Source: Schlesneria paludicola DSM 18645
GTDB taxonomy: Bacteria; Planctomycetota; Planctomycetia; Planctomycetales; Planctomycetaceae
DNA length: 64,000 bases
Direction: 5' to 3'
Assembly: GCA_945876035.1 (NCBI GenBank)
Contig: CAMCMU010000013.1
Coordinates: 1 to 64,000, forward strand
Shown: positions 1 to 64,000 of the stretch, piece by piece
How the letters are laid out: each line of letters begins with the position of its first letter
Numbering within the stretch: position 1 is the stretch's first letter
Notes under the pieces: generated by a model
What the model saw: the letters and a program-made list of their open reading frames with translations, nothing else
The model's database searches: none
Told to the model about the DNA's origin: nothing
Translations under genes and position numbers: made by a program

Positions 1-160
1 GGCTGGCGCTGTTGGTCCGCCGCTCCAACATTTCTGCCGTCTCGACCGCGAACAATTCATTGGACACAACCGACACCCACACTCGCCTGAGTTGCCGGTC
101 CATCGCCGACTCGAACTCCAATAATTGCCTTTCACCACGGGCTGCTAGAGTTTGCCGCAC
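1..160 (-). CDS. Possible N-terminal part of an unknown protein (runs off left edge)
   Basis: The minus strand carries an open frame from just after a stop near 220 to base 1. It could start at GTG 160 or at the in-frame ATG at 103, which has GGAG about 12 bases upstream. The peptide is amphipathic, rich in Arg, Glu and Leu, and has no signal sequence or membrane segment (for example MDRQLRRVWVSVVSNELF after the ATG). It looks more protein-like than the Ser/Arg-rich plus-strand frame over the same bases. It lies downstream of rimI on the same strand, but about 750 bases away. I do not recognise a family, and too little is visible to assign a role. Confidence 0.35.
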   Translation of the reverse strand, partial: MRQTLAARGERQLLEFESAMDRQLRRVWVSVVSNELFAVETAEMLERRTNSAS

Positions 161-916
161 TGTGATCGATCGATTCCGAGTTGAAGAGGGGCGTGTCCTC
201 TGAAATTCGCTTGCGGCTCAGAAGGCTTCACAGATGCCGTCTGACGACGAATGGCAGGCGGTGATCGACACGAATCGGAAGCTGTTTTTGTGTTGCTGCC
301 GAACGCATGTCCACGGGGGCACCAATCGTCGATAACGCCTCAAGTGCGGCATGGTGAGCGGAACGATTCGGCGCTGAGCGGGGAAGTGACCCTGGTTTCA
401 AGTCTGTTAAGCACAGAGCGTGTCCGGTATCGAATCACAGAGAATGGCGACTAATTGATCTCTTCAGGTTGACTATCGGAAGTGGTCTCACTCGCTAAAG
501 ACGGGCGCGTCAACTGCGTTTCGGATCGTCCGTTGTCTCCGGCGGAGATCGTCGTTCAATCGGCTCAATTCGGATGCGATGACGGAGGCGACTGGGGATT
601 CTCCGCGGTGGAGGTGTCTGCCTCCCGTTGGGCGGGAGCGGGAGCATTGGGGAGCATCGATCTGAATGCGTGGCGTCTGGTTTCTGCAGAACAATCCTCT
701 GAGAAGGGACGAAAAATTTGGGTGCGACGCATGCGCAGGCAGACGGTTCTCGAGAGTCTCGGCGCGCGGCCTGCCAACAAATGGAACACGGAACGGCAGG
801 GATAGAATCTCCGCCCGAAATCAACATTCGGGAGGAGGAACTCCATCCGAGCCCCTTCCACGATCTCATCCACGATGTTTGGCGGATGATTGCGAACGCC
901 TGCCGATCAGCGGAGA
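161..916. other. Non-coding or unassigned stretch
   Basis: Several short frames overlap here on both strands. None has a convincing ribosome binding site, a recognisable domain or a balanced amino-acid composition. The only mildly protein-like reading is a plus-strand frame from ATG 781 to 975, which overlaps the 3' end of rimI in antisense. I see no RNA gene and no strong terminator. Confidence 0.4.
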
Positions 917-1486
917 TCAGGCCGCCTCTGCCCCGCGATCGTCATCCATCTGAGCGATCCGATTTTTCGAAATAAATGGCAGGATATTGATATCGGACGA
1001 ATACAACTGATAGCTCATGGCGTAGGCATCTTCTTCGGTGTCTTGATAATGTTCGCGGAGCACACCTTTGGCTTGCAGGCCCAAGCGACGAAAGAAGAGT
1101 TGAGCGTCAAGATTTGTTTCACGGACTTCGAGGCAGATCTCCTGTCGACGCTGCTGCGACAACTTGTTGATCAGCTTTTCGATCATTTGACTGCCAGTCC
1201 CCTGACGGCGCGCCCATGGAGCGACGGCGAAATTGAGAACGTGCAACTGTGACGTCAAAAGTTCGTAGATCATAAACCCGACGATGCGTTCTTGTCGCTC
1301 GGCAACCATTCCGATGCAATTCCGCTGGCGGAGACAGCACAGAAAGTCTTCCTCAGTCCACGCGAAGTTGAAACAGTGACGTTCGATGTCGAGAACCTCA
1401 GGCATATCACGACGAATCATCCAGCGAATCTGCACGTCGCAGCGTGTCTTCTGGGCTGAACGTATTGGTCCATTGTCAATGCTCAA
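917..1486 (-). CDS. rimI: Ribosomal-protein-alanine N-acetyltransferase (RimI-like GNAT)
   Basis: This 189-residue GNAT-fold protein probably acetylates the N-terminal alanine of ribosomal protein S18 with acetyl-CoA in the cytoplasm. The acetyl-CoA loop is RRQGTG at residues 93-98. An acceptor-side element (CFNFAWTEEDF, 38-48) and the RimI-type C-terminal motif around REHYQDTEEDAYAMS also fit the family. The start is a TTG placed five bases after a near-perfect AAGGAGG, which decides for this codon over the internal ATGs. A 22-residue lead precedes the usual RimI N-terminus. No tsaB or tsaE, often seen next to rimI, is in view. Another GNAT specificity cannot be excluded, but RimI is the best fit. 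Confidence 0.85.
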   Translation of the reverse strand: MSIDNGPIRSAQKTRCDVQIRWMIRRDMPEVLDIERHCFNFAWTEEDFLCCLRQRNCIGMVAERQERIVGFMIYELLTSQLHVLNFAVAPWARRQGTGSQMIEKLINKLSQQRRQEICLEVRETNLDAQLFFRRLGLQAKGVLREHYQDTEEDAYAMSYQLYSSDINILPFISKNRIAQMDDDRGAEAA

Positions 1487-2150
1487 AACGACCTCCTTGC
1501 CACCCTAAGCAGACCTTTGTTTCGGTGTCCATCGCACGCACGGCACTAAGCCTGTAGCGTGGAGCGGCGGAAAGTATCCGAAGTCGTTCGACATGGCTAG
1601 CCTGATTTCTCAAGAAATCGAGACACCGTCTGAAACGCCGGAAGTCCGATAACTCGTGCTCGAGTTTCCGTCACTCTTGGTCGATATGGCCGTCATTTAT
1701 TGAAGAAAAAATGGATTATTTTTTGTTGACCGGCAAGAATTTCCTTGTTGACGGGGGCTGATGGTCCGCTCGGTGTCTTCGGAAAACCATCACCGATGGT
1801 CCGTGACCGCGACACCTTGACAATTTAATCGACCCTCCAAAAATCGTGGGTCTGACGACGTGGCGGCACAAGGTCCGGATGCCGAACGTCAATCGTTGAT
1901 ATTGGTCCGGAATTCTGAAAACGGATCGCTGCTCAACGCGGTTCTTAACGCACTGCAAAAGGCCTCAGCGTGGCAATTGCGATGCTGCATGAGGCGTCCA
2001 TCTGCTGTGATCGCGGTCTCTTCGTTTTCGGAAGGACGTCTTCAGAGTCAAAAACGACGTGTCCAATATTCCGCCCCATTCCGGGGCGGGGAACATGTCG
2101 CCTCGGCAGGCGAACAGTGGAAATTCAGCCGCCGTTCATGAGGATTGTGA
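1487..2150. other. Intergenic, no supported gene
   Basis: This 660-base gap separates rimI from the DUF374 gene. Open frames at 1716-1958 (minus) and 1860-2141 (plus) lack ribosome binding sites and family features. A TTGTTGAC word occurs twice near 1725-1755, and GATGGTCCG repeats at about 1760 and 1795. I assign no function to either. Confidence 0.4.
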
Positions 2151-2873
2151 TTAGGCGGCAGTGCGAGTTCTGACCTTTGATTTAGGCACACCGAGCCGCG
2201 TCAGTCGGTTCTCTGCTTCCTCATTCAGTGTGTTCATGGAGTGTTGAACACGGGAAATCAACTCAGTGATCTGATCGCGAGTCAAACTCTCGGGGACTAG
2301 AATTGGCTCGCCGGTCACAACGTAGATCGTGCTGAATGGCATCGGAATTAAGAGATCGGTCCACTTTCCTTGGGGATGCCAGGCGCGTGTCGCGACAAAT
2401 GCTCCCGGCAGAATACGGCGTCTCAACTCGGAAGCCACAAACACACACCCCTGTTTGATCTGCCGTCGTGGGCCAATCGGACCGTCGGGCGTAAAGACGA
2501 TGTGCATGTTTTCGGTTTCTTCGAGAAGCTGTTTCAAGGCTTGCACTCCGCCTCTGCGACTCGAACCGCGAATGGTTCTGTATCCAAGCAGTGTCATTGC
2601 CTTGGCAAGATACGAGCCGTCCTGATGCTGGCTGACTAATGCGCATGTTCGTTCACGCAAGCCGCGGGGAGCAGCAAAAGTCGGGATTAATAAGGAGTCA
2701 TGCCAAACGCAGACGACAAAATACTCCGTGGGCTCACGGGAGGGAATGTAGTCGAGTCGCTTTTGAAGATCGACACCGACGTAGATTTTACGACAACTCG
2801 CGAATAATAATTTCATTAAACTGACAACAGTTGCAGCAGCAATCCAAGTCAGCCAGCGGCTTCGAATCTTCAT
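2151..2873 (-). CDS. DUF374 lysophospholipid-acyltransferase-family protein
   Basis: This 240-residue protein belongs to the DUF374 branch of the LPLAT acyltransferases, probably membrane-associated and acting on a lipid or lipid A-like acceptor. Visible family motifs are VCVWHDSLLIP (the catalytic His region), ALVSQHQDGSYLA, RGSSRRGG and FTPDGPIGPRR followed by KQG. An N-terminal hydrophobic segment (WIAAATVVSLMKLLF) suggests membrane anchoring. The longer TTG start at 2888 is rejected because its codons contain the GGAG that sits nine bases before the ATG at 2873. The gene is transcribed in the same direction as xseA, 150 bases downstream of it. The acyl donor and acceptor cannot be read from the sequence. 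Confidence 0.85.
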   Translation of the reverse strand: MKIRSRWLTWIAAATVVSLMKLLFASCRKIYVGVDLQKRLDYIPSREPTEYFVVCVWHDSLLIPTFAAPRGLRERTCALVSQHQDGSYLAKAMTLLGYRTIRGSSRRGGVQALKQLLEETENMHIVFTPDGPIGPRRQIKQGCVFVASELRRRILPGAFVATRAWHPQGKWTDLLIPMPFSTIYVVTGEPILVPESLTRDQITELISRVQHSMNTLNEEAENRLTRLGVPKSKVRTRTAA

Positions 2874-3024
2874 GATGTCATTCTCCAACAGATCGTTTGT
2901 GGTGTGCGCCGAAATGTAGAAGATCTGACGAAAGTCGGGAATGCGAGTCTAAGTGCGCCTTGGAGTCGCAACGACTTGTCTCGTGATTGCTTCCACTGCC
3001 CGACTTTTCTCAGAGGAGCAATTT

Positions 3025-4278
3025 CTAACTGTCGTCAACGTCGATTGACACGACGTGGCTGATGAAACTGCCCTGCCCCAGCAATGTGGAGAGTCGATCT
3101 CCAGGATGTAATGTTGCAGCATTGTCAATGAGTCCGCCATCAGACAAACGTTTTGTCAACGAGTAGCCGCGGTCGAGGACCGCGAGCGGACTCAGGGCAT
3201 TCAACGACGCGGAGAGGCCTCCCAATTGCTGACGCGACATGGCAATCGACTGCTTCATGGCTCGTTGCAACCGTGCGTCCAAGTCGTCGAGTTGCAGGCA
3301 CCGGTCCCGAATGTGGTCCAACGGCCGCGTGAAACACCGGCGACTAGCAATCGACTCCAGCACCAATCGTGCCCGTTGTGATTGCTGTTTCAACGAGGAT
3401 GTCAGCCGCTGACGCAGTTGAGATAATTCCGCACGCACCTCGGATTCTAGGGGGACAACAAGTTCCCCGGCCTCACTGGGTGTCAACGCCCGTCGATCTG
3501 CGACGAGGTCTGCGATCGTCACATCGATTTCATGACCGACGGCACTAATGACAGGAATCTGACAGGCAAAGATCGCTCGCGCGACAACCTCTTCGTTGAA
3601 TGCCCACAGGTCCTCAAGGCTCCCTCCGCCCCGACCACAGATGCAAACATCGACGTCTGGGATTGTATGAACAGTTCGCAAAGCTTGGGCGATCTGCGCG
3701 GCGGCACCTGTTCCTTGGACGGCCACAGGGACAATGACGATGTTTGCCCGTGGAGAACGTCGAGTGATGACCTGAATCATATCGTGAACGGCAGCTCCTG
3801 TGGGACTGGTAATCAGGGCAATACGCCGTGGAAATGCCGGTAATGGCCGTTTCCGTTCGGCGGCGAACAACCCTTCAGAGGCGAGCTTCTGTTGCAGTTG
3901 TCGAAACGCTAGTTCGAGAGGCCCGATTCCTTTGGGTTGCAGTTGTTCCACGACAATCTGGTAGACGCCGCGCGCTTCATAGACCTCGATCGGGCCCGCT
4001 GCGATAACCTGCATCCCATCTTTCAGATCGAAGCGAAGACGTTGAGCGATTCCTCGCCACATCACGGCTTTGAGCTGTGCCGTATCGTCCTTCAGAGTGA
4101 AATAGCAGTGTCCTGAACTGGCCCGAGTGAAATTGGAAATCTCACCACTGACCCAAACGTGGGCAAAGGAAGCTTCAACAGCCTTTTTCATCACGAATGT
4201 GAGGGCACTCACCGTGAGAACCGGAATCGTTTCAGGAGATGGCAATACGGAAGTAGTCACGTTTCGTTCACCAGTCAT
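3025..4278 (-). CDS. xseA: Exodeoxyribonuclease VII large subunit
   Basis: The protein has 417 residues, normal for XseA. It is the catalytic large subunit of exonuclease VII, which degrades single-stranded DNA from both ends. The N-terminal OB-fold (about 20-110) carries SSGHCYFTLKD. The nuclease domain shows ALITSPTGAAVHDM, CICGRGGGSLEDLWAFN and SAVGHEIDVTIADLVAD, and is followed by a helical region rich in Arg, Gln and Leu. The ATG lies 10 bases after the stop of the upstream isomerase gene and lacks its own good ribosome binding site, so it is probably translated by coupling. The small-subunit gene xseB is not downstream: the 150-base gap to the next gene is too short to hold it together with signals. 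Confidence 0.97.
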   Translation of the reverse strand: MTGERNVTTSVLPSPETIPVLTVSALTFVMKKAVEASFAHVWVSGEISNFTRASSGHCYFTLKDDTAQLKAVMWRGIAQRLRFDLKDGMQVIAAGPIEVYEARGVYQIVVEQLQPKGIGPLELAFRQLQQKLASEGLFAAERKRPLPAFPRRIALITSPTGAAVHDMIQVITRRSPRANIVIVPVAVQGTGAAAQIAQALRTVHTIPDVDVCICGRGGGSLEDLWAFNEEVVARAIFACQIPVISAVGHEIDVTIADLVADRRALTPSEAGELVVPLESEVRAELSQLRQRLTSSLKQQSQRARLVLESIASRRCFTRPLDHIRDRCLQLDDLDARLQRAMKQSIAMSRQQLGGLSASLNALSPLAVLDRGYSLTKRLSDGGLIDNAATLHPGDRLSTLLGQGSFISHVVSIDVDDS

Positions 4279-4287
4279 AAAGTCGCA

Positions 4288-5079
4288 TTAAATGCCGGGC
4301 AGCAAGTTTCGAACGAACGTGATCGCGCGACTCATGTCGCCGATGCGATCGTCTCCCTGCGTGCGGATGACTGTCAACCAGCCGCGATAATCCATTTCGT
4401 TGAGAAGTGCAAACACCTCTGGCCAGTCGACCGCTCCTTGGCCAATCGCCGCCTCTTGGCTCCCTCCACTGAAATCACGCAATCCATCCCGCAACTGCAC
4501 ATGCGACGTGACGGCATGAAGTGTCCGGAGAGCGTCTGCCGAAGACCGACCGGTCATTGTAAAATGAGCCGGATCAAAATCTACGCCAACAGGTCCAGTC
4601 TTGATCTCCGAGATGAGCGCGAGCAGGTCCTCGGCCGAGTCATCCGTCGGCGTGATGCACAGAATGGTTCCCACATGGTTCCCGTGTCGTGCCAAATCGC
4701 TCAGTATCTCCACCAAAAGCTGCCGGGATTTTGATGCGTGGTCGCTCGGAATGCGACCGACACGGCAACACAGTGTCGTGGCCTTCAAGGAATAGGCGAA
4801 TGTCATTGCATCTCGAAGGGAGCTCACACGACGGTCTAGTTCTGTTTCCTCTGTCAACGGATGTTTCAGCGGAAAAGTGGCTCCGGCTACGGAGAGGTTT
4901 AACTCCGAGATGTGATGTAACAGATGCCGTCGTCCGGTATCAGACAAACTGAGCGCGCTGACTTCGTTGTTCAAGTCCAATTGAACGCCAGTGGCATTAA
5001 GGCCGGAAGCCGACTTGAAAGACGTTTGAAGCGACTGACGAAAACAACGGGTGGCGATGGCGAGACGAAATTGGGGCAT
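4288..5079 (-). CDS. Sugar phosphate isomerase/epimerase-like TIM-barrel protein
   Basis: This 263-residue protein resembles the xylose-isomerase-like/AP-endonuclease-2 superfamily of metal-dependent TIM barrels. Supporting stretches are GVQLDLNNEV, VGVDFDPAHF and HVQLRDGLRDF, where Asp, His and Glu residues could bind a metal, and a C-terminal GWLTVIRTQGDD. There is no signal peptide, so it is cytoplasmic. It is the first gene of a two-gene unit with xseA. The substrate is unknown; planctomycetes carry many paralogues acting on sugars or inositols. Confidence 0.8.
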   Translation of the reverse strand: MPQFRLAIATRCFRQSLQTSFKSASGLNATGVQLDLNNEVSALSLSDTGRRHLLHHISELNLSVAGATFPLKHPLTEETELDRRVSSLRDAMTFAYSLKATTLCCRVGRIPSDHASKSRQLLVEILSDLARHGNHVGTILCITPTDDSAEDLLALISEIKTGPVGVDFDPAHFTMTGRSSADALRTLHAVTSHVQLRDGLRDFSGGSQEAAIGQGAVDWPEVFALLNEMDYRGWLTVIRTQGDDRIGDMSRAITFVRNLLPGI

Positions 5080-5512
5080 GGTGCAGTAAACGAATGAGGA
5101 TAACGAGCGAAGCCAGACAGTCGCCCTATTGTGAGTTGCAGAGAGTGGTAGGGCAAGTCGCAGGCAGCTCGCCGAAGTGTCGACCTTCCGAATCCGTTTT
5201 TCCTATTTCGGCGATTCGTGCCGTTGTGATCGTTTTTTCGGTAGAGGCCGGCTTCCGGACGAAGGAGGGATCCGGAGAACGATCGTGTCATTTAAGGACA
5301 GCATCCCCCTCGGGGTAGAGGGAAAAAATCTTAAATTTGGACGAAGTCGGACAGGCTGTGATTGCCGGTCTTGACCCAAAATTTGAATTCTTCTAAAACC
5401 CCGCCCACTTCGACTGTCGGCCGTTCGGCCATCGGTGAAATTTGCTGGTCTCCTCTCAAAAACATGTCTCGTTCTGTGGCTCTTAGCCCTCACTTCAGGT
5501 AGGAAGACGCTC
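5080..5512. other. Divergent intergenic region
   Basis: This region separates the minus-strand isomerase gene from the plus-strand exported-protein gene. It contains the plus-strand promoter described separately and a short GGCCG-TTC-GGCC hairpin near 5421-5433 in the leader. I see no gene here. An ATG at 5435 is in frame with the downstream protein but lacks a ribosome binding site and would spoil its signal peptide. Confidence 0.5.
5371..5399 (+). promoter_or_regulatory. Sigma70-like promoter of the repetitive exported protein
   Basis: TTGACC (5371-5376) and TAAAAC (5394-5399) are separated by 17 bases of AT-rich sequence. This places a transcript start about 105 bases before the ATG at 5513. 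It is a sequence match only. Confidence 0.5.
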
Positions 5513-6751
5513 ATGGTCCGTTCTTCGTTTGGCTTGGCCTCGTTCTGTGGCGGCCTAGTCGTTCTGGCTGCAACGAGCACCTCATCCGCTCAATGGCTTC
5601 CCTTCAGTGGAAGTCGCTGCGATTGTGGTCCTCGTCCAGCATTATTTGGGTTGCCGCCTCTAAGGTATCAGTCGGCCAGTGCGGGCTACAGTTCCGCAGC
5701 AATGCCGATCTACCAAACCGCGATGGTTTCTGAATCGGTCCAGTGTGGTCAACCAATCAATTGCACTATTGAGCAGCCTGTTCAAATCCGATCGATGGTT
5801 CAGGCGGTACGAGTCGAGCCGCTTCAGCCGGTCGTGCATCCCGTCTATGACACGGTTCGTGTGACGGAGTATCAGCCGGTGAAGCAAAAGGTTCAGAAAC
5901 CGATTGTCGAAACGAAGTGGATCGATCAATCCGTAACCGAAATGCAGCCGGTCACGCAACAGCGGACAGTGAATGTTCCGACCGTCGATTATCAGTCGAT
6001 CACGGAATACAAAAAAGTGCAGAAACAGGTGGGCTACTGGGTCACCAAGAACGAAGCAACGGGCAAGCTGTCTCCGTGTCAATACGACAACCGTCCGGGG
6101 ATGATTGCGGCGATGAACCGAACTGGGTTTCAGTTGCGGAATGCCTTCACGCCACAGGTTCGAGCAACCCGTCAGTTTATCCCGCAGACGATGACCTGTA
6201 CCGTGCCCTGCACCAAAAAGGTCGCGGTTCCAGGAATGAAGCAGGTGACTTACAACGTCACTTCGATGCTACCTAGGCAGACCACTCGCAAGGTCGCCGT
6301 CAATTCTGTTCGATATGTTGAAGAAGAAGTGACTGCGATGAAGGCCGTCACGGTTGCCAAGACGATGCAGATTGGAACCCGTATCAGCTACGCTCCCCTT
6401 GGCAGTGGAGCTGGTGGAGATGGCGGCCGGACTGCACTACAACCGACACCCGACAACAAGGCGTCGGCTCAGAATTCCGACGGGACTCCGAAGAGAACAG
6501 CCAACGGAAAGCTCGATGCGTTTTCGCCCAACTTAGAGCCGGACAGTTTCAACGAAAATCAAGGGACGATCAGAAAATCTTCGTACCCGACATCGATTGA
6601 GCAACCGACCGATCAAGGTCGCATGACGGAATCGATAGTCCCGGCTCGAGCGGGGGATCCGACAACGCAGCCGATGCGAACGCCGAGTGTGGTACGAGTG
6701 AGTCAGTGGGTTGCGAGGGATGCGATGTCGTTGGCGGGCAATATCCGTTGA
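5513..6751 (+). CDS. Exported repetitive Tyr/Val/Thr/Gln-rich protein (planctomycete surface-type)
   Basis: This 412-residue protein has a cleavable signal peptide (VRSSFGLASFCGGLVVLAA, then a polar stretch ending ...SSAQ). The mature N-terminus has a CDCG motif. Residues of roughly 90-300 are built of degenerate short repeats with alternating beta-strand-like Val/Thr/Gln/Tyr, such as VRVTEYQPVKQKVQKP, VTEMQPVTQQRTVNVP, YQSITEYKKVQKQVG and TRKVAVNSVRYVEEEV. The C-terminal 120 residues are polar and probably disordered. The start is fixed by AGGTAGGA eight bases upstream of ATG 5513. It resembles the YTV-type repetitive envelope proteins reported in planctomycetes, an assignment by resemblance only. 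I infer a structural role in the cell envelope. It is a single-gene unit with its own promoter and terminator. Confidence 0.8.
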   Translation: MVRSSFGLASFCGGLVVLAATSTSSAQWLPFSGSRCDCGPRPALFGLPPLRYQSASAGYSSAAMPIYQTAMVSESVQCGQPINCTIEQPVQIRSMVQAVRVEPLQPVVHPVYDTVRVTEYQPVKQKVQKPIVETKWIDQSVTEMQPVTQQRTVNVPTVDYQSITEYKKVQKQVGYWVTKNEATGKLSPCQYDNRPGMIAAMNRTGFQLRNAFTPQVRATRQFIPQTMTCTVPCTKKVAVPGMKQVTYNVTSMLPRQTTRKVAVNSVRYVEEEVTAMKAVTVAKTMQIGTRISYAPLGSGAGGDGGRTALQPTPDNKASAQNSDGTPKRTANGKLDAFSPNLEPDSFNENQGTIRKSSYPTSIEQPTDQGRMTESIVPARAGDPTTQPMRTPSVVRVSQWVARDAMSLAGNIR

Positions 6752-6777
6752 CCGAGTTTGTTTCGGAATGCACTCAG

Positions 6778-6810
6778 AAGACGTTGGTCTCCGACCAGCG
6801 TCTTTTTTTA
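6778..6810 (+). terminator. Rho-independent terminator
   Basis: A 12-base stem AAGACGTTGGTC / GACCAGCGTCTT with one mismatch and a three-base loop is followed by TTTTT. It lies 27 bases after the stop of the plus-strand exported-protein gene. Confidence 0.85.
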
Positions 6811-7311
6811 TTTCTTGGGGATCCGATCCAAAAAGAAGCGTATTTTGTTTGTGGGACGAACCGAAAGAGTGGTCGACGTACCGAGGACCGAATTTGTAAA
6901 CGCTGCTCTCCCCCGGTTCCTCAGCGATTCCCCGAGGGTCCGAAGGGAATGCGGAAGTGTTGATCACGGAGAGCGGCGAGGAGAAAGGTCTTGGTTCCTC
7001 ATTCGGAATACGATCAACAACGCATTGCCGGTCAGAACCTGCGAATCGATTGGGACAAATAGTTACGGACAATCCTGCGGCAGGCCTCCCAGCGGATCGC
7101 GTGTGAAGACCAGGACTATTGCGCCCGCTTGGCCACCAAACCGAGTTGCGGATGCCAGATCCTCGTCATGCTTGAAAAAGTGGAGTTGTCGAAACAGCGT
7201 ATCGACGAAGTTCACCGCATGCCGAATAGGGGCTCTTCCCTCACTTCGCTATGCGTTTCTCTCCGGCATCCGCAACAGTCCTCAGCCAATCTTCGTGGCT
7301 CAAAATATTTT

Positions 7312-8176
7312 TTAAAAACGTTCGGCGATCGGCTGGAGCGGATCTGCGCAGAGCATCTCCTCGAGCGACGGTAAGTCTTCCACGAAGACGAAACGCAGTT
7401 TAATCACGTCAGTGACCCTCACCCGCCGCTGCATTCGTACGAGATCGAGAACGCGTGTCAACCAACCAATGCCGTCCGGTTTGGTTGCTGTCTTGGCCGC
7501 AACGCGCGATGAAAATAGCGAGGTCTCATCGTGAATCGTACCGCGACTCTGTATTGGCATTGCGATGTTTTTTCGCCAATGTGGGCGATGCTGGGACCGA
7601 ATGTGTGGGGTGTTGTGGCCTTGGCCGGAATTGCTGTTCATTGGAAAAGTGACCTGACCGTTGAGCGTCCGCTTGGCGCGTTTGACATCGGACGCGCTGA
7701 ACCCCCAACGCGTCGAAGATGCCCGCCAGGGTTTCCGGCATCCTTTCGGATCGAAACGCAATGATGCCTCCGGCGCATTCGTGCCCGACTTTGCGGAAAT
7801 CGCTCGGTGTCGCAGTTGCCACAATCTTGTCGCCATCGCAATCTTCTGCCGCGTTGCCGGCGCGCACTCGGTCGATAAACTTTCGGTTTGGTATTCAGAC
7901 GGCAATGATCATCTCTTTGTCCCCCCTGCCGAAAATCGTCGAGACGCGATTCGGACGGGAGGAGTTAAGAAAGGCGACGACCGGAATCTTCCATCCGCAG
8001 CAACGTCGCAAAATGCGGTCCCGCTCACAGGAACAACGCCAATCAAGACCTCTAATCCCATCCTTCAGGACCTCGACCGAGACAATGCTGGCGTCACGGG
8101 GTGGCGTTACCGAATGGGAAGCGGGTGAAACGATAGTCCGGAGGTTAGCCATTATTCTCGGTGGGAGGTGGCACAC
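7312..8176 (-). pseudogene. Possible decayed coding region, unknown family
   Basis: Three consecutive minus-strand segments read like protein but in different frames. They are 8176-7895 (containing ASIVSVEVLKDGIRGLDW and KIPVVAFLNSSRPNRV), 7867-about 7650 (DGDKIVATATPSDFRKVGH, AFRSERMPETLAGIFDALG) and about 7530-7312 (GWLTRVLDLVRMQRRV, KLRFVFVEDLPSLEEML). No single frame spans them and no start has a ribosome binding site. This is what a gene broken by small indels would look like, but chance frames cannot be excluded and I do not recognise the family. Confidence 0.3.
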
Positions 8177-8216
8177 CGGGTGATGCTTCTCGAAATCACC
8201 CGTTTGATACCGGCTG

Positions 8217-11147
8217 TCATTTTCGTTTCGACAAGGGATTGAGGCGTTTGATGTCGAGAGCTTCGAGCGGAAGGAATCTCGCTGGTTTGACTGCGGATTC
8301 CATCGGGATCAGCGATTCCGTCATTTCGTACGATGGGTTGAACGTCACGATTTGCAAGTCATCAATCGATAATTCTCCGAGTCCGTGCAGCGAAATTGTA
8401 ACCGTCATGTCTTGGCTTTCTGAGACGACTCGTAACAACTCGAAACGCTGCCATTCGCGTGCGACTCTGACACGCCAAGCCCCCGTCTTACCCATTAAGC
8501 TGTCATGAATTGTGACGCCGTCGATGCTTCTTTCTACGGGGTGTGTCAGTTTTGTCCAACCGCTGATTTTGACAACTTGTCCGGCATGCGTTGGGAGTGG
8601 CGGTGATATGACCGAGATCGGAATTTTTCCCAAGCAGGGTGGCTGTTGCTCGCTCGAGGTTTGCTGCGTGGCAATTCTCAAACTGTACTGCCCCTGCTTC
8701 GCGGACGGGTGCAGTTCCGCCACGGAGTGGAGGCCGGGGATGGCTTGCTGTTCATGACGCCACCCTGCCGCAATGAGTGTATCGAGGTCTTCAAACTCAC
8801 CCGAGGGAAGTTTGTTTTCGGCAACGGACTCCCGAGATTCAGTGACACCCCTGATGAAACGCCAGTGAGCAGGAAGTGTTTGAAAACAAACGGTGTAAGG
8901 ACTGGTAATTGGTGATGCAAGGTTCTTCACGGCGTTGTCCCAATGTGCTCGTTGCAGCATGCGTGTGAACTGCATGACATCAAGCGCGTATGTTTGAGAC
9001 GCGTGGTATTGCTGTTGCTTGAAAGCGTCGTTCGCTTTTTCAGAACAGGACTGGGCTTTTTCCAGTAGTTGTTTCGCTTCGGGCAATCCGACTCCTAGTT
9101 TTTGTAACTGCAGGTCGGTTTCCCGGACACGCTCGAGTTTCAGTCGGCCAAGTTCGACGATGGCTGCTGCGCTGCGATCCTGAATTGCGGCGATTCGTTG
9201 ATTCAGTCGTTCGATGTTCGCTTGGTCTGAGGTCAACAGAATCGCCGTAGTTTGATCGAGTCGGGGCAGAACAATTTTCACACCGCCCGCCACCGTCTCT
9301 CGAGGCAGGTTTTGTAGTCGTTTCGTCGTCGAGACTTCCCAAGCAGCAACGGTTTCGCCTCCTCCTGGCACGACAATCGTGACATTATTTGCCGTCATTT
9401 TTCCTGGGACAAACTGTGATTGGTCTTCAATCCACATTGGCAAAAGCAAGACGCCAAGCTCAGAACGAATCAGGGCGGCACTCAATTCTCGCTTAGTCGA
9501 TTGGTTGGTATCAAACGTTGCGGATTTCTTGTGAGCGGTCTTGAGGCCGAGAGGGTTTTTCGGCATCATGCCGAGAGGGTTTTTCGGCGTTGTCGCGGCG
9601 ACATCAAAGCGAGAATCGACGGTCATTGGTATGATTTGAACAGAAGACCCGGTGGCCAGCCAAGGTTCGAACAGCGACAGCTCTAAGTTGATTTGCGTCA
9701 AGGCCAACAGGCGTTCGCGTGCGGCGGATCCCTCAGCATCGAGACGGGTTGTGGTCCAATAGCCTAGACCGCGACAACCGGCAGCCAAGGCCGCATAGAC
9801 CTGCATGCGAATCTGTTCGGGTTCGATCATTGGAACTATTCCTGATGATCCCGTCAGGCTCAGGATTTCGGGTGTTGGTTCCGTCTGAATCCAAGTCCAA
9901 CAAAGTGTTCCAGGCCATGCCCGTTCGCGTTTTTGAGCGATCCACTCTCGATATTCGATCAGCGTTGTCTCACTGTTCAAGACGTGGCGACTGATCCCCA
10001 ACAGATCCAAATGCCGCGAGCAGAACTTTTCGTCATCAGCCACATCTGCGGCCAACGGTCGCTTGAATGTTCGATCAGCATCACGCACCTGATTGGACCA
10101 ACTGGGCAACTTGGGCCGGTCCATGGCGGTCAATCGAGTCCCCATCATCCAGAAAATGATCGGTTCGGTATTGCGGGCAAACGGGAGCAGGCTGGCGTCT
10201 TCCGAATCGAGCGGATCGCCACTGGTATCCTTGGCAAATGGAGGAGTGGCCGTCAACCACAGTCCCTCTCGGCGCAGAGGTCCCGTGACGGTGTTGGCAT
10301 CCGGGTCTGAGACCCAAGCGACATTGAATCCTGCTGCCGCCAAGACCCCGGGGATCGTCCCGGAGTCCCGAATGATGCGAGGCAGAAACGGTTCCCCTTG
10401 AACACGCAGTTTTTTGAGTTGGAATTCGACGGGAACGGACTTCGTTGGTTCATCGATAGTCGCGGTTGTTTGAGTGACTGTCGCATTGGAATCGGTAACG
10501 AAAAGGGGTGAAACGATTGGCCCGACGCCTAAATCGTCCAGCAGGATTTGAGTGCCCCCTGACGACAGATTGCACCGCAGAACGACTCGATCGACGTACA
10601 TCGTCGCGGGGTCAATAGAAATGCGGTTGTTGGCGCGAAGGATTCGGAGTTGGTTGTTGATGTTTTTTTCCGACGTGCGACACGTCAGCTGTTGCCACTT
10701 TCCGGCTGACTGATACGCATCGCCGGAAACGATCATTGTCAGCGGAACGCCGGTCTTGGTATCGACGAGACCACGAAACCCAATCCTCAATGCCAAGACC
10801 GCACCGGGACGATCGGAATGAATCCACACCCGAGCTTCCAATTCATCCAAAACTTGAGCAACCGGGATCTGATGTTCAATGTGGACAGAAACATTGTCCT
10901 GGAGTGAATTCAATCCAACAAATTCGGCTCCGCCCCGATGTCCCGCATCACGCCGTCGCTCGTGAACCCGAAGCGTCGTCTCAGAATCACGGCAACGCAC
11001 TTTCCAGCTGATGCTGGGACCGTCGAAGCTAGACTCGAATTGTTCTGCAAGTGCTGGAGATGCAGTAACCCCGACCAACAGCAACAAGATCGTGGCTACT
11101 GAGGTCGTCGGTCCGATTGTCAGAGATCGCGTTTTCGGAGTCCGCAT
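8217..11147 (-). CDS. Large exported protein with carbohydrate-binding-like and TIM-barrel-like regions, unknown function
   Basis: This 976-residue protein has a clear signal peptide (TTSVATILLLLVGVTASPALA). An N-terminal beta-rich region (about 40-210, with LDDLGVGPIV near its end) and a C-terminal one (about 790-940, with LGELSIDDLQIV) look like jelly-roll carbohydrate-binding modules. The middle has features of a glycosidase-like barrel: RIIRDSGTIPGVLAAAGFNV, GTLCWTWIQTEPTPE and VYAALAAGCRGLGYWTTTRL. A helical segment rich in Arg, Glu and Gln (about 640-740) separates it from the C-terminal module. The ATG at 11147 is preferred over the one 30 bases upstream because of a GGAA element and a better signal peptide. 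A role in polysaccharide binding or degradation is inference; no catalytic pair could be identified. It is a single-gene unit between two decayed regions. Confidence 0.8.
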   Translation of the reverse strand: MRTPKTRSLTIGPTTSVATILLLLVGVTASPALAEQFESSFDGPSISWKVRCRDSETTLRVHERRRDAGHRGGAEFVGLNSLQDNVSVHIEHQIPVAQVLDELEARVWIHSDRPGAVLALRIGFRGLVDTKTGVPLTMIVSGDAYQSAGKWQQLTCRTSEKNINNQLRILRANNRISIDPATMYVDRVVLRCNLSSGGTQILLDDLGVGPIVSPLFVTDSNATVTQTTATIDEPTKSVPVEFQLKKLRVQGEPFLPRIIRDSGTIPGVLAAAGFNVAWVSDPDANTVTGPLRREGLWLTATPPFAKDTSGDPLDSEDASLLPFARNTEPIIFWMMGTRLTAMDRPKLPSWSNQVRDADRTFKRPLAADVADDEKFCSRHLDLLGISRHVLNSETTLIEYREWIAQKRERAWPGTLCWTWIQTEPTPEILSLTGSSGIVPMIEPEQIRMQVYAALAAGCRGLGYWTTTRLDAEGSAARERLLALTQINLELSLFEPWLATGSSVQIIPMTVDSRFDVAATTPKNPLGMMPKNPLGLKTAHKKSATFDTNQSTKRELSAALIRSELGVLLLPMWIEDQSQFVPGKMTANNVTIVVPGGGETVAAWEVSTTKRLQNLPRETVAGGVKIVLPRLDQTTAILLTSDQANIERLNQRIAAIQDRSAAAIVELGRLKLERVRETDLQLQKLGVGLPEAKQLLEKAQSCSEKANDAFKQQQYHASQTYALDVMQFTRMLQRAHWDNAVKNLASPITSPYTVCFQTLPAHWRFIRGVTESRESVAENKLPSGEFEDLDTLIAAGWRHEQQAIPGLHSVAELHPSAKQGQYSLRIATQQTSSEQQPPCLGKIPISVISPPLPTHAGQVVKISGWTKLTHPVERSIDGVTIHDSLMGKTGAWRVRVAREWQRFELLRVVSESQDMTVTISLHGLGELSIDDLQIVTFNPSYEMTESLIPMESAVKPARFLPLEALDIKRLNPLSKRK
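9546..9588 (-). repeat. Short tandem duplication inside the large exported protein gene
   Basis: A 19-base word (GCCGAGAGGGTTTTTCGGC on the plus strand) occurs twice, 24 bases apart. It encodes the duplicated peptide PKNPLG-MM-PKNPLG. The frame is kept. Confidence 0.8.
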
Positions 11148-11455
11148 CCTGCGCTTCCGTGTCCCATTCCGTGTCATCGCACGTGACTCAATTCCACGGA
11201 AATCAAATCCTAACAGAACGTTTTTTCACCGATTCTCTAGCGGCTGGTGTCCCTGCCAACACGCGGAAAATGACGGACCACGATTGGACTGAGTTTCCAG
11301 TAGGTCAAGAGACCTGAGAACTGCCATTGATTTTAAGAGACTTTGCCGAGATCGGCTAGCCCGCATTTCTGATCCCCGACAGATCCGAAATCAAGACCGT
11401 AATTTTTCAGTCTGACAGACTCGGCTGACGCACCTGATTGTGATCGTCTTGACTA

Positions 11456-11541
11456 AAGAGAATCGGTTGTCCGAAGATTCTCTTGCTGGAAAGCGAGACA
11501 GTCACGCAGGCCTCGGAAAGGACGACGTGACTGTCTCGCTT
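11456..11541. repeat. Two adjacent perfect inverted repeats
   Basis: The first hairpin has arms AAGAGAATC (11456-11464) and GATTCTCTT (11476-11484). The second has 16-base perfect arms AAGCGAGACAGTCACG (11491-11506) and its complement (11526-11541) around a 19-base loop. Neither is followed by a T-run on either strand, so a simple intrinsic terminator is unlikely. Confidence 0.8.
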
Positions 11542-11867
11542 GCGGTATTGAGCTCACTTCGAATCGGATTTGCGTGACGGCGCTCCGTCTGAAGGACGAT
11601 GCGCGCGATACCCTGAAAATCGAGCTATGGCAGCGATTTCAGGTTTTTTCAAAACAATACGGAGACGGAGTGATGTCCTCGTGTCACCCTGGACACGATG
11701 CGAGATTCGCGGCCAAAGTCGCAGGGCGACCGTGCGCTCGATTGCAGGTTTCGGCGGTTTCGAAATTTGATCGAATCAACCGACTCCAGATTTTACGTGA
11801 CGAGCGTCGCTTGCCCGCTCGACTGAGCAGCCAGCCGATTTCAACATCACAATACGCCGTCGGAGAC

Positions 11868-12877
11868 GGCAGTGATTTCGCCGAGTCGATCGCCGTCAAG
11901 ATCTGTAATGTTTGACCATGTCACAGAACACGGAGATCGACAAACCAACTTTCCTTGACGGGTCTCATCAGCGCCGATGCAGAAACGACCGTTGAAAAAA
12001 TGTTCCTGACTATCGCCACCAAAATCGACCGTGATGCTTGTGGCATTCGGATGTGAGTACTTCAGCGCTAGCCCGGTATGCCGAACGAATTCGATGCCCG
12101 GCCGAATGGTGCCTTCACCTCAGGGGCAGCACGATTGAATCGGTATTCGACGTTGACAGTCGAGGCCGTCTCCCGTGCGTACCTCGAATCCTCGATATCG
12201 AAAACGACGGACGTTCCAAAACACGGGCTGTTCAGGTTGAGACCGATCCGGTGCAATCGGACTTCCCCCATGATCCGCCCTCTCGTCTCATTCACAGTCG
12301 TCAACGAGAGACTGCTGCCAAATGACTTCCGGCCGAGCGTCCGGGACGATGAGTGTCCCGTGTCTAACGATGTCCTGCCAGACGCATATCGCCAACAGAT
12401 TCGGCATTGGCGAGGTCCAACAAGTACAAAACATGACTGCCGGCACTCAGGCCGTAAACGTGGTCATCACCACGCAACTCACCCGTGGCCAGGATGGACC
12501 CGATGGAGCCTTGCGACCATCAGACTCGTCCTGCGTTAGCCAGCAGACGCAATCGTCCAGCATCGACGAGAAGAGACTGTCGTGCCTGTTTCGCCTGCGT
12601 CGAGACAGCGAAATCCCACAGTGAAGACGATGATCCAACAGAGGAACGCGATCCAACAGTCCTTCCGGGGGCAAGGTTGGGTCGTGGCCACTCACGTGAC
12701 CACTGTCCAAGGATGAACTGCTGAGCCTGATCGTGTTTGCTCCTTGACCGGCATGCAGCGACTGGAGGATGTTCTCCAGTCGCCGTTGGGCTGATTCTTG
12801 ATGTCTGAGGTATCCTCTGGTTTAGCATCCAACGACAAATTCAAGCCATCGGAATTCTCAAACCGTTCAGGGAGCAT
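11868..12877 (-). pseudogene. Probable pseudogene of an exported or repeat-type protein
   Basis: Reading the minus strand from 12877 to about 11868 gives successive protein-like segments in changing frames. They are LPERFENSDGLNLSLDAKPE (from 12877), QARQSLLVDAGRLRLLANAG (about 12.55 kb), LRGDDHVYGLSAGSHVLYLL (12519-12364 frame), RLHRIGLNLNSPCFGTSVVF (12304-12068 frame) and YSHPNATSITVDFGG ... ITDLDGDRLGEITAVSDG (about 12.13-11.87 kb). The last segment resembles an FG-GAP/VCBS-type calcium-binding repeat (DLDGDRLGE). Stops and frame shifts separate the pieces. The order and common strand argue for one broken gene of about 1 kb, but the family is uncertain. Confidence 0.45.
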
Positions 12878-12923
12878 CCGTATTTATTGAGGTCATTTGG
12901 GATTTTCCGTGCGTTGAGATCTC

Positions 12924-14051
12924 TCATTTTTTTGGAGAGGGATCCTTTTTGGATTCGTCTAGCGAGCGTTTATACTGCCGTAGCCGCTTTTTCATGCCGG
13001 GATCATTTTCCATCGGAGTACCGATCGCAAGTTCGATCACTCGCTCTTGAGTTTCCACAGCCTTGTCAAATTGTCCATTATCGAAAAAGACCTTAGCCAG
13101 TGTATCAGCCACCGAGGAGTCTTCTCGCTTGGAAAGATTGTCGGCCTTGATGGCGGCTTTCAGAGCGAACTTCAAAAGATTGGGATCGGCCTTGTTTACG
13201 CGATCCGGACTGACGAGTAACCATGCGAGGTTGTTCAATGCTTCGGGATTTTCACCGAGTTCAGATTCCAGAAGCTTATTGCCAAGTGCCAAGGCCTGAT
13301 CGGAATTTCCTTTTGGGCTGACCAATATCTGAAACTGGATGAGCGAAAACTGGTCCGCCCGGTCGGGAAGTTCCTTCGAGGCTGTCTCGAGATGAGCCAT
13401 CAATTCGGTAGAGTCGCCATCGTCTTGAAATTTTACGAAAAGGGCCTGCAATGTTTTGAAAGTTGCCTCCAGTTTTTTGCGTTGAGCAAAAATTTCCTTA
13501 CTTTTCAAGGCCTCCTTTTGAAGGTCCCATTTGCCAGAAATAATCATGGCCAACGGCTCATCGATTTCGCCGGGATGTCCAATCCAAGCAATAACTCCAT
13601 CGCCATTCACGATAAAGGAGGCTGGTATGCCACTTTGTTCAGATGCTTCCATCCAGTTCTTGACGGTCGCTCCGTCCTTCGGATCACCCCCTTCGGGAAC
13701 ATTGTCCAGAGCAACGCGATAGCTCATTTTTTCACCCATTTCCTCCACGAATGGAGCAACCAATGTCTGATCCTCTTCCAGAATGGCGATGCCGATGATT
13801 GTTAAATCTGTGTACTTCTTTTGGAGCTTTGTTAAGCGAGGAATCGTGGTCTTACAAGGCCCACACCACGTGGCCCAAAGTTCGACAATGTAAACCTTTC
13901 CATTTTCAAACCTGTCTACCGCGTCCCCCTTCACAAACTCTTTCACGTCCAATTTGGGGGCCTTCGAACCGATCGTCAGCTCTTCGGCAAATGACCAGTT
14001 GATACTCAATGCGGTTGCCACAGCAAAGACAGCGGTCAGCAGCTTGTTCAT
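12924..14051 (-). CDS. Exported TlpA-like thioredoxin with C-terminal helical (TPR-like) region
   Basis: This 375-residue protein has a signal peptide at the ATG 14051 (KLLTAVFAVATALSINWSFA), supported by AGGTAGG ten bases upstream. The longer frame from 14150 would mask it. A TlpA/ResA-type thioredoxin fold follows, with the redox motif ATWCGPCK near residue 60 and a cis-Pro loop GIPASFIVNGDG. The C-terminal half is alpha-helical with TPR-like features (ALNNLAWLLVSPDRVN, AKVFFDNGQFDKAVETQERV). It probably acts as a thiol-disulfide oxidoreductase outside the cytoplasm, the helical half binding a partner. No cytochrome-biogenesis genes are adjacent, and the substrate is unknown. Confidence 0.9.
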   Translation of the reverse strand: MNKLLTAVFAVATALSINWSFAEELTIGSKAPKLDVKEFVKGDAVDRFENGKVYIVELWATWCGPCKTTIPRLTKLQKKYTDLTIIGIAILEEDQTLVAPFVEEMGEKMSYRVALDNVPEGGDPKDGATVKNWMEASEQSGIPASFIVNGDGVIAWIGHPGEIDEPLAMIISGKWDLQKEALKSKEIFAQRKKLEATFKTLQALFVKFQDDGDSTELMAHLETASKELPDRADQFSLIQFQILVSPKGNSDQALALGNKLLESELGENPEALNNLAWLLVSPDRVNKADPNLLKFALKAAIKADNLSKREDSSVADTLAKVFFDNGQFDKAVETQERVIELAIGTPMENDPGMKKRLRQYKRSLDESKKDPSPKK

Positions 14052-14248
14052 TAACGAAAGACCTACCTTTCCAAGAAAAAAAAATTCCGTCGCACTAGTG
14101 CGACGGCCTAGTTCGTCGGAGAGCGTAGCCGGATGGTTGGAGTGAAACAAGGGGACCCGAGAGGACGTTCAAACGAGCTCTGGAATTCGATTTCATCGCT
14201 CTTGTTTCGCCTGTGGAACGTTTTCAATAAACGGTGAAAGATCGGACT

Positions 14249-15373
14249 TCAAAGGGGTGTGCTTGATTTCGCAGAGTGCTCCGCCCGCAACTGTCGGGCC
14301 GCTTCAGTCAGCCGACAGAGTTTCTGATAAGCTTCATCGATAGTTGGAGGTTCGCCGGCGTCCGGCGCAAATCCACAATCCGGATTCAGAGCAATGCGAT
14401 GAACACCCAACCGCTGAATGCCGGCCCGCGCAATGCCCGCAATTTGCTCTACCGATTGCAACTGTTCCGTGCGAACATCAACGATACCCAGTCCGACTTG
14501 TAGCTGATTCGGCAGGAGATCCAAATCGCTGACATCTCCGGTTTGAGGATAGGCAAATTCCAAATTCACCCGGTCAACACGCAAGTTGTCTAATCTCGGA
14601 AGAAGCGGCTTGTAGTCGCCGACAACATCCGCCTGTCGTTTATAGACGCTGTGACAGGAATGCACATGAACTTCTGCCTGAAGCCCATCAGCGATCCGGT
14701 TGATGGCCTCCACCGCCGCCGGCACCTCTCGATTGGCATCCCACAGCCTGAGCAAACGCTGGTCGTGAATGGATTTGCCAGCCATTAAATTTGGATCGCA
14801 GTAATAGGTCAGTGCAGGATCATCCAACTGGATCACATCAATTCCGATTTCCGCCAACACTCGTGCTTCGACCGCCAGAATTTCGGTCAAGTGATCCATG
14901 AAATGTTGGGCGGTTGGATACGCCTCCCGACTGTAGTCTTCGTGCCAATAACGAACGGCAATCAGGAATGGACTGGGGAGGGCAAACTTCGTAAATCGCT
15001 CGGTATTTGCAACCAAAAACTGCGCATCATCGGCAAACACAGGGGCCTTTGTGGGCATGCGACGAACAACGACGGATGACATCTTGACTTCGCCCTGGTG
15101 TTCAATGACCCGGCAAGCCTCAAATCCACCAACCCGCATCAGAAATTCTTGAATGTATTGCGTTCGACGCCATTCACCATCACTGACGACATCCATCCCG
15201 GCGGTCTCTTGAAGCCGTATTGCGAATCGAACGAAATCGTCGAGCGCTGCGTGGACCGAGAGATCGTTCGGGCGTTCATCTCGTTGACGGAGCAGGTCGC
15301 GAACGACAAGAGGTCGTGGCAGTGAACCGATCGGATGTGTATACAGCAGCGGGAGTTTCTTGGAAACCGTCAT
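14249..15373 (-). CDS. Cobalamin-independent methionine synthase family protein (MetE C-terminal domain-like)
   Basis: This 374-residue protein corresponds to the catalytic C-terminal barrel of MetE without the N-terminal duplicate. The N-terminal HPIGSLPRP, DVVSDGEWRR and IQLDDPALTYY are family motifs. The zinc ligands are the His and Cys of EVHVHSCHS, a Glu in VNLEFAYP, and the Cys of LNPDCGFAPD. It probably transfers a methyl group to homocysteine or a related thiol, using a corrinoid protein or a folate. Stand-alone proteins of this kind are common and their donors are poorly defined. ATG 15373 is chosen over the in-frame TTG at 15385. Confidence 0.88.
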   Translation of the reverse strand: MTVSKKLPLLYTHPIGSLPRPLVVRDLLRQRDERPNDLSVHAALDDFVRFAIRLQETAGMDVVSDGEWRRTQYIQEFLMRVGGFEACRVIEHQGEVKMSSVVVRRMPTKAPVFADDAQFLVANTERFTKFALPSPFLIAVRYWHEDYSREAYPTAQHFMDHLTEILAVEARVLAEIGIDVIQLDDPALTYYCDPNLMAGKSIHDQRLLRLWDANREVPAAVEAINRIADGLQAEVHVHSCHSVYKRQADVVGDYKPLLPRLDNLRVDRVNLEFAYPQTGDVSDLDLLPNQLQVGLGIVDVRTEQLQSVEQIAGIARAGIQRLGVHRIALNPDCGFAPDAGEPPTIDEAYQKLCRLTEAARQLRAEHSAKSSTPL

Positions 15374-15571
15374 CGTCGTTCTCAATCTTCGTGTTGCCGA
15401 AATCGGAATGATTTACAGGACCGCGTTAAATTACTGCTGGCGTCGTCAATAGTCGATCGCTAAGGGTTTCGGTCAGCTCGCGGTTTGCTGATGAGCGGGA
15501 TTGGCCAACAGTTTGAGATCACGAAACGTCAACAGAGGATCCGTTGATTCGGATCGCATGTCGCAGAACAT

Positions 15572-16957
15572 TCAAGCGTTAGACAGCACTGCGATGGCGA
15601 CCGTAAAGTAGATCACGACGCCCGAAATGTCGCTGATTGCAGCGATCAGTGGATTGGACATAATTGCCGGATCCATCCCGAGCCATTCGAAGAACATGGG
15701 TAGTAAAGAACCGGTGACGCTGCCCATGGTAACCACCAAGGAAATCGTCAATCCGACAACGCCAGCCTGCGTCCATGTTCGCCCAAAAATTAACTGCAAG
15801 GCGATCCACGAAAACATCGCCAAGCAAAGCCCCAAAATCGCACCGGTCAGCAATTCTCGGAAGGCCATCCGCAATTTGTCACCACGCGTCAGTGCCACGG
15901 TGGCCATCGTGCGAATCACGAGCGTGGCCGACTGTGATCCCGTGTTGCCGCCGCTCGCCAGAACCAGTGGGAGAAACAAGTCGAGCCAGTTGTCGTCATT
16001 TTCGAAGTGACCAAAGGCCCGCATGACAGTGGCGGTTCCCATCGCCATGATGGAAAGAATTAAGAGCCAGACACCACGTTTCCAGGCAATTGTCAGGAGT
16101 GGCGTTGACAGGTAACTGTGCTCGAGGGGTTGGATTGCCGATTGGCGATAGGCGTCTTCAATGGCTTCCTCCTGCACGATATCAAGCACGTCGTCATGTG
16201 TGACGATGCCCACGAGTCGGCTCTGCTCATCGAGCACCGGCAAGGCAATCAAGTCGAAACGGGCAATTGATTTTGCCACGTCTTCTTGATCGTCTTCAAC
16301 ATGTGCGGAGATCACCTTTCGTTGCATTACGTCCGCGAGAATGGCGCCAGGTCGAGCGAGAATCAGTTCTCGCAAAGTGATCACGCCGTGCAGTCGACGT
16401 GCATCATCCACAACGAAAATGTAGTAAATCGTTTCTCGATTGGGTGCCTGTTGCCTGAGCCTGTTAAGAGCCTCGGTGACCGATATGTTCTCAGGGAGAG
16501 AAGCATACTCAGTGGTCATTATTGATCCGGCGGAATTTTCAGGATACGACAACATCTTACGGATCTCGTCCCGCTCAGCCTGGGCGATCAAGGGCAGGAG
16601 CGACTCGAGTTGCTCGTCACCCATGTGCTCTAGCAAGCCAACGCGATCGTCGGGAGACATCGCTTCAACCAGCTGTGACAGATGCTTGCGATCAATGAAA
16701 GCAACAAGCTCAATCTGCTGCGACGGTTCAATCTGCTCAAAAACTTCGGCCTGCTTCTTGATGTTCGTTGAACCGAGGACCTGCCATGTCTGCGAAGCTT
16801 CCAAACCGTGAAGCACTTCGGCAACAATCACGGGATTGAGAACCTCGCAGAACTGTTGCAGACCAAGAGTGTCATCCTCCGCCAGCATCAATTTGACGTC
16901 CGGCTGCAACAGTGGATTGTAAACATTTAATCCGTGGAGACTTCGGATGCTATTCAT
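15572..16957 (-). CDS. mgtE: Magnesium transporter MgtE
   Basis: This 461-residue protein has the full MgtE architecture. The N-terminal superhelical domain covers about 20-130, with LGSTNIKKQAEVFEQIEPSQ. Two CBS domains follow (about 135-260), with NRETIYYIFVVDD and LVGIVTHDDVLDIVQEE. A C-terminal five-helix membrane domain contains the pore-region motifs ASGGNTGSQSATLVIR and TGSLLPMFF. It forms a dimeric Mg2+ channel in the inner membrane, gated by Mg2+ at the cytosolic domains. I looked for an M-box or ykoK-type riboswitch upstream and did not see one. Confidence 0.97.
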   Translation of the reverse strand: MNSIRSLHGLNVYNPLLQPDVKLMLAEDDTLGLQQFCEVLNPVIVAEVLHGLEASQTWQVLGSTNIKKQAEVFEQIEPSQQIELVAFIDRKHLSQLVEAMSPDDRVGLLEHMGDEQLESLLPLIAQAERDEIRKMLSYPENSAGSIMTTEYASLPENISVTEALNRLRQQAPNRETIYYIFVVDDARRLHGVITLRELILARPGAILADVMQRKVISAHVEDDQEDVAKSIARFDLIALPVLDEQSRLVGIVTHDDVLDIVQEEAIEDAYRQSAIQPLEHSYLSTPLLTIAWKRGVWLLILSIMAMGTATVMRAFGHFENDDNWLDLFLPLVLASGGNTGSQSATLVIRTMATVALTRGDKLRMAFRELLTGAILGLCLAMFSWIALQLIFGRTWTQAGVVGLTISLVVTMGSVTGSLLPMFFEWLGMDPAIMSNPLIAAISDISGVVIYFTVAIAVLSNA

Positions 16958-17349
16958 AGAGATCCCCGAAACGACTTAAACAGAAATGGCTGGGCACGAG
17001 CCCTCCAACCGATCACAATTTTCCAGAGTGCCCCCCCTGACTTATTCGTGGCCGCAGGCCAACGCCTCACGTCGGCAGGGGATGTCACGAGTGAACCGCG
17101 TTGTCGCTGCCGTAGGATGCTCAGGAACGTTTTTCTCCATGCAGTACCGCTGCCCTCATCGGAGATTGCGGACAGCTCAAAAACAGCCAGCGTCGCCTCT
17201 GCCGATCCGATGATTGATAAACACCGTCTGTTTCTCTGAGACCAGTAAAAATGTCAGAGTGGGGGGCAGGTGAAAAAAATCCCCACCGGAATTGATCCGA
17301 CGGGGAAGACGAAACTTGCCGTAGCAGGCAATTTCCAGCGATACTGTTT
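16958..17349. other. Intergenic between mgtE and rpsI
   Basis: This stretch of 390 bases contains the rpsI terminator at its right end. The remainder is presumably the mgtE promoter and leader. I see no gene and no recognisable riboswitch. A GGCCGCAGGCC palindrome lies at about 17051-17061. Confidence 0.5.
17273..17306 (-). terminator. Rho-independent terminator of rplM-rpsI
   Basis: On the minus strand an 11-pair stem (TCCCCGTCGGA / TCCGGTGGGGA, two G-T pairs) with a five-base loop is followed by seven T residues. It begins about 45 bases after the rpsI stop. Confidence 0.85.
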
Positions 17350-17853
17350 CTAACGCTTCGAGAACTGAAAACCGCGACGAGACTTCTTGTGACCGTACTT
17401 TTTACGCTCGACCATTCGACTGTCTCGCGTCATAAATCCACCCTCTTTGAGGATCGGAAAGAGACTCGGATTCATCGCTTCGAGTGCTCGGGCAATTCCC
17501 ATCAGAATCGCTCCGGCCTGACCCGTCGTGCCCCCACCGTTGACGCGAATCGTAACATCGACCATGCCGATTTTCTCAGTCGCTCTCAAGGGGCTGAGAA
17601 CAGTCATTCGATCCTTCTCAATGCAGAAAAATTCGTCCAAACCCCTCTTGTTGATTTGAATTTTTCCGGTCCCCTGCTGGATCCGAACCCGTGCGACAGA
17701 GGTCTTGCGTCGACCAGTCCCCATCGCGACGCCAAAACGATCGATTTTCCCGCGAATCACGCGTGGCGCGTGCTGAATCACAACGGGAACGGATACCGTT
17801 TCGTCTTGGCTAAAAATGAGATCGACTGTGTCTGGAACTTCGAGATCATCCAT
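17350..17853 (-). CDS. rpsI: 30S ribosomal protein S9
   Basis: The C-terminal 125 residues match S9 throughout: GTGRRKTSVARVRI, VNGGGTTGQAGAI, GIARAL, DSRMVERKKYG and the basic tail SRRGFQFSKR that reaches the tRNA in the P site. S9 is normally about 130 residues. Here about 40 extra acidic/hydrophobic residues (DDLEVPDTVDLIFSQDETV...) precede the conserved start. The track-length TTG at 17856 is one codon before ATG 17853, which I prefer. An internal ATG just before GTGRRK would give a canonical protein but has no visible ribosome binding site. It is co-transcribed with rplM, 107 bases upstream. Confidence 0.97.
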   Translation of the reverse strand: MDDLEVPDTVDLIFSQDETVSVPVVIQHAPRVIRGKIDRFGVAMGTGRRKTSVARVRIQQGTGKIQINKRGLDEFFCIEKDRMTVLSPLRATEKIGMVDVTIRVNGGGTTGQAGAILMGIARALEAMNPSLFPILKEGGFMTRDSRMVERKKYGHKKSRRGFQFSKR

Positions 17854-17960
17854 CAATTCACTACCAATCCAAGTTGTTGTCGTGCTGACCGTTTGCTGAG
17901 TTTTTACGTTATTCTCGGCAAAATCTTTAACGGACGGTTCCTGTCGGCAATGGTTGGCCT

Positions 17961-18482
17961 CTAGGAATTCTGAACCCGATTCGGATGTAGAAATTCGGGT
18001 AGAGGAATCGGCTGCTGGGCCTGATGAGTATGGTTCGGGCCAGAGAATAGTTTCAATTTATCCAACATGTGCCGAGCCAATGCATTTTTCGGCAGCATTC
18101 GCTTAACGGCTAATTTTAGGATATCCGTCGGTTTTTTGGACCACAAATCGATGGCACTGATGTGGCGTTGCCCCCCAGGCCAACCGGTATACCAAGTATA
18201 TGTTTTTTGGGCCATTTTCTTGGTGTAGTTTTCATTTTCGTCATGTTTAATCGGCCGTCCGCTGAATCGCACCTTATCAGCATTGATCACAACCACAAAA
18301 TCGCCGGTGTCAACATGCGGAGTGTACTCGGGCTTGTGTTTTCCCATTAAAATGGTGGCAAGCTTTGTGGCTAGGTGACCGACGACTAAATCGCTGGCAT
18401 CGACCACGAACCATTGTGGCTCACAGCGGCCACCATGGACTTTGTCGGCAGCTTTCATAAAAGTTGTTTGCGGAGCAATCAC
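17961..18482 (-). CDS. rplM: 50S ribosomal protein L13
   Basis: This 173-residue protein is L13, a large-subunit assembly protein. Conserved blocks are WFVVDASDLVVGHLATKLA, GKHKPEYTPHVDTGDFVVV, YTKKMAQKTYTWYTGWPGG and AVKRMLPKNALAR. A 23-residue N-terminal and a roughly 30-residue C-terminal extension make it longer than the usual 142 residues. The GTG start at 18482 is supported by GGAAGG eight bases upstream; the ATG eight codons later has no such site. It is the first gene of the conserved rplM-rpsI operon. Confidence 0.97.
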   Translation of the reverse strand: MIAPQTTFMKAADKVHGGRCEPQWFVVDASDLVVGHLATKLATILMGKHKPEYTPHVDTGDFVVVINADKVRFSGRPIKHDENENYTKKMAQKTYTWYTGWPGGQRHISAIDLWSKKPTDILKLAVKRMLPKNALARHMLDKLKLFSGPNHTHQAQQPIPLPEFLHPNRVQNS

Positions 18483-18663
18483 GTTATCAGCCTTCCGTCG
18501 ATACTGGCAAAATTCGCTACATGTTGCATTTTGGAAATGACCTGCAACGTCGTGGATTCGGGTCTTTCTTTAAATCTGAAACAAGGTATGACACGCCTGC
18601 CGCAGAACGTGCAGGGTAACGAGTGCGATTCGGTCGTTCAACTCCAGCTGAAAAAAATGCGTG

Positions 18664-18699
18664 AAAAAGAGCCTCGGGTTGAGTTTGTGACAGACGAGG
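18664..18699 (-). terminator. Weak intrinsic terminator after the DUF6580 gene
   Basis: On the minus strand CCTCG and CGAGG pair across an 18-base loop and are followed by CTCTTTTTC. The stem is short. It lies just after the last gene of the cobalamin-riboswitch unit. Confidence 0.4.
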
Positions 18700-18704
18700 G
18701 ACCC

Positions 18705-19331
18705 TTATTGTACCGGTTCAGCAGCCAACTCCCCGAGTGAGTGTTCACAGTTCTTGGATGCGTAGACGCCCAAGGGCCCGAAAATCAACAAAACGTAGGC
18801 GAGAGTGCTGACTGATGCGTTGCGAAAGAATGGCAATGCTGCGGTATAGCATTCCAGAACCCCCGCTATGGTTCGAGGATAGATTGGGGCTGTTCCGTAA
18901 ACACAGAGGATGTTTGACACCAAAAAAAAGAATATTTCGAAACCAAGACCCAGGCACACGCCCCGGAGAAGTAAATCGCGAGGCTTGCAACAGCGAAGCC
19001 ATGAGCCCATCCCGGCAGCAGCAGAGTAGCTAACGTAGGGTAGCCACCAAGTATCGGCGGGGAAGGCCCAATCCCAGTGTCCCGAAAGGACCCCGATACC
19101 GATATTGCTGAGCAGCAGGGCCCCAAGAGGCAGGAGCATGGCAAGCCGTCGATCAACAAAACAGACGCCACTCATCAGGCAAATCGCTGTCAGCGGAGAA
19201 AAATTCCACGGATAGAAGATGATGGTTCGGTCGTATTCAATATCGCAATTGGACAAGCCGTAGGGGAGCAGACGCATCGCCACCGCGTAGGCAAGTAGCG
19301 TCAGCAGTAAAATCGGTTTGGATTGCGGCAT
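18705..19331 (-). CDS. DUF6580-family integral membrane protein, candidate transporter S-component
   Basis: This 208-residue protein has six predicted membrane segments and matches the DUF6580 pattern: FYPWNFSPLTAICLMSG, VDRRLAMLLPLGALLLSNIG and a later VSYSAAAGMGSWL. The small size, hydrophobicity and N-terminal motif recall substrate-binding S-components of energy-coupling-factor transporters. ATG 19331 is preceded by GAGGAACACA and is preferred over the upstream in-frame start at 19358. It is the last gene of the unit controlled by the cobalamin riboswitch at 21.5 kb, so a role in corrinoid, cobalt or precursor uptake is a reasonable inference. No ECF ATPase or T-component is in the window. 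Confidence 0.8.
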   Translation of the reverse strand: MPQSKPILLLTLLAYAVAMRLLPYGLSNCDIEYDRTIIFYPWNFSPLTAICLMSGVCFVDRRLAMLLPLGALLLSNIGIGVLSGHWDWAFPADTWWLPYVSYSAAAGMGSWLRCCKPRDLLLRGVCLGLGFEIFFFLVSNILCVYGTAPIYPRTIAGVLECYTAALPFFRNASVSTLAYVLLIFGPLGVYASKNCEHSLGELAAEPVQ

Positions 19332-19536
19332 TGTGTTCCTCGTTAAAAAGCTCAACACGTCAGGGTGGCGTTGTTGACAAAGCCGGGTTACGCCGAAACG
19401 GACTTAGTGATCAACCAAACGAGAGTCTGCGTCTTTTGTCCTTCAAACGTTGCGGGTCAATGACAGCAGCCGAACATGAATAAAACCAGATTCAGGCCGC
19501 GTGGGCATCCCCATCACTGCGTGACCGTCCGTGGGA

Positions 19537-19890
19537 CTACTTTTTTTCTAGAGGGCCATTGAAGGTCATCAACGTTTTGTGCATCGAGCAGATCCGGGCT
19601 GAGGGGTTATGTTGAAGAATTTGCCACGAGGGGCACGATTTCCATGCATGGCATGTCTCGCAGTACAGTCCTGGCAGCAGTGTCAGCCGTCCGGTCTCGG
19701 GGTTCTTTTCAGGAGAGACCTTGGAGCGGAGAGAAAATGCCGCCCCGGTTTCACTGCAAACATAGATCACTTCCTGACGCTCGTCGTTTTGCGATTGCAA
19801 CAAGCGAACCCCCGAGAATGCGGGAAAAAGCAGTCGACCTGCAATGAGGAGAAGAGCCAATGACAGCCACAGACGATAACCCCCAATCAT
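19537..19890 (-). CDS. Small membrane-anchored Cys-rich protein, unknown function
   Basis: This 117-residue protein has one N-terminal membrane segment (LWLSLALLLIAGRLLFPAF) and a soluble domain carrying conserved-looking metal- or redox-type residues. These are a Cys in VIYVCSETG, the pair in YCETCHAWKSCPSW and an isolated CSMHK near the end. The topology suggests that the domain faces outside the cytoplasm. ATG 19890 with AAGGAAC upstream is chosen over the longer frame from 20004. It sits between the DUF1559 pseudopilin and DUF6580 genes downstream of a cobalamin riboswitch, so it may help bind a corrinoid or metal. I do not recognise a family. Confidence 0.75.
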   Translation of the reverse strand: MIGGYRLWLSLALLLIAGRLLFPAFSGVRLLQSQNDERQEVIYVCSETGAAFSLRSKVSPEKNPETGRLTLLPGLYCETCHAWKSCPSWQILQHNPSARICSMHKTLMTFNGPLEKK

Positions 19891-20270
19891 GAGATGGTTC
19901 CTTAGAAAATAAAACGTGTTACTGAGGATGTGTTTACTCAGGGGGATCAGGTTCGGCAAACGGTCCACGGTGAATCGCTGTCCGGCGCCGAAAACCGGGT
20001 TCACGAAAACGGTCTACGAACCGAACTTTCGACACATGTGCCCGAGTCTTGCTGTGGCGACCATGGTCACGGCTTGGTGCGGCCGTCTCTTCACGACAAT
20101 TGCACCAAGCCTCGACAAAAGATTGACACTGCGGCCTGCCGCCCCACTTCTTTTCCCGCAGCTCTTTGGCCGTGACTCACCGAAATCTTCAGCCGAGGAG
20201 TTCTGGTTGCTTCGGCTTTGCGAAACAAGTGGCGAGGGCTTTTGAGCGGCTTCCGACGGGGGACTGAGCC
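19891..20270. other. Gap inside the riboswitch-controlled unit
   Basis: These 380 bases separate the pseudopilin gene from the small Cys-rich gene. Two minus-strand frames are open. One starts at GTG 20277, overlaps the pseudopilin stop by seven bases and ends at 20014. The other runs from 20176 to 19934 without a usual start codon but is gene-like in content (KKWGGRPQCQSFVEAWCNC, then DHGRHSKTRAH). One of them, or a frame-shifted combination, may be a further small gene, but neither has a ribosome binding site. Confidence 0.35.
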
Positions 20271-21278
20271 TCACCACGCGCTGTTGTGCGAGTCGCTGTC
20301 GATGATGAGGAACAAGTCATAGACTTCGTCTTGCTTGGCCGGATCACTAAGATTTCCGTCGCTCACGTAGCCCAGTCGTTTTTCTTCGATACGGTCGGCT
20401 TGTGCGGAGCTGATGAAGTTTTGGCCTGGGACCTCAATTTTATAGGCACGATTTCGTGAATCGACATGACCGTCCACATAGGCAACGTTTGCTGTGTTGA
20501 AGTGCCGAAAATGAATGTTAGGAAAATTTTCGCTCGGCGGCTCAAGTAGCCAAGCCTCCTGAAAATTCAAAGAAAAATCGACTTGAGCGCTGTCGGCAAA
20601 GAGCAGCGTGTTTGTCATTTGCATGACATCCCGCATCCTGCGAAACTTCGTGATTGGCGTGACGTTTGGCCAATCCGAGTAATCATAGTCGATGCCATAG
20701 CCGAGATAGCGTCCATTGAATCCGTAGGCGCTCGACATTTTTCCAAACCGAACGATATCCAGTTGCGATTCATCAAAAGTCGAGCACTGAAACAAGGAGC
20801 GATTCGTTTCCACGTACGGTGCGAGCGGGCTCGCCGAAAAGTCGAGCTGTTCGGCAGGATTTGGTTCGTCATAGTTTACGTTGCCGAACCAAAACCGTGC
20901 CTGACCGATCGAAGGATAGGCCGCAGCGTTGGCGATGAATTTCGCATCATCGATTCGATAGGGCATTAACTGCCCGTAGTAGGTCTCCGCATAGTTGTGG
21001 AATGCGAGTGCCAGTTGTCGGAGATTGTTTTTGCACTGAGTTCGACGAGCGGCCTCCCGCGCTTGTTGAACGGCGGGTAACAATAGCGCAACCAGCACGG
21101 CGATGATTGCGATCACCACCAGCAACTCAATCAGAGTGAATCCACGGTGACTCAAATGACGGCTCTGGCTCAGTCGTCGGAGACAGATTCCGGGGTCGGC
21201 CTCCGACTCCATCGACCGACTCGGGGTTGAGCTGGGGATCGGGGTTGAGCTGGGGACAGGAACAAGCACATCGCGCAT
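20271..21278 (-). CDS. DUF1559 pseudopilin-like exported protein
   Basis: This 335-residue protein has a type IV prepilin-like N-methylation motif ([20 protein letters not shown]) after an unusually long Pro/Ser-rich leader of about 45 residues. The planctomycete pattern [19 protein letters not shown] and the C-terminal H-x9-DG motif ([15 protein letters not shown]) identify DUF1559. A prepilin peptidase would cleave after the Gly, leaving the protein anchored by its hydrophobic helix. The start is set by GGAG seven bases before ATG 21278. The gene lies 130 bases downstream of an intrinsic terminator that follows a cobalamin riboswitch, and is first in that unit. Planctomycete genomes have many DUF1559 paralogues of unknown function; B12 control suggests a link to corrinoid or cobalt acquisition for this one. 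Confidence 0.93.
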
Positions 21279-21410
21279 GACAATTCTCCGTTGTCGACAC
21301 AAACCACGGAAACGCTGCCACAAAACTCGGCCTGATCCAACGCACGAGAAGACTTCTCACAAAAGGAATTCCGTCGCTGAATCCCTCTTGCTCAAGTATC
21401 ACGCTGACGA

Positions 21411-21446
21411 AAGAAAACAGCGGAGTCTCGTCCGAAGCGAGAACCG
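21411..21446 (-). terminator. Intrinsic terminator of the cobalamin riboswitch
   Basis: On the minus strand CGG-T-TCTCG pairs with CGAGA-CT-CCG around CTTCGGA, followed by a T-rich TGTTTTCTTT. It lies between the riboswitch and the pseudopilin gene, as expected for control by premature termination. Confidence 0.65.
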
Positions 21447-21465
21447 TAGAAAAAACTCAATCGAC

Positions 21466-21640
21466 ATCTGGGCAGGTCTTCTGGCTTCCGGATCGATCTA
21501 ATAGCCGCGCCTTCCCGAAGTTTGACTTCAGTGGCGTTTGCAGCGTTCGTCCCCGGTTACAGCGGCGGGACCGCAACGGATTCGCACCGTCTTCCCTATT
21601 CTCTCTCGGCAACACGCCTAGAGCACCCATGTCGTGAGTC
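21466..21640 (-). ncRNA. Cobalamin (AdoCbl-type) riboswitch
   Basis: The minus strand shows the conserved elements in the right order. These are GGGTGCTCTAGGCGTGTTGC (5' part), ATAGGGAAGACGGTGCGAATC, the core GGTCCCGCCGCTGTAACC, GCCACTG, GGGAAGGCG and, at 21487-21471, the 3' B12 box AAGCCAGAAGACCTGCC, which fits the published B12-box consensus. Binding of adenosylcobalamin is expected to favour the terminator 20 bases downstream and switch off the pseudopilin, Cys-rich and DUF6580 genes. Confidence 0.95.
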
Positions 21641-21642
21641 GA

Positions 21643-21670
21643 ATCCTAACGCTCAGAGATTGAATTGCAA
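21643..21670 (-). promoter_or_regulatory. Promoter of the riboswitch transcript
   Basis: On the minus strand TTGCAA (21670-21665), 16 bases, then TAGGAT (21648-21643) resembles a sigma70 promoter. The predicted start point falls just before the first conserved riboswitch element, which supports the assignment. Confidence 0.5.
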
Positions 21671-21720
21671 CAGCCGGTCCTGATTTTTAGCGATCAAGCC
21701 GGTGATGCTCTTTCGACGTT

Positions 21721-22107
21721 TCACGCCTTCGTGATGGAATTGGGAAGCCTGACAACTTTTCCCGAGTGATCAACGCAGGCAAGAGTACTGGTCCCCGAAG
21801 CCAAGAGCTGTTCACCTCGCAAAAGTTTGTAGCTGTGTTCGATCTTGACTGCGGAGACATTGTCAACTCGGGTGACGAGCGTCAATAAATCGTCGTAGCG
21901 GGCGGGGGCGTGATAGCTACATTGGAGGCGGACGACGACCAGAAACAAGCCCGCTGATTCCATGTCGCGATAGCAGCCCCCTTGGGCGCGTAGCAGTTCT
22001 GTTCGGCCCTGTTCAAAGTAATTCACGAACTGCGAGTGATGCAGGCAGCCCATGGCGTCGGTCTCGCAATAGCGGACTCGAACCGACAGAGTATGTTCAA
22101 TCATCAT
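21721..22107 (-). CDS. YbgC/4HBT-type acyl-CoA thioesterase
   Basis: This 128-residue protein has the hot-dog fold of 4-hydroxybenzoyl-CoA thioesterase-like enzymes. Evidence is RVRYCETDAMGCLHHSQFVNY with the catalytic Asp of the ETDxMG motif, FEQGRTELLRAQG, and YHAPARYDDLLTLVTRV. It probably hydrolyses short- or medium-chain or aromatic acyl-CoAs in the cytoplasm. The ATG at 22107 overlaps the stop of the upstream 58-residue gene (ATGA), which implies translational coupling and is preferred over GTG 22116. A paralogue lies at 43.6 kb. Confidence 0.9.
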   Translation of the reverse strand: MMIEHTLSVRVRYCETDAMGCLHHSQFVNYFEQGRTELLRAQGGCYRDMESAGLFLVVVRLQCSYHAPARYDDLLTLVTRVDNVSAVKIEHSYKLLRGEQLLASGTSTLACVDHSGKVVRLPNSITKA

Positions 22108-22280
22108 TGTCTCCACGTGAGATCATCCGTTTTGTCGAGTCTCTTCATCAATTGACGAATCGAGATCGTTTCTTTTGTGCGTGCAGTCAACAACAGGCTC
22201 CCGTTTTTTGACACAGCGGCACGGATCTTTGTTTGAAAGGGCGTCGCAACCGCGGTGACGCGGCATATCAAATTTCCCAT
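22104..22280 (-). CDS. Small 58-residue protein between queE and a thioesterase
   Basis: This short frame begins at ATG 22280 after a G-rich Shine-Dalgarno-like stretch (GGAGCGGGGGGA). It ends in an ATGA overlap with the thioesterase gene. The protein contains alternating hydrophobic residues and a basic C-terminal helix (MGNLICRVTAVATPFQT at the start, ISIRQLMKRLDKTDD near the end), without a membrane segment. An alternative Cys-rich frame over the same bases (22317-22123) lacks such coupling. I do not recognise the family. The spacing suggests an operon queE, this gene, thioesterase. Confidence 0.6.
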   Translation of the reverse strand: MGNLICRVTAVATPFQTKIRAAVSKNGSLLLTARTKETISIRQLMKRLDKTDDLTWRQ

Positions 22281-22371
22281 GGATCCCCCCGCTCCTCAAA
22301 CAATCCATCCGCTCCATTCAACAACACCAGATCTGTCACAATACGAATACGGAATCGCCAATGAGCAGCCA

Positions 22372-23130
22372 CTATGTTCCGCGAATATGTCCGAATAACT
22401 CGATGTGCCTTCGCGAGGAAAGTTGAAAGCCAAGATGGTCTGCGGCGGGGGCTAGCCATTTCGTTCGCTCGGCCAACTCGCGGGCGTCGATCCCCTGAGG
22501 CATCAGCCAGACTCGGTCTTTTGAAATCTGAGGGAGACCTCGCAGGTATTGGACGACCTCGTCCAAGTCCTCAGGCTGATCGACGACAAACTTAAGTTGA
22601 TATCTTGCCGACTCAATTAATTTTGCCACAACGCGATATCGCAGACGGTCACGCTCGTGTCGTTGTCGCCAACGGGAAGTGTCACGCGGAGTCGAATTGG
22701 TCAACTTGGGGCTGATTGACATCAGGTCGGCTTCCACAAGTCGAGAAACGGTCCCCGCTGTCTCCACGGTCACGATCCGCCCTGCCCTGCGGAGCGCTTG
22801 AGACAGGGGCACAATCTCGGGCTGAAGTAGCGGCTCACCGCCTGTGAGAACGACATGCTCACAGGCAATGTCCAGGACATCGCTCAAGATCTCTCGCCAA
22901 GGACGGAGTTCGCCTTGTGGTTTCCACGACGTATCAGGACTGTCACAAAACCAGCAACGTAAGTTACAGCCAGTCGTCCGCACGAAGATCGACGATGTTC
23001 CAGCGAACTCGCCCTCTCCTTGAATGGAATGAAATAACTCGGCAATTCGCACGTTGACAGACCCAAGCTCAGAGGATCTCTGGTGAGGGGCGTTCACATG
23101 TCGTCTGCCCCAATCGCATTTGTAATCCAA
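22372..23130 (-). CDS. queE: 7-carboxy-7-deazaguanine synthase (QueE, radical SAM)
   Basis: This protein of about 250 residues is a radical SAM enzyme that converts 6-carboxytetrahydropterin to 7-carboxy-7-deazaguanine in queuosine synthesis. AELFHSIQGEGEFAGTSSIF is the QueE N-terminal signature. CNLRCWFCDSPDT carries the CxxxCxxC cluster ligands, and LTGGEPLLQP and VETAGT follow. The start is uncertain: TTG 23130 gives the longest form, while GTG 23097 or GTG 23052 would be closer to typical QueE N-termini. None has a strong ribosome binding site. Other queuosine genes (queC, queD, queF) are not in view. Confidence 0.95.
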   Translation of the reverse strand: MDYKCDWGRRHVNAPHQRSSELGSVNVRIAELFHSIQGEGEFAGTSSIFVRTTGCNLRCWFCDSPDTSWKPQGELRPWREILSDVLDIACEHVVLTGGEPLLQPEIVPLSQALRRAGRIVTVETAGTVSRLVEADLMSISPKLTNSTPRDTSRWRQRHERDRLRYRVVAKLIESARYQLKFVVDQPEDLDEVVQYLRGLPQISKDRVWLMPQGIDARELAERTKWLAPAADHLGFQLSSRRHIELFGHIRGT

Positions 23131-23685
23131 TCATGCTGAGCCTAGCATCATTGAATTTCTGCTCGACGTTGTCACGTGGTAGTAACGCTCCGCCCGCTTG
23201 TATGTCAATCGGGAGCGATCACTTTTCGGGGCAGATTCCATCATTGCGGTTGGGCTCAATTCCAATAGTGATCTTGAGTCCAGAATACCGGTCGAGTTTC
23301 GTGACGGGGGATTGAACGCAGTAAATTCCGTGAGAAAAGGCCTCGATTTGAATCGGTAGACTTTGGTTTGGATGCTTGCGGCACTGTCTGTCTCTCACTG
23401 CGACCGAACCCGCAACGACGATGAGTTTTGATATTGTGAGTCGCAACGTCGTGAAGGATTACGACAGGAAGGGGCGTTTCTGGGGAGCCTTACGCCGGGA
23501 TTAAAGCAGACCTTTCGTTGACCAACCGGTTCCACGAATGAGCTCAGGCCACGTCCTGTCTCGTGATCGGCCGGCCGCTGGAATCGCCGAGTTGTTGTCG
23601 AGTTTGACGAAGCTCTGGGCATCTGACGATGCGCCGACTACGAAGGACATCTTTGGGGGTCGGTGTGTCGTCAGAGGCCGCTAAG
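23131..23685. other. Intergenic upstream of queE
   Basis: This stretch of 555 bases contains no well-supported gene. A minus-strand frame at 23446-23219 starts with TTG and reads smoothly (GIYCVQSPVTKLDRYSG) but has no ribosome binding site. It could be a remnant or a short gene. Confidence 0.35.
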
Positions 23686-23949
23686 TTATCGATTCCCTAA
23701 CGATTCGGTCCCAAGATTCCACGGTGTTGTTCTCGCGAATTCTTCAGCCTTCATGCCGAGTCCAGAAGCAACGCGAAAGATCTTCGCTGCCGACCTCAGG
23801 GGTATTGTTGTGCCTTGGGGTAATTTCTTGATCATCGCGGCATGCGAGAGGAGTGCTTCCAAGAGCATCGAATACCAATCCAACACGACCACCACGACGA
23901 GGCCACTCGATGCCATGATCGAATCGGCGCGTCTGGGCACGTTTTCCAC
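23686..23949 (-). CDS. Possible small protein coupled to the dioxygenase gene
   Basis: This 87-residue frame starts with a GTG that overlaps the stop of the phytanoyl-CoA dioxygenase-like gene (TAGTG), an arrangement typical of translational coupling. It contains a hydrophobic stretch (SSGLVVVVVLDWYSMLLEAL) and then a basic/amphipathic segment ending in NLGTESLGNR. An opposing plus-strand frame covers the same bases, so coding is not certain. No family is recognised. Confidence 0.45.
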   Translation of the reverse strand: MENVPRRADSIMASSGLVVVVVLDWYSMLLEALLSHAAMIKKLPQGTTIPLRSAAKIFRVASGLGMKAEEFARTTPWNLGTESLGNR

Positions 23950-24701
23950 TACGACTTCACTCCAAGGTGTTGATGTTGCAGAGTTAAAGTTTCCTGATAA
24001 CGAGCATACGCGTCTTCGTCACGGCGACAACTGACGCCCTGAAATACCATCGCGAAAGCTCGTCGGTGGCGATCTGATGTTCCATTGGGATCCGCTCGAT
24101 GAATAGTGTTACCGTGGTGCGCAACGACGTCACCCGGCTGAAGGTCCGTGATGACTTCATGGCACCGATCGGCATCGGAATAATCTGAAATTCCCTGCGA
24201 GAAACCGAGCACGGACGATTGGCTATGGGGGCGGATCGCTCGCAAATGCGATCCAGGGATGTAACGGACACAGCCATTCCGAGCGTCGACAGGATCGAGC
24301 GCCATCCAAAGTGTGACGACGTTGCTTGGGGTCAAACAGAAATAATAGTTGTCTTGATGTGCCGGTGTCGGTGCCTCGACGCCCGGTGGCTTGTTGAACC
24401 ATTCCGGCGACTCACATGACGCCGATTCTCCCACCAACGTTTCGGCAAGGGCTTTCCACTTCGGCTGCTCCGTATATCCCTTAAAAAATGGATCATTTTG
24501 CATATGCTGCATCTGTTTCAGTGTTAGGGGACGCGATTTATCAACATAAAAAGCGTCTGTCGATGGCAGGCCTGGCACGACCTCACGAACGTAGCGATCG
24601 AGTTCACGGTTCAGTTCAGAAAATTCATCGGCGGCGAGCAGTTGACGAACGATCACAAAGCCATCACGGTCAAATGCGGGTCGTAGGGACTCGAAATTCA
24701 A
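23949..24701 (-). CDS. Phytanoyl-CoA dioxygenase (PhyH) family protein
   Basis: This 250-residue protein is a non-heme Fe(II)/2-oxoglutarate-dependent oxygenase. DRDGFVIVRQLLAADEF is the typical N-terminus. The iron-binding triad is the His and Asp of PAHQDNYY plus the His of GNTIHRADPN. RHRRAFAMVFQG contains an Arg suited to binding 2-oxoglutarate. The start is TTG 24701, seven bases after AGGAG, which decides for it; the next in-frame ATG would remove the conserved N-terminus. The substrate is unknown, since the family includes ectoine and many secondary-metabolite hydroxylases. Confidence 0.92.
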   Translation of the reverse strand: MNFESLRPAFDRDGFVIVRQLLAADEFSELNRELDRYVREVVPGLPSTDAFYVDKSRPLTLKQMQHMQNDPFFKGYTEQPKWKALAETLVGESASCESPEWFNKPPGVEAPTPAHQDNYYFCLTPSNVVTLWMALDPVDARNGCVRYIPGSHLRAIRPHSQSSVLGFSQGISDYSDADRCHEVITDLQPGDVVAHHGNTIHRADPNGTSDRHRRAFAMVFQGVSCRRDEDAYARYQETLTLQHQHLGVKS

Positions 24702-24795
24702 GAAAATACTCCTGTCTGTCGGACCATAAATTCACAGGAGACCAGTCTTCCAATGGCTTGATGTCTCTGTGTAAGCGTAGGCTTGAGCCGATGAA

Positions 24796-25008
24796 TTAAT
24801 AGCAGGTTTCCGAGGCCTCTTCTAGCATGTTGCAACAGAAATCGATCGAAAAAGTATCCACAAAAATCTGGCCACGACGGGATTGACATCGAGACAGTTC
24901 TGCGGGGTTCTCATCACCACGTTTTGTGAACCATGCGTCGTCGAGGTGTGTGACGTCTGGCGGTCTCGCGGAGAAGCATGGTAAGACCCGGCCCGCCGCG
25001 GTTGACAC
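24796..25008 (-). CDS. Possible small protein downstream of the cytochrome c peroxidase
   Basis: A 70-residue frame runs from GTG 25008, 27 bases after the stop of the peroxidase gene, to a TAA at 24796. The text is protein-like (HLDDAWFTKRGDENPAELSR, then CCNMLEEASETCY with several Cys), but there is no clear ribosome binding site. It is listed as a candidate only. Confidence 0.3.
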   Translation of the reverse strand: MSTAAGRVLPCFSARPPDVTHLDDAWFTKRGDENPAELSRCQSRRGQIFVDTFSIDFCCNMLEEASETCY

Positions 25009-25035
25009 TCATGACGGACGCATCCCCCGCCCGAA

Positions 25036-26316
25036 TCATTGTGGTAGACGGGCTGTTTCGACCTTTGGAAAGCTGCCGGTACAGGCCTTCATGAATTCGA
25101 CAAGTTCGGTTTTCTCGTGATTTTTAAGATCGAGTTTTTTGATTTTGTCGCTGAGGTTTTTGTTGGGAACTCCTCCTTTATTGTAATGCTCAACAACGTC
25201 TTCGAGAGTTTTGAGGCTGCCGTCATGCATGTACGGAGCGGATGAGGCAACATTACGAATGGTTGGCGTTTTGAAGGCACCCCAGTCCTTGCGATCTTTC
25301 GTGATTGCGAATCGCCCTTCGTCCGGTGTCGCCTTGTCGATTCCGACTCCCAGATTGTGGTACTTTTCGTCTGTCAGGTTGGCACCGACATGGCACGCAC
25401 TGCAATTGACGCGAACACTAAAGAAGAGCTCTCGACCCCGCTTTGCACTCTCAGACATCGGAAATCGTTTTGCGTCGACCAACGCCTGTTGGTAAGTCTC
25501 ATAGAATTCGACATCGTCCGTTTTGAGTTCGTTAATGTCCGCGGGTGTCAATTTTTCAAACCGCTTCATTTGCTCGGCATAGTCGTACGGTGAGGGGGCT
25601 GTCACGAGACATCTTTCGAAGGACGCGATGGCCTGCGCGGCCGTGTCGATCGTCATCCCTTTCGCTCCGAAAACGGTGTTGAATTGCTGGACGTATCCCG
25701 GCACCGACTTCAATGTTTCAATGGCCTTCTCGTGTGTGTTTCCCATTTCTGTGGGATTCGCAATCGGTCCCTTGGCCTGCTCTTCCAGAGATGCGGCTCG
25801 ACCATCCCAAAACTGCAGGCCGCTCAAAATTCGGTTGTAACTGATCGGAGAATTTCGACCTCCCTGTTGACCTTTGACCCCGATTCCGAATTGCGTTCGT
25901 CGACCATATCCTTCGTCCGGATGATGACAAGAAGCACAACTGATTGTATTGTCTGATGACAATCGCGTATCGAAGTAAAGTTGACGGCCAAGTTCCACTT
26001 TGGCACGTGTCAACGGATTCTCCGTGAGTCCCACAATTTGGAGGGATCCGGCGTCAAGGCCCATCGGAAGTTCCACATCGAGCGAAACGTGGTTTTCGGC
26101 CTTCATCAGCCACGTGCTAATGTCTGCAACCGTGAGTGGCCCTTGGCCCGGGATGCCGGAGGTCAGCCGCGCATCACCCAACATGACTTTGGTCTGTTGA
26201 ATGGAATTCAAATCGGCGGTCGATTGAGCCTGTGAGTTTAAGGAGAACGCGGCGAACAGCGAAAGAACGCCGCCAATAAAAAGAGGGAATCTCAATCGAC
26301 GACATGCGAGAATCAT
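25036..26316 (-). CDS. Exported di-heme cytochrome c peroxidase (MauG/CcpA family)
   Basis: This 426-residue protein has a signal peptide (FPLFIGGVLSLFAAFSLNSQA) and two c-type heme sites, ISCASCHHPDEGYG and VNCSACHVGANLTDEK. It also has the family's GRQLYFDTRLSSDN, FWDGRAASLEEQAKGP and APYMHDGSLKTLEDVVEHYN. It probably reduces hydrogen peroxide with electrons from a cytochrome outside the cytoplasmic membrane, or modifies a protein as MauG does. AGGAG nine bases before ATG 26316 favours this start over TTG 26322. Confidence 0.95.
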   Translation of the reverse strand: MILACRRLRFPLFIGGVLSLFAAFSLNSQAQSTADLNSIQQTKVMLGDARLTSGIPGQGPLTVADISTWLMKAENHVSLDVELPMGLDAGSLQIVGLTENPLTRAKVELGRQLYFDTRLSSDNTISCASCHHPDEGYGRRTQFGIGVKGQQGGRNSPISYNRILSGLQFWDGRAASLEEQAKGPIANPTEMGNTHEKAIETLKSVPGYVQQFNTVFGAKGMTIDTAAQAIASFERCLVTAPSPYDYAEQMKRFEKLTPADINELKTDDVEFYETYQQALVDAKRFPMSESAKRGRELFFSVRVNCSACHVGANLTDEKYHNLGVGIDKATPDEGRFAITKDRKDWGAFKTPTIRNVASSAPYMHDGSLKTLEDVVEHYNKGGVPNKNLSDKIKKLDLKNHEKTELVEFMKACTGSFPKVETARLPQ

Positions 26317-26617
26317 TATCAAACACTCCTAGTGTGTGGTCTGGTGGCACGGGCTCATACATCCCCGAAGCGATTTGTTTCATTGTTCTTTCAACGGGGC
26401 TGGGGAAATCCTCAAAACGACCGCTCGCAATGAACGATTCGCCGCCAAATTCTAGCAATAGCCCGTCTGCCCGACCAGATTCGGCATCTTTCGTAGTCGA
26501 CAGATTCTACCGCCCGTCTGTTCAGATCTCGTGTTCCGCAAAAAAATTCGAAAATCGCCTTTCCGGGTGCCGCAGGAAGATCGGGCTGGACTGTTGATGG
26601 CTGATGCAGCCCCCGAT
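26317..26617. other. Intergenic upstream of the peroxidase gene
   Basis: About 300 bases between the peroxidase gene and the PSP1 gene, both on the minus strand. I see only antisense frames and no strong hairpin. It presumably holds the peroxidase promoter. Confidence 0.4.
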
Positions 26618-27142
26618 CTACAGAGTGACTACGATCGATTCCTTCCGAATGGGGGTCAGTCCATTTGCGGAGACCGGTTGGACTTCGATCTTGCCCAGTC
26701 CCGTAGACTCCGCTCGCAGGGCTAACTGTGTACTGTCCGGGCCGCGTTCGCAAAGCACGTACAAGATCAAGCATTGCCTGTCGAGTGTCCATTCGAGATC
26801 AATCAGTTCGAGTTGTAGTTTCCAGTGAAGAATTCTCTCGCACCATTCGTGAAATCCCTTTTCGCATTCCGCGGAGAGTTCTTGAAAGGCCGCGATGTCT
26901 GCAGCCGTTGCGTCTCGAACAATACGAGAGTCGATCTTCCAGTCAAGAGAGACGGACGATGGTTTGAGTCGTTCCAAAACCGTTCCCAGTTGAAGGCCTC
27001 GATCTGTTTCTACGACGACGGTTGTTCCCCGAGAAGTCATTCGCTGCGACAAGCCCCCAATCCGAGCCACCTCAGGAATGACACCATAACGCACGAGATA
27101 CACGGCATCTGTCTCTGCATTTGTGGTGTTATGTGGCTGCAT
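26618..27142 (-). CDS. PSP1 C-terminal-domain protein (YaaT-like)
   Basis: This 174-residue cytoplasmic protein matches the PSP1/YaaT family. Evidence is VYLVRYGVIPEVARIGG, GTTVVVETDRGLQLGTVLE, the ECEKGFHEWCERILHWKLQL block and LIDLEWTLDRQCLILYVLCE. In Bacillus the homologue YaaT works with YlbF and YmcA in RNA-degradation and phosphorelay control; neither partner is nearby. It is short compared with the roughly 275 residues of YaaT and lacks its Cys-rich C-terminus. The ATG is preceded by GCGAG. Confidence 0.85.
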   Translation of the reverse strand: MQPHNTTNAETDAVYLVRYGVIPEVARIGGLSQRMTSRGTTVVVETDRGLQLGTVLERLKPSSVSLDWKIDSRIVRDATAADIAAFQELSAECEKGFHEWCERILHWKLQLELIDLEWTLDRQCLILYVLCERGPDSTQLALRAESTGLGKIEVQPVSANGLTPIRKESIVVTL

Positions 27143-27214
27143 ACAACTCGCTTGTAGAGACGATAACGGATGCCGATGGGCGTTGAAGGGACTCTCTGAT
27201 TGGAAGCGGTCGTC

Positions 27215-29053
27215 TCATTTTTCCCCGTCCTCAGCGGTGGGATCGATTTGTGGAGCACGAGGTTCGCTTCGCGGGCGGCGGATGGCTCCGTCATCCATCA
27301 GGCGGGAAATGTGCCGGCCCCACAACTCGATAAACCCTTCCTCCAGTTCCACAGCCAGACTCATTCCATTATTTTTGGGACGAACCTGGACGCGGATTGA
27401 GTCGTTTTCAGAATGGAATATTGCCAGAGCCGGCCGGCTGAAGCCGAACTTATCCAGCAACGGATCGCTGGCGAAGTCAATCCAGTGTGTCGCGTGTGCT
27501 GACACTTGGAATGGAATCCGGTCACCATTCTTTTGCGGATTTTGTGGCATCGCAGTTTGGGTAATGGCGTTCTTCAGGATCTCCACCGCGGAATCACGTC
27601 CCAATGCAAACCAAACAACCTGCGGTGTCACATGGAAGAAGAGATAAGGCGATTTTGCGAACGTTGGCCAGAGCCAGTTGTCGATCTGCCCCCCCTGTAG
27701 CCGGTGGATAGGATAAGAGTTGATGGCGTCAATGGACAACTCGATGTTTTCGATGGCATGATGTTCATTCAAACGGTCCTCGGCCCATTGAAGCATCTCC
27801 GTCATTTGAGTTGGCAGACTTCGGTTGCTGAGCAACTTTACTCCACCGACCCAAGCCAATCCCCCCGATTCGTCTCCAGTACACTGGAGGAAAGCATCGA
27901 AATGACCGGTCTCTGCCGTCGCCTGAAGCGATTTGAATATCGGCCCAATCCTCTGAGTCATACCAGAAAGGCCTCCTCTTTCTGCCATGTCGCTGAAGTC
28001 CTTCTCCGCCGTATTCAAAAATTGGTTCGTCAGTCCGCGTTGTTTTGAGTCGATCAACCAAGAAACGGACATGGTGAGCGCCGCAGGATTTTGGAGGAGA
28101 TTGAAGAAATGAGTTCGTTTCCCGACCAGGCTTTGCAGCAATACAATGAGCTTGCTGCCTGGTGTTCCGATAATTTCCAAATCGAGCAGTATCCGGCGGC
28201 GAACGGAGTCGATGCGACTACCGATGCTCAGTTCTTCGCCTTGATTGACGACTTTTTCGAATAGATCAAGCCAGCTTTCGCCGCTTGCACGACGCAGTCG
28301 GTAAGCCGATTCCGATTCCCCGTCCCTCTGCTGAAACTCCGCCATGGATTGATTTTTAAAAAATTCGACGAATAACGTTTTTAGGCCCGGAGGGAGGAAC
28401 TTAAGCAGCAGTGCAATCGACAGGTCGTGTTGACTCGATTGGCGGGCGGACAGTCGAGAAGGGTCGGGAAAGTTTCGTTCCAGCACATCGTCGTCACCGT
28501 CCGGGCCGACCAGAAACAGATAGTCGCCGCGAAATCGTGTTCGGATATGGAAGCGTTCGCCGAAGCGAATGCTGTGTCTTTCCGCCAGTCCGTCGCTGGG
28601 ATCAATGAGTCCGTTGTGAAAAGCTAGTGTGTCCAGAGCATCCGTCCGATGCGTCACCGGAACGTAGGCAATGGCAACGGGTGTTCCAATGAGCCCAGAT
28701 TGCTGATAAATCATGATTCCAAATGGGCGATGACGATCGATCCCGTTCAAATCATGCAAAACCGATTTTATCCAAGGATCGATGCCCTCCGCCCGACTCT
28801 GTTGGTCAGCCGTCTGAAACAGGAAGTCTGCACCATCACGCAATCGCTGCAGACTGGAGTAATTAAAAACCGCCAATGGATAATCAATATCCGCTGAGCC
28901 ACTGTCCGGAGCCCCCCACGTCCGAACCGATCCGGCGCTGAAATAACATCCAGCAAGCCCGATCATCAACCCGATACGCACGATTCGAGCGGTGGAAATA
29001 AGTTCATGGCAAGCGTGTGTCATCAATGATATTCGGACAACTGGCAGTGGCAT
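27215..29053 (-). CDS. Exported planctomycete protein of unknown function
   Basis: This protein of about 600 residues has an N-terminal hydrophobic signal (IVRIGLMIGLAGCYFSAG). The body looks like an alternating alpha/beta scaffold without cysteine pairs or metal motifs, with PFGIMIYQQSGLIGTPVAIA, DYLFLVGPDGDDDVLE and YLFFHVTPQVVWFALG. The C-terminal 25 residues are basic and Pro-rich. Two starts are possible, ATG 29053 and ATG 29023, neither with a strong ribosome binding site. It lies between the PSP1 gene and the BFD-like gene on the same strand. I do not recognise a family with known activity. Confidence 0.75.
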   Translation of the reverse strand: MPLPVVRISLMTHACHELISTARIVRIGLMIGLAGCYFSAGSVRTWGAPDSGSADIDYPLAVFNYSSLQRLRDGADFLFQTADQQSRAEGIDPWIKSVLHDLNGIDRHRPFGIMIYQQSGLIGTPVAIAYVPVTHRTDALDTLAFHNGLIDPSDGLAERHSIRFGERFHIRTRFRGDYLFLVGPDGDDDVLERNFPDPSRLSARQSSQHDLSIALLLKFLPPGLKTLFVEFFKNQSMAEFQQRDGESESAYRLRRASGESWLDLFEKVVNQGEELSIGSRIDSVRRRILLDLEIIGTPGSKLIVLLQSLVGKRTHFFNLLQNPAALTMSVSWLIDSKQRGLTNQFLNTAEKDFSDMAERGGLSGMTQRIGPIFKSLQATAETGHFDAFLQCTGDESGGLAWVGGVKLLSNRSLPTQMTEMLQWAEDRLNEHHAIENIELSIDAINSYPIHRLQGGQIDNWLWPTFAKSPYLFFHVTPQVVWFALGRDSAVEILKNAITQTAMPQNPQKNGDRIPFQVSAHATHWIDFASDPLLDKFGFSRPALAIFHSENDSIRVQVRPKNNGMSLAVELEEGFIELWGRHISRLMDDGAIRRPRSEPRAPQIDPTAEDGEK

Positions 29054-29095
29054 TGGAGCGGAGCTATTCTTTTTCAGATCGCCGGAAACGATGGA

Positions 29096-29431
29096 TTATG
29101 GCACATCGTCAGACAACTTCGGCTGATCGGAGATCTGTGTCAAAGGTAAGGGGATCGCGCCAGTCGCGGGCTTGCCACGACCGGCTTTAATGTACGCCGC
29201 GCGTTGCTGAGCATAATCGTTGGGGATCACGGCATCGCGTGTCGCCATCCCGAATGCACTGGACTCCACGAAGAAACGCTGGAGATACGTTACACACCAA
29301 CCACATCCCGACCCGGCGCCACCACATTCACTCAACTGGCTGGCTCGATGCGGTTGATTCACACGGACGAAGTTTACGATTTTGCGCTTTGAAATGTGAA
29401 AACAGTAACAAATGGTGTCATCGAGGTCCAC
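29096..29431 (-). CDS. BFD-like [2Fe-2S]-binding protein
   Basis: This 111-residue protein has the four-Cys arrangement of bacterioferritin-associated ferredoxin: CYCFHI at the N-terminus and SECGGAGSGCGWC near residue 45. It probably binds a [2Fe-2S] cluster and could donate electrons to an iron-storage or redox partner. The C-terminal 50 residues are an extension with no cluster ligands. The GTG start at 29431 follows AGGGA at eight bases. It lies 40 bases downstream of the DUF1501 gene, which may be chance or co-transcription. Confidence 0.88.
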   Translation of the reverse strand: MDLDDTICYCFHISKRKIVNFVRVNQPHRASQLSECGGAGSGCGWCVTYLQRFFVESSAFGMATRDAVIPNDYAQQRAAYIKAGRGKPATGAIPLPLTQISDQPKLSDDVP

Positions 29432-29470
29432 GATAGGGGTCCCTTCCTCTTCGCCGTCGAATCACTCCGG

Positions 29471-30919
29471 TCACGCCAGAATCTCGCGAATCACTCGACC
29501 GTGAACATCCGTCAGACGGAAATCCCGTCCGGCATGTCTGTAGGTCAATTGTGTATGATCCAAGCCCAGTTGGTGCAGTATTGTGGCGTGGATATCGTGA
29601 ATGTCGAGTGGATTACTTATCACGGAAATGCCAAATTCATCGGTTTCGCCGTAGGTCACGCCTGGTTTAAAACCTCCCCCGGCCATGAAGAGCGAGTAAC
29701 AACCGACGTGGTGGTCCCGGCCACTCGTTTCCGAGATTTTTGAAGTATGCGGAGTGCGTCCCATCTCGCCAGCCCAAAAAACGATGGTCTCATCGAGTAG
29801 CCCGCGTTGCTCGAGATCGATGATCAGGGCTGCCACTGATTGGTCCGTGATTTGAGCATTCTTTTCATGATTTGCCTTGAGATGTCCGTGTTGATCCCAA
29901 GGGGAGTTGTTGCTGTCAAAGCTCGGGCAGGTAATTTCCACGAAACGAACACCAGCCTCCACCAGTCTTCGAGCGCGCAACGCCTGAGTCGCGTAGAACC
30001 GCTGGTGCTCGTCGGTGGAGTCCAATCCATAGAGTCGGCGAGTTTGTTCCGTTTCACCGTCGATGTCGGCCACTTCAGGAACGGTACTTTGCATCAAAAA
30101 TGCGGTTTCATAATTAGCGATTGCCCCTTCAATCGCTAAGGCGTCTGAACTGTGAGCGGCAAAGGAGCGCCCTTGCTCCGCTGCCAATGCCAACTGACGC
30201 CTCTGAACTGCTGGTGTGTCGCCTGGTTTAATGTTATCCACTGGCTCACCCTTGGCACGCATCATCGTCGCTTGGTGACTGGCGGGCAGAAAAGAACTGC
30301 CGAAATTTTCGAGGCCACCATTCGGCACCCAGTCATTGTTGAGCACAAGATAACCTGGGAGATTGCGATTTTCGGTTCCCAGTCCATAGGAGACCCAGGC
30401 TCCGAGGCTCGGAGCCTGTCCAAGGATCCGCCCTGTGTGCAACAAAAGATTCTGCTGCCCGTGGAGGGGAAGTTCGCCAACCATGGAACGAACAACGCAC
30501 AGACGATCCGCGACTGTGGCGATCCGTGGGAAAAGATCGCTGATCCAAAGCCCGCTTTCTCCCCGTTGATGAAACGCCCAAGGGCTGCCGAACCAGACAC
30601 GATCATCGGAAGACCGTTGCGAACGCTTGGCATCCACTTCCCCAATCTTCCCGATCGGCTTCCCTTCATGCTGCTTCAGCATCGGCTTTGGATCGAATGT
30701 ATCGACATGGCTCGGTCCGCCGTCCATGAAACAAAAAATGATGTTTTTCGCGCAAGGCGCATGCTGTGGGATCGATGCCGCCGCCGCGCGCTGGGCAAAC
30801 AAACCATTGAGTGCCAGCCATCCGAATCCGGCCGACGCTTGTTGCAGAAAACCGCGTCTTGAATTGGCATTGGCAATGCGCCCGTTGCAGTTGCCGTTTG
30901 AGAGTGGATTGATCGACAC
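29471..30919 (-). CDS. DUF1501 secreted protein (sulfatase-like fold)
   Basis: This 482-residue protein carries a Tat-type signal (SRRGFLQQASAGFGWLAL) and the DUF1501 motifs: NIIFCFMDGGPSHVDTFDPK, SPWAFHQRGESGLWISDLFP, TIVFWAGEMGRTPHTSK and GRDHHVGCYSLFMAGGG. The family has an alkaline-phosphatase/sulfatase-like fold with unproven activity and is almost always paired with a DUF1549/DUF1553 gene, as here (40 bases apart). GTG 30919 with GGAG seven bases upstream is chosen over GTG 30937. It is likely exported folded and works with the upstream gene product on a polysaccharide or similar substrate. Confidence 0.95.
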   Translation of the reverse strand: MSINPLSNGNCNGRIANANSRRGFLQQASAGFGWLALNGLFAQRAAAASIPQHAPCAKNIIFCFMDGGPSHVDTFDPKPMLKQHEGKPIGKIGEVDAKRSQRSSDDRVWFGSPWAFHQRGESGLWISDLFPRIATVADRLCVVRSMVGELPLHGQQNLLLHTGRILGQAPSLGAWVSYGLGTENRNLPGYLVLNNDWVPNGGLENFGSSFLPASHQATMMRAKGEPVDNIKPGDTPAVQRRQLALAAEQGRSFAAHSSDALAIEGAIANYETAFLMQSTVPEVADIDGETEQTRRLYGLDSTDEHQRFYATQALRARRLVEAGVRFVEITCPSFDSNNSPWDQHGHLKANHEKNAQITDQSVAALIIDLEQRGLLDETIVFWAGEMGRTPHTSKISETSGRDHHVGCYSLFMAGGGFKPGVTYGETDEFGISVISNPLDIHDIHATILHQLGLDHTQLTYRHAGRDFRLTDVHGRVIREILA

Positions 30920-30958
30920 GGTCGTTCTCCGTGACACCTCGGCAGGTGACCTTGAGTG

Positions 30959-33900
30959 TCAGTGATAGTAGATGAACTCGGGGGAATTGAAAAAGACATG
31001 CGCAAGACGCTCCCATGCCAATGCATCGGTCATCACGTTTTGGCATCCCTCCGGCGTCAATTCGGTCAACGCAATCGACCATCGCGCGGACTCGGATCTG
31101 TCGGGCTCTCGTCCGAAAGCTCGAATGAACATGGTGGCAATGCGACCGCCGCTGGAAGAATCGGGCTGATGGATCAGCTGTTCTGCCCACTGTTGTGACA
31201 TCGCTTTCACAAACGGATCATTCAGCATCATCAATGCTTGCGTCGGATCATTCGTCATATCACGACGTCCTGTGGGAAGCTTGAGGTCCGGTAAATTGAA
31301 GCCAGCCAGAAACTTTGGAGGTTCCATAATCGACATCTTAAGATACAGAGATCGTCGACCATGCCCATCCACCGGGCCAGCAAATAGCCGTTTTTTCGAG
31401 TCTTCCGCAACACGTGGTGGGTCAATCGGGTGGCCAAAAAGTGCCGGATTCAGCGTGCCAGACACGGACAGCAGTGAATCGCGAATCGCTTCCGCCTCCA
31501 GCCGACGAGTGGAATAATGGTGCAGCAGGCGATTGCCGGGGTCAATCTCCTGAGCGAGAGGACTCACCAATCCCGATTGACGAAAAGTCTGGCTGAGGAC
31601 GAGGCGACGCACCAGCCGCTTGGTGGACCAGCCACCGTGAATCAGCTCCTGTGCTAGGTAATCCAGTAACTCTGGATGCGATGGTATTGCCCCAAGATGG
31701 CCAAAATCGTCAGGCGATGCGACGATCCCCGTTCCGAATATCCATTGCCAAATGCGGTTGGAATACACTCGGGATGTCAGCGGATGACTCGGCTGGAGTA
31801 ACGACTCGGCCAACTCCAGACGTCCGCTCCCACGACTTTCTGATACGTTGTTACGACCGGCGAACATGCTCAGAAAGTCGGGCGAGACCCATTCCCCGAG
31901 GACATCGACGTTTCCTCGCACGTTCAACGGATAACGGACCTTTGCCGATCCTCGCTCATCCATGCTGTTCACCGTGTGCGCATGGGCAATTCCCTGCTCG
32001 ACTGCTCGATATTCGGCCAGCAGTGTGGCGAGGGGCGTCCCGGCGTCCGCCACGTTTGGCAAGAGGTCGTTGGCAAGGATCCACTGCAGAACCAGCAGGT
32101 CACCTTCTTCCGATTTGCCGAGGCACCAGCGTCGAACAGTGGCCATCAACCATCCGCGGACTCGCTGAACAGCCTCGTCCTCCGTTCGGGGCAACACGCC
32201 TTCAAACAGGGTTGTTAAGTGCTGGAGGGTTCTCTGTGGAGTTTCCGCCTTCTCGTGAGCGACGATGCCGGTGATGCTCAGCCAACTTCTTTTGTCATAA
32301 CCTAAATCGGTATGCGCCAGTCCCTTGGCCAGTCCCGTGCGGGGAGGAAAATTGGGATTGAGCGACGCGGTTGTCAATTCGATCGTTACCTGTGTGACTC
32401 CGTTTTTTAACGGCGTATCGGCAAATGAGATCCACGTTGGTTCCGGGGAATTCAGGAAACCAATCGTTTCATTCTGAAAGGCATTGCCATCCACCACGAG
32501 ATGCCCACCAAATTCACCTCCTGCGAGTTGAACGCTGGCGATCTTTCTTGCAATGGACCCCTGTGGAGGTGATCGGAGTGAACCGGGGAGTTTCGATGAC
32601 AATGCATTTGTATGAAAACCGCTCGGTAAGAGTCGTGCGACGATCAAGTCACCTTCTAGAGCAATGAGTGGCGTACCGTCGACCACGTACCCATGTTTGA
32701 TGCCGTCCCCTTCCCACACCCATCCGTCAGGAAAAATCGGTTTCCGAAAATCCGCAAGAATCTGAAATTCCGAGTTTGCTTCGATTCTTTTGGCACGTGC
32801 CTGTCTCCATTCCGCCGCAAAGTCAATCCAACGTTTCTCGATGTCAGTGTTTCCTTTTGTCAGAAGCGTCAGGGGATACAAGACATCATCAATAGTCACT
32901 TCAGAGAGTTCTTTTACCGAATTGGCACGACTTAAAATCTTCGGCAAGAATGCCCCTGCTTCACTCACAACAGAGAGCCAACGTGAAGCCATTTCACGCT
33001 GAATTTGTGCACGCAGTTTTTGAAGCTTGATGATGGCAATGTCGTGTTTTCCCGGCAGATCTACCACACGCGAGGTCCATCGCGGCGTCATGAAAACGGC
33101 TGCCAAAGAATAATAGTCTCGCTGCGATACAGCCTCTAATTTATGATCGTGACATCGAGCGCACGCAACTGTTGTGGCCAGGAATGCTTCGGAAAAAGCC
33201 TCAATCTTGTTGTTCACCATGTCTTGGTGGATGCCGTTAAACATCAGGCTGCTTCCATGTCGATGCTCACCGAGATGGTAGAATGCCGGACCAATCAGGC
33301 TCTCGTTGATTTCCCGTTCTCGATCAATGCGCGGCGACGGTAACAGGTCTCCGGCTAGTTGCTCGCGGAGGAGTTGATCGAATCCGATATCTTGATTGAA
33401 TGCCCGGATGAGATAATCGCGATACTCCCAAGACCCCTTGGCTGGGTTATCCCATTCATAACCGTAAGTGTCCGTGTATCGAACCGCGTCCATCCAGTGT
33501 CTCGCGAATCGTTCACCAAAGAACGGCGACGCCAGAAAACGATCAACAAGAGTCTCATAAGCCGTCGTCGGATTCGTCTTCCAGTTTTCCAGAAATGCGA
33601 TGCGTTGATGTGGTGTCGGCGGTAATCCCGTTAACACGAACGCCAGACGTCGCAAGAGGATTTCCGGCTCGGCAGGAGAGGCGGGTTCCAGTCGGACGTC
33701 ATTCAATGAACGGCAAATGAATCGGTCAACAGGTTCGAGAGTCCCTTCGGTAATCTTGACGTCGGGCGGGTGAAATTTGCGAAGTGGCTGCAGGCTCCAC
33801 CAGGCCAATCGTTTCTGGAAGGCCTTCGCCCATTCCGTGGCCGCCAAATTGCTGGCCGGAGCAACATCGGTTCGCGGGTCGAATGCACCCTGTTGAATCC

Positions 33901-34285
33901 ACGTTTCCAGTAACGCCACGTCATCGGCCCCAAGTCGATCTTCGGGCGGCATCTGGATGTCGATATCGACATACTGGACGGCTTTAATCAGCAGGCTCTC
34001 TGCCGGTTTCCCGGGCACGAGAGCTGGTCCTCTGTTGCCTCCCTGACGCCAGCCCGGCTGAGAATCCAGCCTCAGCCCGCCTTCCTGCTTTTGCCTTCCA
34101 TGGCATTCAATGCATTTTTTTTCCAAGAGCGGGCGAATTTTTGATTCAAAAAATGCCAAAGTCTGCGCGTCGGCAACGGTTCCGGTCGCCTCGGAAATCA
34201 GATCGGTGGCCAAGCCCTGGCCTGTCACCCAGAGGGTCAGCCACACGTAAAACACGCGATGTAAGGACCAACCAAGCGGATCCAT
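30959..34285 (-). CDS. Planctomycete cytochrome c/DUF1549/DUF1553 protein
   Basis: This 1108-residue exported protein begins with a signal-like segment (HRVFYVWLTLWVTGQGLA). The planctomycete cytochrome c domain follows, with a single heme site (KKCIECHGRQKQEGGLRLDS) and a distal LVPGKPAESLLIKAV. DUF1549 spans about 170-370, with RRLAFVLTGLPPTPHQR and FARHWMDAVRYTDTYGYEWD. A CxxCH-type ACARCHDHKLEAVSQ lies near 380. DUF1553 covers about 790-1060, with SRVYSNRIWQWIFGTG and LHHYSTRRLEAEAIRDS. It forms an operon with the DUF1501 gene. The biochemical role of such pairs is not established; a redox-linked polymer-degrading function is often proposed. Confidence 0.97.
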   Translation of the reverse strand: MDPLGWSLHRVFYVWLTLWVTGQGLATDLISEATGTVADAQTLAFFESKIRPLLEKKCIECHGRQKQEGGLRLDSQPGWRQGGNRGPALVPGKPAESLLIKAVQYVDIDIQMPPEDRLGADDVALLETWIQQGAFDPRTDVAPASNLAATEWAKAFQKRLAWWSLQPLRKFHPPDVKITEGTLEPVDRFICRSLNDVRLEPASPAEPEILLRRLAFVLTGLPPTPHQRIAFLENWKTNPTTAYETLVDRFLASPFFGERFARHWMDAVRYTDTYGYEWDNPAKGSWEYRDYLIRAFNQDIGFDQLLREQLAGDLLPSPRIDREREINESLIGPAFYHLGEHRHGSSLMFNGIHQDMVNNKIEAFSEAFLATTVACARCHDHKLEAVSQRDYYSLAAVFMTPRWTSRVVDLPGKHDIAIIKLQKLRAQIQREMASRWLSVVSEAGAFLPKILSRANSVKELSEVTIDDVLYPLTLLTKGNTDIEKRWIDFAAEWRQARAKRIEANSEFQILADFRKPIFPDGWVWEGDGIKHGYVVDGTPLIALEGDLIVARLLPSGFHTNALSSKLPGSLRSPPQGSIARKIASVQLAGGEFGGHLVVDGNAFQNETIGFLNSPEPTWISFADTPLKNGVTQVTIELTTASLNPNFPPRTGLAKGLAHTDLGYDKRSWLSITGIVAHEKAETPQRTLQHLTTLFEGVLPRTEDEAVQRVRGWLMATVRRWCLGKSEEGDLLVLQWILANDLLPNVADAGTPLATLLAEYRAVEQGIAHAHTVNSMDERGSAKVRYPLNVRGNVDVLGEWVSPDFLSMFAGRNNVSESRGSGRLELAESLLQPSHPLTSRVYSNRIWQWIFGTGIVASPDDFGHLGAIPSHPELLDYLAQELIHGGWSTKRLVRRLVLSQTFRQSGLVSPLAQEIDPGNRLLHHYSTRRLEAEAIRDSLLSVSGTLNPALFGHPIDPPRVAEDSKKRLFAGPVDGHGRRSLYLKMSIMEPPKFLAGFNLPDLKLPTGRRDMTNDPTQALMMLNDPFVKAMSQQWAEQLIHQPDSSSGGRIATMFIRAFGREPDRSESARWSIALTELTPEGCQNVMTDALAWERLAHVFFNSPEFIYYH

Positions 34286-34734
34286 GGAAAATGACCCTTG
34301 ATGAACTCATGCCAAGGGTGATGCGTCCCCCTCAAGCGTCGCGATTGTATTCCTCGGTCGATCGAGCCATCCGCTGAGTATACTGCTGGCCTCCAGCGTT
34401 TGCATCAACTCCCTATAGCGATCAGAAGACGGTATAGCGATCAGAAGACGGTTGCAAAACGGCTCCACGATGCCAACGCGTGAAATCGAGATTGCCCGTA
34501 TCTGCTGAACGAATTCGCCGATGCAAACAACGACCACAAGAGACGAAGCCGCGGCGCAAGTCTGAAAATGACAGAGGCTGGCGGCGTCTATCAGTTTCTG
34601 GATTCTCGCGGCATTACCGGAATCCGTAAGAAAACATCACGGCTTGCGTGAGGACGATTGACACATCCGAAACAGACATCCAATTATTCAGGGTCAAGCA
34701 TGCTGGGGGGAGATCTGTCCTTCGGCACACGAAC
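34286..34734. other. Intergenic upstream of the DUF1553 gene
   Basis: A minus-strand frame at 34537-34307 (76 codons, GTG start, no ribosome binding site) reads fairly smoothly (QIRAISISRVGIVEPFCNRL) but spans a recent tandem duplication and is not supported. The region also holds the 19-base tandem repeat listed separately. Confidence 0.35.
34414..34451. repeat. Perfect 19-base tandem duplication
   Basis: TATAGCGATCAGAAGACGG occurs twice with no gap. It is probably a recent slippage event. Confidence 0.95.
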
Positions 34735-34944
34735 TCAAACGCGAACGGACGATGCCCCTTTTTTGCCGACACCCAGCATATCGGTGAGCCGACCGAGCTC
34801 ACCAAGTTCTATCTGACGTTGATCGTCTGTGATGTCCGAAGAATCGCGAATTTCGAGCATACGACTGCTGCGTACGAAGCGCAAGCCGCGCAGCAACAGA
34901 TCTCGTTGGCGATCCGTCAGCTCCAAATGCAACAGGTCACTCAT
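34735..34944 (-). CDS. Small acidic/basic helical protein, unknown
   Basis: This 69-residue protein starts at ATG 34944 with AGGG about 11 bases upstream; a longer in-frame start at 34995 is less likely. The sequence is strongly helical and charged: LHLELTDRQRDLLLRGLRFV, EIRDSSDITDDQRQIELGEL and a basic tail GKKGASSVRV. There are no Cys residues and no membrane segment. It stands alone between the DUF1553 gene and the efflux locus. I know of no function; it could be a small regulatory or DNA-associated protein. Confidence 0.6.
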   Translation of the reverse strand: MSDLLHLELTDRQRDLLLRGLRFVRSSRMLEIRDSSDITDDQRQIELGELGRLTDMLGVGKKGASSVRV

Positions 34945-35398
34945 TGGAAAGTGGTCCCTAGGACGGATTGAAAGCGGGACGCAAAAAAATACCAAATGGT
35001 AAAAGCGTCCGTGCAGGTTCTATGGTAGCCGTGTCTGGCAACGCTCTCAAGTAACTTTTTTGAAGTTCGCTAAGAGCGTTCCCTGATGAGATTCCCGATC
35101 TCGGCTTCTCAAGCCGCTCGATGCTTGAAGAGATCGGCTCGACGCCTCGGCATTCTTTGCCGGTTTCGAATACGGCTGTCAATCCCCGAATTGGCAGCAA
35201 GGTCAAGCGACAATTCGCGGACATATCTTCGGAGTCTATTTTTTTTCGGCAGATTTCCGGCAGATTGTGATCATGCGAATTGACCGTCTGTTCCGGAAAT
35301 TCCTTCAGTCTCGAACTATTCTTTGCCGAATCATAAGAAACAAAGGTGTTGCTCAAGCCGTCGGCAGGGGTGGTCTCCTCTGGAAATCGGGAGTTATG
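34945..35398. other. Divergent intergenic region before the efflux locus
   Basis: This stretch of 450 bases includes the leader of the MarR gene. An open frame from 35267 continues into the regulator but lacks a ribosome binding site. An AT-rich TATTTTTTTTCGG lies near 35240. No operator palindrome is obvious by eye. Confidence 0.4.
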
Positions 35399-36049
35399 AT
35401 GAACGTCGACGAACGAGAGTGGATTGGTTCCCGACGGGAATGGCCTGATGAGGCCGGCGATATCTTGGAACGACTGCTGCGGGCGGCGGTTCATATCCGA
35501 TCGAGACGGGCGACATTCGTTGAACGCTACGGACTGACGGAAGCCCGCTATAGCGTTCTGCTGGCCTTGGAAAATGCAGATGCGGAGGGTTTGTCTCAGT
35601 CCGAATTGGCCGTGAAGTTGATGCAGTCTGAATCGAATGTCAGCACTCTCATTGAACGGATGCAACGCGAGGGGTTAGTCGTCCGCTCGCGGTCTGTGAT
35701 CGATCTTCGCAAGCGAGTTCTATTCATCAGCCCCGATGCGAGACAATTACTGGAACAAATCGCACACGCAAAAAGGCATTGGTCCGCTTTGCTGTTAGGT
35801 GACGTTCCGATGCATCAACGCTTGACTTTTGCTTCTGTGATCAGACACATCAGCGAAAATCTTGAAATGAATCGCGAGACAGACGAGAAGATGGCCCCGA
35901 AACGCGAGCGGTCTGCGGTGAACCATGAGCAGCACAGGATCGAATGTCATCCGGCCGACGAGGTCCCCTTGAATTCACCGCATGTGGCTCTGCGTCAAAT
36001 GCTTTCAACACTCGGTTTGAACAAGCAGTCTGCCAAGGGGGGGAGATGA
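35399..36049 (+). CDS. MarR-family transcriptional regulator of the efflux locus
   Basis: This 216-residue protein has a MarR winged helix-turn-helix. RATFVERYGLTEARYSVLLA leads into the domain, LSQSELAVKLMQSESNVSTL is the recognition helix region, and RMQREGLVVRSRSVIDLRKR is the wing. A C-terminal extension of about 60 polar residues is not typical of the family. The ATG at 35399 is five bases after GGGAG; earlier in-frame starts lack such a site. Its stop overlaps the start of the outer-membrane protein gene (ATGA). It is first in the operon and probably senses a toxic compound and represses the locus. Confidence 0.93.
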   Translation: MNVDEREWIGSRREWPDEAGDILERLLRAAVHIRSRRATFVERYGLTEARYSVLLALENADAEGLSQSELAVKLMQSESNVSTLIERMQREGLVVRSRSVIDLRKRVLFISPDARQLLEQIAHAKRHWSALLLGDVPMHQRLTFASVIRHISENLEMNRETDEKMAPKRERSAVNHEQHRIECHPADEVPLNSPHVALRQMLSTLGLNKQSAKGGR

Positions 36050-38691
36050 TCGTTGCGAAGCGATCGAGGCTAGCCATGAGGTTGATGGTTATCGTATCCC
36101 TATGCCTGAGCAGCGGTTGTTCGAGAATGTTCTGGCGTTCGCAGGCAGATTTCGACACTTACAACCTCCTGCAGCGAAAACAGTTCGACTCGCGCTGGAC
36201 GATTCCGCGAACCACGGTTGAACCGGATCCCCGCAGCCGTTTTTTTGATCCGTTTGACGCAGACTCCCCGCCGTTACCTCCCGATGATCCGGCATCCGGT
36301 CAGTACATGCAGTTGGTTCATGGGATGCGTGGTTACAAGAGTTGGCACAAATTTGGAGAGTCGCTGTCGGTGGAAAACCCTGGATGGCTGGAAAATTTTC
36401 GCCTTTCGGTGCCAGTTCCTGAAAACGACTACGCATTTTCTGATGGATTGACGACGGTCCGTGCGTTGTCCGAGGAGGTCACCGACGAGACCCCAGCGGA
36501 GTTAGTCCCGACGATTGAAAAATTGACGTTGGCACAGGCGGTCGAACTCGGAAATATCAACAGTCGTGAGTACCAAACACAGATCGAGGATGCCTATCTG
36601 TCTGCGTTGCAACTGACTCTTGACCAATTTCAATTCGAGGTCAGGTATCTTGGATTTGGTGCTCAAAAGCCAACGGGAATTCTGACCGGGACGGATGTTC
36701 CCTCAACAAGCGATACGGTGGGCTTGAAGTCCCGATTCGGAGTCAGTCAGTTGTTGCCGACCGGCGGTCAATGGATTGTTGAGATGGCAAACAACACGCT
36801 TTGGCTGTTCTCGGGAGGACAACAATCAACATCAGCGTCCGTACTTTCTTATTCACTTGTCCAACCCCTGTTATTAGGAGCGGGCCGCAAGATCGGTCTC
36901 GAAAACCTCACTTTGAGTGAACGTGAATCGCTCTATGACCTCCGCACGCTCGCCCGTTATCGAAAGCTCTTTTTTGCCGACACGGTGACTGGATCAAATG
37001 GCGGATTCCTGGATTTGTTAAGGCAGGCACAGGCGATCGACAATCAGAGTGCGTATGTTGCGGGGCTTTACACTCAAACAGAGCGACAACGTCAATTGGT
37101 GGCGAAGACGCCGTATCGGCATTTTGCCCCGGGTGCGTTTCCTCCGGGAATTGAATTTCCACCAGACTTAAAGCAAAAAATTGAATTTCAGCCAGATCGA
37201 GAACTGCTGTATTGGAAAGCCGTAAATCCAATGACACCGGACGAGCTGCGGCAGTTGCTCTTGTTAAGTGATGATGCGGGCTACAAGCGGGAAGTCAAAC
37301 AGTTATTTGATCTCCTGTTAGTTGGTGGGACAAGCACTGACGTTCTTCAACTGGCAACGCAACTGTCGAGTGCAGAAATTCAACTCCGAGCGTTGCAGCG
37401 AAATTACGCAGACGCAGTGGACCGGTACAAGTTGTTTCTCGGCCTACCAACGGACTTGCCAACCACGGTGGATCTGACACTGATCAAGCAATTCCAATTG
37501 ATTAGTCCGCAGAACCAACAACTGGAGTTGGCCCTTGTGGAATTCGTCAACCAAACGTCTCTGATCGACGACCTGGATCCACCTCTTAAGCAGGTTCGTC
37601 TCGCGGCTGACTCATTGTCGAATCTCCTCGAATCTGTGCGGAATTATACTTTCGATGAGGTTCCCGAACTTTTTGAACAGGTCATGGAAAATCTGCCCGT
37701 GAGATTGTCGAGACTGAAGTTCGAGAATTCTCGTGAGCAGGTTCAAAAGGCACTCGCCCGCGACCGTGTTCTTTTAGAAATGATTCAGGAGAACGTTGAT
37801 GGTCCGGAAGGTCAGGCACATACGGACCCGAGTGCTGGGACTCTTTTTCGAATGTCCCAGCGCCTGTTAAAGAAGGAGGATGCCTCAGCAGATGAACGCC
37901 GCCGGGCACTCACCGCCATCAATGATACCCGTGAAAAATTGTTTACAGTCGTTCAGAGTTTGAGAGTCATAGAAATTGGGCTTCGTAGTGAATTGATCAC
38001 GCTTCCAGAATTTGACCTCTCGCTCGAATCGGTGGTATCGATTGCTGTCGAAAATCGACTCGATTTGATGAACTCTCGTGGCCGAGTGATGGATGCACGG
38101 CGCGCCATGGAAGTCGTAGCCAATCGGTTGGAAGCCGTGGTCAACCTTGTCGCAGCCGGTGATCTGAACACGCTTGAAAACTCGAACCAGCCTTTCAGTT
38201 TTCGTGGAAGTCGCAGTTCTTTCCGATTCGGAGTCCAGATGACGGCCCCCATTGATCAGGTCGCTGAACGAAACGCCTACCGAGCATCCTTAATTTCGTA
38301 TCAGCGTCTTCGGCGTGACTACATGCGCCAGGAGGACTTGGCCAAGTTTGAGGTGCGGACCCATTGGCGACAATTGAATGTGACTCGCACGAATTTTGAA
38401 GTCAGCCGAAAAAACCTTCGCCAAGCCGCATTCCAGCTTGATACAGTGGTGACGAATGCAGAAGACCCGAATCGGTCACAGGTGGGTCGAGCGGGAATGA
38501 CGGCCTCTACCGGCAATAACGGTCTGAATTTACTGAATGCATTGAACTCCGTATTACAAGCCCAAAACACCTTGATTCAGCTTTGGGTAGATCACGAGCG
38601 ATCTAGGGTTAACATTTATCGAGATATGGATACAATGCAGATCGATGAGACAGGTCTTTGGCTCGATCCAGTTTACCAAGATCTGCGATAG
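36046..38691 (+). CDS. TolC-like outer-membrane efflux lipoprotein
   Basis: This 881-residue protein starts at ATG 36046, overlapping the regulator's stop. A lipoprotein signal (MRLMVIVSLCLSSGCSRM) with the acylated Cys is followed by an outer-membrane efflux protein fold. LTLAQAVELGNINSREYQTQ and LESVVSIAVENRLDLMNSRG mark the two repeated helical units, each followed by strand-rich membrane-loop segments such as SYSLVQPLLLGAGRKIG. It is about twice the length of E. coli TolC, with long inserted regions around 330-480 and 570-680. It presumably forms the exit duct for the adaptor and ABC genes downstream. Confidence 0.9.
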   Translation: MIVAKRSRLAMRLMVIVSLCLSSGCSRMFWRSQADFDTYNLLQRKQFDSRWTIPRTTVEPDPRSRFFDPFDADSPPLPPDDPASGQYMQLVHGMRGYKSWHKFGESLSVENPGWLENFRLSVPVPENDYAFSDGLTTVRALSEEVTDETPAELVPTIEKLTLAQAVELGNINSREYQTQIEDAYLSALQLTLDQFQFEVRYLGFGAQKPTGILTGTDVPSTSDTVGLKSRFGVSQLLPTGGQWIVEMANNTLWLFSGGQQSTSASVLSYSLVQPLLLGAGRKIGLENLTLSERESLYDLRTLARYRKLFFADTVTGSNGGFLDLLRQAQAIDNQSAYVAGLYTQTERQRQLVAKTPYRHFAPGAFPPGIEFPPDLKQKIEFQPDRELLYWKAVNPMTPDELRQLLLLSDDAGYKREVKQLFDLLLVGGTSTDVLQLATQLSSAEIQLRALQRNYADAVDRYKLFLGLPTDLPTTVDLTLIKQFQLISPQNQQLELALVEFVNQTSLIDDLDPPLKQVRLAADSLSNLLESVRNYTFDEVPELFEQVMENLPVRLSRLKFENSREQVQKALARDRVLLEMIQENVDGPEGQAHTDPSAGTLFRMSQRLLKKEDASADERRRALTAINDTREKLFTVVQSLRVIEIGLRSELITLPEFDLSLESVVSIAVENRLDLMNSRGRVMDARRAMEVVANRLEAVVNLVAAGDLNTLENSNQPFSFRGSRSSFRFGVQMTAPIDQVAERNAYRASLISYQRLRRDYMRQEDLAKFEVRTHWRQLNVTRTNFEVSRKNLRQAAFQLDTVVTNAEDPNRSQVGRAGMTASTGNNGLNLLNALNSVLQAQNTLIQLWVDHERSRVNIYRDMDTMQIDETGLWLDPVYQDLR

Positions 38692-38740
38692 ACCACCGCC
38701 CCACCGCCCCGATGATCCTACCAATAACGAGCCTTAGCTA

Positions 38741-40690
38741 ATGTCTCACCCCACGAATTCTCAGTTGGTTTCGCCTCTTTCAATCGAGGGAAAGACTCTG
38801 CAGAGTTTGCCTGACTCAATTCCGAACCGAGCGGTTTTGAAACGACGAAGTGTCGGGCGTGTTCGGCTGGTTTGCTTGACAGTTGTGACGGGATGTCTTG
38901 GTGTCGGGATTGTTTATTGGACGGCGATTGAATCGTATTGGACGCCCACAGCAGCCATGACAGAAGGGCTGGTCTTTGAAACAGTCAAACGAGCTCCATT
39001 TCAGTTGATGGTGACTGAAAAAGGGACGATCGACAGCATGCGGAATCTGACGCTGTTGAGTAAAGTTGAAGGGACAACGACAATCATCAACATCGTCCCT
39101 GAGGGCTCGTACGTCAAGCAGGGGGATGTTGTCTGCGAGCTAGATTCTTCACTGCTCATTGACAAAGAGACGCTGCAAGAGGTTTTAGTCGTCAAGTCGA
39201 GTGCTCTCTTGCGGCAGGCTCAAGAGGATTTATTAATCCGAAAAACTCAAAACGAAAGTGATGTTGAAGCCTCTGAATTGAGGCTTCAACTCGCAACACT
39301 CGATCTCGAAATGTTTGTCGAGGGGACATTCCCTCAGCAGATCGCCGCGCTCAATGCCGAAAAAACGACGTCGGAGGCCAATCTGACTCGTTTCACAGAA
39401 AGCTGCATTTTCGTTCGCCGACTTGTCCAAAAAGGCCTGCGAAATCAGAATGATCTCGAAGCAGAAGAACTGAATCTTCAGGACGCAAGGCATAAAGCCG
39501 AATCGGCAAGAAAGAGGTTCGAAGTTCTCAATTTATTTACGAAAAAGAGGACAGAGTCGGAACTCACAGCCAACAAGCATGAAGCGGAACGCAATCTTGG
39601 TCGAGTCAAACGCAGGAATGTGGCGGCCATGGCTCAGTTTGAGGCCGAGTACAAGTCGCGTGAGCTGACTTATGAGGTTGAATCGAAGAAACTCGGTCGT
39701 CTCAAAAAACAGATTGAAGCCTGTCAGATCAGGGCGGATCAAGATGGACAGGTCGTATACGCCAATGGTCGCGATGGTCGACCTGGCGATGTCTTAATTG
39801 AAGTGGGGAGCCAAGTTCGCGAACGTCAGGCGATCATCAACCTTCCCGATCTCGATTCGATGAAAGTCAATGCGCGCATTCACGAATCGCGAATTTCGCT
39901 GATTCGTGAAGGACTTTTGGTCAAGATCAAAATTGATGCGTATTCCGAGGACGTGTTCCACGGTGTGGTTCATTCCGTCGCGTCCGTGCCGAGTTCGACA
40001 GGTTCCTACAGTCGTGACTTTAAAGAATACGAAGCCGTCGTAAAAATTAATGACGATGCCGACAAGGTCAATAAGCTGCGGCCCGGTTTGACAGCCACCG
40101 TCGAAGTATTGATTGAACGTCGCGAGGACGTGCTGCAGATACCCGTGCAGTCAGTTCTTTCATTCGGTGCGAAGCAGTTCGCATTTGTCGCTTCCGTTGA
40201 CGGTGATGTCGAGCAAAAAGAGATTTCGATTGGACAGACGAATGACCGGACGATCGAGATTCTGACCGGTTTAACGGAGGGTGAAAAGGTGGTGATGAAT
40301 CCTCGATCCCATTTCCAGAAAGACATTGAAATACTCGAGACGGTGGAAGCGGATCGGCAATCTCAAGGCCATGAATCCCCGACACTGAAGCCGAACGTCT
40401 TTCCGCCTCCGTCGGAAAAGGTGCCGCCTACCGGAGACCATTCGCCGTCGGGAGATCAATCCTCTGTGGATTTGGCAGTTCGCTTCAAGGGGCTAGACAA
40501 AAATGGTGACGGCAAGTTGGCGAAGCATGAGGTGGATGAGCCGTTGCTTTCCGGTTTCAAGTCCGCCGATGTCAATGGCAACGGGACAATCAGCCAAGAA
40601 GAATTAAAAAGGGTGCCGTTGAAGCTCCAGAGTCGATTGCCGACCGCGGCTTCCCGATCTCCAGACGATTCGAAGAGCGGCGGCCTGTAA
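38741..40690 (+). CDS. MacA/HlyD-type periplasmic adaptor with C-terminal EF-hand pair
   Basis: This 649-residue protein has one N-terminal membrane segment (VRLVCLTVVTGCLGVGIVYW) and a lipoyl-type half-motif (VEGTTTIINIVPEGSYVKQG). A long coiled-coil hairpin follows (about 140-330, rich in Glu, Lys and Leu), then the second half-motif (IEACQIRADQDGQVVYANGR) and beta-barrel and membrane-proximal domains (VQSVLSFGAKQFAFVASVDG). After a Pro-rich linker two EF-hand calcium loops occur: DKNGDGKLAKHE (586-597) and DVNGNGTISQEE (610-621). The adaptor joins the inner-membrane ABC pump to the TolC-like duct. The EF-hands are not part of standard adaptors and suggest calcium-dependent assembly or anchoring. 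Confidence 0.93.
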   Translation: MSHPTNSQLVSPLSIEGKTLQSLPDSIPNRAVLKRRSVGRVRLVCLTVVTGCLGVGIVYWTAIESYWTPTAAMTEGLVFETVKRAPFQLMVTEKGTIDSMRNLTLLSKVEGTTTIINIVPEGSYVKQGDVVCELDSSLLIDKETLQEVLVVKSSALLRQAQEDLLIRKTQNESDVEASELRLQLATLDLEMFVEGTFPQQIAALNAEKTTSEANLTRFTESCIFVRRLVQKGLRNQNDLEAEELNLQDARHKAESARKRFEVLNLFTKKRTESELTANKHEAERNLGRVKRRNVAAMAQFEAEYKSRELTYEVESKKLGRLKKQIEACQIRADQDGQVVYANGRDGRPGDVLIEVGSQVRERQAIINLPDLDSMKVNARIHESRISLIREGLLVKIKIDAYSEDVFHGVVHSVASVPSSTGSYSRDFKEYEAVVKINDDADKVNKLRPGLTATVEVLIERREDVLQIPVQSVLSFGAKQFAFVASVDGDVEQKEISIGQTNDRTIEILTGLTEGEKVVMNPRSHFQKDIEILETVEADRQSQGHESPTLKPNVFPPPSEKVPPTGDHSPSGDQSSVDLAVRFKGLDKNGDGKLAKHEVDEPLLSGFKSADVNGNGTISQEELKRVPLKLQSRLPTAASRSPDDSKSGGL

Positions 40691-40808
40691 TTGACGCACC
40701 CAGAATACTCGGAACGGTTGTGACGCAATCACGCGTTGTGCCGCCACTCAGAAACGTGCGTCGCACTCAGAGCCGTGTTGAGTCCATCGCGGTAGAGACT
40801 GTCACTGT

Positions 40809-41519
40809 ATGTACGCTGCTCGCCTGATCGAATTGACGAAGACTTATTTTCTTGGAGACAATGTTGTTCGCGCTTTGCGTGGTATCACGGTGGATATTCC
40901 CGCAGGTGACTTTGTGGCGATTATGGGTTCTTCAGGAAGCGGAAAAAGCACCTTACTCAATCTTTTGGGGGCCTTGGATCGACCGACCAGCGGGCACTAC
41001 GTGTTGTCGGGTCATGACGTTGGGACGCTCAACGATGATCACCTGTCAGAAATTCGGAACCGGCTCATCGGATTCATTTTTCAGTCCTACAATTTAATTC
41101 CGCAATACACGGTCCTCGAAAACATTCAGGTGCCACTTCATTATCGCAGTGACTGTCGCACGATCGGTCCGGCAGACATGAATCGGTGTTTAGATCTCGC
41201 CAACAAGGTCGGTTTGGGTGATCGACTCGATCACCGGCCGTTTCAGTTGTCAGGGGGACAGCAACAACGCGTGGCGATTGCTCGGGCGCTGATCAATGAT
41301 CCGGAAATCATTCTGGCAGATGAGCCGACGGGAAATCTGGATTCGGTGACGGAAAAAGAAATTATGGAACTATTGACCGGGCTGAATCGTGAGGGCCGGA
41401 CCATCATCATGGTGACACACGAAACCAGCGTTGCTCGTCGGGCACGCCATCAAATTGTGATGCAGGATGGATTGATTGCCAGTGACGGGATGTTCAACAA
41501 CGATGGGGAATCGAAATAG
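40809..41519 (+). CDS. MacB/LolD-type ABC transporter ATP-binding protein
   Basis: This 236-residue ATPase has Walker A ([15 protein letters not shown]), a Q-loop ([20 protein letters not shown]), the signature [15 protein letters not shown], Walker B ([15 protein letters not shown]) and a switch His (IIMVTHE). The order and the family-specific [10 protein letters not shown] place it with MacB, LolD and FtsE. It drives the permease encoded 65 bases downstream. Together with the adaptor and outer-membrane genes upstream it forms a MacAB-TolC-like efflux machine, probably exporting a lipid, peptide or macrolide-like molecule. Confidence 0.96.
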
Positions 41520-41584
41520 GCTCAACGCCGAATTGCCACACAGGAGCCCGAGGCCTCTTTACTCATTCCGTGAGTTGTCAGACA

Positions 41585-42952
41585 ATGCCAATCGCCAACA
41601 CTCTTCGTACGATTCGCTTGGCATTGAAGAGCCTGATGCTGCACAAGCTTCGCTCGGGCCTGACGATGTTGGGAATTGTTTTCGGTGTCTTTTCAGTCAT
41701 CGCGATGCTGGCGATCGGAGAAGGTGCGAGTATCCAGGCGCAGCAGCAGGTTCTGGCTCTGGGTGCCACGAATATCATTTGCGTGACCGTCAAACCCCCC
41801 ACCGATTCTTCGCAGTCGCAAGGCGCAGGCCGTAGTGGGTCACGAGGATTTTCCGTCCCCAAATACGGTCTTTTGCGAGCGGATTATGAATTGATGACGA
41901 AGACGATTAAGACGATTTCCGGAGCCGTTCGGATGCGAGAAATCGTGAGCGAGGTTCGCTACCTTCAACAGGGGCTTAATGCCAGGCTCGTCGGCTCCAC
42001 TGCCGAATACGCCGAAATGAACCACCTACATCTGCTGCGGGGACGGTTTTTGTCGGACCAAGACGAAAATGACATGGCGAATGTTGTTGTTCTTGGAGCG
42101 TCGGCTGCCGCGACTCTGTTCCCGTTTGATGATCCGATCGGCAACGCGATTCAGATTCGTTCACACCGTTACACGGTCATCGGAGTCACGAAAATGCGAA
42201 CGGCTTCGGCGTCGATCGGGGGCAGTCTCTCGGGGCAAGATTTCAACAAGGACGTTTACGTTCCGTTGAGCACGTTCCGCTCGCGTATCGGGGATATGGT
42301 CGTCACGCGACTCAGCGGAACGTTCAGTGCCGAGGAAGTTGAGCTGAATCAAATCACCTTGAAGGTGACGGATCGTTCAGAGGTGATTCCGACCTCCGAG
42401 GTTGTCCGCGAGTCCCTGCGACTGACGCACGGAACTAAGGCCGATTTTGAGGTGATTGTCCCGCTGGAATTGTTGAGACAGGCGGATCAAATTCGGCAGA
42501 TTTTTAATGTCGTACTCGGTTCCATCGCGGCGATCAGTCTCGTTGTTGGCGGAATTGGAATCATGAACATTATGCTTGCGACAGTCACAGAACGAACCCG
42601 CGAAATTGGTATTCGCCGCGCGTTGGGAGCCAGACAGCGTGATATCATTGACCAATTTCTGACTGAAACGATTGTTCTGGCGGGGTCGGGAGGGTTGATC
42701 GGCATTTTGTTCGGGCTGGCAACCCCTCTGGCGTTCCAAGGATTGAAAGAGATTGTCCGAAACTTTGTGTTCGATCAGGCTTCGGATGTCTCTCCTATGG
42801 GAATGATGTTTTATGGATTGGAACCGCGGATCGCCTGGTGGAGTTTGCCCGTTGCATTTGGCATCTCGGTTGGCATTGGCATTGTCTTCGGCATCTATCC
42901 TGCTCGATCTGCAGCGCGTATGGATCCGATCGAAGCGCTCCGACATGTGTAA
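41585..42952 (+). CDS. MacB/FtsX-type ABC transporter permease
   Basis: This 455-residue protein has the MacB topology. One N-terminal membrane helix ([20 protein letters not shown]) is followed by a large periplasmic domain (about 50-310, with [20 protein letters not shown] and [12 protein letters not shown]). Three C-terminal helices follow, with the FtsX block [20 protein letters not shown] and [18 protein letters not shown]. The periplasmic domain contacts the adaptor. The GTG at 41570 would add five residues; ATG 41585 is preferred. It is the last gene of the efflux locus. Confidence 0.95.
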
Positions 42953-43634
42953 TCGAAACTCCAGACCGCTGAATGTCAATTCCACCCGACATTGTTAGGG
43001 GTGAACGCTCCCGTGGATGCGAGTGCTGCTGACCGGAGCTTAGACGTTTCATCACAACGGGCCCCCAATTGCCACCGACTGCTTAGGAGTGTCTTCCCTT
43101 GAACTCTTTGGCATTCGTTGCTGTTTACGTTCAGCGGATTCTTGTAACAGCAATTGAAAATCGGTATTTCGCTCGGCAGACGGTGTTCGATGGGGCCCCC
43201 CCGTGCGAATCGTCAGGAAATTTCAATGACCCGTCTGCCCTAGCTGCTCCCGCTGCTGACCGACCGATGTACGACACGCCCGTCGCGGACAAGAACGACC
43301 TTCGCATCGGCATCACCCGCGTTCACGTGCCGTTGAGTGATGACGTGTCTGCCAAAGGCTTAAGGAACAGCGAAAGGTTCTGCGGCTAGGAATCAGAGCC
43401 TTCATCAATCGAAATCCCAAATATTTAACAACTCGAATCCGGCCGAGGTTTCGAGAACGCCCCAGCAAGTCAGATTCTTACTATTCCTTTGAGTTACGGT
43501 CCGAATCGACGATCTTGCTGTTTTGATCACGACGGAGCATCGTTTCGCAATCAACGACAGCACCGCCGTCCCCTGTCCTACCTCTGGGAATTCTTACCGT
43601 GACTTCGCTCGTGGTGTGCTGGTATTATCCGGAC
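42953..43634. other. Intergenic after the efflux locus
   Basis: This stretch of 680 bases contains one candidate small gene (43099-43389), listed separately. The remainder shows no hairpin terminator by eye and no other convincing coding. Confidence 0.4.
43099..43389 (+). CDS. Candidate small protein, unknown
   Basis: A 96-residue frame begins with TTG nine bases after AGGAG, the same arrangement used by the dioxygenase gene at 24.7 kb. The N-terminus is hydrophobic then basic (SLAFVAVYVQRILVTAIENR); the rest is polar and Ala/Asp-rich. No family is recognised and the composition is only moderately gene-like. Confidence 0.35.
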   Translation: MNSLAFVAVYVQRILVTAIENRYFARQTVFDGAPPCESSGNFNDPSALAAPAADRPMYDTPVADKNDLRIGITRVHVPLSDDVSAKGLRNSERFCG

Positions 43635-44051
43635 ATGAGCAAGCCATTTGTTACCTGCCGTCGTGTTGAGTTTTGCGATACGGATCTTGCGGGGATCGTG
43701 CACTTCTCGAACTACTACCGTTATATGGAAAAAGCGGAGCATGATTACTTCCGTTCGCTCTCATTAAAGATTCATGGGCGACTGCCTGACGGGACCGCCT
43801 TTGGATGGCCACGCGTCTCCGCAAGCTGTGTGTTTCGGGCGCCGGCCCGCTATGACGATGAGATCGAAATTCAGGTCGATGTGCTCAACCGCACTGCCCG
43901 TTCGTTGACAACCGGCTATGAATTTCGATGTGGCCACACAGTTTTGGCGATCGGGGAGATGAAGACAACCTATTGTGTCATCTCCGCAGAGGGGAGACTG
44001 GAATCGACAAATATGCCGGCTGAATACGTTGATCGACTTGGCACATTCTGA
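43635..44051 (+). CDS. YbgC-like acyl-CoA thioesterase (second copy)
   Basis: This 138-residue hot-dog-fold protein has VEFCDTDLAGIVHFSNYYRY with the catalytic Asp, MEKAEHDYFRSL and FRAPARYDDEIEIQVDVL. It probably hydrolyses acyl-CoA thioesters. An in-frame GTG at 43599 with GGGAA eight bases upstream would add 12 residues; ATG 43635 matches the usual family N-terminus. It is the only intact plus-strand gene between the efflux locus and topA. It shares the overall motif layout of the minus-strand thioesterase at 21.7 kb but is clearly diverged. Confidence 0.88.
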   Translation: MSKPFVTCRRVEFCDTDLAGIVHFSNYYRYMEKAEHDYFRSLSLKIHGRLPDGTAFGWPRVSASCVFRAPARYDDEIEIQVDVLNRTARSLTTGYEFRCGHTVLAIGEMKTTYCVISAEGRLESTNMPAEYVDRLGTF

Positions 44052-44054
44052 TGT

Positions 44055-44199
44055 TGGCGCGATCGCTCCCTCCCCCCCCGGGAATGAACGGTTCCGAAAA
44101 AAGACGGGATTTTCGATCCGCGGAAGACAGCCGACAGGAGGGATCGCGCCAAGAACGCTCGCATTCACCAGCGGCATGGCCGCGATCCCTCCTGTTGGC
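44055..44199. repeat. REP-like element with three alternating arms
   Basis: Arm B (44130-44150) and arm C (44178-44199) are inverted copies: GCCGACAGGAGGGATCGCG pairs with CGCGATCCCTCCTGTTGGC, 18 of 19 positions. Arm A (44055-44073) carries the same core in the orientation of arm C with a small insertion. The element lies exactly between the ends of two convergent genes and could form large hairpins in RNA from either strand. Confidence 0.75.
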
Positions 44200-44235
44200 C
44201 TCATCGGATTGATAAGCGTTGTCGTCCCCCATAAC

Positions 44236-44646
44236 TCACGAAACAACGGAGGGCTTCCGTTTGACGCGAAGAATGCCACCGGCAACCACTCCAAAAATCA
44301 AGACAGCAACGGCACACCAACCGATCATGGACGCGATGTCGACAACATGCTCTGATCGTGGAAGGCCAGCGAAAAAGGCAGCGAAACCGAAGCTCCCGAA
44401 CGCCAGAAGGCCGCCGCCAATAATGGGAAGCAGTGGCCAAAAACGTCTCACACTACCCATCCATCCAATCAGAAAGAGGGCAACGCCAAACCAACGAATC
44501 ATCGACGCGATGCCGGCATGATGTGCATAGCTCGCGGACATCTCCGGTGTCGGGTCTTGGTAGGGAATCCCAGGGTCGTAGATGCATCCGCCAAACGCGA
44601 TCAGCATGCCACCAACAATCAGAAGTAGTGGTCTGAATCCTGTCAT
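44236..44646 (-). CDS. Four-helix membrane protein with internal duplication
   Basis: This 136-residue protein has four membrane segments. They form two related halves: PLLLIVGGMLIAFGG ... IASMIRWFGVALFLIGWMGS and PLLPIIGGGLLAFGS ... IASMIGWCAVAVLIFGVVAG. ATG 44646 is supported by CAGG six bases upstream; the frame upstream of it is antisense-like and lacks a start signal. It lies 50 bases downstream of the SurA/PpiD-like gene and may be co-transcribed. No family is recognised. Confidence 0.75.
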   Translation of the reverse strand: MTGFRPLLLIVGGMLIAFGGCIYDPGIPYQDPTPEMSASYAHHAGIASMIRWFGVALFLIGWMGSVRRFWPLLPIIGGGLLAFGSFGFAAFFAGLPRSEHVVDIASMIGWCAVAVLIFGVVAGGILRVKRKPSVVS

Positions 44647-44695
44647 GGTGCCTGTCCGCCCATCAGAAATGGCTACGCATGGCCAGAGAGATTCG

Positions 44696-47206
44696 TCATT
44701 CGTCCACAGGATCAGAATTGGAATCCGATTCAAATTGGATCGCATATCGTTTTTTGAAGGACTCTCGCCAATTGTCGTCAATGATCTGCTGAAATTCGGA
44801 ACCGATAAAGTCATAGGGCGTGGGTAGGAACCCCGTGAACTTTTCCATGACGAACTTCGATTGCAATTCGCCGAGTGTTGTAATTCCTTCCGCTTCAGAG
44901 CCGGCGGCGTCTCGATCTTGAACCCGCACAGCATAATACGTCTGAGCCGACTGTGAAAACACAACGCCGGTTTCTCCATTGCCCAAATCATCAAAAATAG
45001 TCTTCATGAAGGCATAGCCCGGCTGTCCAATTCCTTCGATCGTTGATTCAACCGGCTGTTGGAGCCCGAATTGGGGCAAGCTTTCGGCAACTCTTAACCA
45101 CGTAAATCGGGGTGTCACAGAGACTACCGCGGGCAACGAATCCACAGTCCCATTGATCGTTTTTCCGGAAATGGCAGCAGGAATATCCGCTTCAGTCGTC
45201 TTGATCGCTTCCACGAACTCTTTGGCTCTCTTCTCCGCGAGCGGTCGTGCCTGATCGAGTTTCCAAGCACTTATGACGGACTTTTCTACCGCTTCGTCCT
45301 TGGGGTTTGGAATCTGTGCGGGGACTTCGAGGATCTTCCAATAAACGAATCTCGAACCGCGCAATGTGTCGGCGCGACGCGGTGTGTAGACTTGCAGCCG
45401 ATATCCTCTGCCGGACGAGTCTTGCTCGAAGATTTCTTCGGCCACGGAGGTCTGAGGCCGGCTGCCGCGTGTGCCAACCACAGGATCTGTTGCACTTCCG
45501 ATTTGCTCGTCGAGCGAGGTCACGAATTCCATTTGAGTCATGGTCTTCGTTTCTTTGTACTCCAAGTGATTGTCCGCAGCGTAAGTTTGCAAAGACTCCG
45601 CAAAGGTCTCCGCGAACGTTCCCCGGTTTGGACTTTCGAGCGTCATATGCTTCAGGCTTAATTCCATCATAAATTCAAGCGATTTATCAGACGCCATACC
45701 CATTTTAATCAAGGCTTTGTCTCTTAATATTGTCTCGCGGATCTGTTCCTTCAAGTCGTCGTCGAGCTCCTGATATTTGATGGCGGGGGCAGAACTCTGA
45801 TCGGAAACAGGTGAGGATTCTGCAACCTTCGACCGATTTGATTGATCCCCCTCCTGCCCTTCATTTTTGTTGGGAGGGGTAGTCTCCGTCGCCGCGGATT
45901 CCTCGGCGGTTTGGGACGGCGATTGCTCCGAAGGTGTTGATTCCGCTGTGGGGAGCGTTTTCTTTTCAGCCTCTAAGTTCTCGGCTGCCGTCTCGGCCTC
46001 GCCAGCGGGTGTTTCTATGTTTGGTGCGGAATTCGTCGGGGGACTTTCACCGGGAATATCCGTATCTTTTTCAATTTCGGTACTTTCAGGTTTTGTCGGA
46101 TCGGCCGAATCAGCAACGCCTGTCTCGGGCGTTTGTTTCAACTCGGGAAGGCTGCTGGTCGGATCGGCAAGTTCGATCGCACGGTAGTTGTTCTTGTTTT
46201 TAGAGTAGTAATCGGTCACCTCAGCATCCGTAATTTCAGAAACCTGTTTTTCAAAGGCCTCCAAATTGGATGCGACCAAATACGCTAACTGCACTTTGGG
46301 TGGGGTTAGAAAGCCAGGAGTCCCCTGACGGTCTCCATAGTTGTTTTTGTATCGGTCGAAAAAATTCCGCACTTCGGAATCGGTGGGATCAGGGACCAGT
46401 TTGACAAAGTCTGTGGCAGGAACCGCAATGACGGAGAGTGCTTGATGAACATGCAACCGGCGATAGTCTTGCCACAACTGCTCGGGGGTCTGTCCAGCAA
46501 TACGACCGGAGTGCGCGCCTCGGGTGAATTGCGCCATCATTTGATGAGAATCGGCAGGCGCGAATAGGAGTTCCGCGACAAGCTGAACTTCGAGTTCACT
46601 ACGGACGATATCGAATAACTCACCTTCCGACATGCCTGCATCGCTGAGCGATGCATAGTATTCCTTATTGGTTAACTTCTCCTGAGTCGCCTTGGAGAGG
46701 AAGGCATTGACTGCTTCGTCAGTGATCGACACACCCATACGGCGCGCCTCTTTCTGAAGCAGAGAAAACGAAATCATCGAGCCATCATCCAAACCGCCAA
46801 ACCTCGGTGCCGACGATTCTTTGCCGATTTTTTTAACCGCCGTCATCAGAAAATTTTCCACCTTCATGCGCCGGGATCTGAGCTGATTCAGATTCGAGCG
46901 AGTGAGATTGCCGAGTGTTGTTCGAACGACCACAGGCGGGCCGGAAGCGTTGATTCCGATGTAGCCGACGATCGCTCCGACGACCAATCCGCCGATGCCG
47001 TACTCGGCAGTCTTTCCACGCTTGTACCCAATGATCGACATGCCGGCAGCGCAAAACACCGCGACAAAAATCATGTTGCCTATCGAGAGCGTTCCCGAAT
47101 TCCGCACAAGGTCATCGAACACAAAGGAGAACACCGCGAGAATGGTAATGACCACCATCCATTGCTTTTGATTGCGTCGCACAGAATCAGAAAATTTGTT
47201 AATCAT
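44696..47206 (-). CDS. SurA/PpiD-like membrane-anchored chaperone
   Basis: This 836-residue protein resembles the PpiD/SurA N-terminal architecture, with the N-terminal anchor KFSDSVRRNQKQWMVVITIL. Two further hydrophobic segments near 45-85 are unusual for PpiD. A SurA_N-like helical domain spans about 120-260 (RRMGVSITDEAVNAFLSKAT, FDIVRSELEVQLVAELLF). A second helical module covers 290-360, and a Glu/Pro/Thr/Ser-rich low-complexity linker covers about 370-490. I could not find a parvulin signature such as a His-containing HILV motif, so it may be a chaperone without isomerase activity. It probably assists folding of exported proteins. Confidence 0.82.
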   Translation of the reverse strand: MINKFSDSVRRNQKQWMVVITILAVFSFVFDDLVRNSGTLSIGNMIFVAVFCAAGMSIIGYKRGKTAEYGIGGLVVGAIVGYIGINASGPPVVVRTTLGNLTRSNLNQLRSRRMKVENFLMTAVKKIGKESSAPRFGGLDDGSMISFSLLQKEARRMGVSITDEAVNAFLSKATQEKLTNKEYYASLSDAGMSEGELFDIVRSELEVQLVAELLFAPADSHQMMAQFTRGAHSGRIAGQTPEQLWQDYRRLHVHQALSVIAVPATDFVKLVPDPTDSEVRNFFDRYKNNYGDRQGTPGFLTPPKVQLAYLVASNLEAFEKQVSEITDAEVTDYYSKNKNNYRAIELADPTSSLPELKQTPETGVADSADPTKPESTEIEKDTDIPGESPPTNSAPNIETPAGEAETAAENLEAEKKTLPTAESTPSEQSPSQTAEESAATETTPPNKNEGQEGDQSNRSKVAESSPVSDQSSAPAIKYQELDDDLKEQIRETILRDKALIKMGMASDKSLEFMMELSLKHMTLESPNRGTFAETFAESLQTYAADNHLEYKETKTMTQMEFVTSLDEQIGSATDPVVGTRGSRPQTSVAEEIFEQDSSGRGYRLQVYTPRRADTLRGSRFVYWKILEVPAQIPNPKDEAVEKSVISAWKLDQARPLAEKRAKEFVEAIKTTEADIPAAISGKTINGTVDSLPAVVSVTPRFTWLRVAESLPQFGLQQPVESTIEGIGQPGYAFMKTIFDDLGNGETGVVFSQSAQTYYAVRVQDRDAAGSEAEGITTLGELQSKFVMEKFTGFLPTPYDFIGSEFQQIIDDNWRESFKKRYAIQFESDSNSDPVDE

Positions 47207-47405
47207 TATTCAAGGGATCCTTTACCCTATCGTTGACCCTGCTGACGGGTTTCTACAACAGGAGCGACACACTCGCGGTAGGCAACAACGCTTGACAGAC
47301 CGGCGCAGAATCACCTATTGGAAGTCTCTGCGACGGCGGTTCGCATTGTAGCTAGGCCGATTGACCGCACAAGAGACGTGAAGAAGGTTGGCGACAACTA
47401 CCGCA
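47207..47405. other. Leader between the chaperone gene and a small gene
   Basis: This short gap presumably holds the promoter of the SurA/PpiD-like gene. No coding or terminator structure was seen. Confidence 0.4.
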
Positions 47406-47615
47406 TTATTCTATCGTTTGACACCTCAGTTTTATGTTTGATTCTGACAAACGATCCACTGAATTACTGGCCGCGCGTTGCAGAGACTTCTCTATTTTGG
47501 TGAAGATCTTTTTTTGAGGGATGTTGGCTTGATCCGTCGAGCAAAAATTCGTGGACTCCGTCAATTGTGAAATGATCGGAACCGCACCGGCGGTTGATTG
47601 AGTCTCTAAAATCAT
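47406..47615 (-). CDS. Small 69-residue protein divergent from topA
   Basis: ATG 47615 is six bases after GAGG, a good ribosome binding site. The protein is helical and polar (ILETQSTAGAVPIISQLTES, KKIFTKIEKSLQRAASNSVD), with two Cys and no membrane segment. It lies in the divergent region between topA (plus) and the chaperone gene (minus), partly overlapping the less likely TTG start of topA. No family is recognised. Confidence 0.55.
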   Translation of the reverse strand: MILETQSTAGAVPIISQLTESTNFCSTDQANIPQKKIFTKIEKSLQRAASNSVDRLSESNIKLRCQTIE

Positions 47616-47647
47616 CGTTGTCCTCTTTTTTATTGGAATTTCTCCCA

Positions 47648-50317
47648 GTGGCAGGCAAACTAACCAAGCGACTGGTGATTGTCGAATCTCCTGCAAAGGC
47701 GAAGAAGATCGGCGGCTATTTGGGCAAAGACTTCATTGTCATGGCGAGCATGGGACACGTTCGTGATCTCCCCTCCAGTGCCAGTGAAATCCCTGCTGAG
47801 GTGAAAAAGGAAAGTTGGTCGAATCTGGGTGTCAATGTCACCAGTAGTTTTGAACCGCTTTACATCATCCCCAAAGACAAAAAGAAACTGGTAGGCGAAC
47901 TGAAGTCCGCTTTAAAGGAGTCCTACGAACTCATTCTCGCGACCGACGAAGACCGCGAGGGGGAAAGTATTGGCTGGCATCTGGCCGAATTGCTTCAGCC
48001 AAAAGTTCCCGTCAAGAGGATGGTTTTTTCCGAAATCACCAAGGATGCCATCCAAGAGGCCATTGATCAAACGCGAGCCCTAGACACAAACTTGGTGTCG
48101 GCACAGGAAACGCGTCGTGTGATTGATCGGCTGTATGGGTATCGATTGAGTCCTCTTCTTTGGAAAAAGATCGCCCCTGGATTATCCGCCGGACGGGTTC
48201 AGTCGGTCGCCGTTCGCATCCTCGTGAAACGGGAGTACGAGCGACTAGCCTTCAAGTCTGGTTCGTATTGGGATCTGAAGTCCAAATTGGCAAAAGATGG
48301 TGGGGCCGCCTTCGACGCGTCGTTGAACAGCGTCGGTGGAAGGCGTGTTGCCAGCGGAAAGGACTTCGATGAACATACCGGTCGGCTGAAGGATGATGTC
48401 GACTGTATGTTGCTCGACGAACAAACAACTCTGCAACTCCAAGATCGGCTCCAAACGCAACCATGGACGATTGCTGCCGTGGAGACGCGGTTGCAGACCC
48501 GCAAGCCCTATGCCCCGTTTACGACGAGCACAATGCAGCAGGAGGCAAACCGCAAGTTGAACATGTCGGCCCGGGAGACAATGCAGACCGCACAGCGTCT
48601 GTATGAAGAGGGACTCATCACCTATATGCGAACCGATAGCGTGAACTTGTCTCAGGAGGCAATCCAGGCGGCACGCTCGTGCGTCACCAGCAGGTATGGT
48701 CTTGAGTACCTCAGCCCTGAGCCTCGGCAGTACGCCACGAAAACAAAAAACGCTCAGGAGGCGCACGAAGCGATTCGTCCAGCGGGGACGGAAATGAGGA
48801 CGTCCGAGGAACACGGACTGTCCGGGCGTGAAGCGGCACTTTATGGAATGATTTGGAAAAGAACGGTTGCCAGTCAGATGATGGAAGCTCAGCTTCGCTT
48901 CCAAACGGCAATCATACATGTCGCGGATGCGGAGTTCCGTGCCACGGGCCGGCATGTCGAATTCGCCGGATTTTTCCGAGCGTATGTGGAAGGCGTTGAC
49001 GATCCTGAGGCCGCTCTCGACGATACAGAATCGGCGCTTCCGCCCCTTGCAGAGGGCGATACGCTCGATTGCAGCCAACTGGAATCCGTCGGCCATGAAA
49101 CGAAGCCCCCCGCGCGGTATACCGAAGCGACTTTGGTCCGCGCCCTCGAAGCGGACGGCATCGGTCGACCGAGTACCTACGCTTCTATTATTGGAACAAT
49201 TCAAGATCGCAAGTACGTGACGAAAGTCGGCAACCAGCTCGTTCCGACCTTCACCGCGTTTGCTGTGACAAAGCTCCTCGAAAACTATTTTCCGCGGCTT
49301 GTGGACCTTGGTTTCACGGCAAAGATGGAACAGGATTTGGATGACATCGCCAACGGCGACGGTCACCGGTTGGAATATCTCCAGCAGTTTTATGACGGAC
49401 AGGAGGGGCTTAACGAACAGGTCAAGACGCAGGAGGCGAATATTGATCCTCGGACAGCGTGTACGCTTGAGTTTGCCGGACTCACACCGCGAATTCGAGT
49501 CGGCAAATACGGACCGTATCTCGAAACGGAACGCGATGGCCAGCCGATTACGGTATCACTTCCCCCCGACATGGCCCCTGGTGATGTGACGAATGACGTC
49601 GCCGAAAAGCTGATCGATCTCAAGCAACGCGGACCTCAGTCGCTCGGCACACATCCGGAAACAGACCTGCCGATTTTTTTGCTTGTCGGTCCGTTCGGTC
49701 CGTACCTGCAATTGGGTGAAGTCGGTGAGGACGGTACGAAACCGAAGCGAGTTTCGATCCCGAAAGGTCGTGACCCCTCATCGTTGACGTTCGACGAGGC
49801 CTGCGCCTATCTCCGACTCCCACGCCATTTAGGTGATCATCCCGACACCGGCCACGTTGTGAACGCTGGCGTCGGCATGTACGGTCCCTACGTCAAGCAC
49901 GAAAAAGTGTTCGCATCGTTGGGGAAAACCGACGATGTTCTCACCGTCGATCTGACACGGGCGCTCGAGTTGATCGCGGCAAAAAAGACAAAAGCTCCGG
50001 TACTTCCGTTGAAAGAACTGGGCAAGCACCCCGATGATGAGGAGCCGGTCGGTGTCTATGAAGGCAAGTACGGTGCCTATGTGAAGCACGGCAAGGTGAA
50101 CGCAACAATCCCCAAAGATCGTGATCCGTTGGAATTCACGATGGAAGAGGCGATTCCGCTGCTGGCCGAGCGGGTTGCCAAGGGGCCGTCCACGAAACGC
50201 GGCCGGGGTCGCTTCGCCAAGAAATCGTCACCCGCTTTGGAATCGAAGCCGGTTGTCAAAAAGAAGGCCGGCAAGAAGTCTGTAAAAAAAACCGTCAAGA
50301 AAAAAATCGCAAAATGA
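47648..50317 (+). CDS. topA: DNA topoisomerase I
   Basis: This 889-residue type IA topoisomerase relaxes negatively supercoiled DNA. The TOPRIM domain shows LVIVESPAKAKKIGGYLG and LATDEDREGESIGWHL with the metal-binding acidic residues. The active-site Tyr is in GLITYMRTDSVNLS. The core ends near residue 600. Instead of zinc-finger domains the C-terminus has four related units, each with a G-x-[YF]-G-[PA]-Y motif (VGKYGPYLE, VGPFGPYLQ, VGMYGPYVK, EGKYGAYVK), and then a Lys-rich tail (KKKAGKKSVKKTVKKK). GTG 47648 directly before AGKLTKRLVIVES is chosen, because the upstream TTG lacks a binding site and overlaps a divergent gene. Confidence 0.97.
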   Translation: MAGKLTKRLVIVESPAKAKKIGGYLGKDFIVMASMGHVRDLPSSASEIPAEVKKESWSNLGVNVTSSFEPLYIIPKDKKKLVGELKSALKESYELILATDEDREGESIGWHLAELLQPKVPVKRMVFSEITKDAIQEAIDQTRALDTNLVSAQETRRVIDRLYGYRLSPLLWKKIAPGLSAGRVQSVAVRILVKREYERLAFKSGSYWDLKSKLAKDGGAAFDASLNSVGGRRVASGKDFDEHTGRLKDDVDCMLLDEQTTLQLQDRLQTQPWTIAAVETRLQTRKPYAPFTTSTMQQEANRKLNMSARETMQTAQRLYEEGLITYMRTDSVNLSQEAIQAARSCVTSRYGLEYLSPEPRQYATKTKNAQEAHEAIRPAGTEMRTSEEHGLSGREAALYGMIWKRTVASQMMEAQLRFQTAIIHVADAEFRATGRHVEFAGFFRAYVEGVDDPEAALDDTESALPPLAEGDTLDCSQLESVGHETKPPARYTEATLVRALEADGIGRPSTYASIIGTIQDRKYVTKVGNQLVPTFTAFAVTKLLENYFPRLVDLGFTAKMEQDLDDIANGDGHRLEYLQQFYDGQEGLNEQVKTQEANIDPRTACTLEFAGLTPRIRVGKYGPYLETERDGQPITVSLPPDMAPGDVTNDVAEKLIDLKQRGPQSLGTHPETDLPIFLLVGPFGPYLQLGEVGEDGTKPKRVSIPKGRDPSSLTFDEACAYLRLPRHLGDHPDTGHVVNAGVGMYGPYVKHEKVFASLGKTDDVLTVDLTRALELIAAKKTKAPVLPLKELGKHPDDEEPVGVYEGKYGAYVKHGKVNATIPKDRDPLEFTMEEAIPLLAERVAKGPSTKRGRGRFAKKSSPALESKPVVKKKAGKKSVKKTVKKKIAK

Positions 50318-50355
50318 TGCGGAATCCCCCGCCGGAATGACTCTGTCCGATGCCG

Positions 50356-51462
50356 TTAGTCGCCTTGAGTCAGCAGGCTGGCGGGATTCTGTTCCGCCGA
50401 GAGCGGTGTCTCCACTGCGCCGAGGGGAATGCGGGACCAGATGTGCGCCAAGATTGTTGCCGTGAAAACGCACAAAAACGTATAAGCCGCCGTTGGAATT
50501 GCCGCCGCTTCGTAATCTTTTCCAGGAAAGAGTTGCAATATCAATGCCGTGCCAAGTCCGCAGTTTTGCATGCCGATTTCCAGTGTCACGGCCCTTGTCA
50601 TGGAGTCGTTCAATCGTGCGACACGCCCGCCTAGATAGCCCGCCAAATAGCCGAGGATATTGATCAATAGCAACGCGATGAGCAACTTCAACTCGCCGAA
50701 GACCAGAACTCCGTCACGAAATCCCAGAACGGATCCGAGTCGATCTCGGTTTAAGCCGACCACGACAGCAATCACCCACAGGATTGCCAGATTGGCTACA
50801 TGTGAGCCAAAGCGAATCGCGAATCGCTCAAAACGTGGCCATATTCGGCACAGTCCGAACCCCAGCAAGACGGGTAAAACAACTTGGATTAGCAGGGCTT
50901 GTGCCGTTTTCCAGAATCGGACTGCGCCGAATATGGCGTCGAATTGCTCGTTGACATTTTTCGTAATATCGAGTGTCAACCACAACGCGAGCGGTACCGC
51001 GATCGGCGAAATCATTGTGGCGAGTGTTGTCAACGCCACGGAATAACTCACATTCCCTCCGGCAGCCAGGGTCAGAACATTCGAGGCCATCGCACCAGGA
51101 ACGCAACCGACCATGATGACGCCAAGCATTGTAATCGAATCGAATCCGAAGGCATGGCCGATGAAATAGGACAGCAATGGCATGGCGGTGAACTGTATCG
51201 ACGTTCCGTAGATCACAGCTGGCCAACGTCGTCCGACGGCAAGAACTTCCTCCAAACGCAGAAGGCAACCGACGGCAAACATGGCAAGAAAAATGGGTAC
51301 GTTCAAATAGGGCTTCGTCGCCACGAAGGGATCGAAAGCTCCTGGAAGCAGTTTCACCCAGAAAAAGGCGATTCCAGAAGAGGCCAGCAGCCACAAAAGT
51401 AACCAACGTTGAAGCATGTTCGTTTCGATGTTTAATTGAGAAAACTTTGGTCTACGGGACAT
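50356..51462 (-). CDS. Bile acid:sodium symporter family protein
   Basis: This integral membrane protein of about 370 residues and nine to ten helices belongs to the BASS family. Typical blocks are VPIFLAMFAVGCLLRLEEVL, GCVPGAMASNVLTLAAGGN, SYSVALTTLATMISPIAVPL and EIGMQNCGLGTALIL. Such proteins cotransport an organic anion with sodium; in bacteria substrates include pantoate and sulfur or keto acids. ATG 51462 is preferred; the frame upstream to 51552 is not signal-like, and ATG 51417 is an alternative. It is convergent with topA, 38 bases apart. Confidence 0.93.
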   Translation of the reverse strand: MSRRPKFSQLNIETNMLQRWLLLWLLASSGIAFFWVKLLPGAFDPFVATKPYLNVPIFLAMFAVGCLLRLEEVLAVGRRWPAVIYGTSIQFTAMPLLSYFIGHAFGFDSITMLGVIMVGCVPGAMASNVLTLAAGGNVSYSVALTTLATMISPIAVPLALWLTLDITKNVNEQFDAIFGAVRFWKTAQALLIQVVLPVLLGFGLCRIWPRFERFAIRFGSHVANLAILWVIAVVVGLNRDRLGSVLGFRDGVLVFGELKLLIALLLINILGYLAGYLGGRVARLNDSMTRAVTLEIGMQNCGLGTALILQLFPGKDYEAAAIPTAAYTFLCVFTATILAHIWSRIPLGAVETPLSAEQNPASLLTQGD

Positions 51463-51593
51463 TAACCCGCCAGCCGTCGAGTGCCAAGTGTGGAAGGGCC
51501 TGCCTATAATCGGGGTTGTCCCAGTTCCATCGGATCTCCTTGGCATGACCATGCCGAGACGGACTTCGTATTCATCAAGTGATTTGACCTACC

Positions 51594-53057
51594 ATGCCTC
51601 ACGAGTTTCTCAGCGATTTTATATCGAAGTTGGAGGATGCCGGCGAACTGGTCCGTATTTCGGCTCCGGTGGATGCGGCACTGGAATTGGCGGTCATCAC
51701 GGATCGGATTAGCAAATCGCCTGGCGGCGGTCCGGCACTGATCTTTGAAAATGTGAAAAACTGTTCGATTCCGGTGATTACAAATGTGTTGGGAAGTCAC
51801 GCTCGTTTGTGTCTGGCGTTGGGAGTCGATTCGCTGGACCAGGCATCGGTAGCAATGGACCGTCTGTTGAACAGAGAATTTCAGGGGGGCTGGCTCGATG
51901 CACTGAAAATGACGGCGTTGATGACCCCCCCAAATCGATTTGCGCCTCGTCTGATCAAAACGGCTGCCTGCCAACAGGTGGTGAAGATTGGTCGGGACGT
52001 CAATTTGTGGGACTTGCCAATTCCGCGTTGCTGGCCCGACGAATCGCATCCTGTGCTCACTGCAGCGCAAACGATAACGAGCCATCCGCTGTCGGGGGCA
52101 GTTCATTTCGGGTGGCATCCGCTGCAAGTTGTTGGATCGAAGGAATTGCTTCCGCATTGGCACCGCTTCCATGATGGTTATCGTCACTGGCAGGCCGCCG
52201 TTCGCGAACGCAAGCAACTTCCTGTGGCGATTTCTCTGGGGGGTGATCCTTTACTCACGCTGATGGCCGCCGCGCCGTTTCCTGGGGGAACTGATCGCAG
52301 ATTGTTCGGTGGCTTTCTTCGCGGTGGAAGTCTTGATCATGTCGTCGGTCGCTCCGTGGAACTCAATGTTCCTGCGGGGGCGGAGATCATTTTGGAAGGG
52401 TACATTGATCACATGGCCGCACCAGTGGCAGCGAGTCCCATCGCCTGTCATTCGGGTTGCTACTCACTTCCGGACGAGTTGCCAGTCATACACGTGACGG
52501 CAATCACACACCGTGCCAACCCCATCCTGCCGGTGATCATGACGGGGCGGCCTCCGTCTGAAAACTCATGGATTTCGCTGGCTCTGGATCGCCTGTTCCT
52601 TCCGTTGACGCGGCGTCTGATTCCTGAAGTGATCGATTGGCATCGGCCCTGTGCGGGGGCAGGACGTAATTTATTATTTGTCAGCATGCTCAAGGAGTCC
52701 CCGCTGCAGGCGCGTCGGGTGCTAAATGCCCTCTGGGGTCTGGGGCACTTTGGACAGAGCAAAATCATCGTCATTGTCGATGCCGATGTCCGCGTCCACA
52801 AAGAAGAGGATGTTTGGTTTGCCGTGGGTGCCCACGCGCACCCGGACCGCGACTACGTCTTCAATCACGGACCAGTGTCGATGGATGATCATGCCACACC
52901 AACGCGAGGTGTCGGCTGCAATTTGGGAATTGATGCCACCCGAAAATTTTCAGAGGAAAGCCATTCCCGATCCTGGCCCGCCGATCTACAACACTCCGAC
53001 GAGTTGATCCGAAAAGTCATCGATCGCTGGCAGGAGTTAGGGCTGCCAAAATCGTGA
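51594..53057 (+). CDS. ubiD: UbiD-family decarboxylase
   Basis: This 487-residue protein is a prenyl-FMN-dependent decarboxylase. Family blocks include GPALIFENVKNCSIPVITNV, DEIPVIHVTAITHRANPILP-like sequence (ELPVIHVTAITHRANPILPV), FVSMLKESPLQARRVLNALW and SKIIVIVDADVRVHKEEDVW. It probably removes the carboxyl group from a quinone precursor. It heads a plus-strand cluster with the ubiE-like and ubiX-like genes, which supports a menaquinone or ubiquinone role. A futalosine-pathway decarboxylase of the same family cannot be excluded, as the rest of the pathway is outside the window. Confidence 0.93.
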   Translation: MPHEFLSDFISKLEDAGELVRISAPVDAALELAVITDRISKSPGGGPALIFENVKNCSIPVITNVLGSHARLCLALGVDSLDQASVAMDRLLNREFQGGWLDALKMTALMTPPNRFAPRLIKTAACQQVVKIGRDVNLWDLPIPRCWPDESHPVLTAAQTITSHPLSGAVHFGWHPLQVVGSKELLPHWHRFHDGYRHWQAAVRERKQLPVAISLGGDPLLTLMAAAPFPGGTDRRLFGGFLRGGSLDHVVGRSVELNVPAGAEIILEGYIDHMAAPVAASPIACHSGCYSLPDELPVIHVTAITHRANPILPVIMTGRPPSENSWISLALDRLFLPLTRRLIPEVIDWHRPCAGAGRNLLFVSMLKESPLQARRVLNALWGLGHFGQSKIIVIVDADVRVHKEEDVWFAVGAHAHPDRDYVFNHGPVSMDDHATPTRGVGCNLGIDATRKFSEESHSRSWPADLQHSDELIRKVIDRWQELGLPKS

Positions 53058-53120
53058 GCCTCAACGCTGGAAATATTTTAGGACAACTGTTCAAACCTCC
53101 TGTGCTAAAATTCGAATAAC

Positions 53121-53873
53121 ATGACCATAACACTGCCTGAAATTGACAAGTCTGAAGCCAGAGTTCGCAAAATGTTCGGCGAGATTTCTGGGCGTTACGA
53201 TCTCATGAACCATCTTCTTTCAGGCGGGGCGGATGTCTATTGGAGGTGGCGAACTGTCCGCGCTGTGCCGCCCTGCGGAAATTCCCCGATCCTTGATGTC
53301 TGTACGGGAACAGGAGACTTGGCTCTGGCCTACTGGAGAGCGGGAAACCGGACAATCCCGATTGAGGCCACAGACTTCACGCCCGAGATGTTGAGACTGG
53401 CCGAAATCAAACGCGATCGGCAATCGGCCAAGTTGCCTGCCGGCAACGCAGGAACGCTCAATTTTACCGAGGCTGATACTCAGACACTTCCCTTTGAAAA
53501 TGACCACTTTCAGATTGTTTCCGTGGCGTTTGGTTTGCGCAATGTGACCGACACCGAACGAGGACTGCGTGAGATGGTCAGGGTTTGCCAAAAGGGTGGA
53601 CGCGTTGTTGTACTCGAATTTTCGATGCCGACGAACCCGCTGTTCGGCGGGATCTATCGATATTACTTCCAGTCGGTGTTGCCACGTCTCGGACAACTCT
53701 TTTCCAGAAACCGATATTCGGCCTACCGCTATCTTCCCGAATCGGTGTCGCAGTTTCCATACGGTCAAAAGCTGGCGGACAAGATGACGGCTTGCGGATT
53801 GTCGAGCGTGACTTTCACGCCGCTGACATTCGGCATCGTAACGTTATATGTCGGACACAAGGTCGCCGAATAA
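53121..53873 (+). CDS. ubiE: Demethylmenaquinone/ubiquinone methyltransferase
   Basis: This 250-residue SAM-dependent C-methyltransferase carries [20 protein letters not shown] and [17 protein letters not shown] for SAM binding. [40 protein letters not shown] and [15 protein letters not shown] are further UbiE/MenG signatures. It probably methylates demethylmenaquinone at the last step of quinone synthesis. It lies 63 bases after the ubiD gene and 35 bases before ubiX. Confidence 0.96.
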
Positions 53874-53908
53874 CCGTTGGTGTTGATCCTGATCTCGGAG
53901 ACTCACTC

Positions 53909-54601
53909 ATGCCCAATCTCGTCCTCGCCATGACCGGCGCCAGCGGTTCCGCCTATGCTCTGCGATTACTGGAGGTCTTGGTTGCCTCCGGATGCAATGT
54001 GCATCTGACGATCAGCCCGTCGGCGGTCCAAGTCTTAAAAGTGGAGTCAGGGATCGAGATCGATCTTGGTGCCTTTGATCCACGGCAACTCGAGACCGGC
54101 GGAAATCTGTTGGGGAAGGGCGGCACGGCTCCGTCCCGCCCATCCGCAGTACTCGATTCGGTGGCGGACTCAACTGCGAATGTGATTCATGCCCCGAAAG
54201 GTACGATCACCTACCATCATTACCGAGACTTTTCCGCAGGCATTGCCAGTGGTTCATTTCTCACCGACGGAATGGTCGTCTGCCCCTGTTCCATGGGAAC
54301 GCTTTCCAGTATTGCCGCTGGGCAATCCCAGAATCTGATTCACCGTGCGGCCGACGTCCATTTGAAGGAACGCCGTAAACTGATACTCGTCCCCCGTGAA
54401 ACGCCTCTGAGTGTCATTGCCCTTGACAATATGAAACGTCTCGCCGAAGCCGGAGCTGTGATCCTTCCTGCAATGCCGGGTTTTTATCACGAACCGCAGT
54501 CGATTCAGGATCTGATTGACTTCATTGTTGGTCGCCTCTGCGACCAACTGGGAGTCAAAAACGGTCTGATGAAACGTTGGAGTGAGAGACCTTCTGTTTG
54601 A
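53909..54601 (+). CDS. ubiX: Flavin prenyltransferase UbiX
   Basis: This 230-residue protein makes the prenylated FMN cofactor needed by Ubi[60 protein letters not shown] and [18 protein letters not shown] are UbiX signatures. It is 30-40 residues longer than the usual form; a Gly/Pro/Ser-rich insert lies at about residues 65-90. GGAG eight bases before ATG 53909 sets the start; the frame upstream, from 53585, overlaps ubiE and is not coding. It completes a cofactor-enzyme pair with ubiD in one cluster. Confidence 0.96.
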
Positions 54602-54803
54602 TGTTTTTTCAGACGTTTCCGTTCTCCCCTCTCTGGATCTTCTCCGTGTGTCGTACGTGGCGTGATGAGACGTTGAGTCTCGCGAAGGCCGAAGTATGAC
54701 GGAGCCAATAAATTTCATGCTCCCAAGGCGGAGCACAGTTTCGCGCTGCGAATCATCAGTTGTGGATCGGTTCTTCGGGAGCGGCATGCGTCGGTACCGA
54801 GAG

Positions 54804-55400
54804 TCAGCGAAGCGATGTTTCCACCGCGTGGTCGATGTTTTTCATCGGTTTCGGCCCCGGACCGGCGAAAAGCACTTGCCCCTTGCGATCAATCACAAAG
54901 GCTCCCGGGATGGGCTTGTTCGTCACAGGGTCAAAGCGGCCCCATTGACGATGGATCCGCAACGCTTCGGCAGGTGAGATCGGGTCAAAGTCCGACAGCA
55001 GCGGAAAAGGATAAGGCCCTGCACGCTCGATACTCATCGCCGCCCGGTTTTCTTGAGGAAGTGCCGAACTGATAGCAATGACTTTGACGTCCCGTGCAAC
55101 AAGCTCGGCAAAGCGACTCCGCAGTCGAAGGAGTTCCGCATCCTTATCGGCTCCAGCCTCGCCATCGAAAAAAAAGACGATCACTTGGTGGCGTCCAAGA
55201 AAACCACCGAGTCGGACAAGGCGGTTGTCCGCATCCAGTCCCTCAAAATCCCCGTGAAAACTGGAGACCGGCCGCATGGCAATCGTCGCCGCAACCTGTG
55301 ATTCATAGTCCTGAGCCACGTTCGTCGTCACACGCCAGCGACACACGGCGATGATCATCACTCCACTAAGGATCAGAAAAAAAAATCGTCGGCCAAGCAT
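54804..55400 (-). CDS. Membrane-anchored redoxin-like protein lacking the active Cys
   Basis: This 198-residue protein begins with a hydrophobic anchor (RRFFFLILSGVMIIAVCRW) and continues with an AhpC/TSA-like thioredoxin fold: HQVIVFFFDGEAGADKDAEL, SRFAELVARDVKVIAISS and PGAFVIDRKGQVLFAGPG. At the position where peroxiredoxins have the catalytic Cys (typically ...PxCT) the sequence reads DGEAGAD, and no other Cys occurs in the soluble part. It is therefore probably not a peroxidase. ATG 55400 is preferred over the upstream start. A structural or binding role is inference. Confidence 0.8.
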   Translation of the reverse strand: MLGRRFFFLILSGVMIIAVCRWRVTTNVAQDYESQVAATIAMRPVSSFHGDFEGLDADNRLVRLGGFLGRHQVIVFFFDGEAGADKDAELLRLRSRFAELVARDVKVIAISSALPQENRAAMSIERAGPYPFPLLSDFDPISPAEALRIHRQWGRFDPVTNKPIPGAFVIDRKGQVLFAGPGPKPMKNIDHAVETSLR

Positions 55401-55802
55401 GCGATTCCAATCCAGAGATGGCGTTTTGGGACAGAGAAAAACGTCCCGCAATCGAGAGCGACTCAGATGATCCTACGATTTTTTAATCGACGTGGGAAAA
55501 AAAAGCGAATAACATTTTGTTGTAAAGCCACTGTTCCCGTCGGATCGACTTGGGGAGCTGGAATTAAAGCAGGGATCTCCGCTACGAGTAACAGCGAAAA
55601 AGGAAAATGTTTATTACAGACACGGAGGGGGAACCCTTCGGTCATCACTTGCCGACAGTGAGATCAAGTCCTCAACCGTCTGAGTCGATCCCGCCTTTAA
55701 ACCGATCCGACGCGCGACGTTCGTTATGGCATAATCAGAGTTGTCCTAGAATCTTGTCATTGGGGGTTGTGAGTTCGTTGCGTCACCTGCGGGAATTTCC
55801 GT
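55401..55802. other. Divergent intergenic region
   Basis: About 400 bases between the divergent redoxin and GYF_2 genes. An AT-rich stretch near 55475-55520 may hold promoter elements. No gene or clear riboswitch was seen. Confidence 0.4.
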
Positions 55803-57062
55803 ATGACCGAACGATGGTACTATCGCATCTTCGGCCAAGAGTTTGGTCCGGTGCTGTTCGAAGAGCTGCGGGAAATCACCGAACAGGGAATTCTTGCTGC
55901 GGAGGATGAAGTCCGGAATGTGACCGAGGCTCAGTGGACCAAAGTCAAAACCCTGGCTGCTCGTGCTGTGACTGATCCACGAACACAAGCACCAGATCCG
56001 GATCATTTCCCGTCGGAGGCGATTTCCGAAGCCGTTTCAAAATCGATCGGAAGTGATAGTTGGTACTGCTTGTTTCATGGTCAGGAGAGCGGCCCCTTCG
56101 GCTTCCAGAAACTCATCAAGTTCGCCGAAAAAGGACACCTTTTGACGAACGACAAGGTGAAGTTGGGAACCGATGGGAAATGGCGACAAGCGGGCTCCAT
56201 CGGTCGAATCATGGCTGTCATGCCCTATCCTTCAGGGCGGATCAATGAGACGAATTCCATGTTTTCGCCGGGCCCGACAAAAAGACAAACCGTGCATGCC
56301 GATGCGAACTCAGCCGATTGCCAAGAACCGGAAGATGCACGGCATACCCCTCTGCAGGAAAGAAAGGAACGACTGCGCGGCCTCAAGGAGACGGCCCAGT
56401 TACCTGCCGGCACGGAGATCGATATTGACAGAGCGAAATTGAATCATCGTGACGCGTTTCAGAGTGGACATCAGACGATTGCCCCGTCCGGACAGCGACT
56501 GACGATTGCCTCGGAGGATTTAACAAGGATCACGACATCAGGCGTGTTGGCCTCATCCTCACGAACGCGGGAATCGCGATCTCGAGCGGTCGGTGGCCGA
56601 TGGGAATCGAAGCCACGGGCCATGAAAAATCAGACTAGCCGATTGTTTTTGAAATCTTCGCGGGAGTGTACTCATGATCATCTGTCTGTGGCCGTAATCG
56701 GTATCGTGTGTCTTACTCTTCTCTGCGGCAGTTGGAACTACCTTCCCGGACGCAATTCCGCAAACGTCAAACGCTATACGGAATTGAAACGTGTTCTGGA
56801 TCAGATTCGGCTGAGTCGTCGAATTCAAACGACAGATTATTCGGCCATTATCTTGGAGTCAGAAGACACCGGCAAGCGAATCGCGAGATCGCTGGAAAAG
56901 ACAGTGGGAAATCGAGCTGAAAAAGAATTGCTGTGGGCCACTCGGGATGAATTGCCGCTGATGATTCGGGCGTTGAAGAACAATCCGTCGATCCCTTCCA
57001 AGGCTGAGGATTTTTTTTCCGCACACCTCAAAGAGGCTGCCCAAAAGTTGGGCATCAAATGA
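55803..57062 (+). CDS. GYF_2 domain protein with a C-terminal membrane segment
   Basis: This 419-residue protein has two GYF_2 (DUF4339) modules at about 4-55 and 82-140: WYYRIFGQEFGPVLFEEL and WYCLFHGQESGPFGFQKL, each with the aromatic/Gly-Pro pattern. The middle (140-290) is polar, basic and probably disordered. A single membrane segment (VAVIGIVCLTLLCGSWNYL) near 300 and a helical C-terminus follow. GYF-like domains bind Pro-rich ligands in other systems, and in bacteria they are often sensor or scaffold parts of membrane proteins. No partner is evident here. Confidence 0.85.
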   Translation: MTERWYYRIFGQEFGPVLFEELREITEQGILAAEDEVRNVTEAQWTKVKTLAARAVTDPRTQAPDPDHFPSEAISEAVSKSIGSDSWYCLFHGQESGPFGFQKLIKFAEKGHLLTNDKVKLGTDGKWRQAGSIGRIMAVMPYPSGRINETNSMFSPGPTKRQTVHADANSADCQEPEDARHTPLQERKERLRGLKETAQLPAGTEIDIDRAKLNHRDAFQSGHQTIAPSGQRLTIASEDLTRITTSGVLASSSRTRESRSRAVGGRWESKPRAMKNQTSRLFLKSSRECTHDHLSVAVIGIVCLTLLCGSWNYLPGRNSANVKRYTELKRVLDQIRLSRRIQTTDYSAIILESEDTGKRIARSLEKTVGNRAEKELLWATRDELPLMIRALKNNPSIPSKAEDFFSAHLKEAAQKLGIK

Positions 57063-57080
57063 TGTTTTCTCCGGATTGAC

Positions 57081-57104
57081 GGTTGCCATCTGACGGCAAC
57101 CTTT
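57081..57104 (+). terminator. Hairpin after the GYF_2 gene
   Basis: GGTTGCC and GGCAACC form a seven-base perfect stem around a seven-base loop and are followed by TTTG. It starts 18 bases after the stop. The T-run is short. Confidence 0.4.
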
Positions 57105-57185
57105 GAGCTACTTGGCATTCCCGATTTGTGAGGTGCACGGTCGCGAAGGATTAATTAGGAGTGGCAGCGGGCGCACTTAGCGAAA

Positions 57186-58331
57186 TTACGGGATCAAGAA
57201 TGCCAGACCCGTGATTGTCGCCACTTCAACTGCGGCGGCCTTGGCGTTCAGCGGAACTTGATAGTGCAGATTCGGAGCACACTCGCCAGGGCGATACCAA
57301 CCCAGTGAAGAGACTTCGCGGGCAGGCGGATCGAGTGTCATCTGATACGGCAGAGCGACAAGTTGCCCGCTAAAACGACTAATCGACGCCAGTGGTTGAA
57401 TCAGCGGGTGGTAAGTATGTCCATATCTTTCCAAGGCAGGATCTTCAAAATAGAGAGGATAGTAAAAAAAGTTTGGGGCGTCCCACGGCATCAGCACGGC
57501 CGGGAATGACCGGTCAGGAAATGAATTCAGCCCGAACGCAATATTCAATTCCGTTGATTTTTCTTTGGCCCATTCACGGATATCGTGATCGATTTCTTGG
57601 CCCTCTGTGCCTCGTTCGATGAATGGATTGATGCTGCTCATCTCGCGGTAGCGAACCGGCGCAATCGGAGTGCGACTGGCTGGCACTGATGCGGAGTTTT
57701 GTAAATCGTTTTGGTTGTTGAATGCGGTACGAAGATTGGAATCATCCCTTGCCCCGATCGACGTTGGAGGAATGACGGGCGATTCGTGGGACGTGACAGT
57801 TTGTGTGGACGGGAGGGTGTCAGAGGTCTTCGAACCCGCTTCAGGATCGATCGGAAGAGGCACGATCCAAGCGGCCTCGCCCTCCTGATTCGTAAATGGA
57901 GATGAGGGTTGCGGATTTGATAATCCTGCTCCCAATTCCAAGTTGTTGTCGGTTGGCGAATTGTGTTCAATGGACCTCTGGTTCGACTCAGATTGCTTGA
58001 CTGCGGCAGCGGCTGGTGATCTGTCGGGCTTGCTGGGGAGCCCATGGCCTCCTCGGGTCACGCCGGCCTCATGACCTGGCGAATTCAGGGTCTCTGGAAG
58101 TTTTTCAGGCGATCGATAGAGCGAATTTAATCGACGCCAACGCTCTGCCGCCGTCCGTTGATTGAGACTCTCCGTTTTCGCCGGAATCGCTGTTAAAGAG
58201 GGCGTTTCCGCGAATGCGACCTCTTGTTGCATCACCGCGAGAGATGAAAACAGGAGCAGGAACTCAAGACAATTCCATCGGTGCGTGTTCACCGGAGTAA
58301 TTTGGCGATTCTTCAACAATTGTGATGTCAT
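57186..58331 (-). CDS. Exported protein overlapping the 3' end of guaB, unknown function
   Basis: This 381-residue protein has a signal peptide ([21 protein letters not shown]). A long Ser/Pro/Asn-rich low-complexity region covers about 50-230. A folded C-terminal part has [40 protein letters not shown] and [20 protein letters not shown], rich in aromatic residues. ATG 58331 lies 68 bases inside guaB, with GGAG about 11 bases upstream. The C-terminal aromatic segment occurs in planctomycete exported proteins of unknown function, by recollection only. It is probably translated from guaB mRNA. Confidence 0.75.
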
Positions 58332-59760
58332 GCGGATGGCTCTCCCTTACTGCCGCTGGTGACACTTGGATAAACCGCGATTCCGTTCGCAGATCGGTGA
58401 TCGTCCGAACACCGCAATATCCCATGCCCGCCCGCAGCCCCCCGATTAATTGATACAACAAAACAGGCAGAGCACCCTTGTAGGCGACACGGCCTTCTAC
58501 TCCCTCGGGAACCAGTTTGGAGGACACGGGCGCACGCCCGTCCTCGCTGTTCCCCTGTCTGTACCGTTCACTGCTTCCTTTGACCATCGCTCCGAGCGAA
58601 CCCATACCGCGATATCGTTTAAATCGACGTCCCTGATACAGAACGACATCGCCCGGACTTTCATCCAATCCCGCCAACAAACCACCGAGCATGACCGTGT
58701 GAGCACCTGCTGCCAAAGCTTTCGTAATATCGCCGCTGTATCGAATACCTCCGTCGGCGATGATCGGCACATCGGTATCGACGGTTGCTCGAACAGCGTT
58801 GGAAATGGCGGTCAACTGCGGCACGCCAATTCCCGCGATGATTCGTGTCGTACAGATCGATCCGGGACCAATGCCAACTTTGACAGCATCTGCACCGGCA
58901 CGGATCAGGTCCCTTGCTCCTTCTGTCGTGGCCACATTCCCCGCAATGACGTCAATCGCCCATCGTCGCTTCAATTCTAAGACGGTGTCCACCACATTTT
59001 TTGAATGGCCATGGGCACTATCAACACACAAAACATCGACACCCTTCTCAATCAGTCTTGCCGCTCGCTCAAAATCGCCGACGCCGATGGCCGCCCCCAC
59101 CCGCAGACGCCCGCGAGAATCCTTGGCGGCGAAAGGGTATCGCAGGTTTTTGTCGATATCCTTGATGGTGATCAAACCTTTCAATTGGAATAGTTCGTCC
59201 ACCAAGAGCAGCTTCTCGACTTTATTTTCCAGTAATAGGCGCTGCGCCTGTTCGAGCGTTGTGTCTTCCTTGGCGGTCACCAGATTTTCCTTGGTCATCA
59301 CTTCCGAAACGGAAATCATGGTGTCCTTGCTTTGCATAAACCGCAGATCACGGCGAGTCAGAATGCCTAGGAGCTTGCCGTTCCGAGTCACGGGGACACC
59401 ACCGATGTTCCGTTCCTCCATAATCTTCCACGCTTCGGCGGCAGTGGCTTCCGGTGGGAGTGTCACCGGATCAACGATGACCCCGTGCTCCGCACGTTTG
59501 ACGCGTTCGACCTGCATGGCTTGAAATTCGGCGGACATATTCTTGTGAATTATTCCAATCCCACCCTCCTGAGCCATGGCCACTGCCATCTCGCTTTCGG
59601 TAACGGTGTCCATCGGGCTGGAAAGAATCGGCACATTCAGCCGGATATTTCGCGTCAGTTGCGTGGAGACGTCGGTGTCTCCGGGGACGAGTTCGCTGTA
59701 GGCTGGCTCCAGCAAGACATCATCAAACGTCACACCCCGATAAACGATGCGATCTTCCAT
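58264..59760 (-). CDS. guaB: Inosine-5'-monophosphate dehydrogenase
   Basis: This 498-residue enzyme catalyses the rate-limiting oxidation of IMP to XMP in guanine-nucleotide synthesis. [20 protein letters not shown] is the N-terminus. Two CBS domains lie at about 95-210 ([39 protein letters not shown]). [20 protein letters not shown] holds the catalytic Cys, and [10 protein letters not shown] is the flap motif. The start is fixed by GGAGGAGG before ATG 59760; the in-frame codons up to 59826 are leader. The gene overlaps the start of the next minus-strand gene by 68 bases. Confidence 0.98.
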
Positions 59761-59960
59761 GGGTTCCTCCTCCGTTGGGTCTGTCGATAGTTTTTTGAGT
59801 CTGCAGTCTTGGCGTCCATCACCCACTCGATGAGCGACGGGCGACGGGCGGATACCGCAATTGCCGCCAATTCATCTGGTCAAGCGATTGACTTTTGTGG
59901 CCCTCGTCAGGGATTGCCATTAATGTTGCGGCCATTCGTTTTTTTAGCGAGTGTCTCGGT

Positions 59961-60860
59961 TCAGGTGGCACGGTGCAACCGATTCGACAATTCTACGAGT
60001 TGAGAGACCTCAAGAGCCTCTGCACGGGCATCGACCGGGAGGTTCAATTCCTCAAACAGTTCGTTAATCTCGGATTTGCTCATCGATTTCCGGTACAATT
60101 GTGCCAAGACTCCCCCGAGCATTTTCCTTCGCTGCGTAAAGATGTCCCGCAGAAACGACTGAAACGCGGCTCGATCATGAATTCTTGCCCGCGCATCGGG
60201 GTTCGGTTCAATTCGTACGATCGCCGAATCGACTTTTGGTCGTGGCCAAAACACGTTCGGTCCAAGTTTGTGAACCAGCGTGACTTGACACTGGGCTTGA
60301 AAGTATACGGAGAGCGCGCTGTACTCAGGCGTTCGTGGCTTGGCATTCAGACGTTGCGCCAATTCAAATTGAATCGTGACCACCATCCGAGTTAAGGGGA
60401 AGTCCGATGCCAACAAATTGGCAAGGATCGGTGTCCCGACATGATAAGGCAGATTAGCCACAAGCTTCAGACGCCGATCTGGTGCGGCAGACAATTGAGC
60501 TGTAATGGCCTCGACAACCAGAGGGTTGAGCTGATTCTTGTTCTTTAAGGCGTCGCAGTTTAACAGCGTGACATCTGGCAAATGTGACGTCGCTTCATGG
60601 GCAAATCGGAACATCTTCGGATCAAATTCCACCGACACGACAGATCCCGCTTCCGCCGCCAAAAAAGTCGTCAGCCCACCCGTTCCGGAGCCAATCTCCA
60701 ATACCACATCGTCCGGCCCAAGATCCGCTTCGGTGACGATGCTTTCCAAAAGATTCAAATCAATCAGAAAATTTTGCCCGAGATCATGACGCGGGTGCAA
60801 CCCCTGTTGTTCAAACAGGGCCATCAGGTGTGTTCGCGTCTGTCGTAGGGGGGAGTGCAT
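59961..60860 (-). CDS. rsmA: 16S rRNA (adenine1518-N6/adenine1519-N6)-dimethyltransferase
   Basis: This 299-residue KsgA/RsmA enzyme dimethylates two adjacent adenines near the 3' end of 16S rRNA. Motifs are HDLGQNFLIDLNLLESIV, VLEIGSGTGGLTTFLAAEAG and VSVEFDP for SAM binding, VANLPYHVGTPIL for catalysis, and the C-terminal FWPRPKVDSAIVRIEP. GAG seven bases before the ATG fits a ribosome binding site. It lies 200 bases upstream of guaB on the same strand. Confidence 0.97.
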   Translation of the reverse strand: MHSPLRQTRTHLMALFEQQGLHPRHDLGQNFLIDLNLLESIVTEADLGPDDVVLEIGSGTGGLTTFLAAEAGSVVSVEFDPKMFRFAHEATSHLPDVTLLNCDALKNKNQLNPLVVEAITAQLSAAPDRRLKLVANLPYHVGTPILANLLASDFPLTRMVVTIQFELAQRLNAKPRTPEYSALSVYFQAQCQVTLVHKLGPNVFWPRPKVDSAIVRIEPNPDARARIHDRAAFQSFLRDIFTQRRKMLGGVLAQLYRKSMSKSEINELFEELNLPVDARAEALEVSQLVELSNRLHRAT

Positions 60861-61326
60861 TGGTGGCTCTTTCGGTGCTTTTCAGTATACCGTCAAAAAT
60901 TGTCGCCGTCTCTCCGCCGCAGGCCACAGACACAGGGAATCTTGACCAGCCGGAGGATCATTCCCGACCAGAAACGCATTTCATTTCTGTTCTCCGACCC
61001 GATGTCAAATCTCGTTTTGTCAAAGGGTTACGACGGTATCCTCCGTGATCGCCGGAGGGTTCGGAGTCGAGAGTATCAAAATTCCATAATATTGAAGATA
61101 GGGTGAATGCGACGAGTGTTCCGCAGCGATCGGTTGGGAAGACAAGGTGGATCCGAACTCCGGAACGCACGCGATAACCGATGAAGTCATCGAAATCAAT
61201 ATGACCAGTTACAGCTGCAGACGTGATACGTCCGATTCGATCGATATCAACAGGCATGCCGTTAACTTCCTTCCGAATTATGGACATTACGTGGGCAACG
61301 AGGCCAAAGAATTGACGGGATCAATC

Positions 61327-63198
61327 ATGAACAAGCAATATCGTTACTTCACTCGGGGTCACAGACACATGACGGCTGCCGCTAGTATCGCCATCGCGGA
61401 ACTGGTTTGCGGTGGTGTTTCGCCGTTGGCATTTGGAGGCTGGATATCGCCGAAAGTGCAGAACCCCAAATCGAGTCACACCCGAGTTGCCGACATCCCC
61501 TCGAAGGAGGATCAACTGTCGTCGACCGTTCGTGATCTGATGGCAGATGCCAATCGTTACGCGGAAAAGAAGGATTTAAATCGAGCGATTCAAATCGCAG
61601 ACCGTGCTGCCGAGATTGCTGCGGCGTCACCTCGATTGCAGCAAAGCCAGTCGGATTGCTCGTCCGAGGAAATTGAACGTGTCACCACGAAATATCGATC
61701 GCTTCGTGATGCAGCGGCTTTGCAAGCGATATCGGCAGAAGAACGGCCATCCTTCCTGAAGCGACTGACACGCCGGAATCTTACAAAAAAGCGATACCAT
61801 CAGGTTGAGAATTCCAAAGAGAAAGACAAGAATTCGGAGGAGCCGTCTGCTCAGGATCAGACACTCTCTGCCAAGCCCGCAGAGTCAGAAGTCACCAAGG
61901 CCGCGTCTGCAAAACGAAGCAGCAGTCACGCAACGCCCCGCGAAGAAAATTCGGAACGTCGGATCGCGCATTCTAAAGAGAACAACAAGGATGCGGAGAC
62001 GCCCTCGGCTCAGGATCCAAAAATCTCTGCCAGCGCATCAACGCTGAAAGTCATTAAGGCCGCATTTTCAAAACGAAGCGTCAGCCAGGAATTTCCCGAC
62101 GAGAATCTCACAAAAAAGCGAGACGGTCAGGTTGAGAACTCCAAAGATAAAGGCAAGAACTCGGAGGAGCCGTCTGCTCAGGATGAGGAACTCTCTGCCA
62201 AGCCCGCAGAGTCAGAAATCACCAAGGCCGCATTTTCAAAACGAAGCGTCAGCCAGGAATTTCCCGACAAGGAATTTCCTGTGCATCCGGTTGGCCAAGT
62301 AAAACATCGGCTGAAACCTGCTGCCTCACTGCCGTCGGACATCCCGACTGGGGCTACGGGCGATTCATTCAGTGGGTGTTCAGGTCTTCCCCAATCGGCA
62401 ACTCCGTCGATTACCCCCGAAACGGCATCAGACGACTGGACAAAATCATCCGAAGAGACTCCGCAGGAAACATCGTTGAAATCACCGCTCGTCCGACTTC
62501 GTGGCAATCGATCAATGCCGAACCACGTTCGATCGGCATTGCTTCAGGAGCGATCGCCGAACGCAAGTACATGGACTGCCCAAGGTGTTTCGTCATCAAA
62601 AATGCTTTGGCAAACGCGTTCTGAGCAGGACTCCGCGTTTGCCGCTCTGTTGCCGGTGAATCGGTTCCAAGAGACCATTTCTGAGCGGTCGGGTGTCAAT
62701 GGCCGTCCCGATCTGCGTGACAGTGGAAACTGCAATTCTCGGGAGAGCCGTTCGCCATCCGCAGGCCATCGATTGGTTGCCGCAACGACGGTTCAGGAAA
62801 CGAGCTGCCAGTCCCTTAAATTCCGGTCGTCCGTGCCTCCCCGTTCCGATTCGAGTCACGGAGTTCTTCTTGCCAGTGATTCCACGTCCGCGAGGTCGGC
62901 GACCTTCAACGAATCGTCGGGGGGGGCGTTGTCTGGTTCATTGGATCAGTTTGATTCCAGCCCAGGCCCTGCCAGGATCACTCGGCCGCTGTTTTCCTCA
63001 GCCGAGAATTCCAAACGATCGAAAACGAAATCCAGCAGCGATATTTCGCTCCAGTCGTTTGAGACGATCAAGCCCGTGGCGACGGGGTTGCGTCTGTCCC
63101 TTTCGACGACGACATTTCTTTTCGCCACGATTGGTAGCGGGCTCGTCGGTCTGGGGCTGACCTTGATTTACATGGCAAAACGATCGAAGCACATCTGA
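61327..63198 (+). CDS. Two-TM repetitive protein, unknown function
   Basis: This 623-residue protein has an N-terminal hydrophobic segment (MTAAASIAIAELVCGGVSPL). A short helical unit of the type DANRYAEKKDLNRAIQIADR may be TPR-like. A long Ser/Lys/Glu/Ala-rich region with three imperfect repeats follows (about 160-320). A C-terminal membrane helix (TTFLFATIGSGLVGLGLTL) precedes a basic tail. The arrangement recalls FimV-like or other envelope-spanning linker proteins, without sequence identity that I can claim. ATG 61327 follows GGGATC; frames upstream lack a signal. The gene is convergent with nothing and precedes ald on the same strand. Confidence 0.7.
   Translation: MNKQYRYFTRGHRHMTAAASIAIAELVCGGVSPLAFGGWISPKVQNPKSSHTRVADIPSKEDQLSSTVRDLMADANRYAEKKDLNRAIQIADRAAEIAAASPRLQQSQSDCSSEEIERVTTKYRSLRDAAALQAISAEERPSFLKRLTRRNLTKKRYHQVENSKEKDKNSEEPSAQDQTLSAKPAESEVTKAASAKRSSSHATPREENSERRIAHSKENNKDAETPSAQDPKISASASTLKVIKAAFSKRSVSQEFPDENLTKKRDGQVENSKDKGKNSEEPSAQDEELSAKPAESEITKAAFSKRSVSQEFPDKEFPVHPVGQVKHRLKPAASLPSDIPTGATGDSFSGCSGLPQSATPSITPETASDDWTKSSEETPQETSLKSPLVRLRGNRSMPNHVRSALLQERSPNASTWTAQGVSSSKMLWQTRSEQDSAFAALLPVNRFQETISERSGVNGRPDLRDSGNCNSRESRSPSAGHRLVAATTVQETSCQSLKFRSSVPPRSDSSHGVLLASDSTSARSATFNESSGGALSGSLDQFDSSPGPARITRPLFSSAENSKRSKTKSSSDISLQSFETIKPVATGLRLSLSTTTFLFATIGSGLVGLGLTLIYMAKRSKHI
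61810..62268 (+). repeat. Internal direct repeats in the two-TM protein gene
   Basis: A 45-base word (62056-62100) recurs perfectly at 62224-62268. Two other words, 24 bases at 61834-61857 and 62161-62184 and 27 bases at 61864-61890 and 62191-62217, recur 327 bases apart. They reflect a duplicated unit of about 327 bases with local shuffling. The repeats keep the reading frame. Confidence 0.9.
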
Positions 63199-63363
63199 AC
63201 ACTTTGATTCGCAACGTGGCACCGAACAGACCGTCCGAAAACAGATGGCGACTCATGCGCACACTCGGTGCCATGCAAATCCGTGGCCAAGTCCGCCTGA
63301 GACTCAGACGGATCATCGTCTGCTCAATGCCGCCGTGGGTTGTATCAATTCAGAAGGTGTCTC

Positions 63364-64000
63364 ATGCAAATTGGTATTCTCCGAGAAGTGAAGCCCGATG
63401 AATACCGCGTGGCCATGTTGCCCGTGGGCGTTGAAGAACTAACACGCGCCGGACATCGGGTTCTGATGGAAGCGGGTGCGGGATTGGGGAGCGGCCTCGC
63501 AGATGAACTGTATGCCGCGAATGGAGCCACGATTGTGGCAACAGCCGAGGACGTGTGGTCCGAGTCCGAATTGATTGTGAAAGTCAAGGAGCCTCAGGCC
63601 TCCGAGTGGCCGTTGTTGCGACCTGAGCAAATTGTCTTCACGTATTTCCACTTCGCAGCCAGTGAAGAATTGACCAGAAATGTCGCGATAACCGGTATCA
63701 CAGCGTTGGCCTATGAAACGCTGCGGGGACCCCACGGCGATCTCCCGTGCCTGACACCGATGAGCGAAGTGGCCGGTCGGATGAGCATTCAGGAGGGAGC
63801 CAAATATCTCGAGCGACCGCAACGCGGTCGCGGAATCCTGTTGGCGGGAGTGCCGGGCGTACAGCCCGCGCATATTGCGATCCTGGGTGGTGGTGTGGTC
63901 GGAAAAAATGCGGCGCGCATCGCAGCAGGATTTCAGGCGGATGTGGCGATTCTCGACATCAACGTGGATCGACTCCGTTATCTTGAAGATATTATGCCAC
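63364..64000 (+). CDS. ald: Alanine dehydrogenase, N-terminal part (runs off right edge)
   Basis: The 5' 212 codons of an NAD-dependent alanine dehydrogenase are present: MQIGILREVKPDEYRVAML at the start, then LMEAGAGLGSGLADELYAAN, IVKVKEPQASEWPLLRPEQI, TYFHFAASEELTR and LPCLTPMSEVAGRMSIQEGA. The NAD-binding glycine motif ILGGGVVGKNAARIAAG is seen near residue 180. It probably interconverts alanine and pyruvate with ammonium. AAGG seven bases before the ATG gives a ribosome binding site. The frame is open to base 64000, so the C-terminal half is outside the window. Confidence 0.95.
   Translation, partial: MQIGILREVKPDEYRVAMLPVGVEELTRAGHRVLMEAGAGLGSGLADELYAANGATIVATAEDVWSESELIVKVKEPQASEWPLLRPEQIVFTYFHFAASEELTRNVAITGITALAYETLRGPHGDLPCLTPMSEVAGRMSIQEGAKYLERPQRGRGILLAGVPGVQPAHIAILGGGVVGKNAARIAAGFQADVAILDINVDRLRYLEDIMP

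Follow-up and report, generated by a model that had tools for sequence, protein, structure and literature searches.

A riboswitch-linked membrane protein family, DUF6580, as a predicted solitary importer of corrinoids

One locus of the planctomycete Schlesneria paludicola DSM 18645 raises the question of what a membrane protein from a family without assigned function contributes to a gene unit headed by a cobalamin riboswitch. The window analysed here is a stretch of 64,000 nucleotides (GCA_945876035.1, contig CAMCMU010000013.1, positions 1 to 64,000), in which the riboswitch is followed on one strand by a gene for a DUF1559 pseudopilin, a small cysteine-rich frame and the DUF6580 gene, in that order (Table 1). 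The DUF6580 product aligns with the family profile PF20221 from position 5 to 155 of 162 (E 4.6e-33; 115.2 bits against a cut-off of 27); at E-values up to 1 it matches this Pfam family alone, and so not that of CbiM (PF01891), while the small cysteine-rich frame has no Pfam match. We consider it likely that DUF6580 is an inner-membrane uptake protein for corrinoids (vitamin B12), which is predicted to work alone in the manner of BtuM.

Table 1. Positions of the riboswitch, the genes following it and one candidate ligand codon within the window
Feature	Position	Strand	Remarks
Triplet for Cys161, close to the outer end of helix 6; candidate ligand of cobalt	18849..18851	-	Position calculated by hand from 19331
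DUF6580 protein, predicted corrinoid importer of S-component fold	18705..19331	-	208 aa open frame from ATG; PF20221
Small Cys-rich frame, exported or anchored, cluster cl4	19537..19887	-	Start uncertain; longest frame to 20004
DUF1559 pseudopilin frame, first after riboswitch	20271..21287	-	Start uncertain; PF07596 1.1e-14, PF07963 N_methyl 1.2e-7
Cobalamin riboswitch RF00174	21454..21645	-	123.6 bits, gathering 31.5

The riboswitch is the sole cobalamin riboswitch detected in this genome (96.85% complete), and its position upstream of the gene and on the same strand upholds the placing of DUF6580 in a B12-controlled unit by a preliminary description of the locus, made from the letters of the window. 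Co-transcription of the three genes is suggested by their order, their common strand and the recurrence of the same arrangement in relatives. The gaps inside the unit are wide (approximately 384 and 205 bases); promoter and terminator scans of it returned nothing above chance, the single weak terminator-like match between the first two genes coming from a scan that gave 3 matches against 4.4 in shuffled sequences. Downstream of DUF6580 lie two frames read by eye as the ribosomal protein genes rplM and rpsI. Elsewhere in the window (14249-15385, minus strand) a short MetE-like protein comprising the catalytic Meth_synt_2 domain only is encoded; the genome also has a frame for MetH (PF02965, E 1.3e-116). 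Searches of one open-access library retrieved no paper with DUF6580 or PF20221, and none that joined the term planctomycet with a cobalamin riboswitch.

The preliminary description had read the product as a small protein of about six helices and a candidate ECF S-component for corrinoid or cobalt; the proposed fold is supported by structure prediction and comparison. An AlphaFold model of the 208-residue window protein, made with 80 sequences (pLDDT 86.3, pTM 0.81), contains six membrane-length helical segments, and VIA-align placed BtuM of Thiobacillus denitrificans (PMC6072759; papers are cited by PMC number and from excerpts) at the head of the solved structures (8ovv, Z 14.3, rmsd 3.0, 167 aligned of 175; 8c7p, Z 14.2). 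The top 21 solved chains all have the S-component fold, at Z 14.3 to 8.2, and the next row stands at Z 7.2. An independent AlphaFold model of a second member, L114 (pLDDT 94.3, pTM 0.87), also has BtuM as its best match, twice at Z 14.5, tied with folate transporter chains at Z 13.5-13.6; its top 22 rows are S-component folds down to Z 8.8, followed by a row at 6.1. Across the 21 and 22 leading rows 147-176 residues were aligned, and S-components of the ECF type (RibU, FolT, ThiT, BioY, PanT) fall at Z 8 to 13.6. We take the chains of 4huq, 4hzu, 4rfs, 4m58, 4m5b and 5edl to be S-components. Foldseek matches were weak: the best E-values were 0.041 and 0.072, and no match reached 0.001. By the aligner's own caveat helical models without a clear match may reach a Z of about 14, so that the weight of the fold argument rests on all the leading rows sharing one fold. 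Read in this way, the two models support a six-helix S-component fold for DUF6580.

Sequence searches gave no corresponding relationship. The window protein returned only a chance match with phmmer, and no known transporter; a profile of 80 DUF6580 members found nothing among PDB sequences at E-values up to 10, and so no detectable similarity to BtuM; low-threshold Pfam scans of six relatives yielded, besides DUF6580, only chance-level or below-cut-off matches; NCBIfam held no model for the window protein or for two relatives; and plasmid records contained no match to a Thermomonas member of the family.

The general fold is shared by CbiM and NikM, which appear in the match lists of both models (4m58 at Z 9.4 for the window protein; the CbiMQO structure 5x3x at Z 9.6 for L114), and DUF6580 might, like them, carry cobalt or another metal ion. 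BtuM and the vitamin S-components score above CbiM and NikM, however, and the amino-terminal metal motif that characterizes CbiM is not seen in DUF6580. Since the window's genome already has a CbiM and no detected CobS, cobalt for corrin synthesis would also answer no obvious need, and we regard metal transport as very improbable.

The link of DUF6580 with B12 is general. Among 170 genomes sampled from the window's family, DUF6580 is present in 136, at 145 places, and a cobalamin riboswitch in at least 135. A riboswitch lies on the same strand and no more than 5 kb upstream at at least 50 of the 145 places, each in a separate genome. Among the riboswitches listed, no place has any other arrangement within 5 kb, and 7 more have both elements on one contig at a greater distance; the contigs of the other 88 are without a listed riboswitch. 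DUF6580 is itself the first gene in six family cases, where the riboswitch, among those listed, lies 167-436 bases before the DUF6580 match. Across multiple phyla, with typical members as queries, the best 80 of 393 confirmed loci were all scanned for RNA families: a riboswitch stands near DUF6580 in 38 of these 80 (36 upstream, 6 of which also have one downstream, and 2 downstream only, L141 being scored so because its assigned start overlaps its first riboswitch), the gene's own strand carries all 48 riboswitches, and none was shown at 42 loci. Riboswitches occur on both sides of DUF6580 in L110, L113, L121, L127, L132 and L144; in all of these but L110, whose contig ends there, the second one lies before a gene for a TonB receptor. 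The family genome G150 has a second DUF6580 copy (L089, 2005-3026) away from the listed riboswitch and directly after a gene for DUF4430, presumably a transcobalamin-like domain.

Neighbouring genes point the same way. At the best 80 of 393 loci (of which set A4 omits L169 and set A5 omits L141, L169 and L179), the same-strand neighbours include a cluster of BtuB-type TonB receptors (25 loci; two members checked in Pfam), DUF71 (23) and BtuF-like proteins (14), and by hand count 46 of the 80 have at least one such link. Among 41 family loci picked by hand (28 of them with a cis-located riboswitch, 12 lacking one, and the window), a BtuF-like protein is found in 18; the DUF71-like cluster numbers 9 members, the main DUF1559 cluster 24 and the small cysteine-rich cluster cl4 10. 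One BtuF-like member matches PF01497 (E 5.6e-18) and, as its top solved structure, the vitamin B12-binding protein 5ysc (E 1.8e-11). These neighbours are probably cytosolic, because their sequences begin at the fold with no signal peptide visible by eye; the window's genome has a BtuF-like gene elsewhere. The DUF71 neighbour matches PF01902. The DUF71-B12/COG2102 group, for which excerpts of PMC3541065 give a role in B12 salvage predicted from clustering with BtuCDF, is a cytosolic ATP pyrophosphatase-type enzyme and no transporter, and it was not detected in the window's genome. In L062 the gene next after DUF6580 encodes CobT (PF02277), and in L169 (4320-5537, on a contig labelled Akkermansia) DUF71 and DUF6580 occupy one uninterrupted reading frame, which represents either a fusion or a lost stop.

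A DUF1559 pseudopilin gene heads the riboswitch unit in family operons of both the DUF6580 and the BtuC type (window 19537-21287; L188, L189), and in several of these a small cysteine-rich or lipoprotein-like frame comes after it. DUF1559 here occupies the slot held by BtuB-type receptors in other phyla. Of 15 genomes sampled from the window's genus, only 2 gave a TonB plug match, and the window's genome gave none.

Within the window's family DUF6580 replaces BtuC-type permeases. When full-length FecCD is defined as a match above 250 bits, 133 of the 170 genomes have DUF6580 only, 25 have FecCD only, 3 have both and 9 neither (Fisher p 2.5e-19, shared ancestry ignored). In six FecCD-only genomes from four genera, one of them the window's own (G051, G052, G053, G075, G078 and G138), FecCD is preceded by a riboswitch on its own strand; the riboswitch-headed unit of this family therefore carries either DUF6580 or BtuC. 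The riboswitch stretch of G138 holds DUF1559, a gene of the nitroreductase fold (BluB-like), CobQ, CobO, a PF01497 protein and CbiB. BtuCDF, of the FecCD family, thus takes the same place under the riboswitch in related genomes, although it is an unrelated, ATP-driven system of several subunits and nearly excludes DUF6580 within this family. No BtuC was detected in the window's genome; of its two weak FecCD matches, the one examined proved to be an ABC-3 metal permease. The notion that the two are exclusive everywhere was rejected: strong FecCD matches occur in 4 of 14 DUF6580 genomes against 115 of 134 others in a phylum-wide sample (p 1.1e-5), but outside the window's family the trend is weak (p 0.085), the corresponding counts being 4 of 7 and 109 of 128 (115 and 109 were read by hand from the table before the test). 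In genus g10, which is without DUF6580, a FecCD permease and frames resembling a binding protein and an ATPase adjoin full-length MetE (L192, 4202-9499; G027), with no riboswitch listed near this FecCD, which may not be BtuC.

Other roles under B12 control have to be weighed against this pattern. DUF6580 could be a corrinoid sensor with the S-component fold, a corrinoid-modifying factor of the membrane, or an importer of some compound needed when B12 is short, given that receptors also use S-component folds (PMC11109136), that BtuM itself modifies its substrate (PMC6072759) and that B12-independent alternatives are also placed under B12 riboswitches (PMC2211319), as excerpts of these papers report. 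Against such roles stand the near-exclusion with BtuC-type permeases and the operon-for-operon replacement in four genera, the BtuB-type receptor, BtuF-like and DUF71 genes alongside, and the recurring DUF6580 frames, which carry no attached signalling domain; we hold a role of this kind to be quite improbable. Of the two substrates envisaged in the preliminary description, corrinoid is favoured by riboswitch linkage, B12-related neighbours and near-exclusion with BtuC, whereas cobalt gained no support of its own.

A corrinoid importer with this fold might nevertheless be a true ECF S-component that borrows EcfT and ATPases encoded elsewhere, for example CbiQ and the ABC protein of the CbiM locus. 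Its S-component fold in both models would suit this, an EcfT and an ABC ATPase are both encoded in the window's genome, and EcfT is commoner in family genomes with DUF6580 (67 of 136, against 7 of 34 others; p 0.003). Under a strict definition, however, an ECF S-component has its EcfT/EcfA module in the same genome, and EcfT is missing from half of the family genomes with DUF6580: 69 of the 136 have no match, and many of these are 97-100% complete. The EcfT detected in the window's genome is flanked by CbiM and an ABC ATPase, in a CbiM-CbiQ-ABC locus, and neither EcfT nor an ECF ATPase could be recognised in the genes that recur beside DUF6580. CbrT, the ECF S-component for cobalamin, did not by itself support growth in E. 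coli, according to excerpts of PMC5997447; E. coli lacks an ECF module (PMC6072759). We judge a borrowed module to be unlikely, and the dependence on one implied by the preliminary description gained no support; the absence of EcfT from 69 of 136 DUF6580 genomes, together with the position of the window's EcfT beside CbiM, favours a solitary, BtuM-like mode.

The resemblance to BtuM comprises the six-helix S-component fold, the B12 gene context and the occurrence in genomes without an ECF module. The BtuM gene mostly adjoins btuR and comes largely from alpha-, beta- and gammaproteobacteria (excerpts of PMC6072759), whereas DUF6580 occurs beside BtuF-like and DUF71 genes in many phyla, among them Planctomycetota, Bacteroidota, Acidobacteria, Ignavibacteria, several proteobacterial groups and others. 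The pocket of BtuM, as excerpted from the same source, is formed by H28, D67, Y85 and R153 with an essential C80. This invariant Cys80 lies in loop 3, whereas the common cysteine of DUF6580, Cys161 (120 of 138 members), lies near the start of helix 6, and the helix 3-4 loop has no conserved cysteine among the aligned members. The residues H31, D67 and Y88 of a typical member, L005, are numbered close to H28, D67 and Y85 of BtuM (PMC6072759), a comparison of numbers and not a superposition. DUF6580 is predicted to act like BtuM but is not its homologue by sequence, nor a BtuM by the position of its cysteine, and it is no proven ECF S-component.

In an alignment of 138 members, from which duplicates and sequences of fewer than 165 or more than 300 residues were excluded, N140 is invariant, followed by N43 (136), Y99 (135), D76 (133), R20 (131), C161 (120) and H40 (107). 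The window protein keeps Cys161, but its residues 40 and 76 are Tyr and Asn in place of the usual His and Asp. In the window model these seven positions lie near helix ends or in loops, and under a topology with the amino terminus inside they would face outward. All 18 of the 138 members without Cys161 keep His40, and all 31 without His40 keep Cys161; joint loss thus occurs in none, against 4.0 expected (P 0.007 before ancestry correction).

From these features we infer a route by which DUF6580 may import corrinoids alone, like BtuM, without an EcfT/EcfA module. A corrin would bind on the outside, in the space bounded by loop 1, the loop joining helices 3 and 4 and the end of helices 5-6; these parts carry the conserved residues R20, H or Y40, N43, D or N76, Y99, N140 and C161, with Cys161 and/or position 40 as candidate cobalt ligands. 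The protein would then change its orientation in the membrane and discharge the corrin on the inner side, where it could be captured by the BtuF-like protein that lacks a signal peptide, by DUF71/COG2102 where present, and by MetH; such capture would make downhill transport possible. Facilitated diffusion, which excerpts of PMC6072759 propose for BtuM, may together with capture inside describe DUF6580 as well. At high B12 the riboswitch would switch the unit off. A fuller version of this scheme is conceivable but doubtful: DUF6580 would constitute a second class of B12 importers acting alone, in which either His40 or Cys161 holds the cobalt, as the absence of joint loss hints, and which deliver to the BtuF-like protein as a cytosolic trap, while in the window's family, read here as Pirellulaceae and poor in TonB receptors, DUF1559 and the cysteine-rich protein would perform the outside task of BtuB.

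Excerpts of PMC6072759 state that most B12-dependent prokaryotes take up the vitamin through inner-membrane proteins still to be identified, and that many auxotrophs are without BtuCDF. DUF6580 seems to take the place of this classical pump in many environmental bacteria. If this is true, a widespread family without a function would fill part of the gap in B12 uptake, and genome surveys could recognise uptake in lineages that currently count as incapable of importing the vitamin. DUF6580 would then provide a second S-component fold, unrelated in sequence, that imports B12 without an ECF module, and would help in asking how solitary S-components move their cargo.

Follow-up and report, generated by a model that had tools for sequence, protein, structure and literature searches.

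A conserved EF-hand pair at the C-terminus of a MacA-type efflux adaptor in Planctomycetota

The periplasmic adaptor of an export pump encoded in the stretch of Schlesneria paludicola DNA analysed here (the window, 64,000 nucleotides) ends in a pair of EF-hands, and this fusion is a conserved, lineage-specific variant of MacA-type adaptors. It suggests that calcium may help to hold or control the pump. The reading we prefer, with a probability of about 0.5, is that the protein belongs to a split MacAB-TolC-type pump as its periplasmic adaptor, and that its EF pair acts as a Ca2+-stabilised docking module which assists assembly or position. The features concerned are collected in Table 1.

Table 1. 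Pump genes of the window and parts of the adaptor (positions are those of the window; residues are those of the adaptor).
Feature	Positions	Strand	Basis
MarR-family regulator	35399..36049	+	Pfam MarR_2 45 bits, MarR 34.7 bits, both above cut-off; start codon uncertain
TolC-like outer-membrane efflux protein (OEP)	36046..38691	+	Pfam OEP 26.7 bits; sequence inspection
MacA/HlyD-type periplasmic adaptor with C-terminal EF-hand pair	38741..40690	+	649 aa, ATG start
N-terminal membrane-anchor helix, residues 38-67	38852..38941	+	AF2 helix H38-67, low confidence; hydrophobic stretch in sequence
Adaptor core, about residues 74-532	38960..40336	+	TIGR01730, HlyD_D23, HlyD_3, MacA 4dk0 alignment; helices and strands in AF2 model
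Flexible Pro-rich linker, about residues 541-577	40361..40471	+	predicted disordered, pLDDT <50; fast evolving
EF-hand loop 1, DKNGDGKLAKHE, residues 586-597	40496..40531	+	Pfam match, loop pattern, stacked modules
EF-hand loop 2, DVNGNGTISQEE, residues 610-621	40568..40603	+	Pfam match, loop pattern, stacked modules
ABC ATPase, MacB/LolD-like, of split pump	40809..41519	+	ABC_tran 117.5 bits; best NCBIfam matches MacB and LolD
MacB-type permease, MacB_PCD + FtsX	41570..42952	+	127.2 and 71.6 bits

The initial annotation had described an EF-hand pair fused to an adaptor through a proline-rich linker, with two canonical 12-residue loops, and both claims are borne out. The gene is one intact open reading frame, in which HlyD_D23 and HlyD_3 match above their Pfam cut-offs in the same reading frame as the EF-hands. 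Of the EF-hand families, EF-hand_5 (PF13202) scores 32.8 bits (cut-off 25.9, E 3.9e-8), and the matches to PF13405 and PF00036 likewise exceed their curated cut-offs. The loops, DKNGDGKLAKHE and DVNGNGTISQEE, have the features by which the EF-hand superfamily is recognised in sequence: a length of 12 residues, acidic or polar ligands at positions 1, 3, 5 and 12, and Gly at position 6, with a score above the curated cut-off. The adaptor core comprises a biotinyl-lipoyl/barrel-sandwich part, a long alpha hairpin, a beta-barrel and a membrane-proximal domain, and basic residues stand just before the membrane-anchor helix. The protein falls into RND_mfp (TIGR01730) of NCBIfam right at the cut-off (95.1 bits, against 94.9); its similarity to MacA is weaker, i.e., 47.9 bits with the MacA equivalog NF008606, below the cut-off of 342. 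By these profile scores, the adaptor is MacA-like and outside MacA sensu stricto. Among solved structures, MacA proteins come closest to the adaptor and EhCaBP1 to the tail.

The adaptor gene lies within an apparent operon: marR, TolC-like OEP, adaptor, ABC ATPase and MacB/FtsX permease. The order OEP-adaptor-ATPase-permease repeats across the family, and MarR homologues are present in 17 of the fetched loci. A longer open reading frame for the OEP (35944-38691) begins within marR; as the stop codon of marR overlaps an OEP start codon (ATGA at 36046), the true start is more likely to be 36046 than the mechanical start at 35944. The signal sequence (...VSLCLSSGC) makes the OEP a probable lipoprotein. 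Set against the single-chain MacB (NF007826), the ATPase and the permease are two genes, which score 235 and 174 bits where the cut-off is 966. On sequence grounds, the locus is a split MacAB-TolC-like pump. Its proteins stay well below the two equivalog cut-offs and so are neither MacA nor MacB sensu stricto. The window also contains, on the minus strand, a DUF1501 gene beside a PSCyt1/DUF1549/DUF1553 gene (29471-34285), a pair typical of planctomycetes, and an 836-aa protein (44696-47206) whose only matches, to SurA-like N-terminal domains, fall below threshold.

In calmodulin, the starts of the two loops of a pair are 36 residues apart. The pair in the window's adaptor is more compact, with 24 residues between loop starts, and exactly this spacing, rather than one of about 36, is found in 47 of the 58 EF pairs identified among adaptors. 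When the tail was modelled alone with AF2, from an alignment of five sequences, the predicted fold was a helix-loop-helix pair, in which a shared helix stands between loop 1 and loop 2 and a further helix lies at either end. Each loop contains a short strand, as is usual for EF-hand pairs, and pLDDT across the pair is about 80-87. The best PDB matches of this model are EF-hand proteins (EhCaBP1, calmodulin and the Ca-bound domain of the ATP-Mg/Pi carrier), at modest scores (best Foldseek E 5e-3, best Z 7.7; for the carrier domain, 4zcu, Z 6.9 over 53 residues, rmsd 2.0), and the sequence profile agrees with them. The full-length AF2 model is poor (pTM 0.27); it leaves the tail unplaced and shows no contact of the tail with the core.

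Across 38 stacked modules, loop positions 1, 5, 6 and 12 are near-invariant, although part of this ligand conservation is forced, since some of these positions are selected by the pattern used to search for loops. Strong conservation extends to the flanking Phe positions. The signals that do not depend on the pattern are the codon test, the near-fixed spacing, and the residues Phe at -4 and Gly at 6. The linker in the same modules is Gly/Pro-rich and variable (1.3 bits per column on average). In the four closest pairs of relatives, dN/dS of the EF region is 0.03-0.14 and the alignment is gap-free; dN/dS of the linker is 0.07-0.23, and two of these pairs have indels there; and that of the adaptor core is 0.04-0.06, to which the EF region comes near. 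Thus, the EF domain is under purifying selection, which is stronger than that on the linker. At position 5 of loop 2, the window's adaptor has Asn, whereas Asp stands there in the other 37 of 38 modules; because of this replacement, the site may be weaker here.

Adaptor relatives are present in all 99 near genomes searched; those named belong to Schlesneria and other Planctomycetota, the single scan of genome contigs having returned close relatives only. The combination of adaptor and EF-hands was sought among them and is not confined to the window: 58 of the 113 distinct adaptors read have the pair. An EF-tailed adaptor is present in each of the 15 genomes sampled from the window's genus. Within its family, at least 34 of the 42 genera sampled have one, a lower bound, as the loops of L048 and L075 were missed by the pattern or by an interrupted frame. 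EF-tailed adaptors occur in five other families of the class (f4, f5, f6, f7 and f9); the pair is absent from the adaptors read of three more (f2, f3 and f8). None of 23 adaptors from other planctomycete classes has it, and they have different low-complexity tails. An EF-tailed adaptor was also sought outside Planctomycetota: the best full-length plasmid match is an adaptor from Leptolyngbya, which lacks EF loops.

These other tails qualify a further statement of the initial annotation, that adaptors of this kind normally end after the membrane-proximal domain. The window's adaptor does have an extra tail; however, a tail extension as such is not unusual in planctomycetes, because the relatives generally run far past the adaptor core with other tails. 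Tails of other-class adaptors are often Gly/Arg-rich. Such tails, some with short TPEQR/SPEER-type helices, stand in the place of the EF pair in many other-class and family f2 adaptors (L099-L118, L064-L066 and L069). A name for the TPEQR-type tail of L113 was dropped, its DUF3106 match being only sub-threshold.

Mapped on the adaptor tree, EF state changes at least 14 times, so the EF tail has been lost or gained repeatedly among adaptors. At least four adaptors in identical gene order have no EF pair (L019, L044, L046 and L061), and the fetched stretches yielded no case in which an EF pair missing from the adaptor had moved into a gene nearby. As several operons without the EF tail are otherwise intact, the tail is an accessory, dispensable to the core pump. 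EF-tailed adaptors also occur in another type of pump, with the permease gene directly after the adaptor (L122, L123, L125, L126 and L130, and L072, L077 and L078), so the fusion spans paralogues. The adaptor of L124 has four EF loops, arranged as two pairs with a linker between them. In L050 and L052, a large neighbouring minus-strand open reading frame (about 1000 aa) has a single EF-like loop.

That the tail binds Ca2+ is a well-supported inference, because canonical ligands, conservation over dozens of genera, purifying selection and the EF-hand fold model all point to it. To this extent, the proposal of the initial annotation is supported in part; that pump assembly, anchoring or regulation would depend on calcium is the more tentative half of it. 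In adaptors of the MacA kind, an N-terminal helix serves as the anchor in the inner membrane, and the chain ends at the membrane-proximal domain. The EF pair should therefore be in the periplasm, probably beside the MacB-type permease. A compact EF-hand pair of planctomycete type is attached by a flexible linker to the adaptor's C-terminus; its loops most likely bind the surrounding Ca2+, whereby the domain would fold as a stable mini-module; this module could dock the adaptor to a partner (the permease, a neighbouring adaptor or envelope material), and docking would stabilise the assembly or position of the pump. EfhP, a comparable bacterial protein that has two canonical loops and is predicted to be periplasmic, binds Ca2+ at 13.7 µM, and periplasmic Ca2+ tracks the external medium (PMC9132961). 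Sites of this kind would usually be occupied, and a Ca2+-stabilised docking or anchoring module is therefore favoured over a switch.

Chance or degenerate sequence, or an artefact of assembly or reading frame, hardly comes into question as the origin of the loops: only the shortness of the motif speaks for it, whereas the curated EF-hand cut-off is passed, a comparable loop pair arises in 4 of 100,000 shuffles of the 110-residue tail, and independent assemblies (L035-L037 included) have the identical architecture. Conservation and shuffles rule it out. A more serious rival, still an unlikely one, is that the C-terminus of planctomycete adaptors tolerates various disordered or helical tails, among which the EF pair has a mild role (solubility, envelope spacing or metal buffering) and does not control the pump. 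The Gly/Arg-rich tails with TPEQR-type helical repeats on other-class adaptors and the frequent changes of EF state on the tree fit this, as does the sharing of the compact EF module with several other proteins per genome; however, purifying selection, and a spacing that hardly varies across dozens of genera, speak for the EF module having a specific role of its own.

The EF pair might instead be a true sensor, which changes conformation across the environmental range of Ca2+ and so turns export on and off. Canonical ligands and a conserved pair fit a sensor, a Ca-regulated carrier domain (4zcu) is among the structural matches of the tail, and regulation through an EF-hand domain fused to a transporter is known in eukaryotes, e.g. 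in mitochondrial ATP-Mg/Pi carriers (PMC6283063). On the other hand, micromolar sites would usually be saturated where periplasmic Ca2+ follows the outside medium (PMC9132961), no conserved amphipathic target helix was noted in a tail whose linker is variable and disordered, and some lineages keep the pump without the EF pair. Such gating is improbable, and less likely than the docking module; equally doubtful is the general form of the idea, i.e., that throughout the class bacterial tripartite export pumps have their activity or assembly switched by environmental Ca2+ via the EF-hand pair of the adaptor.

A literature search for EF-hands together with HlyD, MacA, periplasmic adaptors or planctomycetes found no description of a fusion between an EF-hand and an efflux adaptor. 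Both parts are of known kinds, and their combination and its class-wide conservation appear to be new. A conserved, lineage-wide case of this kind offers a simple test of the use of extracellular calcium in assembling or controlling envelope-spanning pumps, and it presents the adaptor C-terminus as an evolutionary attachment slot in Planctomycetota.

Among known systems, MacA of MacAB-TolC (and adaptors of the HlyD/RND type) share with the window's adaptor the core, the N-terminal membrane anchor and a gene order with a TolC-like OEP and a MacB-type ATPase/permease; the window's adaptor differs in its extra linker and C-terminal EF-hand pair, and its pump has one gene for the ATPase and another for the permease. 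In mitochondria, transport machinery with fused EF-hands is well known. The mitochondrial ATP-Mg/Pi carrier (SCaMC/APC) is similarly a transport protein with a fused EF-hand domain, but it is an unrelated transporter with an N-terminal four-EF domain, an amphipathic target helix and regulation by cellular Ca2+ (PMC6283063). EfhP (PA4107) of Pseudomonas aeruginosa also has its two canonical loops close together (D88 and D115) and a predicted periplasmic location (PMC9132961), but stands alone and is not fused to a pump adaptor. Planctomycete EF-hand_5 repeat proteins have the identical compact EF module in other, often multi-repeat, architectures; in most searched genomes that have an EF-tailed adaptor, the adaptor copy is the best match to the EF profile, itself built from adaptors.
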